32,510 nt of DNA from NCBI GenBank assembly GCA_030019025.1, contig JASEFR010000008.1, positions 16,901 through 49,410 of the forward strand. Reading direction: 5' to 3'. Every line of letters starts with the position of its first letter. Position 1 is the stretch's first letter. The notes under the pieces were generated by a model. It ran no database searches. It had not been told where the DNA came from and worked only from the letters and a program-made list of their open reading frames with translations. A program made the translations under genes and the position numbers. The stretch comes from a bacterium. Lineage in GTDB: Bacteria; Hydrothermota; Hydrothermia; UBA1063. Of this stretch, positions 1 through 32,510 are shown one piece after another.

Positions 1-383
1 TGGAAGTCATGGGTATTGACCCCTACAAGTATTTGATTCTACCCAGAGTCGTTGCTGGTACTCTGGTTACGCCACTCCTTGTGGCTTTTTCAGATTTTAT
101 GGCGATATTAAGCTCTGCAGTTGTTTCAAATATTATGCTCGACGTTGAATTTTCAGCTTTTTTCAGATCTTTCCTTGATTTTTTTTATGTCAAGAATTTC
201 CTTGGTGGTATTTTAAAGGGAGTGGTATTCGGATTTATAATTACGACAGTTAGTTGCTATTCAGGAATTACCAGCAGAGAGGGAGCGAAAGGGGTTGGTC
301 TTGCAACGATGAGGGCGGTAATATATTCTTCGGTATTCGTATTGTTTTTTGACTACATAATTGGGAGTTTGATTTATGGATGA
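1..383 (+). CDS. mlaE: MlaE-like ABC transporter permease, 3' part
   Basis: The gene enters from outside the window, so only about the last 127 residues are present. Reading in frame from base 3 gives E-V-M-G-I-D-P-Y-K-Y-L-I-L-P-R, the conserved segment of MlaE/YrbE permeases that follows the EIDAL region. At least three hydrophobic stretches follow, including one ending near the C-terminus. MlaE forms the inner-membrane channel of an ABC complex that moves phospholipids between inner and outer membrane (family knowledge). The last 8 bases overlap the start of the MlaF-like ATPase, which supports a shared operon and translational coupling. The ATG at base 9 is internal, not the start. The family call is secure; the substrate is assumed from the family. 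Confidence 0.88.
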   Translation, partial: EVMGIDPYKYLILPRVVAGTLVTPLLVAFSDFMAILSSAVVSNIMLDVEFSAFFRSFLDFFYVKNFLGGILKGVVFGFIITTVSCYSGITSREGAKGVGLATMRAVIYSSVFVLFFDYIIGSLIYG

Positions 384-1116
384 AATTGTGCGGGTTGAGA
401 ATCTGGTTAAAACCTTTTTGAACAAGGTAGTTCTCAACTCCGTTAGCTTTTCTGTGCAAGAGGGGGAAGCTGTTTGCATTCTTGGAAAGAGCGGGGCGGG
501 CAAGACTGTCTTGCTAAAAATAATAGTGGGACTTTTGAGACCTGATAGGGGCAATGTTTTCCTTTTTGGAAGAAACATATTTAAGATAAAAAGGGAGGAA
601 CTTTTTAAACTACGTGAAAATATAGGTTTTGTTTTTCAAAGCTCTGCCCTATTTGACTCCCTAACGGTCTTTGAAAATGTGGCTTATCCCTTTTTAAGGA
701 GGGAGGTTTCTGAAGAAGAGGTTAAGGAAAAGGTTCTTAAAATGCTTAGACTTGTTGAGATGCAGGGAACTGAGAATTTAATGCCTTCAGAACTTTCAGG
801 GGGTATGAAGAAACGAGTTGCTATAGCAAGGGCCCTTATCACGGAACCTAAGTTGGTGATATACGATGAACCAACCGCTGGTTTAGACCCTGCTACGGGC
901 AGTTCAGTAATCGAAATAATAAAAAAGTTAAATGAAGAAAAGAAAACAACTTCTATAATAGTGACCCACGATTTCACAGTTGCTTCAAACCTTGCAGAAA
1001 GGGTTCTTTTTTTGCACGAGGGCAGAATTGTAAGGGAATTAAAACATAAGGAATTACAGGGTGGCTTAGATAGTGAGCTAATTAAGTTTTTCAGTAAGAA
1101 GGAGGATAGTAAATGA
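376..1116 (+). CDS. mlaF: MlaF-like ABC transporter ATP-binding protein
   Basis: A 246-residue cytoplasmic ATPase with every ABC motif intact: Walker A GKSGAGKT (37-44), Q-loop Gln88, signature LSGGM (140-144), Walker B VIYDE (161-165), D-loop GLDP and switch His198. The LSGGMKKR form of the signature and the spacing to GLDPATG are typical of MlaF rather than of sugar importers. It would power the permease encoded just upstream, which it overlaps by 8 bases. The next gene, a thioredoxin lipoprotein, begins inside its stop codon (ATGA). No MCE-domain (MlaD) gene follows, although that is the usual third member of such operons. It could be upstream of the window or elsewhere in the genome. Confidence 0.93.
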   Translation: MDEIVRVENLVKTFLNKVVLNSVSFSVQEGEAVCILGKSGAGKTVLLKIIVGLLRPDRGNVFLFGRNIFKIKREELFKLRENIGFVFQSSALFDSLTVFENVAYPFLRREVSEEEVKEKVLKMLRLVEMQGTENLMPSELSGGMKKRVAIARALITEPKLVIYDEPTAGLDPATGSSVIEIIKKLNEEKKTTSIIVTHDFTVASNLAERVLFLHEGRIVRELKHKELQGGLDSELIKFFSKKEDSK

Positions 1117-2972
1117 AAACCAAAAGGAGAGTATCCATTATGATGTTATCACTCTTGCTAATTTTTGTTTCTTGCAAGTCCTACGAGGTGAGGCCTTCAA
1201 GACCCCAGATGGGTCAAAAGGTTGAAATAACGGTAAAAGGGAATTTTAATTCACCACTGGTTGAGGTTATCTACCTGAAGGAAAATCTCGATTTTGATTT
1301 TGATGTTTTACCTGCGAAAGTAGAAGCTAAATCCATTTCCTTTGATATCGCACCCGATACTTTAACTTCTTACGTGATATGGAGGATTGTTGACAGTAAC
1401 TTGGTCTACTTTCCCAATGGTGAGGGTTTGGTGTTTTACTACGGCAAAAAGCCTATGCGCCTTGCTTGCTATTATAAGGGTATGCACACAGAGAAGGCCA
1501 TTCCTTATCCTGTAAATTTGACTCCCGTAGAACAGAGGAAAGTAATAAAGAAAGCGGAAAAAATATACAAGAAGGGCTTAAAATATTATCCTTCCTGCCC
1601 TGTGTGTTTTTCAAGACTCAAAATTTTGCAATATTTTAAGCTCAAGGATGAACAAAGCAGGGCCAAATATCTTTATAAGTTGGAGAAAACTCTTGATTCT
1701 CTCTTTAATACAGGCGACTTAATGGCTCAGGTTGCCGCCTTTAACGTCGCTTATTTCTTTTCTTTTCCCAAAACTTATGACTACTTCAAATATCTTTCTG
1801 AAAATCCCTTTATACCGGGTGCTCTCGATGTGGCAATGAGCTATCTCTACCAGTATGCGAGAAGTTTGGATCCAAAAGAGGGTGCAAAATGGTTAGAAAT
1901 TGGCTTGAATAAGTATTCGGATTACATCAAAGAACCATCCTCCAGGATTAAAAATATTCTGAGGAATTATTACTATTCACTGTATTATGCTTATCTCGTG
2001 CAGGGAGATACAGTGAAAGCTATTGATTACTTGAGAAAACTACAGCAAATATACCCGATGGACCCATCGCCTTATGTGGCTGAGGCTTCTTTAAGGATGG
2101 AAATGGGAACTTTAAACTATAGAATTATTGACAGCCTTCTTGTAATAGCTGAAAAGTCTTTTAACCCTATAGCCTATTCACATACTTATCCGTTTTACGA
2201 CGCAAAGTCGAGAGATAAGGCTGTAAAGAGAAATCTTACTGACCTCTATAGAGTGGAGTCTCGGTATTTTTTAAATATTGGCGATACTGGAAGGGCTGTT
2301 GCAGTATTGGAAAAAGCGATACAAGTACAGGGCGGCGATCTTTACGCCGACTTTGGCGATCACGAACAGGTGGGTGATTTACTCTTTGCCACTGGGAATT
2401 TTGAAAAGGCAGTCAAACATTACGCTTATGCAGTTATTACCGGTGCAGAGGAGGAACGTATCCTTAAAGACTTTCAGGAAAAACTGAAATCTACCAGCAT
2501 AAGCAGAGACTCAATAACCATTCTTATCTTTAATTTGAAAAAGATTATTGAAGAGAATAAGGTTCCTGCGCCAGATTTTTTAGTTGAAACTATTGATGGT
2601 CAGAAATTGAGATTGAAAGATCTAAAAGGTAAAGTAGTTGTATTGAATTTCTGGGCTACTTGGTGTGGACCATGCAGGAGAGAAATCCCTGAACTGAATA
2701 ACCTGGTTGAGAAATACAAGGATAATAGCAATGTTATTTTTGTTGGAGTTACCAACGACCTTAGAGAAAGGGTGGCGAACTTCTTGAGTCGAAATGAGTT
2801 TAGATACATCATTACCTTTGACGTGGATAGTGTTTACGAGAAGTATAACGTTACCGCTGTTCCTACCCACGTGATAATTGATAAAAATGGATTTATTACT
2901 TCTCGGATTGTAGGCTCACTTCCGCACATGGACGAAATTCTCAGCCAGAAGATTGAAAAAATGCTGAAATAA
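1113..2972 (+). CDS. TPR-containing lipoprotein with C-terminal TlpA-type thioredoxin domain
   Basis: A 619-residue exported lipoprotein. The N-terminus MKTKRRVSIMML is followed by a hydrophobic core and a lipobox ending at Cys21 (FVSC). Residues about 25-110 look like a beta-rich, Ig-like region. The middle (about 130-470) is helical with TPR-like pairs. Residues 484-619 form a TlpA/AhpC-type thioredoxin domain with active site WCGPC (517-521) and a VPTHVIID cis-proline segment. TlpA proteins reduce or exchange disulfides on the outer face of the inner membrane (family knowledge). It overlaps mlaF by 4 bases, so it is probably made with the Mla transporter. The placement suggests a link between envelope lipid transport and redox folding, but this is only context. 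Its partner proteins are unknown. Confidence 0.86.
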   Translation: MKTKRRVSIMMLSLLLIFVSCKSYEVRPSRPQMGQKVEITVKGNFNSPLVEVIYLKENLDFDFDVLPAKVEAKSISFDIAPDTLTSYVIWRIVDSNLVYFPNGEGLVFYYGKKPMRLACYYKGMHTEKAIPYPVNLTPVEQRKVIKKAEKIYKKGLKYYPSCPVCFSRLKILQYFKLKDEQSRAKYLYKLEKTLDSLFNTGDLMAQVAAFNVAYFFSFPKTYDYFKYLSENPFIPGALDVAMSYLYQYARSLDPKEGAKWLEIGLNKYSDYIKEPSSRIKNILRNYYYSLYYAYLVQGDTVKAIDYLRKLQQIYPMDPSPYVAEASLRMEMGTLNYRIIDSLLVIAEKSFNPIAYSHTYPFYDAKSRDKAVKRNLTDLYRVESRYFLNIGDTGRAVAVLEKAIQVQGGDLYADFGDHEQVGDLLFATGNFEKAVKHYAYAVITGAEEERILKDFQEKLKSTSISRDSITILIFNLKKIIEENKVPAPDFLVETIDGQKLRLKDLKGKVVVLNFWATWCGPCRREIPELNNLVEKYKDNSNVIFVGVTNDLRERVANFLSRNEFRYIITFDVDSVYEKYNVTAVPTHVIIDKNGFITSRIVGSLPHMDEILSQKIEKMLK

Positions 2973-2975
2973 TGT

Positions 2976-3000
2976 AAAGGCTTTATTAGCCTTTCTTTTT
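2976..3000 (+). terminator. Rho-independent terminator of the mlaE-mlaF-tlpA operon
   Basis: A perfect 7-bp stem AAAGGCT/AGCCTTT (2976-2982 with 2988-2994) encloses a 5-base loop. A C and five T residues follow on the plus strand. It sits 3 bases after the thioredoxin gene's stop codon. The reverse strand has no T-run after the stem, so it should act on plus-strand transcription only. It overlaps the 3' end of the convergent minus-strand gene. Confidence 0.65.
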
Positions 3001-3192
3001 GCTATAGGTTTCAATAAAGTATTCTATTGATCTATCATAGGTTCTTTCGGCTTCAGGGGGGAAATAACAGGCAGGAAGCTCTCCATGTGCTCTGTGATAC
3101 GCTATGCAATCACAACAGATGCCTTTTCTCGAACAGGTTGGATAAGAACAAGTACAACGGTTTTTCAAGTTAAAATCTTTTTTGCACTCCAT
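2986..3192 (-). CDS. Small cysteine-rich protein, DUF6485 type
   Basis: A 68-residue protein with seven cysteines: Cys3, then six more in the first half in [13 protein letters not shown] and PACYF contexts. It ends in an acidic/aromatic tail including [11 protein letters not shown]. The whole pattern matches what I remember of the DUF6485 family of short, stand-alone proteins, probably metal-binding and of unknown function. No signal peptide is visible, so it should be cytoplasmic. A strong ribosome binding site (GGGAGGG) lies just upstream of the ATG, and its own promoter lies further upstream. It is transcribed convergently with the Mla/TlpA operon and divergently from the sugar transporter. 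Coding status is very likely; the function is unknown. Confidence 0.82.
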
Positions 3193-3216
3193 TTTTGCCC
3201 TCCCTTGACACTATTT

Positions 3217-3245
3217 ACTTTAAGTGAAAGTTGGTGTATTTTCAA
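3217..3245 (-). promoter_or_regulatory. Sigma-70-type promoter for the DUF6485-type gene
   Basis: Read on the minus strand, TTGAAA (3245-3240; 5 of 6 to the -35 consensus) and TAAAGT (3222-3217; 4 of 6 to the -10) are separated by exactly 17 bases. Transcription would begin roughly 18 bases upstream of the start codon, leaving room for the strong GGGAGGG ribosome binding site. Confidence 0.5.
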
Positions 3246-3300
3246 AAGACGTGCTTATTTTACTCAATTTTCTTTGATTTTTAGTTTTTTTTGAATGCTT

Positions 3301-3306
3301 TATAAT
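3301..3306 (+). promoter_or_regulatory. -10 element (TATAAT) of the sugar ABC transporter operon
   Basis: A consensus TATAAT lies 24 bases before the likely ATG of the binding-protein gene. It is preceded by a T-rich tract. At the 17-bp spacing the -35 hexamer is poor (TTTTTA, 3278-3283); a better TTGATT at 3274 would need a 21-bp spacer. A weak -35 in front of a perfect -10 would fit an activator-dependent or UP-element-assisted promoter. No operator palindrome was recognised. Confidence 0.5.
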
Positions 3307-3318
3307 GTAAAAAATTAG

Positions 3319-5508
<2,190 letters not shown>

Positions 5509-5512
<4 letters not shown>

Positions 5513-6339
5513 ACGAGGAACTCTGGAAAAAAGTTCTTTTGATTTTGGGTATTTTTTTTACAGCATTGTTTACATTAACGCCCTTTGTTTATATGATTAT
5601 AGTTAGTTTTGCTGAATCTGTAGATTTTCTTGGTAGAAGAACCAGTCTTGTTTTCACGTTTAAGAATTACTTAGAATTGCTTAGAAATCCTAATTTGCAT
5701 TTTTTGGACTACCTCCGAAACAGTGCTGTAGTCTCCGGTGTTAGTTCCTTTTTAACGGTTTTAATTGCAAGCTTTGCTGCGTATTCAATTACAAGGCTTC
5801 CCTTTCCCGGTAAGTCCTTTTTCCTTATGTTTGTGCTTGCATTTTCAATGTTCCCTCAGGTTAGTATAGTTGGATTCTTATTCAATTTGATGTCAAAACT
5901 TGGTCTTGTAAATACATATGTGGGGTTGATTTTGCCTTATACTGCCTGGATTATGCCTCTTTCCCTCTGGATACTTGTAAGTTATTTTTCTGGTATACCT
6001 AAGGAAATAGACAAGCAGGCCACTATCGATGGATGCACAGTGTGGGAAACCCTTTTTAAAGTGATGTGGCCTCTCGCAAGGCCTGGAATATTTACCACTT
6101 TTATCCTTGCATTTATTTTTGCGTTTAACGAATTTATGTTTGCACTTCTTTTGACTACTGACTTCAGGGCAAGAACTGTCCCTGTAGGGATTGCACTCTT
6201 TCAGGGTCTCCATGGTGAGATACCGTGGGGCACAATAATGGCTGCTTCTACGTTGACCACCTTGCCAATTGTGATTTTAGTCATTGTTTTTCAGAAGAAT
6301 ATAATTCAAGGATTAACAAGGGGAGCTGTCAAAGGATGA
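5509..6339 (+). CDS. Sugar ABC transporter permease, MalG-like
   Basis: A 276-residue inner-membrane permease of the carbohydrate uptake (CUT1) type. There are six hydrophobic spans, and the EAA loop begins at about residue 165 (KEIDKQATIDGCTVWE). The C-terminus contains PVGIALFQGLHGEIPWG and ends QGLTRGAVKG, both typical of MalG-like proteins. Translation starts at a GTG that overlaps the previous stop codon (GTGA), with GGGGAG about 9 bases upstream. It pairs with the MalF-like permease to form the translocation pore. Its own stop codon overlaps the ATG of the ATPase gene, so the four transporter genes are tightly coupled. Confidence 0.92.
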
Positions 6340-7427
6340 GGCTAAGATTGGTGAATCTTTGTAAAAAGTTTGTGTCAAAAAGGCGTGTTGTTGTGGCGGT
6401 AGATGGTGTATCTTTAGAAGTTAATGATGGAGAGTTCTTCGTTCTATTGGGTCCAAGCGGGTGTGGCAAGTCAACTATTTTGAATTTAGTTGCGGGGCTT
6501 GAAAAGCCTTCAGGTGGTGAGATTTATTTTGATGAGGAATTGGTAGCGTCCTTTGAAAAGAGAGTATTTATTTCGCCGCGAGACCGCAACGTGGCGATGG
6601 TCTTCCAAAGCTATGCATTATATCCTCACCTTAATGTTTATGATAATATTGCTTTTCCCTTACGGATCAGCAAGCAGAAAGAAGACATAATAGAAAAATC
6701 TGTTCGTGAGGTAGCCGAGCTTTTAAACATTGAAGATTTGTTGTTTGCTTTTCCAGCAGAACTTTCCGGCGGTCAGAGGCAGAGAGTTGCTATTGCAAGA
6801 GCGATAGTAAGGCGACCAAGAATCTTTCTTTTAGATGAACCCCTTTCAAATTTGGACGCGAAGCTGAGAGTATCAATGCGTTCTGAGCTTAAATCCCTGC
6901 AACGGAGGCTCAGAGTAACTACTCTGTATGTGACTCATGATCAAATTGAGGCGATGACCTTGGGTGATAGAATTGCGGTTTTAAGAGCAGGGAAAATTGA
7001 ACAGATAGGAACCTCGGAAGAATTATATGCCTCTCCTCGTAACACTTTTGTGGCGGCGTTTATTGGGACACCTCCGATGAATATAGTCGAGACAGTTCTG
7101 TACTTCGAGCAGGGTTCCTATTACGTTGACTTTGCAGGTAATAGACTGGCAGTACCTCCAGAAAAGGTTCCGGTTGATGTTTTAAAACCCGGTTCAAAGG
7201 TTTTCTTTGGAATAAGGCCTGAAAACGTCAATATCGTGAGTTCTCCCGAAAAGGCGCATTTTTCGGGTGTAGCTAAGAGTATCGAAAATCTGGGAAAAGA
7301 AAAACTTGTTCGAGTGGGAATTGATTCGATTGAGATTACTCTCACTACTTCGGAAAGTGATTTGCGGGAGGGAGATAGGATTCACCTTCAATTTGACCTT
7401 AAGCGGATTCATTTATTCAACGAGTGA
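6336..7427 (+). CDS. Sugar ABC transporter ATP-binding protein, MalK/UgpC-like
   Basis: A 363-residue cytoplasmic ATPase. The ATG at 6336 overlaps the permease stop (ATGA) and gives a standard MalK length. An open frame extending back to 6225 lies inside the permease gene and is not used. Motifs: Walker A GPSGCGKST (39-47), Q-loop Gln91, signature LSGGQ (143-147), Walker B IFLLDE (163-168) and switch His201. The C-terminal 130 residues match the OB/TOBE regulatory region of MalK/UgpC proteins, with FFGIRPENV. The presence of a dedicated ATPase completes a self-sufficient importer. It may still serve other permeases, as MalK/MsmX-type proteins often do. Confidence 0.93.
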   Translation: MRLRLVNLCKKFVSKRRVVVAVDGVSLEVNDGEFFVLLGPSGCGKSTILNLVAGLEKPSGGEIYFDEELVASFEKRVFISPRDRNVAMVFQSYALYPHLNVYDNIAFPLRISKQKEDIIEKSVREVAELLNIEDLLFAFPAELSGGQRQRVAIARAIVRRPRIFLLDEPLSNLDAKLRVSMRSELKSLQRRLRVTTLYVTHDQIEAMTLGDRIAVLRAGKIEQIGTSEELYASPRNTFVAAFIGTPPMNIVETVLYFEQGSYYVDFAGNRLAVPPEKVPVDVLKPGSKVFFGIRPENVNIVSSPEKAHFSGVAKSIENLGKEKLVRVGIDSIEITLTTSESDLREGDRIHLQFDLKRIHLFNE

Positions 7428-7491
7428 AGAAAAGGCTCCAAATGTTGCATGATTAGTGATTTTTGTCGTTAATTTATAGGGAGGTGATTGG

Positions 7492-8544
7492 ATGGATGGA
7501 CAAAATGTTGTAATTTTAGTTGTTATAGTTTTGATGTTATGCCTTGCCGGTATTTTAATTGACATTGTGATTTTGAGGAAACTCGTTGCCAGGGCAGTTA
7601 AAAAGCGTCTGGAAACCCAGAGAATTTTTTATAGTTCAATTAGGTTCTGGATTGTAGCCTGGTCAATTTTGCTGTGTGGTTATTTTCTTTTAGATATTTT
7701 CCAGGTGGATTCTTCATTGTTACACATAGTGGGAAAAGTCCTCAGTATTGCCGCGATTCTTTCAGTTTCATTTATTCTTGCAAATATTGGCGCGAAGTTA
7801 CTGGATCTGAGACTTGAAAAGATTAGCGGACGTTTGCCCGGAGTGAGTTTAATTTCAGGAACTTTTAGAGTGATTATTATAATACTGGGATTACTTACCG
7901 CCCTTCACCGCATGGGAATTTCTATTGTACCTATTTTGACAGGACTTGGTGTGGGAGGCGTTGCTATTGCGCTCGCACTTCAAGAGACTCTTACCAATTT
8001 TATTGCCGGTATAAATATTTTGTTTTCAGGAGTAATAAGAGTTGGAGATTATGTTAAACTTGATACGGGAGAGGAAGGCTTTGTGGAGGACATCAGTTGG
8101 AGAAGCACGCTGATTCGGGAACTATCCAACAATTTAATAGTTATTCCGAATACTAAAATATCTAATGCGATTGTCAAGAACTTCAGTCTGCCCCAGGAGG
8201 AACTTTCTGTAATTATTCCGGTAACTGTGTCTTATAACAGTGACCTCGAAAGGGTTGAGAGAATCACAATTGAAGTTGCTAAGGAAGTTCTCAATGAGGT
8301 TGAAGGCGGGGTAAGAAACTTTGAACCCTTTATAAGGTATCATACCTTTGGAGATAATGGTATAATTTTCAGTGTAATCCTTCGTGTAAATCATTATACT
8401 GATCAATATCTTGTTAAGCATGAGTTTATAAAGCGATTGCATAAAAGATATGATAGTGAAGGTATCGAGATTCCATTTCCACAGAAAGTGGTGCATTTTG
8501 GTAGTGGTTTTAAGTTTTTTAAGAATGAAAAAGGTGAGATATGA
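7492..8544 (+). CDS. MscS-family mechanosensitive ion channel
   Basis: A 350-residue inner-membrane protein. Hydrophobic segments lie near residues 5-28, 52-72, 78-104 and 120-145, followed by the pore helix LTGLGVGGVAIALALQETLT with the Gly/Ala pattern of MscS TM3. The cytoplasmic part follows with VGDYVKLDTGEEGFVEDISW and NLIVIPNTKISNAIVKNFS, both diagnostic for the MscS beta domain. Channels of this family open on membrane tension and release solutes during hypo-osmotic shock. A strong GGGAGGTGA precedes the ATG. The stop codon overlaps the start of the trehalose synthase/phosphatase gene (ATGA), so channel and compatible-solute enzyme are made from one message. It sits 64 bases after the ABC transporter genes, where no convincing separate promoter was found. 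Confidence 0.92.
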   Translation: MDGQNVVILVVIVLMLCLAGILIDIVILRKLVARAVKKRLETQRIFYSSIRFWIVAWSILLCGYFLLDIFQVDSSLLHIVGKVLSIAAILSVSFILANIGAKLLDLRLEKISGRLPGVSLISGTFRVIIIILGLLTALHRMGISIVPILTGLGVGGVAIALALQETLTNFIAGINILFSGVIRVGDYVKLDTGEEGFVEDISWRSTLIRELSNNLIVIPNTKISNAIVKNFSLPQEELSVIIPVTVSYNSDLERVERITIEVAKEVLNEVEGGVRNFEPFIRYHTFGDNGIIFSVILRVNHYTDQYLVKHEFIKRLHKRYDSEGIEIPFPQKVVHFGSGFKFFKNEKGEI

Positions 8545-10748
8545 GACTCTTAATTGTGTCAAATAGGTTACCCTTCTCAATTAAGGAAGAAGGGGGACAA
8601 TATGTTTTAGAGCCGTCCCCGGGTGGGCTTGTCTCGGGGTTAAGTTCTTATTTGGATTCACTGAGAGGAACATCGGTTAAAAGAAAACCTTACGTCTGGA
8701 TAGGCTGGCCGGGAGCATACCTGAAAAAGGAGCTAAGAGAAGAACTCAAGAATAAGGCACTTTCCGAACACAATGCTTATCCTGTTTTCGTGCAGGAAAA
8801 ATTAATGGAGAAATTTTACCTCGGCTTTTGTAACAAAACCATATGGCCTCTTTTCCACTACTTTACCACTTATGTTTCTTTTGATGAGGATTTCTGGGAT
8901 TCATACAAGAGAGTTAATGAACTTTTCTGTGATGCTGTAATGGAAGTTGTTAAACCTGGAGATGTCATCTGGATACATGATTACCATCTGATGTTGCTGC
9001 CTAAAATGCTGCGGTTAAGGTTGGGAGATAAATATCCCATTGGTTTCTTCCTTCACATTCCTTTCCCGGCTTATGATGTTTATTCGATGCTTCCTAAGAA
9101 ATGGAGAGAAGAGATTCTCACGGGTCTTATTGGTGCGGACCTCTTAGGATTTCATACTTTTGACTATACACAACATTTTCTCAAGAGTGTTTTAAGAATT
9201 CTTGGACTTGAGAATAGTATGGGAACAATTAATGTTGACGGAAGAGTGGTAAAAGTAGATACCTTTCCCATGGGAATTGACTTCAAAAAGTATTACAAGG
9301 CTCGCTTTAAGCCAATGGTAAAAAGGGAGATCAACAAATTGAGTAAAAGTTTTAAAGACTTGAAAATCATCCTCTCAATTGATCGCCTGGATTATACAAA
9401 GGGAGTGGCAAATCGTTTAAAAGCTTACGAGTTATTTCTTGAAAAATATCCCGAATGGAGAGGAAAAGTTGTTCTTATGATGGTGGTAGTGCCTTCGAGG
9501 GTAGGAGTAGAACACTATCAGATAATGAAAAGGCAAATTGATGAACTTACCGGAAAAATAAATGGTAGGTTTGGAACTATCGATTGGCAACCAATTATTT
9601 ACCAATATAGATATCTTAACTTTGAACCGCTTTCTGCATTGTATTACATGAGTGATGTTGCTCTCATCACTCCTCTAAGAGACGGGATGAATCTTGTGTC
9701 GAAAGAGTACGTTGCTGCGAAAGGAGACAGTGTAGGCGTTCTTATCTTGAGTGAGATGGCAGGAGCTGCGAGGGAATTGCAGGAAGCAATAGTTGTTAAC
9801 CCAAATTCTTTGAAAGAAATGGTTGATGCAATATCACAGGCATTGACAATGGATGATGTTGAAAAGCGCGAGAGAATGGAAAGGATGCAGCAAAGAATCC
9901 GCCGATATAATGTTACAAGGTGGGCGACAGATTTCGTCGAGACTCTGAAAGAGATAAAAAAGTCAGGCAAAACTGCTGAAGCAAGGTTCCTTACAATACA
10001 TCCAAAGAATCAAATTTACATTTCCTATAGAAAGGCAAGAAATAGGATTCTTTTCCTGGATTATGATGGCACCCTTGTTCCTTTTTCTAAGAATCCTAAG
10101 CTTGCAAAGCCCGACAAAGATTTGCTTGATTTAATCAGAGCTCTTGCAAATCAAGAAGGGACAGAAGTAGTAATAGTGAGTGGAAGGGATAAAAATACCC
10201 TCGAATACTGGTTCAGAGAAATTCCCATTAATTTAATTGCAGAGCATGGTGTTTGGGTCAAGAAGCCATATGAAGATTGGGCTTTGATAAAGCCTCTGGA
10301 CAATTCCTGGAAAGAAAGCATTAGAAATATTATGGAAATCTATTCGGACCGTTTGCCTGGCTCCTTTGTCGAAGAGAAGGAGTACTCAGTAGCATGGCAT
10401 TACAGGGGGGCGGAGCCAGAACGTGCTGCGCATCTCGCAAATGAGCTCTTTACTTATCTTGTGGATTATACTTCAAACGTGGATCTGCAGGTTCTGCAGG
10501 GCAACAAATTGATAGAGGTTAGATGTTCAGGAGTGGATAAAGGAAGCGCCTGTCTTCACTTTCTCTCACAGAAAGATTATAATTTTATTATGGGAATTGG
10601 TGATGACTGGACGGATGAGGATATGTTTAAAGCCCTTCCTCAAGAAGCATTGACTATCAAAGTTGGAATAGGTCCAACACTTGCGAAGTACGTGCTCAAA
10701 AATTACCTTGAAGTTCGCGCAATGTTAAGAGGTTTTTTGACCCTATGA
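8541..10748 (+). CDS. otsAB: Bifunctional trehalose-6-phosphate synthase/phosphatase (OtsA-OtsB fusion)
   Basis: A 735-residue cytoplasmic fusion enzyme. Residues 1 to about 475 are a GT20 trehalose-6-phosphate synthase, with NRLPFS near the N-terminus, SPGGLVSGL, VWIHDYHLMLLP, GFFLHIPFPAYD, DRLDYTKGV and DGMNLVSKEYVA. Residues about 495-730 are a HAD-type trehalose-6-phosphate phosphatase with catalytic DYDGT (507-511), VIVSGRD, AEHGVW and MGIGDDWTDEDMF. Together they turn UDP- (or ADP-) glucose plus glucose 6-phosphate into trehalose. No key residue appears lost in either half. It overlaps both neighbours by 4 bases. Such fusions are known in several bacterial lineages and in eukaryotes, so the architecture alone is not novel. 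Confidence 0.95.
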   Translation: MRLLIVSNRLPFSIKEEGGQYVLEPSPGGLVSGLSSYLDSLRGTSVKRKPYVWIGWPGAYLKKELREELKNKALSEHNAYPVFVQEKLMEKFYLGFCNKTIWPLFHYFTTYVSFDEDFWDSYKRVNELFCDAVMEVVKPGDVIWIHDYHLMLLPKMLRLRLGDKYPIGFFLHIPFPAYDVYSMLPKKWREEILTGLIGADLLGFHTFDYTQHFLKSVLRILGLENSMGTINVDGRVVKVDTFPMGIDFKKYYKARFKPMVKREINKLSKSFKDLKIILSIDRLDYTKGVANRLKAYELFLEKYPEWRGKVVLMMVVVPSRVGVEHYQIMKRQIDELTGKINGRFGTIDWQPIIYQYRYLNFEPLSALYYMSDVALITPLRDGMNLVSKEYVAAKGDSVGVLILSEMAGAARELQEAIVVNPNSLKEMVDAISQALTMDDVEKRERMERMQQRIRRYNVTRWATDFVETLKEIKKSGKTAEARFLTIHPKNQIYISYRKARNRILFLDYDGTLVPFSKNPKLAKPDKDLLDLIRALANQEGTEVVIVSGRDKNTLEYWFREIPINLIAEHGVWVKKPYEDWALIKPLDNSWKESIRNIMEIYSDRLPGSFVEEKEYSVAWHYRGAEPERAAHLANELFTYLVDYTSNVDLQVLQGNKLIEVRCSGVDKGSACLHFLSQKDYNFIMGIGDDWTDEDMFKALPQEALTIKVGIGPTLAKYVLKNYLEVRAMLRGFLTL

Positions 10749-11392
10749 AACCATTCGTATTTTATACCAAATTAGACCTTGTTTATCTCACGAATAGGAA
10801 GGCGCGTAACATTATAGAGCTCCTTGAAGGGATAAAAGAAGCACCAGGATCTGTTATTTATCACCATACCCATCGCTTTCTTCAACAACATATCAATTTG
10901 TCTCCCGAGCCTCCAAATGATTTTGCTTACTGGACTGTTCATGCTTTACAAGAGCCGGTTCTGGGTGAGAAATTGGCTGCAATAGACATAATTGATTTTA
11001 AAACAATTGCAGAGTTGAAGGAAAAGATTATTCAAACTATCGAAGAATACCTCTTAACTAAACCAGTTATTAGAAATGTTCCTCCGGGGATGGAATTCCA
11101 TTTTATGAAATCCAAAAGTTTTGTACTTAATACAGGCTATGTTGCAAATAATTTAAAGGAATTTTGTGAAATTTTGAGAATAGTTAATATAAATTCTCTC
11201 TATCTTCATGTGTTTGAATCGAGGATGAGGCTGGGCAAGATGAATGACGACTTTTCCATCTGGTTGAGGTCTATTGGTGAGGAAAAGGCAGCAGAGGAAA
11301 TCTCAAGGCTTGATCCTTACACATATACGCTTGAAGGATTAAGGTCTAAAATTTTAAGAATTTTGGAGAGGAGAATAAATGAGAAGTATTGA
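10745..11392 (+). CDS. Unknown protein between trehalose genes, possibly DUF5752 type
   Basis: A 215-residue protein without signal peptide or membrane segment. It is mostly alpha-helical by composition. It carries SVIYHHTHRFLQQH near residue 40, with clustered histidines, and PPNDFAYWTVHAL near residue 58. The length, these motifs and the position next to a TreT-like gene resemble what I recall of the DUF5752 family, whose function is unknown; this is memory, not a search. The start overlaps the phosphatase stop by 4 bases, and the 3' end overlaps the TreT-like gene by 14 bases. It is therefore co-translated with trehalose enzymes and may regulate or assist them. The His cluster could bind a metal or phosphate. 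No reaction can be assigned. Confidence 0.8.
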   Translation: MKPFVFYTKLDLVYLTNRKARNIIELLEGIKEAPGSVIYHHTHRFLQQHINLSPEPPNDFAYWTVHALQEPVLGEKLAAIDIIDFKTIAELKEKIIQTIEEYLLTKPVIRNVPPGMEFHFMKSKSFVLNTGYVANNLKEFCEILRIVNINSLYLHVFESRMRLGKMNDDFSIWLRSIGEEKAAEEISRLDPYTYTLEGLRSKILRILERRINEKY

Positions 11393-12605
11393 GGATTACG
11401 AACCTTTTGTCGGACGTTTTGTGATTCAAGAGTTGTTAGAGTTGGGTAAAAAACTTTCAGGCATCACTGTACAAAATATAAACTCGACTGCTGTAGGAGG
11501 TGGAGTTGCTGAAATCCTTAGTCGGATGGTTCCTTTATTCAGACAGCTTGGAATTGACGCAAGGTGGGACGTTATTAAGGGGGGAGAGAAGTTCTTCAAG
11601 ATAACAAAAAAGTTTCACAATGCCTTACACGGAGTACCGGTACAGATTGAGGAATCTGAATTTGAGCATTTTCTTGCTGTTAATGAGATGAATGCTCAGG
11701 AGATAGAATTTGTCGGAGATATAATTTTTGTTCATGATCCTCAACCTATAGCTCTTATTGAAAAGAAAGAAGAGATTGGAAAACGCTGGCTGTGGAGATG
11801 TCATATTGATTTTTCTAAGCCTCAGGAATATGTTTGGTTGTTTTTGAAGACCTACATTGAAAAATACGATGCCGCAATTTTTTCTGCACCTGCATTCGCG
11901 AGGGAGCTTAGCATACCGCAAATTTTAATTTCTCCATCGATAGATCCCCTTAGCGATAAAAATAGAGAGCTTACCGAGGAAGAAATTAATTCGGTTATTG
12001 AAAGGTTTCAAATAGATAGGAGTAGGCCGATAGTCACACAAATTTCAAGGTTTGATTATTTAAAGGATCCCCTTGGCGTTATAGAAGCTTACAGATTGGC
12101 CAAGAAACATGTTGATTGTCAGCTCGTTCTTGCAGGAGGTCCTGCAAGTGACGATCCCGAGGGGGAAGCAGTGTTAAACGAAGTTAGGGAAGCGGCTGAA
12201 GCTGATCCCGATATACATATCTTGCTTCTTCCTCCTGGGAGTGACATTGAAATTAATGCTTTACAGAGAGCCTCTACGGTTGTTCTTCAGAAGTCTCTAA
12301 AAGAGGGCTTTGGATTAACGGTTGCTGAGGCATTGTGGAAAGAGAAACCGGTAATTGCGAGCGCCGTGGGAGGGATTCCACTTCAGATAACCCATAAGTA
12401 TTCAGGAATACTCACTCATACAATTGAAGGAACGGCATTCTGGATAAAGCAGCTAATTAACGAGCCGGAATTTGCTAAAAGACTCGGTAAAAATGGCAAA
12501 GAGCATATAAAAAACAATTTTCTCATTACAAGACATCTGAGAGATTATATGTTAACTTTTCTATCGGTGATATTAGAAAAAGACACTGATGTGATTTATC
12601 TATAA
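11379..12605 (+). CDS. treT: Trehalose glycosyltransferring synthase, TreT-like (GT4)
   Basis: A 408-residue GT-B glycosyltransferase. The N-terminal half has STAVGGGVAEIL (36-47), DARWDVI, KKFHNALHG and WRCHIDFS, as in TreT and trehalose phosphorylase-like enzymes. The C-terminal half has the donor site with QISRFDYLKDPLG and the E-x7-E pair Glu309/Glu317 in KEGFGLTVAEALW. TreT makes trehalose from NDP-glucose and glucose and can run in reverse, releasing glucose from trehalose imported by a neighbouring transporter (known from Thermococcus). That fits the ABC transporter upstream. It overlaps the unknown gene by 14 bases. Members of this clade may instead be phosphorylases, so the exact reaction is inferred. 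Confidence 0.88.
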   Translation: MRSIEDYEPFVGRFVIQELLELGKKLSGITVQNINSTAVGGGVAEILSRMVPLFRQLGIDARWDVIKGGEKFFKITKKFHNALHGVPVQIEESEFEHFLAVNEMNAQEIEFVGDIIFVHDPQPIALIEKKEEIGKRWLWRCHIDFSKPQEYVWLFLKTYIEKYDAAIFSAPAFARELSIPQILISPSIDPLSDKNRELTEEEINSVIERFQIDRSRPIVTQISRFDYLKDPLGVIEAYRLAKKHVDCQLVLAGGPASDDPEGEAVLNEVREAAEADPDIHILLLPPGSDIEINALQRASTVVLQKSLKEGFGLTVAEALWKEKPVIASAVGGIPLQITHKYSGILTHTIEGTAFWIKQLINEPEFAKRLGKNGKEHIKNNFLITRHLRDYMLTFLSVILEKDTDVIYL

Positions 12606-12644
12606 GTTTTCCCTTTATTTTTAGGTGTTTCCAAACTCCTTTGC

Positions 12645-12690
12645 AATTTTTTCTATAGGTTGTGTGGTTTAGGCACTGATAGAAAAAATT
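12645..12690. repeat. 12-bp perfect inverted repeat in the intergenic region after treT
   Basis: AATTTTTTCTAT (12645-12656) is perfectly complementary to ATAGAAAAAATT (12679-12690), with a 22-base spacer between. The stem is very AT-rich and no clean T-run follows, so it is a weak terminator candidate at best. It may be a protein-binding site or the remains of a terminator for the trehalose operon. The rest of this 212-base gap (12606-12817) holds a candidate promoter near its end and no gene that I can support. Confidence 0.45.
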
Positions 12691-12779
12691 TGTCTTATTT
12701 CTCAACTTCTTAGAGAGTTTTATGTACGACTTTTTGTGTGGGGTAATAAAATTTTTCTTAGTGGAAGTCTATATAATCT

Positions 12780-12808
12780 TTGACATCATATAGGTTTTGC
12801 TTTAACCT
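12780..12808 (+). promoter_or_regulatory. Candidate promoter of the envelope glycan-binding cluster
   Basis: A perfect -35 TTGACA (12780-12785), a 17-base spacer, then TAACCT (12803-12808), which keeps only the three most conserved -10 positions. Transcription would start about 3 bases before the ATG at 12818, giving an almost leaderless message. That matches the absence of a ribosome binding site there. An alternative is the perfect -10 TATAAT at 12772-12777, which has no good -35. Confidence 0.4.
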
Positions 12809-12817
12809 TATTCAACT

Positions 12818-14224
12818 ATGTCAGTGCTGTTATTAATTTTATCCTTTCCTATAGTGTTAAATGGTTATTTTGAGGGGGAGTATCTGGCCCAAAAGTCAAG
12901 GGTTCCGGTAAACTGGGATATGTGGAATCCTAAGAATTACTTTGAAATGAAATTTTCTGTGAACCCATCGCCGGGGCTAAATGGGTTTTTCTCCCTCTCA
13001 GCACTCTCAAATGCCAACGGAATGCGGTTTTTTATGAACCAGGGGCATCTTTCTTACAGGACATCTAACACTGAATTTGCGATTTTTTCAAGGGAGGATA
13101 GATTCTGGATATCAAGCCCACTACTTTTTCTTGTAAATACCGACAGGGTAAAGGATGATGCCTGGGGTCCGAAAGCTGAAGGTATGAGATTTGATCTATG
13201 GGAATGGAAAGGATTTTACGCCACGGGTATTGCTTCTAAATTCAGAACGTGGGATGGAGAGGCATATCTTGCTTCCTTGACAAAGAGATTTGGAGAGAGA
13301 TTTGAGATTGGGACTATTTACTTAAAGAAAGATTGGAGGGGATCTGGAAATTCCTTTAATAGCATCTATTCTTTAAATGGAAAGACACACATAAAAGGCC
13401 CCCTCAACTTACGGTTTGAAGTTGCAAGAAGTATCCATCCCTCTCAACTTACCCCCCAAAAGAGCGATGATTACGCCTTAGAACTGGAATTTAGGAGGAT
13501 AAGGCTTAAGAATCTATCCATTGCATGGAGTTTCTTCAATTACGGTATTGATTTCATAGACGAGTTTTCCAATAAGTTTAATTTAAACTTTGACAGGGAG
13601 TTTGATAGAAGAGGTATTTACGGGGAGTTTATCTATCTCGTTCCTTATAAAGCGGTTAATCTGATATACAAAACTCGTTACTGGGAGTCGAGATTTGACG
13701 AAACATATCCCGGGTTCCTGCTACCTCACAAATACAATAAATGGTGGAATTACGGTGAGGTATACATCGAGTATTACGGAGGCGTCTCTTCTAAGTTCTA
13801 CATAGAATCTCTTAAAGATACATCACAGACCTGGAATCACCTCTTTTTTGAGATTGGTGGGGAAAACAATCTAATGAAGCTGCGTTTACAGTATAAAATT
13901 ATGGATTTTGGAATTAATCGTGATGGTCAGTCGGTTTATTATTCTATTGGTGAGAGGAACTTGATAGGCGCTGAGTTGAGGGTTAACATAACCCAGAGCC
14001 TCTTTTTCTATGGCAGGGCTGCGGTTGGAATGGGGGTTGGTCGTTCTTGGGAGAGTCTTTTTCTGCAGTTAGGATATAGGGGGATCAAAAATACTGAAAT
14101 TTTCTTAGAATATGGGGAACCCGGACATACTGATGGAGATTTGGTAAATGACTGGGATTTTTCAAACAACCCCTACCTCAGGACAGAGGATAGGGTAAAG
14201 TTACTTGTAAAATATTGGTTCTGA
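12818..14224 (+). CDS. Predicted outer-membrane beta-barrel protein, unknown
   Basis: A 468-residue exported protein not assignable to a named family. A short hydrophobic leader (MSVLLLILSFPIVL) precedes a long series of alternating polar/hydrophobic, aromatic-rich strands such as YGEVYIEYYG and SLFFYGRAAVGMG. The final residue is Phe (VKYWF), the usual C-terminal signature of outer-membrane barrels. The leader lacks the normal positive charges. An in-frame stop at 12803 rules out a longer start, so ATG 12818 is the first choice. No ribosome binding site is visible. It heads a cluster of carbohydrate-binding envelope genes and ends 15 bases before the next one. It may be a porin or a surface glycan protein; no catalytic motif is visible. 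Confidence 0.8.
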   Translation: MSVLLLILSFPIVLNGYFEGEYLAQKSRVPVNWDMWNPKNYFEMKFSVNPSPGLNGFFSLSALSNANGMRFFMNQGHLSYRTSNTEFAIFSREDRFWISSPLLFLVNTDRVKDDAWGPKAEGMRFDLWEWKGFYATGIASKFRTWDGEAYLASLTKRFGERFEIGTIYLKKDWRGSGNSFNSIYSLNGKTHIKGPLNLRFEVARSIHPSQLTPQKSDDYALELEFRRIRLKNLSIAWSFFNYGIDFIDEFSNKFNLNFDREFDRRGIYGEFIYLVPYKAVNLIYKTRYWESRFDETYPGFLLPHKYNKWWNYGEVYIEYYGGVSSKFYIESLKDTSQTWNHLFFEIGGENNLMKLRLQYKIMDFGINRDGQSVYYSIGERNLIGAELRVNITQSLFFYGRAAVGMGVGRSWESLFLQLGYRGIKNTEIFLEYGEPGHTDGDLVNDWDFSNNPYLRTEDRVKLLVKYWF

Positions 14225-14239
14225 AAAAGGAGTGTTAAT

Positions 14240-16078
14240 ATGCAAAACTTTATAATCCTTTCCCTTATTTTTCAAGGAGTCAGTTCAACCCCTCAAGGGG
14301 TAAAGTTTGAATATTACAATCCCCAGGCAAAAGCCGTGTACTTAGCTGGTGATTTCAATAACTGGTCTACCACTTCCCATCCTATGAGGAGAGAAAGTGA
14401 TGGTACTTTCTGGATTGTTGTGAAGCTGGCACCAGGTAAGTATGAATACAAGTTTGTTGTAGATGGTCAATGGACTGCAGACCCAGATAACCCTGTTACT
14501 GTTGGGGTTTATGGCAATTCTCTCGTGCGTGTTGGAGAAAATTATGCTGTATTACCTCCTGAAATGGCAACTAATACACCTGTTAGCTCAATTGTAAACT
14601 TTAATATCGATGCTCGTGGCTACTTAAAAGCAGATAAAGATTCAATTGAGGGAGGCAAGGCAGGCTATAGAGTTTTTGATTACATGCAGGATGTTAAAAT
14701 TGATCTGGATGCAAACCTGGAAGATAAAGCCGATCTATGGGTGAGGATAAGGTATAACACAAACACCGATCGGGAGCAGCAGACCCAATTGATTCCATTG
14801 AAGTTTGAACGAGGATTTTTCACTTTGAAAGGTGGAACTTTCAACTTTTATGCCTTTTATAACGCGCACAAGATTGCTGGCCCTGATCCATTTTCTTTGC
14901 TGAGAGAGGTAGGAGAGTTTCGCCGTGACTTTGGCGATGGAGAGCAGGGCGTCGTTTTAAATTTAAACAAATTTCTCATCTTTGATAATACGTATCTTGC
15001 TTATTCCAATAACATTCTTCAGGATAGAGACCTATTTTATTCAAATATAGGCAAGAATTTGGGTAAGTTGAATCTTGGGATAGTCTATCGTGGCCAGAGA
15101 GGACTGGAAAAGCTTTACAGGGTTCCTTCTCCCGATAGCCTAAAATCTAATGATACACTACTGTATTTCAATACCTATGAAAACGAAAATCTTTATGGCG
15201 GGTATTTGACTTTTGATGCGAAGAGATTTCTGCTCACTGCGGGTGGATTAATTGGGAACAGGGTACTTAACGCTGGTGAAAAGTATTCTGGAGATACACC
15301 ATATCCCGTTCATTTGAGCTGGCAGAAGTCCAAGATTATAAAAGGTTTATTCTCTATTAAGGGATTTACGGGCAAATGGATAAATTCCGCATGGGTTAAT
15401 TATGAAAAACATTATTATGATAAACTCTTTGTGAGAGGTGGGAGCCAGCTTTTTAAGTACTGGCGTTTTGGTTATAGCAATTCTTACAATGGGTATTTGG
15501 GCTTTAATTTCAGATATACTATTTTGAAAACCGATTCCTTTATGAATTGGAAGTACCTTTTTGAAGACCTGGAAAATCAGAGACTCGATTATGGTGAATT
15601 TCCGCTAATTTCCTATCCTCATTATCTCACTTTGAACCCCTATGTAAAGTGGAGATTTAAAAACCTTGGTCTAAGGTATGAATTAAAGTGGAATGCGTAC
15701 GCTATTAACCAGAAACCTTACACCTTGGAAAATCTTTTCCACATTGATTTGAAGATCTGGAAGCCGATATTGACCTATGAGCTAAGAACCTACACTGTAA
15801 AGAGTTCCCTTTTTGGACTTGAAAATACCTATGTTGACCACTTTGCTGAAATTGCCTATCCAATAAGTAAAAGTGCCATGGTGTCTCTGAATTATGGTTA
15901 TTTGCCATGGAATCTTGAAGATGAGTATTTTGCGAGGAGAGAATATTTGATAGAGCAAGGAGTTGATTACTCTTTGCTTGTCAACAATTTTAGGGGACTT
16001 GGTACTTTCTTAGACCTTGCGGAAACTTCTTTGTCAAAGGAAAGGGGTATTCAGTTATGGTTAAAAATAGCCTTTTAG
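14240..16078 (+). CDS. Glycogen-binding-domain/outer-membrane beta-barrel fusion protein
   Basis: A 612-residue exported protein. After a short hydrophobic leader, residues about 18-105 form an AMPK-type glycogen-binding (CBM48-like, E-set) domain, recognisable from AVYLAGDFNNWS, TFWIVVKLAPGKYEYKFVVDG and the WTADPDNP turn. The remaining roughly 500 residues are aromatic, strand-forming segments ending in Phe (WLKIAF), as in outer-membrane barrels. AAGGAG lies 7 bases before the ATG. The E-set domain normally binds alpha-1,4-glucan or packs against glucan-active domains in cytosolic enzymes. Here it precedes a predicted barrel, so it could hold a glucan at the surface or periplasmic mouth. 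The 3' end overlaps the next gene by 22 bases. The domain call is good; the role is inferred. Confidence 0.82.
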   Translation: MQNFIILSLIFQGVSSTPQGVKFEYYNPQAKAVYLAGDFNNWSTTSHPMRRESDGTFWIVVKLAPGKYEYKFVVDGQWTADPDNPVTVGVYGNSLVRVGENYAVLPPEMATNTPVSSIVNFNIDARGYLKADKDSIEGGKAGYRVFDYMQDVKIDLDANLEDKADLWVRIRYNTNTDREQQTQLIPLKFERGFFTLKGGTFNFYAFYNAHKIAGPDPFSLLREVGEFRRDFGDGEQGVVLNLNKFLIFDNTYLAYSNNILQDRDLFYSNIGKNLGKLNLGIVYRGQRGLEKLYRVPSPDSLKSNDTLLYFNTYENENLYGGYLTFDAKRFLLTAGGLIGNRVLNAGEKYSGDTPYPVHLSWQKSKIIKGLFSIKGFTGKWINSAWVNYEKHYYDKLFVRGGSQLFKYWRFGYSNSYNGYLGFNFRYTILKTDSFMNWKYLFEDLENQRLDYGEFPLISYPHYLTLNPYVKWRFKNLGLRYELKWNAYAINQKPYTLENLFHIDLKIWKPILTYELRTYTVKSSLFGLENTYVDHFAEIAYPISKSAMVSLNYGYLPWNLEDEYFARREYLIEQGVDYSLLVNNFRGLGTFLDLAETSLSKERGIQLWLKIAF

Positions 16079-16458
16079 CATTTATTTTGCTTGCAAGTGG
16101 TTGTGTGGTTCTGAGTCAAATTAAGCCGAGAGTACCTGCACCATATAGAACTCCTGAAGGGGTTGTTTTCCAATTTTATGCTCCCTCTGCTATGTATGTC
16201 AATCTGGCTGGTGACTTCAACCGCTGGTGCGGAACTCAGGATGGCCCTTTTAATCCAAACATCGGCAGGATGTATGATGATGGCACAAACGGTGATAAGA
16301 AAGGGGGTGATGGAATTTGGACTATAGTGGTTCCGCTGAAACCGGGAACTTATCAGTACAAGTATGTCGTGAATGGAACCAGCTGGTATCTCGACCCTTC
16401 CAATCCTGAGACGGTTCAATCTGGGCCCTATATAAATTCTCTTTTGAGAGTAGAATGA
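16057..16458 (+). CDS. Small glycogen-binding-domain lipoprotein
   Basis: A 133-residue lipoprotein with a lipobox ending at Cys16 (LASGC). Nearly all of the mature part is one AMPK-type glycogen-binding domain: MYVNLAGDFNRWC, then GIWTIVVPLKPGTYQYKYVVNG and YLDPSNPE. It is a clear relative of the N-terminal domain of the preceding barrel protein, so one probably arose by duplication. Between the first strands it has an insertion rich in Asp, Gly and Asn (MYDDGTNGDKKGGDG) that could bind calcium. The start lies inside the preceding gene, with an AAAGG-rich stretch upstream, and the stop overlaps the next gene by 4 bases. It likely acts as a membrane-anchored glucan-binding subunit. Confidence 0.85.
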   Translation: MVKNSLLAFILLASGCVVLSQIKPRVPAPYRTPEGVVFQFYAPSAMYVNLAGDFNRWCGTQDGPFNPNIGRMYDDGTNGDKKGGDGIWTIVVPLKPGTYQYKYVVNGTSWYLDPSNPETVQSGPYINSLLRVE

Positions 16459-16829
16459 AAAAGACGGTGATAAGGATTGTAGCTGTTTTTGCTTTTCTTC
16501 TTCAGGTTGTGTTGTTGATTTACTCGCTCATAAATTTTAAGGGTGGCGTGGAAGAGAATGTTCATTTTACTTTTTTGAGAATTACTTTACTGATAGGTAG
16601 TGCGGTTATGGTCATTATGACAAGGTACTTTCTAAGATTCATCAGTATTATGAAGAGTTCGAAAAGTACTTTATTCGTCCAAATTATTTCTCTATTGCCC
16701 GCTATAGTAATTCCTGCCGGAGGATTTGTCTTTGCGTACAGAATGCGGTCGGGCTCTGAATACATCCTATTTTTTGTGATAGGACTTTATCACCTCGTAA
16801 GATATTATCCTTTGCTGGAAAGAATTTGA
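16455..16829 (+). CDS. Small membrane protein with four predicted helices, unknown
   Basis: A 124-residue hydrophobic protein with segments near residues 8-27, 41-62, 74-94 and 101-118 and basic residues between them. I do not recognise the family. Its ATG overlaps the stop of the glycogen-binding lipoprotein gene (ATGA), which argues that it is really translated and belongs to the cluster. It could anchor or help assemble the neighbouring exported proteins, but nothing in the sequence shows this. Histidine and tyrosine near the C-terminus (GLYHLVRYYPLLERI) are unremarkable. Confidence 0.7.
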   Translation: MKKTVIRIVAVFAFLLQVVLLIYSLINFKGGVEENVHFTFLRITLLIGSAVMVIMTRYFLRFISIMKSSKSTLFVQIISLLPAIVIPAGGFVFAYRMRSGSEYILFFVIGLYHLVRYYPLLERI

Positions 16830-16896
16830 TGGGAGTTTTTTAATGCCAATTTTGTGGAGGTATTTTAAAAAGTTGGAAAAATTTAAGGAGGTATTT

Positions 16897-18282
16897 ATGA
16901 AGAGGCTTTTGCCTTTAGTGATTTTGTTTTTTCTCTTTTCCTGCGCAAGGGAGGAAGGTGAACCCTTGGTGAATCCTCCCGGGCAGGCTTATAGAACGCA
17001 GTACAATTCTATGCAGGTGGTTGGGGATTTTCAGGGATGGAACCTGAACGACTTTGATAATACTAAAATGACACTGGTAGCCGATTACCAGTGGGAGAAA
17101 ATTGTTTATTTCAATGCTCCTCAGGACAGTATCAGATTCAAGTTCGTAGCCAATAGAGATTGGAACTATGCCTTTGGGACCCAGGGTGCCGATACTGGGC
17201 TTTCTGGTTATGCTGAGCCTAATTGTAACGGACTTGGTGATCATATAACGGCTGGTCCTTTAAGACAGGCAGGTTACTGGAAATTTGAATTTAATGAGAA
17301 AACTTTAAGATACCAGATCTCTTTGGTTTCTACTCCTCAGGGCAGAATTTATGGCGTTGTAGCCTTTGCGGATGATACAGTGCCTCCTTATCCAGAAGCG
17401 ACGGTTCGGGTTTATAGGGATACTTTGCAGGTTGCGATGGTTAAAAGTGATACGCTGGATGGTAGTTATGAGGTAAATAACCTTGATGATGGAACATACA
17501 AGCTCTTTTTCCAGGCTACTGGTTACGACCCCGAGTCACTCATCGTCACAATTTCAGGATGGAATTCTGTTAATGCCGACACCGTAGTCTTAAATCCTGC
17601 GACTATAGGTGAGTATGCCTTTGCAGATGGTCCTTTCGTTAGTATAACGGTGGATGGAGATTTAAGTGACTGGCCATCGGTGGCTGTTATGGATACCCTT
17701 GGAGACAGCCCTTGGGGTCTCTCTGGTGACCTCGGTGCCCTTTACGTTGGGCATGATGCGGAGAATCTTTATTTAGGTCTTCATTATGCTGCGAGAGATA
17801 ACGCGGTTATAATTTATATCAATGTAAATAACAGCGATCCTACGGATGGAACCCTTGATGGAGACTCCATTGACTGGTTCCCGAGAAATTTCCAGTTTAC
17901 GGATTCTACACCGGCAGAATTTATAATTGCCAAGTGGGCATCTGCAACTCCTTATGGGCCCTATCTAAGACATATTATATCTTCTACAGCTACACAAGAA
18001 ATTCCTGCATCCGATTATTCTATAACGGATGTGCCGGATACTTCCGATCCTACAGGTAAGACAAGGTTTATGGAAGTAAAGATTCCATATGATGTGTTAT
18101 ATAACCTTGGTCAAAACAGGGTAGTGCCCTATGCAAAGATAAGAGTTGTGGCTGTTGTAGCTGGTGGTGATCACTGGAATGGGCCAGAAAGCTTGCCAGA
18201 AAATAGTGGTACTGACGGTGCTGGAAATCCAACTTTATTGAGTAATATGTATGTTGAGGAGATAGATAGAGACGGCCAATGA
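16897..18282 (+). CDS. Multidomain carbohydrate-binding lipoprotein
   Basis: A 461-residue lipoprotein starting at ATG 16897, chosen because AAGGAGG lies 5 bases before it and a lipobox (LFSC, Cys16) follows. The open frame reaches back to 16843 without support. Residues about 25-135 resemble an E-set/X25-type starch-binding fold (MQVVGDFQGWNLNDFD, FKFVANRDWNYAFG). Residues about 145-230 match a carboxypeptidase-regulatory-like beta-sandwich (SYEVNNLDDGTYKLFF). Residues about 240-460 look like a CBM9/DOMON-type domain (VDGDLSDWPSV, ENLYLGLHY, then acidic loops). No glycosidase catalytic motif is visible, so it appears to be a binding or scaffold protein at the membrane. It ends the envelope cluster and is followed by a strong hairpin. 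Confidence 0.8.
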   Translation: MKRLLPLVILFFLFSCAREEGEPLVNPPGQAYRTQYNSMQVVGDFQGWNLNDFDNTKMTLVADYQWEKIVYFNAPQDSIRFKFVANRDWNYAFGTQGADTGLSGYAEPNCNGLGDHITAGPLRQAGYWKFEFNEKTLRYQISLVSTPQGRIYGVVAFADDTVPPYPEATVRVYRDTLQVAMVKSDTLDGSYEVNNLDDGTYKLFFQATGYDPESLIVTISGWNSVNADTVVLNPATIGEYAFADGPFVSITVDGDLSDWPSVAVMDTLGDSPWGLSGDLGALYVGHDAENLYLGLHYAARDNAVIIYINVNNSDPTDGTLDGDSIDWFPRNFQFTDSTPAEFIIAKWASATPYGPYLRHIISSTATQEIPASDYSITDVPDTSDPTGKTRFMEVKIPYDVLYNLGQNRVVPYAKIRVVAVVAGGDHWNGPESLPENSGTDGAGNPTLLSNMYVEEIDRDGQ

Positions 18283-18287
18283 TTGAA

Positions 18288-18334
18288 AGGGGCGACACCC
18301 CTTCGGGGTGTCGCCCCTAAAAGTAATTTTTCTT
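18288..18334 (+). terminator. Strong GC-rich hairpin, probable terminator between envelope cluster and nth
   Basis: Bases 18288-18301 pair perfectly with 18305-18318: 14 bp, GGGGCGACACCCC core, three-base TTC loop or a shifted UUCG loop. The first T-run (TTTTTCTT, 18327-18334) begins 8 bases after the stem rather than directly, so termination may be partial. The next gene starts almost at once, with no room for a separate promoter. Partial read-through, or a role in mRNA stability, is therefore possible. Confidence 0.6.
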
Positions 18335-18337
18335 AAA

Positions 18338-19000
18338 TTGAATAAAGAACATCTAAACAAAATCCTTGAAATCTTATACAAAGAGCACCAAAAATGGGAA
18401 GCTCCGGTAAAAAAATTAAAGAAAAAGACCACCGATCCTTTTAAAGTCCTTGTTGGTTCTGTGATAAGCACAAGAACGAAGGACGAAGTGACAGCGGAAG
18501 CTGTCGAAAAGCTTTTTAAAAAGATTGGAAGTCCCGAAGACTTAGCAAAATTACCAGTGGAAGAAATAGAAAAACTTATCTATCCCTGTGGGTTTTACAA
18601 AACAAAAGCTAAGAACTTGAGAAAATTGGCAGAAATCCTTGTAAAGGATTACAATTCCAAGGTACCAGATACAATGGAAGAGCTTCTAAAATTACCGGGT
18701 GTTGGTAGAAAAGTAGCCAATATTGTGCTTTCCAGATCCTTTGGCAAGCAGGTGATAGCGGTTGATACTCATGTTCACCGAATATCCAACAGGTTGGGGA
18801 TTGTCAGGACTAAAACACCGGAGGAGACCGAAAAGGAACTTCAGAAAATTCTGCCGAAAAAATGGCATGGGAAGTACAATGATTTACTCGTTGCGTTTGG
18901 TCAAACGATTTGTAGACCTATATTTCCAAAGTGTAGTGGATGTCCTATTCAAGAATACTGTCCCAAAATTGGGGTTAAATATGCAAGAAGAGATAAATAA
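18338..19000 (+). CDS. nth: Endonuclease III (DNA glycosylase/AP lyase)
   Basis: A 220-residue base-excision repair enzyme that removes oxidised pyrimidines and cuts at abasic sites. The helix-hairpin-helix LPGVGRKVAN carries catalytic Lys125, and VDTHVHRISNRLG carries catalytic Asp143. The C-terminal [4Fe-4S] cysteines Cys192, Cys199, Cys202 and Cys208 have the exact C-x6-C-x2-C-x5-C spacing. The region SVISTRTKDE differs from the bacterial LSAQ-TD form and resembles archaeal-type members. Start: TTG 18338 gives catalytic residues offset by only 5 from E. coli Nth. A GTG at 18308 lies inside the hairpin stem and would add a poor extension. No ribosome binding site is obvious. The GT9 gene overlaps its end by 20 bases. 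Confidence 0.92.
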   Translation: MNKEHLNKILEILYKEHQKWEAPVKKLKKKTTDPFKVLVGSVISTRTKDEVTAEAVEKLFKKIGSPEDLAKLPVEEIEKLIYPCGFYKTKAKNLRKLAEILVKDYNSKVPDTMEELLKLPGVGRKVANIVLSRSFGKQVIAVDTHVHRISNRLGIVRTKTPEETEKELQKILPKKWHGKYNDLLVAFGQTICRPIFPKCSGCPIQEYCPKIGVKYARRDK

Positions 19001-19917
19001 GGTTCTCGTTATAAGGCTTTCTTCTCTTGGAGATCTGGTTATTCTCTCTTCTCTTGTGGAATTTCTTTATAGGAAAGGCAAAAGAATCCACCTTGTCCTT
19101 TACGAAGAGTTTGCAGACCTGTACGAAGAAGACAATCGAATTGAGAAGCTCATTGTAATTAATAGAACCTTAAAGGGTAAATTTAAGGGTTTAAAGTCCA
19201 TAAGAGAAGAAGAATATGACCTTGTTGTTGATGCCCATAGAAAAATTTACCCCTTTCTTTTAAGTTTGCTCAGCAGGGCTAAGCACATTATAAGGGTGAG
19301 AAAAAACTCCTGGGAGCGTAGAATGGCTGTTTTGTTCAAGAGAGATATCAGGGAGACACCGCTTTATGAACTCTTTGTAAAGTCGGTTGAAAAATATATA
19401 TCCGTTGATGTAGTTCCAAAACCTAAGTTGATTTTTACCAAAAAGCCGGAATTTGATTTGCCCAACAAGTATGCGGTTCTTGTTCCTGGTGCGAGTAAAT
19501 GGACAAAAAGGTGGCCTCTCGAGTATTATTTGGAGCTTGGGAAAAAAATTGTAGAAAAGCTGGGATTGTCGGTCGTTGTCATAGGCAAAGAAAGGCTAAT
19601 AGATCTCGTCCCCACAGGATTCATCAATTTGCAAAGCAACACCACTTTAAGGGAACTTCTTTACATACTAAAGAATGCCAGCTTTGTTGTTTCCAATGAT
19701 ACAGGTCCTGCCCATATGGCTGCGGCCGTCGGTACACCGCTTTTTGTTATCTTTGGCCCTACTATACCTGAATTTGGGTTCAGACCAGCCGGTGAGGGCT
19801 TTATAAAACTTTTTGAAAAGAAACTACCCTGTAGACCTTGCAGTCTCCATGGTCTTGATAAATGCCCCATGGAGCACTTTAGATGCATGAAAGAAATTAA
19901 ACCCGAGGAGGTTTTTA

Positions 19918-21822
<1,905 letters not shown>

Positions 21823-21843
21823 TCTTTTTAATTAAACTTTAAC

Positions 21844-21933
<90 letters not shown>

Positions 21934-21944
21934 AGCCAGTTAAA

Positions 21945-21973
21945 ATTATACTGGAAAATAGTAGTTTTAACAA
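21945..21973 (-). promoter_or_regulatory. Promoter of tRNA-Ser and the downstream minus-strand genes
   Basis: On the minus strand, TTGTTA (21973-21968; 4 of 6) and a perfect TATAAT (21950-21945) are separated by 17 bases. The -10 ends 11 bases before the mature tRNA. With no terminator after the tRNA, the same transcript could run into the PLP enzyme and dapF genes. Confidence 0.6.
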
Positions 21974-22087
21974 ACAGGAAGTGGGTTTTAGGTTTGTAGT
22001 GCTCTTCGCCTAAATGAGTTTCCTCTGGATAACTGGAATTTTTGGGAATAAGACCTCTGGATAGCTTTTGACTGGAATGCTAATTGT

Positions 22088-22116
22088 TTGACTTTAAGTG
22101 GGTGTGAATTTAAAAT
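22088..22116 (+). promoter_or_regulatory. Sigma-70-type promoter upstream of the BCAM0308-type gene
   Basis: TTGACT (22088-22093; 5 of 6) and TAAAAT (22111-22116; 5 of 6) are separated by exactly 17 bases. The start codon follows 24 bases after the -10, with a strong GGAGGAGG ribosome binding site between. It may drive the run of plus-strand genes up to purF, since no terminator was seen before the end of purF. Confidence 0.6.
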
Positions 22117-22140
22117 ATATTTTAGCACGGAGGAGGCTCT

Positions 22141-22638
22141 ATGAACAGGAAAGATAAGATACTGGATGTAAAAATACAGGATCCATACATGGACAAGAAT
22201 ATTTACAAAGACCCTACCATATGCCCCACCTGTGGACTCGTTTATCACAATAAAACATGGAAGCGAGACGATGAGTTGGCTAAGAAAATGAAAAGTACCA
22301 AAGAGGTGGAATATAAAGATTGTCCGGCATGTAGAAAAGTTAAAGACAATTATCCCCTTGGTGTTTTTATAATAAAAGGTGAAGTTGTTAATGATGAAAG
22401 GAGGATTGCTGAGATACAAAATCTTATTAAGCATGAGGTTGAGAAGGAATCGGTGAGTAATCCTCTTGCAAGAGTTATGAAAATAGAAAAATTTGATGAT
22501 AGATTTGAGATAAGCACCACTACCGAAGGTTTGGCTGTGAGGATCGGAAAGGCTGTTAATAAAGCATATCAGGGAGAAATTGAGTTTATATTCTCTGAAA
22601 GTGATAAATTTTTAAGAGTAATCTGGCACAAAGATTAA
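22141..22638 (+). CDS. BCAM0308-type zinc-ribbon protein
   Basis: A 165-residue cytoplasmic protein with a C-x2-C pair at 28/31 (ICPTCGLVYHNKTW) and another at 61/64 (DCPACRKVKDNYPLG), which together should hold one zinc. The C-terminal half (HEVEKESVSNPLARVMKIE, FEISTTTEGLAVRIGKAVNKAYQGE) matches the uncharacterised BCAM0308 family as I recall it. Part of it resembles the RNA-associated NMD3 N-terminal region. A strong GGAGGAGG ribosome binding site and a promoter precede it. An RNA or ribosome link is possible but unproven. Confidence 0.8.
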   Translation: MNRKDKILDVKIQDPYMDKNIYKDPTICPTCGLVYHNKTWKRDDELAKKMKSTKEVEYKDCPACRKVKDNYPLGVFIIKGEVVNDERRIAEIQNLIKHEVEKESVSNPLARVMKIEKFDDRFEISTTTEGLAVRIGKAVNKAYQGEIEFIFSESDKFLRVIWHKD

Positions 22639-22656
22639 AGGAAATTAAAGGAAATT
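22634..22656 (+). repeat. Tandem 10-bp repeat carrying a duplicated ribosome binding site
   Basis: The unit ATTAAAGGAA occurs twice back to back (22634-22643, 22644-22653), followed by a partial third copy (ATT). The first copy spans the stop codon of the zinc-ribbon gene. Each copy has an AAAGGA ribosome binding site, placed 12 and 2 bases before the TTG start of the flavoprotein gene. Confidence 0.7.
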
Positions 22657-24037
22657 GACAGGTAAATTTTACGATGTAATTATTGTCGGGAGTGGTCCTG
22701 CTGGGACTTTTTCGGCTCTCGAACTTGCTAAAAGTGGATTGAAAGTTTTAATTCTTGAGAAAGGCGATGACCTTTTGAAACGGAAATGTCCTGCTCTCGA
22801 AAAACAGATCCCCTGTGTTAAATGTAAAAGTTGTTCAATTACCTCTGGATTTGGTGGTGCTGGCGCTTTTTCTGATGGGAAAGTTACGTTAACTGCTGAA
22901 GTGGGAGGTAATTTAAAAGATTTTCTTGACCAGGAAGAGCTTGACAGGTTATTTCAAAAGGTAGTAGAAAAATTAATGGAATTTGGCGCACCCCAGAGAA
23001 TTTACGGCCTTGACTCTGAAGAGGTTGATAGAGTTTATTATGAGGCTCAGAGATATGGCCTTGAAATAGTAAAATCTAAAGTGCTCCATATGGGAACTGA
23101 TAAAGGTTATCTCGTATTAAGGGCGATCAGAGAAGCTATCGAAAGTGCGAAGATAGAGCTTCACGTAAATGAGCCGGCTGAGGATTTAATCATAAAAAAT
23201 TCGTCTGTTGAAGGTGTTAAGACGAATAAAGGTGAATATTTTGGAAAATTCGTAATTCTGGCTCCGGGCCGTTCAGGTGCGGAGTGGCTTTTTAAAATGT
23301 CAAAGAAATATGGCATTAAGACAGATACAAATCCAGTGGACATCGGAGTGAGGATCGAAGTTCCTGCAGAGGTTTTGAAGAAGCTCACAGAAGTTTTTTA
23401 TGAGCCCAAAATTATCTATTATTCTAAAAGTTTTGACGATAAAGTGAGGACCTTCTGCGTGAACCCTTACGGTGTTGTGGTGCCTGAAATGACCGAAGAT
23501 GTTGTTACGGTAAACGGCCATAGCTACACTTATCCTGTTTCAAACAACACAAATTTAGCCATCCTCGTTTCTACAAAATTTACTCAACCCTTTAATGACC
23601 CGGTGAGCTATGGAAAGTCCATTGCCCGGCTTGCCAATCTTCTAACGGGGAGTATAATAATTCAAAGATATGGAGATCTAAAATTGGGAAGGCGCTCCAC
23701 AGAAAATAGAATAAAGAGGAGTATTGTGAAGCCCACCTATCTTGGGGCTGTTCCTGGTGATTTAAGTTTTGCTTTGCCTTATCGCTACTTGTCTAACATA
23801 AAGGAAATGCTGGATCAGTTGGATAAGCTTGTTCCAGGGATGGCTGATGATGGTAATCTAATTTATGGGGTTGAGGTCAAATTCTACTCGGCAAGGGTAA
23901 AGGTAACAAAGGATTTTGAGATAGAGGGGATCCAGAATTTATTTGTCGCAGGCGATGGCGCTGGAATAACAAGGGGGCTTTCACAGGCAGCGGCCTCAGG
24001 CATTATTGTAGCTGCTTCTATTTTAAGGAGGTTGTAA
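22655..24037 (+). CDS. FAD-dependent dehydrogenase, COG2509 type
   Basis: A 460-residue flavoprotein. The N-terminal Rossmann motif GSGPAG (12-17) and ILEKGDD bind FAD. The C-terminus has FVAGDGAGITRGLSQAAASG, the second FAD-contact motif. A distinctive segment with Cys45, Cys54, Cys57 and Cys60 is followed by TSGFGGAGAFSDGK. This is characteristic of a conserved but uncharacterised group (COG2509) related to geranylgeranyl reductase-like and Lhr-type dehydrogenases. The substrate is unknown. The only workable start is TTG 22655, since FAD binding begins 8 residues later. The ribosome binding site is duplicated and poorly spaced, so expression may be low. The DUF502 gene follows after 3 bases. 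Confidence 0.88.
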   Translation: MTGKFYDVIIVGSGPAGTFSALELAKSGLKVLILEKGDDLLKRKCPALEKQIPCVKCKSCSITSGFGGAGAFSDGKVTLTAEVGGNLKDFLDQEELDRLFQKVVEKLMEFGAPQRIYGLDSEEVDRVYYEAQRYGLEIVKSKVLHMGTDKGYLVLRAIREAIESAKIELHVNEPAEDLIIKNSSVEGVKTNKGEYFGKFVILAPGRSGAEWLFKMSKKYGIKTDTNPVDIGVRIEVPAEVLKKLTEVFYEPKIIYYSKSFDDKVRTFCVNPYGVVVPEMTEDVVTVNGHSYTYPVSNNTNLAILVSTKFTQPFNDPVSYGKSIARLANLLTGSIIIQRYGDLKLGRRSTENRIKRSIVKPTYLGAVPGDLSFALPYRYLSNIKEMLDQLDKLVPGMADDGNLIYGVEVKFYSARVKVTKDFEIEGIQNLFVAGDGAGITRGLSQAAASGIIVAASILRRL

Positions 24038-24040
24038 AGT

Positions 24041-24748
24041 TTGCCACGTAGATTTTTAGAAAGGGTTAAGGATTCATTTAAAATAAAAAAGGAGAATATC
24101 AGAAGCGATTTCATAGCTGGCCTTATTGTACTGGGTCCACTGGTTTTAACCCTTTACATACTTGCACTTTTGATTTCTATTTTTGGGAACTTTTTTGCTA
24201 ATTTAATCCTACTATTGCCCTTTATACGGGAAATACCTACCTTTTTTAGAACCTTAATAGGGCTTATCATGGGTTTGGTATTGATATATCTAACGGGGCT
24301 TTCAGTGCGGCTCTTTTTCGGCTTTGAGCTTGAGTATTTTATAAACAGAGTAATGAGCAAAATCCCCGTAGTAAACACTATCTACAATGCCGCTCGCGAA
24401 TTGGTAAAGTTCATAAGCAGTTCTCAGGAACGAAAAATTACTGCAGGTAAGGTTGTTGTGTTTGCAATTTCAGATAACGGACCCTTTCTGATGGGCTTTG
24501 TGACGAGGGATGAACCTTTAGAGAAAGATGATAAAAAATTCTATACGGTATTTTATCCGACCACTCCCAATCCTACTACGGGATTTTATCTGTTAGTTGA
24601 AGAAAATAGGCTTTGTTTTCTTGATATGGATTTTAATGAAGCTTTTAAAATTATCATGACATCGGGAATCGGATTGAATAGAGAGGGAGGTGAAAAGTTA
24701 AAAAATGGGCTTGCGATCTTATTTGAAAAAATTAATAAGAAAAATTAG
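24041..24748 (+). CDS. DUF502 family membrane protein
   Basis: A 235-residue inner-membrane protein. RSDFIAGLIVLGPLVLTLYI opens the first hydrophobic segment and a second spans about 65-90, followed by a soluble domain with SKIPVVNTIYNAARELVKF and YPTTPNPTTGFYLLV. These are diagnostic of DUF502, a widespread family with no settled function. Translation starts at TTG 24041, with AAGGAGG 9 bases upstream lying in the end of the previous gene. The last 44 bases overlap the CorC-like gene, suggesting coupling. A role in the envelope is likely from the topology; nothing more can be read. Confidence 0.87.
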   Translation: MPRRFLERVKDSFKIKKENIRSDFIAGLIVLGPLVLTLYILALLISIFGNFFANLILLLPFIREIPTFFRTLIGLIMGLVLIYLTGLSVRLFFGFELEYFINRVMSKIPVVNTIYNAARELVKFISSSQERKITAGKVVVFAISDNGPFLMGFVTRDEPLEKDDKKFYTVFYPTTPNPTTGFYLLVEENRLCFLDMDFNEAFKIIMTSGIGLNREGGEKLKNGLAILFEKINKKN

Positions 24749-25520
24749 AGGGCAAGACATTAAAGTTGATGAGCTTGTTGAACTCTTTGAAGAGTTGAAA
24801 ATACATGGTATTCTTCAAAACAGTGTTATAGAACTAATACAATCAATCCTGGAACTTAGTGAGAGGCAGATCGAAGAGATAATGGTTCCGCGAATTGATA
24901 TGGTCTATATCACGAGCGATATGACACTGAAGGACGCTTTGAAAATTTATAAAAAGAGGGGCTTTTCGAAACTTCCGGTGGTGAAAGAAAGAACTGACAA
25001 CGTAATTGGCATTCTTTACATTAAGGAGCTTCTTAAACATCTTGATGAGCTTGAGTCATTGAAGGCAGCTGACCTTGCGAAACCCGTTCATTATGTTCCC
25101 TATTCCAAGAAAATCCTTGATACCTTGAAAGAAATGCAAAAAAAGCATATTTCTATTGCAATAGTGGTTGACGAATTTGGCTCCGTTGCTGGGCTGGTAA
25201 CCTTAGAGGATATTCTGGAGGAAATTGTCGGAGAGATATACGAAGAGTTTGATAAAGAGGAGGTGCTGATAAGAGAGCTGGAAGACGGTAGCTTTCTTGT
25301 TAATGCAAAGATAGATCTATATGAGGCTTCAGAAAAGCTTGGAGTTGAAATTGAAAGCGAAGAGGTGAATACCCTTGGAGGTTATATAATTGAAAACCTT
25401 GAAAGGGTACCCGAAGTTGGCGAAAAATTTGCTATAGGGCCATTGGAGTTTGAGGTAGTGGAGGCAACCCAGCAAAGAATTAAGGAGTTGAAGGTGCGAG
25501 TATTGAAGAAGGAGGAGTAA
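24705..25520 (+). CDS. CorC-like protein with paired CBS domains
   Basis: A 271-residue cytoplasmic protein. After a short helical lead, IEEIMVPRIDMVYITSD starts the first CBS domain (about 58-120), and the second runs to about 180 with IAIVVDEFGSVAGLVTLEDI. Residues about 190-268 match the CorC/HlyC transporter-associated domain, ending near FEVVEATQQRIKELKV. The membrane DUF21 region found in longer relatives is missing, so the layout matches E. coli CorC (292 residues), linked to Mg/Co tolerance. GGGAGGTGA lies 12 bases before the ATG, and it overlaps the DUF502 gene. CBS pairs usually sense adenine nucleotides. Ion substrate and partner are inferred. Confidence 0.85.
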   Translation: MGLRSYLKKLIRKIRGQDIKVDELVELFEELKIHGILQNSVIELIQSILELSERQIEEIMVPRIDMVYITSDMTLKDALKIYKKRGFSKLPVVKERTDNVIGILYIKELLKHLDELESLKAADLAKPVHYVPYSKKILDTLKEMQKKHISIAIVVDEFGSVAGLVTLEDILEEIVGEIYEEFDKEEVLIRELEDGSFLVNAKIDLYEASEKLGVEIESEEVNTLGGYIIENLERVPEVGEKFAIGPLEFEVVEATQQRIKELKVRVLKKEE

Positions 25521-25524
25521 GCCC

Positions 25525-25779
25525 ATGCCTGATTTTAAAGTATCTGTGATTGTAAGGATGAGAGAGGATTTACCGGAACCACAGGGAATTGCCCTTGAAA
25601 GGGTGCTTGAGCGTCTGAGTTACCGTGATATTAAGAATATAAGGGTTGGGAAAATAATTGAGTTTACTGCAGGTGGTGGAACTAAAGAAGAGGTAAAAAA
25701 AATAGTTGAAAAGCTTGCGAATTCTATATTATCCAATCCAATTATCGAGGATTTTGAGATAAGGATTGAGGAACAATGA
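25525..25779 (+). CDS. purS: PurS, FGAM synthase small subunit
   Basis: An 84-residue subunit of phosphoribosylformylglycinamidine synthase, which works with PurQ and PurL in the fourth step of purine synthesis. It bridges the two larger subunits and helps pass ammonia (family knowledge). The pattern VRMREDLPEPQGIALERVL, then IRVGKIIEF and a C-terminal EDFEIRIEE, is typical, and the length is normal. AAGGAGG lies upstream of the ATG. The stop overlaps purQ by 4 bases. A separate PurS points to the bacterial/archaeal split-subunit form, not the single long PurL of enterobacteria. Confidence 0.95.
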   Translation: MPDFKVSVIVRMREDLPEPQGIALERVLERLSYRDIKNIRVGKIIEFTAGGGTKEEVKKIVEKLANSILSNPIIEDFEIRIEEQ

Positions 25780-26450
25780 GGGCAGGTGTCGTAGTTTTCC
25801 CCGGAACAAACTGCGAGACAGAAACTTTTTATGTTTTGAAAGATTTAGTGGGATTTGATACCTACTATATCTGGCACGAAGAAACTTCCGTTGACAAGTT
25901 TTCCCTTGTTGTTCTTCCGGGTGGCTTTTCTTATGGAGATTACTTAAGACCTGGGGCTATGGCAAAGGTATCTCCAGTTATGGAGGCGATAGGGGAGTAC
26001 GTGGAGAAGGAAAAAGGGCTTGTACTTGGTATTTGTAATGGGTTTCAAATATTAACCGAAGCTGGGCTTCTAATAGGAGGGTTGATAAGGAATAAAAATT
26101 TGAAATTCATATGCAAGGATGTGAGTGTTAAGATTGTGAATAATGAATTACCCTTGACACAAAAGTTTGAAAAGGATGAGGCTCTTGTACTGCCTATTGC
26201 TCACATGGATGGAAGGTTTGTAGCCCATCAGGATCAACTAAACTATCTGGTTGAAAAGAATCTCATTTTTTTAAAGTATGAAGGTGAAAACCCCAATGGC
26301 TCTCTGCTCAATATTGCTGGCATCACCAATGAAAAGAAAAACGTTTTTGGAATGATGCCTCATCCCGAAAGAAATTCTGAGAAGATTCTTGGGACTGGAG
26401 ATGGATTGAAATTTTTCCTTTCAATAAAGGAGTATCTCGAAAATGGATAA
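25776..26450 (+). CDS. purQ: PurQ, FGAM synthase glutaminase subunit
   Basis: A 224-residue class I glutamine amidotransferase that frees ammonia from glutamine for PurL. The triad is complete: nucleophile Cys87 in LGICNGFQIL, and His196 with Glu198 in MMPHPERN. FPGTNCETE and LPGGFSYGDYLRPGA mark PurQ specifically. The ATG overlaps the purS stop (ATGA), and the end overlaps purL by 8 bases, which should keep subunit output matched. The length is normal. Confidence 0.96.
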   Translation: MRAGVVVFPGTNCETETFYVLKDLVGFDTYYIWHEETSVDKFSLVVLPGGFSYGDYLRPGAMAKVSPVMEAIGEYVEKEKGLVLGICNGFQILTEAGLLIGGLIRNKNLKFICKDVSVKIVNNELPLTQKFEKDEALVLPIAHMDGRFVAHQDQLNYLVEKNLIFLKYEGENPNGSLLNIAGITNEKKNVFGMMPHPERNSEKILGTGDGLKFFLSIKEYLENG

Positions 26451-28635
26451 AGAGATCATAGAGAAACATGGTTTTACAGAGGAAGAGTATGGAAAAATAG
26501 TGGAAATTTTGGGTAGAGAACCAAATCTCCTGGAGCTCGGAATTTTCTCAACTCAGTGGTCAGAACACTGTAGTTACAAATCTTCAAAGCCTTACCTTAA
26601 GGGGCTTCATACGTCAGGAAAATACGTATTGCAGGGGCCTGGAGAGAATGCGGGAGTGGTGGAGCTTAAAAATGGATACATTCTGGCTTTTAAAGTCGAG
26701 AGTCATAATCACCCCTCGGCTATAGAGCCGTTTCATGGTGCAGCTACCGGTGTTGGTGGAATTGTAAGAGATATTTTGTCCATGGGAGTTAGACCCATTG
26801 CACTTATGGACTCGCTGAGGTTCGGGGAGCTGGATGATCCCCATGTGAAGCACCTTTTCGAAGGCGTGGTAAGTGGCATTTCCTTTTATGGAAATTGTAT
26901 TGGGGTTCCATGTGTTGCGGGTGATGTTTATTTTGAATCTCCCTATAAGGAAAATTGCCTTGTAAACGCTTGTTGTGTTGGAGTTGGGAAGAAGGAAAAT
27001 CTGAAAAGGGGTATTGCTCAGGGCCCTGGCAATTTATTACTTCTTGTAGGTTCCAAAACGGGAAGAGAGGGAATTCATGGCGCGACTTTTGCCTCTGATA
27101 CCTTGGAAGGTTCCAGGGAGGAGAAGAGGCCAAGTGTTCAGATTGGTGACCCGTTCCTTGAAAAGCTTCTCATTGAGGCCCTTCTTGAAGTCAATCGGTT
27201 TAAAGAACTAATAGGAATGCAAGATCTTGGAGCAGGTGGTCTTTCGACCACACCAGCTGAGATGGCTGCCCGTGGAGATGTGGGGGTGGAGATACATATA
27301 GAGAAAATTCCTGTAAAATCCGAAAAAATGACGCCTTATGAAATAATGCTTTCAGAAACCCAAGAAAGGTTTCTCTTGTGTATTAAAAAAGGAAGTGAAG
27401 ATAAGTTTATTAAGGTTTTCAAGAAATGGGGACTTGAGGCGGAGGTCATCGGGAGGGTTATTGAAGAGAAAGTTTTTCGGGTCAAGAGGGGTGAGAAAGT
27501 TCTCGCAGAAATCCCAATTGATGGCCTTGTTAGAGGTGTTCCCATTAGAAATCTGCCAATTAAAAAACCTGATTATATAGAAAAGCTAAAATCCATAAAC
27601 ATTTCAGAATATACAGTTTCCGATATTGAATCTGCCTTTAAAAGGCTCCTTTCTTCACCCAATATTGCGTCTAAAAGATGGGTTTTCCAACAGTATGACC
27701 ACACCGTGAGGGGCGATACGGTAGTTGTACCAGGAAAGGCAGATGCAGCTGTTCTTAGGATTAAAGGTGAATCTTTTGCCATTGCGGTTACCATGGGCGG
27801 AAACGCCCGGTATTGTTATCTCGATCCTTATGAGGGAGGAAAAATTGCTGTTGCAGAGGCTGCAAGAAATCTTATTTCTGTAGGTGCTGACCCGATGGCG
27901 ATTACCGACGGTTTAAACTTTGGTAATCCTGAAAATCCTGAGGTTTATTGGACTTTTGTAAAGGTTGTTGAGGGCTTAAATCAGTCTGCTAAGTCTTTAA
28001 ATATTCCGATTATATCAGGGAATGTAAGTTTTTACAATGAAACTCCTGAACTCCGTATTTATCCAACTCCAATATTAGGGATGGTAGGAATGATTGAGGA
28101 TCTTACTCAGATAACAACCATGTCTGTTAAGAGTCCAGGGGATTTTTTGATTTTGATTGGAAAAGAGTCAGGAGATGTAGGTGGAAGTGAGTATTTGAAA
28201 GTATTGCATGGGGTAGTAGGAGGCAAACTTGATATATTAGACCTTGATTTTGAAAAAATCCTTCAGAATACAATCCTGAACTTCATCAGAGAGGGCTTGG
28301 TTAGGAGCGTTCATGATGTTTCAGAAGGCGGAGTTTTAACTGCGTTATTTGAAAAGCTTTTATGGGCAGATAAGGGGGCAGTAATTGAGATGTCAAAGAT
28401 CAGCGAATATAGCCTCTTTGGTGAATGGCAGTCCCGTTTTCTGATTTCTTGCAATCCAGCCCAAAGAATTGAGATAGTGGAAAGACTCAAAGAAGTTGGA
28501 ATTCCCTATAAGGAATTGGGAATAGTTACTGCTGAAAAGGAATTGGTTGTAAACTCTTCTCATGGAAGTGTATCATGGAAATTGGAAGAATTAAAAGATA
28601 TTTACTTAAATTCAATTGAAAGGATGATGAGCTAA
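26443..28635 (+). CDS. purL: PurL, FGAM synthase large (synthetase) subunit, small-PurL form
   Basis: A 730-residue ATP-dependent synthetase that turns FGAR and ammonia into FGAM. It has two AIRS-like halves. The first includes QWSEHCSYKSS with the conserved His42, VESHNHPSAIEPFHGAATGVGG and MQDLGAGGLSTTPAEMA; the second includes HDVSEGGVLTALFE. The length matches small PurL of Bacillus or Thermotoga, which needs PurS and PurQ as separate partners; both are encoded just upstream. It overlaps purQ by 8 bases, and purF starts one base after its stop. No defect is visible. Confidence 0.96.
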   Translation: MDKEIIEKHGFTEEEYGKIVEILGREPNLLELGIFSTQWSEHCSYKSSKPYLKGLHTSGKYVLQGPGENAGVVELKNGYILAFKVESHNHPSAIEPFHGAATGVGGIVRDILSMGVRPIALMDSLRFGELDDPHVKHLFEGVVSGISFYGNCIGVPCVAGDVYFESPYKENCLVNACCVGVGKKENLKRGIAQGPGNLLLLVGSKTGREGIHGATFASDTLEGSREEKRPSVQIGDPFLEKLLIEALLEVNRFKELIGMQDLGAGGLSTTPAEMAARGDVGVEIHIEKIPVKSEKMTPYEIMLSETQERFLLCIKKGSEDKFIKVFKKWGLEAEVIGRVIEEKVFRVKRGEKVLAEIPIDGLVRGVPIRNLPIKKPDYIEKLKSINISEYTVSDIESAFKRLLSSPNIASKRWVFQQYDHTVRGDTVVVPGKADAAVLRIKGESFAIAVTMGGNARYCYLDPYEGGKIAVAEAARNLISVGADPMAITDGLNFGNPENPEVYWTFVKVVEGLNQSAKSLNIPIISGNVSFYNETPELRIYPTPILGMVGMIEDLTQITTMSVKSPGDFLILIGKESGDVGGSEYLKVLHGVVGGKLDILDLDFEKILQNTILNFIREGLVRSVHDVSEGGVLTALFEKLLWADKGAVIEMSKISEYSLFGEWQSRFLISCNPAQRIEIVERLKEVGIPYKELGIVTAEKELVVNSSHGSVSWKLEELKDIYLNSIERMMS

Positions 28636-28636
28636 T

Positions 28637-30055
28637 ATGAGAGAGTATTGCGGCATTGTTGGGGTTTCAAGTAAGAAAGGGAAAAATGTTGCGGATATTT
28701 TATATCTTGCACTTTTTTCTCTTCAGCATCGAGGCCAGGAATCTGCGGGAATTGTTACCTACGGAAAAGATGGCCATAAAGCGCACAGGGGCTTTGGACA
28801 GGTTAAGGAGGTCTTTACCATAGATGTTTTGAATAGATTGGATGGGTATGCAGGAATTGGGCACACCCGATATTCAACGTTTGGGAGTTCCAACAATTTT
28901 AATAACATTCAGCCTCTTTACGTCGTCTCAAAAGAACATTTCATTGCTGTGGCACATAATGGAACTTTGACCAATTACAAGGAATTGAGAAGTGAGCTTG
29001 AGTCTCATGGTTATGTTTTTCATTCAACCACAGATTCAGAAATCTTCCTGTACCTTTTTTCGATGAATGATGGGATGCCTCTTGAAGAGAGGTTTCTCAA
29101 TATTTTAAAAAAGGTGAAGGGTGCTTATTCTCTGCTTTTTTTGATTGATGATGCAATTTACTTTTTAAGGGACCCATGGGGGTTTAGACCGCTAGTTTAC
29201 GGAGAAAGCGAAGACTACTTCATGGTTGCTTCGGAAACTCCAGCACTGAGGCATGCGGGGATCCACGATTTTAAAGAGCTAAAACCGGGTGGCCTTGGTA
29301 TCTTCAAGGAAGGAAGGCTGGAACTAAAACAACTTTATCCTTCAAATAAAAGGGAACAGTGTGTATTTGAGCTCATTTACTTTTCCCGGCCGGATTCCAT
29401 AACTTTTGGTAAGAATGTTTACAAATTTCGCAGAGAATGCGGTAAGGAGCTTGCCTTACTGGAAACGGAGGAGATCGACATCGTTGTCCCCGTTCCAGAC
29501 TCTGGTTTACCCGCCAGTGTGGGATATGCATCTAAAATTGGTAAACCACTGGAGTTTGGCCTTATGCGAAGCCATTATACTGGAAGAAGTTTCATAGAGC
29601 CTTACGATCGAGACAAAAAAGTCAGGATGAAATTGATACCAATTGAGGAAGTTCTAAAGGGTAAAAGAGTTGCGTTAATTGACGACTCCCTTGTAAGAGG
29701 TACTACTTCAAAGGAAATTGTTAAACTTTTGAGAGAGCATGGAGCTCGTGAGGTACATCTTCGTTTTGCCTCGCCACCAATCATTGCACCATGCTTTTTT
29801 GGAATCGATATTCCCACAAGAGAAGTGCTTTTGGCCTCTTCCCACACCTTAGAGGAACTCACCGAAATTCTTGGTGCAGACTCTGTAATGTATTTACCTA
29901 TGAGTAAGTTGAAGAAAGTGTTGGGAGATGATTGGAAAGATTTTTGTTTCTCTTGCTTTACTGGTAGTTACAATCAAGATACCGTTTCTGAATCAATCTA
30001 CAGAGAGTTTTTGAATTATAAGCCTCCAATTCTGATGCAGTTTGAGAGTTATTGA
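28637..30055 (+). CDS. purF: Amidophosphoribosyltransferase
   Basis: A 472-residue enzyme for the first committed purine step, making phosphoribosylamine from PRPP and glutamine. The N-terminus MREYCGIVG suggests that four residues are removed to expose catalytic Cys5. The glutaminase domain includes QHRGQESAGIVTYG and GIGHTRYSTFG. The PRPP loop is VALIDDSLVRGTTSKEI. Cys242, Cys386, Cys437 and Cys440 lie in the contexts of the Bacillus-type structural [4Fe-4S] cluster, so an oxygen-sensitive iron-sulfur form is likely. It starts one base after purL and ends the purine run; the tRNA-Gly promoter overlaps its stop codon. Confidence 0.95.
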   Translation: MREYCGIVGVSSKKGKNVADILYLALFSLQHRGQESAGIVTYGKDGHKAHRGFGQVKEVFTIDVLNRLDGYAGIGHTRYSTFGSSNNFNNIQPLYVVSKEHFIAVAHNGTLTNYKELRSELESHGYVFHSTTDSEIFLYLFSMNDGMPLEERFLNILKKVKGAYSLLFLIDDAIYFLRDPWGFRPLVYGESEDYFMVASETPALRHAGIHDFKELKPGGLGIFKEGRLELKQLYPSNKREQCVFELIYFSRPDSITFGKNVYKFRRECGKELALLETEEIDIVVPVPDSGLPASVGYASKIGKPLEFGLMRSHYTGRSFIEPYDRDKKVRMKLIPIEEVLKGKRVALIDDSLVRGTTSKEIVKLLREHGAREVHLRFASPPIIAPCFFGIDIPTREVLLASSHTLEELTEILGADSVMYLPMSKLKKVLGDDWKDFCFSCFTGSYNQDTVSESIYREFLNYKPPILMQFESY

Positions 30056-30080
30056 CTGTGCATTTCCCTTATGCTATAAT
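30052..30080 (+). promoter_or_regulatory. Strong promoter of tRNA-Gly
   Basis: TTGACT (30052-30057) and a perfect TATAAT (30075-30080) are separated by 17 bases. TG one base before the hexamer also forms an extended -10. The expected start is a few bases before the tRNA at 30091. The -35 overlaps the purF stop codon, so the spacing is very compact. Confidence 0.8.
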
Positions 30081-30090
30081 ATTATAACAA

Positions 30091-30162
30091 GCGGGAGTAG
30101 TTCAGTGGTAGAACATCACCTTGCCAAGGTGAGGGTCGCGGGTTCAAGTCCCGTCTCCCGCT
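30091..30162 (+). tRNA. tRNA-Gly (anticodon GCC)
   Basis: The acceptor stem GCGGGAG (30091-30097) pairs with CTCCCGC (30155-30161), with T as discriminator. The D-arm (TTCAGTGGTAGAA), the anticodon stem CACCT/AGGTG around TGCCA and the T-arm CGGGTTCAAGTCCCG are complete. Anticodon GCC reads GGC and GGU. CCA is not encoded. Seven T residues follow at once and probably end transcription. Confidence 0.97.
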
Positions 30163-30171
30163 TTTTTTATT

Positions 30172-30200
30172 TTGAATAAACTTCCCTCTCGCTCCATAAT
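30172..30200 (+). promoter_or_regulatory. Promoter for a probably leaderless Gfo/Idh message
   Basis: TTGAAT (30172-30177; 4 of 6) and CATAAT (30195-30200; 5 of 6) lie 17 bases apart. The ATG is 7 bases after the -10, at the expected transcription start, and no ribosome binding site fits between. This points to a leaderless mRNA. Confidence 0.55.
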
Positions 30201-30206
30201 TACCCT

Positions 30207-31172
30207 ATGGAAGTTGCTCTAATTGGTATAGGTTATTGGGGTAAGAATATTTTGAGGAATCTCAAAGAGCTTGGTGCTCTCAAGTGTGCGTATGACAGCT
30301 CACCCGAAAGAGTCTCTCAAATTAAAGCGCAATATCCAGATCTAAATTTTTGTGGCTCAATAGAAGATATCTGGGGAGAGCCCTCAATTAGAGCGGTCTG
30401 TATTGCCACTCCTGCTTCAACCCATTACACTCTGGTCAAAAGAGCACTTCTCGCAGGTAAAGATGTCTTTGTAGAAAAGCCTCTCTCCCTTAATACGAAA
30501 GAAGCAGAAGAACTTATCGAAATTGCAGAGAAAAATGGAAGAATTTTGATGGTTGGGCACATTTTGAGGTATCATCCTGCCATATTAAAGTTGAAAGAGT
30601 TGATTGATAGTGGCATGCTTGGAAGGGTTAACTATATTTACTCTAACAGGTTGAACATAGGTAAATTACGGAGTGAAGAAAATATTTTATGGAGCTTTGC
30701 CCCTCATGATATTTCGGTGATTTTATATCTCATAAGCGAGGAACCATCCTCTGTTGAAGCCTTTGGTGGAGATTATGTGCAGAAAGGTATATATGACGTG
30801 ACCATCACTCATTTGGAGTTTTCTCAGGGAGTAAAGGGTCACGTTTTTGTAAGCTGGTTGCATCCTTTCAAAGAGCAGAAATTGGTTGTTGTTGGGTCAA
30901 CTCAAATGGCGGTTTTTGACGATCTAACCGAGGAGAAGCTGTTCCTCTATCCTCACAAAATAAGGTTTGAAAATTCAATACCTGTGGCGGAAAAAGCGGA
31001 AAGGGTCGTAGTGCAGGTAGAAAAGGCTGAACCTTTGAAGGAAGAACTTAAGCATTTTTTACATTGTTGTGAGTTTAGAAAGAGGCCTTGGACCGATGGA
31101 AATGAGGGGTTAAGGGTTTTAAGAGTTCTTGAAAAAGCTCAGGAAAGTCTGAATTTAAAGGGGAGGAGATAA
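30207..31172 (+). CDS. Gfo/Idh family NAD(P)-dependent sugar oxidoreductase
   Basis: A 321-residue cytoplasmic oxidoreductase. The Rossmann motif GIGYWG (7-12) lies at the N-terminus, EKPLSL (90-95) carries the conserved Lys, and [11 protein letters not shown] and APHDIS are in the catalytic domain, the last with the usual His. The following gene encodes a WbpD-like N-acetyltransferase that starts in its stop codon. That makes a WbpB/WlbA-type UDP-sugar 3-dehydrogenase the most likely role, feeding synthesis of acetamido sugars for surface polysaccharide. The aminotransferase (WbpE-like) needed between the two is not in the window. The oxidoreductase assignment is firm; the substrate is inferred. 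Confidence 0.88.
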
Positions 31173-31765
31173 TGGAAGAACAAAAGAAATATTTTGTTCA
31201 TCCATCCAGTTATGTTGATGAAAATGTAGAGATTGGTGATGGCACTAAAATATGGCATTTTTGCCACATTCTGAAAAACACCAAAATAGGCAAAAATTGT
31301 ATACTTGGGCAAAATGTTATGGCTGGGCCTAATGTAGTTATTGGTAATAGGTGCAAAATTCAAAATAACGTTAGTGTATACGAAGGCGTAGAACTTGAGG
31401 ACGACGTTTTTTGTGGTCCATCGATGGTTTTCACCAATGTGATAAATCCAAGGGCTTTTATAGAGAGAAAGCATGAGTTCAAAAAAACTTTGGTTAAAAA
31501 AGGGGCTACAATTGGCGCCAATGCAACTATTGTTTGCGGCGTGACGATTGGAAGGTATGCTTTGGTTGGTGCGGGTGCAGTGGTTACGAGGGATGTTCCT
31601 GACTACGCGCTTGTCGTTGGTGTTCCAGCTAAACAGATAGGGTGGGTTTGTAAGTGTGGAAATACCTTAAAAGAGAGCAAGGGTGAAAAATTAATTTGTA
31701 GCAGTTGCGGGAGTGAATATCTGGAAAAAGATGGAACTTTAATACCTGTTGTGGAAAAAGTTTGA
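31172..31765 (+). CDS. WbpD-like sugar N-acetyltransferase with C-terminal zinc ribbon
   Basis: A 197-residue left-handed beta-helix acyltransferase. Hexapeptide repeats run from about 14 to 152 (for example [35 protein letters not shown]), with the KIWHF segment typical of WbpD/WlbB. These enzymes acetylate the 3-amino group of UDP-2-acetamido-3-amino-glucuronate. The C-terminal tail contains Cys160-x-Cys162 and Cys176-x2-Cys179, forming an intact zinc ribbon that many relatives have lost. GGGGAGGAG precedes the ATG, which overlaps the Gfo/Idh stop by one base. It probably supplies sugars to O-antigen-like polysaccharide. The exact nucleotide sugar is inferred. Confidence 0.86.
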
Positions 31766-31790
31766 AGCAATATTTTATAGCCTTTATAAT
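31762..31790 (+). promoter_or_regulatory. Promoter of the exported TPR protein
   Basis: TTGAAG (31762-31767; 4 of 6) and a perfect TATAAT (31785-31790) are 17 bases apart. The -35 overlaps the stop codon of the acetyltransferase gene. The downstream ATG at 31815 has GGAGGT 6 bases before it. Confidence 0.65.
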
Positions 31791-31814
31791 TACAAAATAA
31801 ATGGAGGTAGTGTG

Positions 31815-32510
31815 ATGAAGAGGCTATTGTTAAGTTTGATCCTTTTGGCTGGAACAACCTTTGCACAGGAGCAACAGGAAGCTGAGCCTGTTGATTCTGC
31901 GAAGATATGGCTCTCCATTGGCAGAGATTACCTGAATAAGAACATGTTCGAAGATGCGATAAGAAATTTCAAGAGGTCTTTACGTTGTAACCCTAATTTT
32001 ATTCCTGCGCATCTTGAGCTGGCAAAAGCATACATTGGTATTGGAACTTCATACCTTTCTAGGGGAATTAGTGATACAGGTTATATGTACGTCGATTCAG
32101 CGGAGGCAGTTTATTGGAAAATAAAAGAAATTGACTCGACCGATTCAAGGGGTTTCCAAGGCCTTGGATTCATATATAGTGTAATTAAGAAGGACTACAA
32201 TAAGGCAATTGAATACTATAAGGCTGCTCTCTCTATTGATCCGGAAAATGTAGATGCTTTGTATGGGCTTGCCAAGGTTTATCAAAATTTGGGTGAAAAA
32301 GCAACGGCTGACAGCGTATATAAGACTGCGATTAGTAAAAATCCCAAAAGTGTTGGTATTAACTATTCTTATGGAATGTTCTTAGTGGAATTGGCAAGAT
32401 ATGAAGAAGCCATACCTTACCTTGAAAGGGCCCTTGAACTTGGAATTGAAGATAAGGATAAAGAAAAGGAAGTTCTCGTTGCGATTGTTAAATCTGGAAT
32501 TGAGGGAGGC
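31815..32510 (+). CDS. Exported TPR-repeat protein, 3' end outside the window
   Basis: An open reading frame of 232 codons without a stop runs off the window. It starts at ATG 31815, with GGAGGT 6 bases upstream. A signal peptide (MKRLLLSLILLAGTTFA, cleavage after Ala17) precedes a low-complexity Gln/Glu stretch. At least four TPR units follow: about 32-65 (GRDYLNKNMFEDAIRNFKRS), about 110-145 (DYNKAIEYYKAALSIDPEN), 147-180 and 185-213 (YEEAIPYLERALELG). TPR proteins act as scaffolds, here in the periplasm. It has its own promoter. No partner or domain beyond the repeats is visible, and the missing part could change the call. Confidence 0.85.
   Translation, partial: MKRLLLSLILLAGTTFAQEQQEAEPVDSAKIWLSIGRDYLNKNMFEDAIRNFKRSLRCNPNFIPAHLELAKAYIGIGTSYLSRGISDTGYMYVDSAEAVYWKIKEIDSTDSRGFQGLGFIYSVIKKDYNKAIEYYKAALSIDPENVDALYGLAKVYQNLGEKATADSVYKTAISKNPKSVGINYSYGMFLVELARYEEAIPYLERALELGIEDKDKEKEVLVAIVKSGIEGG

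Follow-up and report, generated by a model that had tools for sequence, protein, structure and literature searches.

The DNA analysed here (the window, 32,510 nucleotides) comes from a 1.73 Mb, 99% complete genome assigned to candidate division WOR-3 (Hydrothermota), a little-known phylum of mostly uncultured, heat-loving bacteria with hardly any cultured members. Between positions 12818 and 18282 the window carries five consecutive open reading frames on the + strand (12818–14224, 14240–16078, 16057–16458, 16455–16829 and 16843–18282), which we refer to as g1 to g5. The true start of g5 is at 16897 and not at 16843; from there the protein begins MKRLLPL and continues to an FSC lipobox, and the starts of its relatives agree. 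The successive genes are then arranged with a 15-nt spacer, a 22-nt overlap, a 4-nt overlap and a 67-nt gap, a spacing that is operon-like, and scans of the sequence for promoters and terminators returned no more sites than in shuffled sequence. The sequence-only reading had described the five as envelope genes encoding a barrel, a fusion of a carbohydrate-binding module (CBM) to a barrel, a CBM lipoprotein, a membrane protein and a multidomain lipoprotein, and the open reading frames, Pfam matches and AlphaFold2 models all agree with that description.

The first gene, g1 (12818–14224, +), encodes a 468-residue protein with an N-terminal signal peptide and a C-terminal phenylalanine. It has no family match in Pfam or NCBIfam, and a g1 profile finds no sequence match in the PDB. 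AlphaFold2, using 16 sequences, predicts a barrel of about 24 strands (pLDDT 80.8, pTM 0.73), and Foldseek aligns the model with other large barrels, the best being the FimD usher, Cir and BtuB at a TM-score of about 0.5; these matches support a large barrel, as modelled, and not homology. The signal peptide, predicted barrel fold and C-terminal aromatic residue clearly identify g1 as an outer-membrane barrel protein. No plug is found in g1, and neither g1 nor g2 contains a TonB domain in Pfam or NCBIfam. Conservation of the strand residues is greater on the predicted inward face (0.58) than on the outward face (0.37), although the inner face was taken as the less hydrophobic of the two and the comparison is therefore partly circular. 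Near-invariant aromatic residues are distributed similarly, with 11 pointing inward and two outward, together with 12 near-invariant acidic residues that point inward.

The second gene, g2 (14240–16078, +), encodes a 612-residue protein in which a signal peptide is followed by a domain of the CBM48/AMPK type (residues ~15–98; 14282–14533), a linker, a barrel of about 22 strands and a C-terminal phenylalanine. The AlphaFold2 model shows the CBM fold and then the strands, and g2 thereby also has the features of an outer-membrane barrel, with a model of lower confidence (pLDDT 70, pTM 0.59). Barrels are therefore predicted for both proteins, as had been proposed, and the contrary outcome, a lack of barrels, was not seen. 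The CBM match in Pfam is strong (CBM48/AMPK1_CBM, 5e-17; 62 bits against a curated AMPK1_CBM cut-off of 26.8), the domain aligns with the glycogen-binding domain of AMPK beta-1 with an E value of 7e-19, and its modelled structure can be laid over AMPK CBMs with an rmsd of ~2 Å over 79 residues. The AMPK residues W100, K126, W133 and N150, which we take to be those that touch the glucan, correspond to W42, K71, W78 and N93 of g2, the W78 assignment being taken from the sequence alignment. These positions are retained as W, K, W or Y, and N in 11/11 g2 sequences, and no other part of the protein is as conserved as the CBM (mean pairwise identity 0.61, compared with 0.33 for the barrel). The g2 barrel itself has no functional relatives in any library searched. 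Barrels of this kind usually have both termini on the inner side, and the N-terminal CBM would therefore be expected in the periplasm.

The next three genes encode smaller envelope proteins. By their sequences, g3 and g5 are lipoproteins with starch-type binding domains. The g3 protein (16057–16458, +) has an LASGC lipobox and a single CBM48-like domain (Pfam 7e-10; 39.5 bits against a CBM_48 cut-off of 22.4), in which W57, K102, W110 and N127 are invariant in 14/14 sequences; the glycogen-binding folds of g2 and g3 thus both retain the glucan-contact surface on which the original proposal depended. The g4 product (16455–16829, +) is a small hydrophobic membrane protein of about three to four helices with no Pfam match; its sequence evolves rapidly, and some species lack it. 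The g5 lipoprotein (16897–18282, +) has three domains, a SusE/F-like or CBM48-like N-terminal domain, a CarboxypepD_reg-like middle domain with a weak Pfam match, and a CBM9/DOMON-like C-terminal domain, the two end domains being named from weak matches and sequence pattern. A SusF_SusE match is weak (0.003) and present in one of 13 g5 sequences, with none in the g5 of the window, and W48, K82 and W89 are invariant in all 13.

We found g1 in 21/147 genomes of the phylum. A scan of one genome per species over 84,980 species gave at least 15 loci, labelled WOR-3 or Hydrothermota except for two labelled merely as bacteria, and whole-genome searches place the g1 carriers of families f25 and f34 in the same phylum. 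The order g1-g2-g3-(g4)-g5 is retained, although the flanking genes differ, in families f1, f2 and f7, so that the cluster is not a chance arrangement, and the gene order thus proved to be kept in relatives. In four further families the set is rearranged. In f25, g1-g2-g3 lie together near a contig end, and in f6, g2-g3 are located away from g1. In the f4 operon, genes for a binding protein, the DOMON protein and a small protein, in that order, precede g1, which is followed by the gene for a secreted 1030-residue protein and then by g2; a GH57 gene lies ~5 kb past g2, and g3-g5 are elsewhere. In f34 the same three genes precede g1 and g2, up to a contig edge or to where the examined stretch stops. 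Since the order is kept in f1, f2 and f7 and regrouped in f4, f34, f25 and f6, we regard g1-g5 as one unit that has since been rearranged. In one genome (G015) g3-g5 have genes for MalQ (GH77) and for a branching-enzyme-type GH13 enzyme nearby.

Several other neighbours were noted. In f6, the strand opposite g2-g3 encodes a MalG-type permease ~1.3 kb away from them (L068:10803-11606), and g1 is followed by a gene for a large WD40-type propeller protein and not by g2 (L067:8912-10708; L066:1-1449). V-type ATPase-like genes flank the gene for the secreted enzyme in the present genome and g1 in f2 and G033 (L103:189-4246; L062:4521-6446; L066:3463-5373), a weak hint that the secreted protein and g1 once had a common location.

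The genome also encodes an exported GH57 enzyme of 1152 residues, on a different contig from the cluster, with three AMPK1_CBM domains, up to 49% identical to the CBM of g2, and a Glucodextran_C domain. We compared 60 genomes, 19 with g1 and 41 without. Versions of this enzyme whose catalytic domain shares at least 50% identity with it are present in 15/19 genomes with g1 and 0/41 others; relatives of the secreted 1030-residue GH57-like protein occur in 17/19 and 0/41; and the CBM9/DOMON-like partner is in 17/19 and 0/41, one weak partial match in G045 being set aside. Some of the missing cases are genomes that are 80–85% complete, and the counts are inflated by shared ancestry; by families, co-occurrence of the three with g1 is 5–6 of 6 compared with 0 of 19. 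The pattern holds in six families, one of which (f25) is outside the class.

The 1030-residue protein matches CBM21/CBM53 weakly, ends in a type IX sorting tail and has one weak GH57 match (E 0.007 in one of four members), and a profile-profile comparison with GH57 gave no match; its designation as GH57-like reflects the weak Pfam match and motifs read by eye. The DOMON protein likewise has a sorting tail of the type IX secretion system (T9SS) type. SprA-like proteins, mostly of ~1800 residues, are present in 58/60 WOR-3 genomes, and a type IX-like secretion system is thus probably general in WOR-3. In the present genome two overlapping frames of 868 and 205 residues (L103:4713-7930) together make up the gene for the secreted GH57-like protein, which in G003 is a single open reading frame of 1086 residues; the split could be either an assembly error or a broken gene.

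Upstream of g1, the + strand encodes a trehalose/maltose ABC importer (3319–7427), with a TMBP-type binding protein, two permeases identified by sequence and position, and an ATPase, followed by an MscS channel, an OtsA-OtsB fusion, a DUF5752 protein and TreT (7492–12605). The binding protein (3319–4632) is close to the TMBP of Thermococcus litoralis (590 bits to 1eu8). The TMBP-like importer and TreT adjoin g1 in three species of one genus only, and G003, whose g1 is 92% identical, lacks both the TMBP-type protein and TreT. TreT shows no association with g1 (4/18 compared with 3/23). The binding protein encoded beside g1 in f4 and f34 is 43–53% identical to a protein on contig C27 of the present genome, compared with 22–26% to that of the window. 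The C27 protein is related to maltose-, acarbose-, cyclodextrin- and maltodextrin-binding proteins of known structure, and its gene is followed by one for a DOMON protein, as in f4 and f34; no homologue of the small gene that separates DOMON from g1 in those families was detectable beside the C27 pair. From the gene content of G003 and the orthology of the operon-linked binding protein to C27, we rejected the window importer as the partner of the cluster, and the 3319–12605 block is probably a neighbour and not part of the system. The sequence-only reading had proposed a non-Sus system that captures alpha-glucans and passes them to this adjacent importer. The contact residues and the linkage and co-occurrence of g1 with exported GH57-type enzymes and a maltodextrin-type binding protein support the capture, whereas the same G003 and C27 observations do not support the hand-over to the adjacent importer. 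Within the genus, the 3319–12605 block is present in some species and absent from others, and the closeness of the window TMBP to that of the archaeon T. litoralis suggests lateral transfer.

The explanation that we favour, with a probability of roughly 0.6, is that g1-g5 form the outer-membrane part of a WOR-3-specific system for acquisition of alpha-1,4/1,6-glucans (glycogen, starch or maltodextrin). In the scheme that we infer, extracellular glucan would be cut by secreted enzymes: the exported GH57, which carries Glucodextran_C and three CBM48 domains, and the GH57-like protein, which carries a type IX sorting domain. The lipoproteins g3 and g5 would bind glucan chains and hold them at the envelope. 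Products of oligosaccharide size would be transported through g1, with its many near-invariant aromatic and acidic residues on the predicted inner wall, to be caught by the CBM of g2 facing the periplasm, and a maltodextrin-type binding protein, the C27 orthologue, would hand them to an inner-membrane importer. A more specific form, in which WOR-3 evolved independently of Sus an import machine that pairs the plugless 24-strand g1 with g2, as barrel and periplasmic CBM, and is fed by surface enzymes placed by the T9SS, is a tentative proposal that we consider less likely than not.

Other explanations have to account for the same genes. The barrels could serve to export or anchor a polysaccharide that the cell makes itself, either an alpha-glucan or another envelope polymer, with the CBM proteins guiding or holding it at the surface. 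FimD and PapC ushers, which are 24-strand export barrels, are among the closest fold matches of g1, and a periplasmic-side CBM would suit the outward hand-over of a chain; however, the linked and co-occurring genes encode exported enzymes that cut glucan and a binding protein for sugar import, and not glycosyltransferases or polymerases, and we consider export unlikely. Another view of the sorting tails on the co-occurring secreted and DOMON proteins is that the cluster is a type IX secretion accessory that holds or processes secreted proteins, its CBM-like domains being protein-binding E-set modules, and the CBM48 repeats of the GH57 enzyme do match the NCBIfam T9SS_plug model below its cut-off. 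With SprA_N in 58/60 genomes and g1 in 19, though, type IX secretion cannot explain the narrow spread of g1, and the glucan-contact residues are invariant, which makes this role quite improbable.

The conservation of those residues also bears on a proposal in which both barrels act as general porins and the CBM48-type domains are structural modules, inherited and without any function towards glucan. E-set domains frequently have a structural role, and neither g1 nor the barrel of g2 has functional relatives in the libraries searched; against this, the contact residues are all retained across distant families and g1 has a phyletic link to glucan-active enzymes, and we give the porin proposal little credence. 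Position in the window would instead assign g1-g5 to the adjacent trehalose/maltose module, with a role in trehalose uptake or osmoregulation, as they directly follow the TMBP-type importer, MscS, OtsAB and TreT both here and in two sister species. This assignment is highly improbable and already largely refuted by gene content, since G003 lacks TMBP and TreT, other families retain g1-g5 without them, and the association between TreT and g1 is absent.

Returning to alpha-glucan acquisition, the lack of a recognisable sugar-porin relative of g1 in Pfam, NCBIfam or PDB sequences is a point against it. What is understood of large-glucan uptake across the outer membrane comes mainly from LamB and TonB-dependent SusCD, and if our explanation is true, the cluster constitutes a third outer-membrane architecture for glucan uptake, plugless and found in a phylum of which very few members have been cultured, and predicts alpha-glucan scavenging as a WOR-3 lifestyle. 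The nearest contrary fact is that sy37, the only WOR-3 isolate described, does not grow on starch or maltose (PMC12285271), a comparison by growth and not by g1 content. A published survey of WOR-3 genomes mentions neither starch nor glycogen (PMC12542636), and the cluster is not described in the open-access literature on SusC-independent starch systems and WOR-3 starch use, which is not proof of absence.

The closest known counterparts are the SusCDEFG systems and polysaccharide utilization loci (PULs) of Bacteroides, which cluster an outer-membrane barrel, glucan-binding lipoproteins, an exported glucan-cutting enzyme and a periplasmic and inner-membrane hand-over. The WOR-3 genes would share this outline in their predicted barrels, putative glucan-binding lipoproteins and exported GH57, the last encoded on another contig here and ~5 kb past g2 in f4. 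However, the WOR-3 cluster lacks a SusC-type TonB-dependent barrel and SusD, in whose place are a 24-strand barrel with no plug and a protein that joins CBM48 to a barrel; its enzyme is GH57, where that of Sus is the GH13 enzyme SusG, and the WOR-3 enzymes are mostly unlinked. As the sequence-only reading had noted, Pfam and NCBIfam searches find neither a TonB plug nor a SusD motif in the cluster; SusD (PF07980) is absent from the whole genome, and three TonB plug matches lie elsewhere, outside the cluster. In outline the cluster would work like Sus, yet it is not a Sus system, since neither SusD nor a SusC within the cluster, both of them defining features, was found. The g5 protein resembles the SusE/SusF lipoproteins (PF16411) as a lipoprotein with an N-terminal starch-type domain, but continues into CarboxypepD_reg-like and CBM9/DOMON-like domains. 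LamB maltoporin is comparable to g1 in its expected function and, according to the model, in a lumen with aromatic and charged residues, but has 18 strands in place of the ~24 predicted, and g1 has no Pfam or PDB sequence match. The trehalose/maltose ABC transporter of T. litoralis, whose TMBP is closely related to the 3319–4632 protein, is the counterpart of a block that we judge to be outside the cluster. The domains of g2 and g3 share sequence, fold and contact residues with the AMPK beta glycogen-binding domain and CBM48 (PF16561, PF02922), the difference being that in WOR-3 the domain is fused to an outer-membrane barrel in g2 and is a stand-alone lipoprotein in g3.
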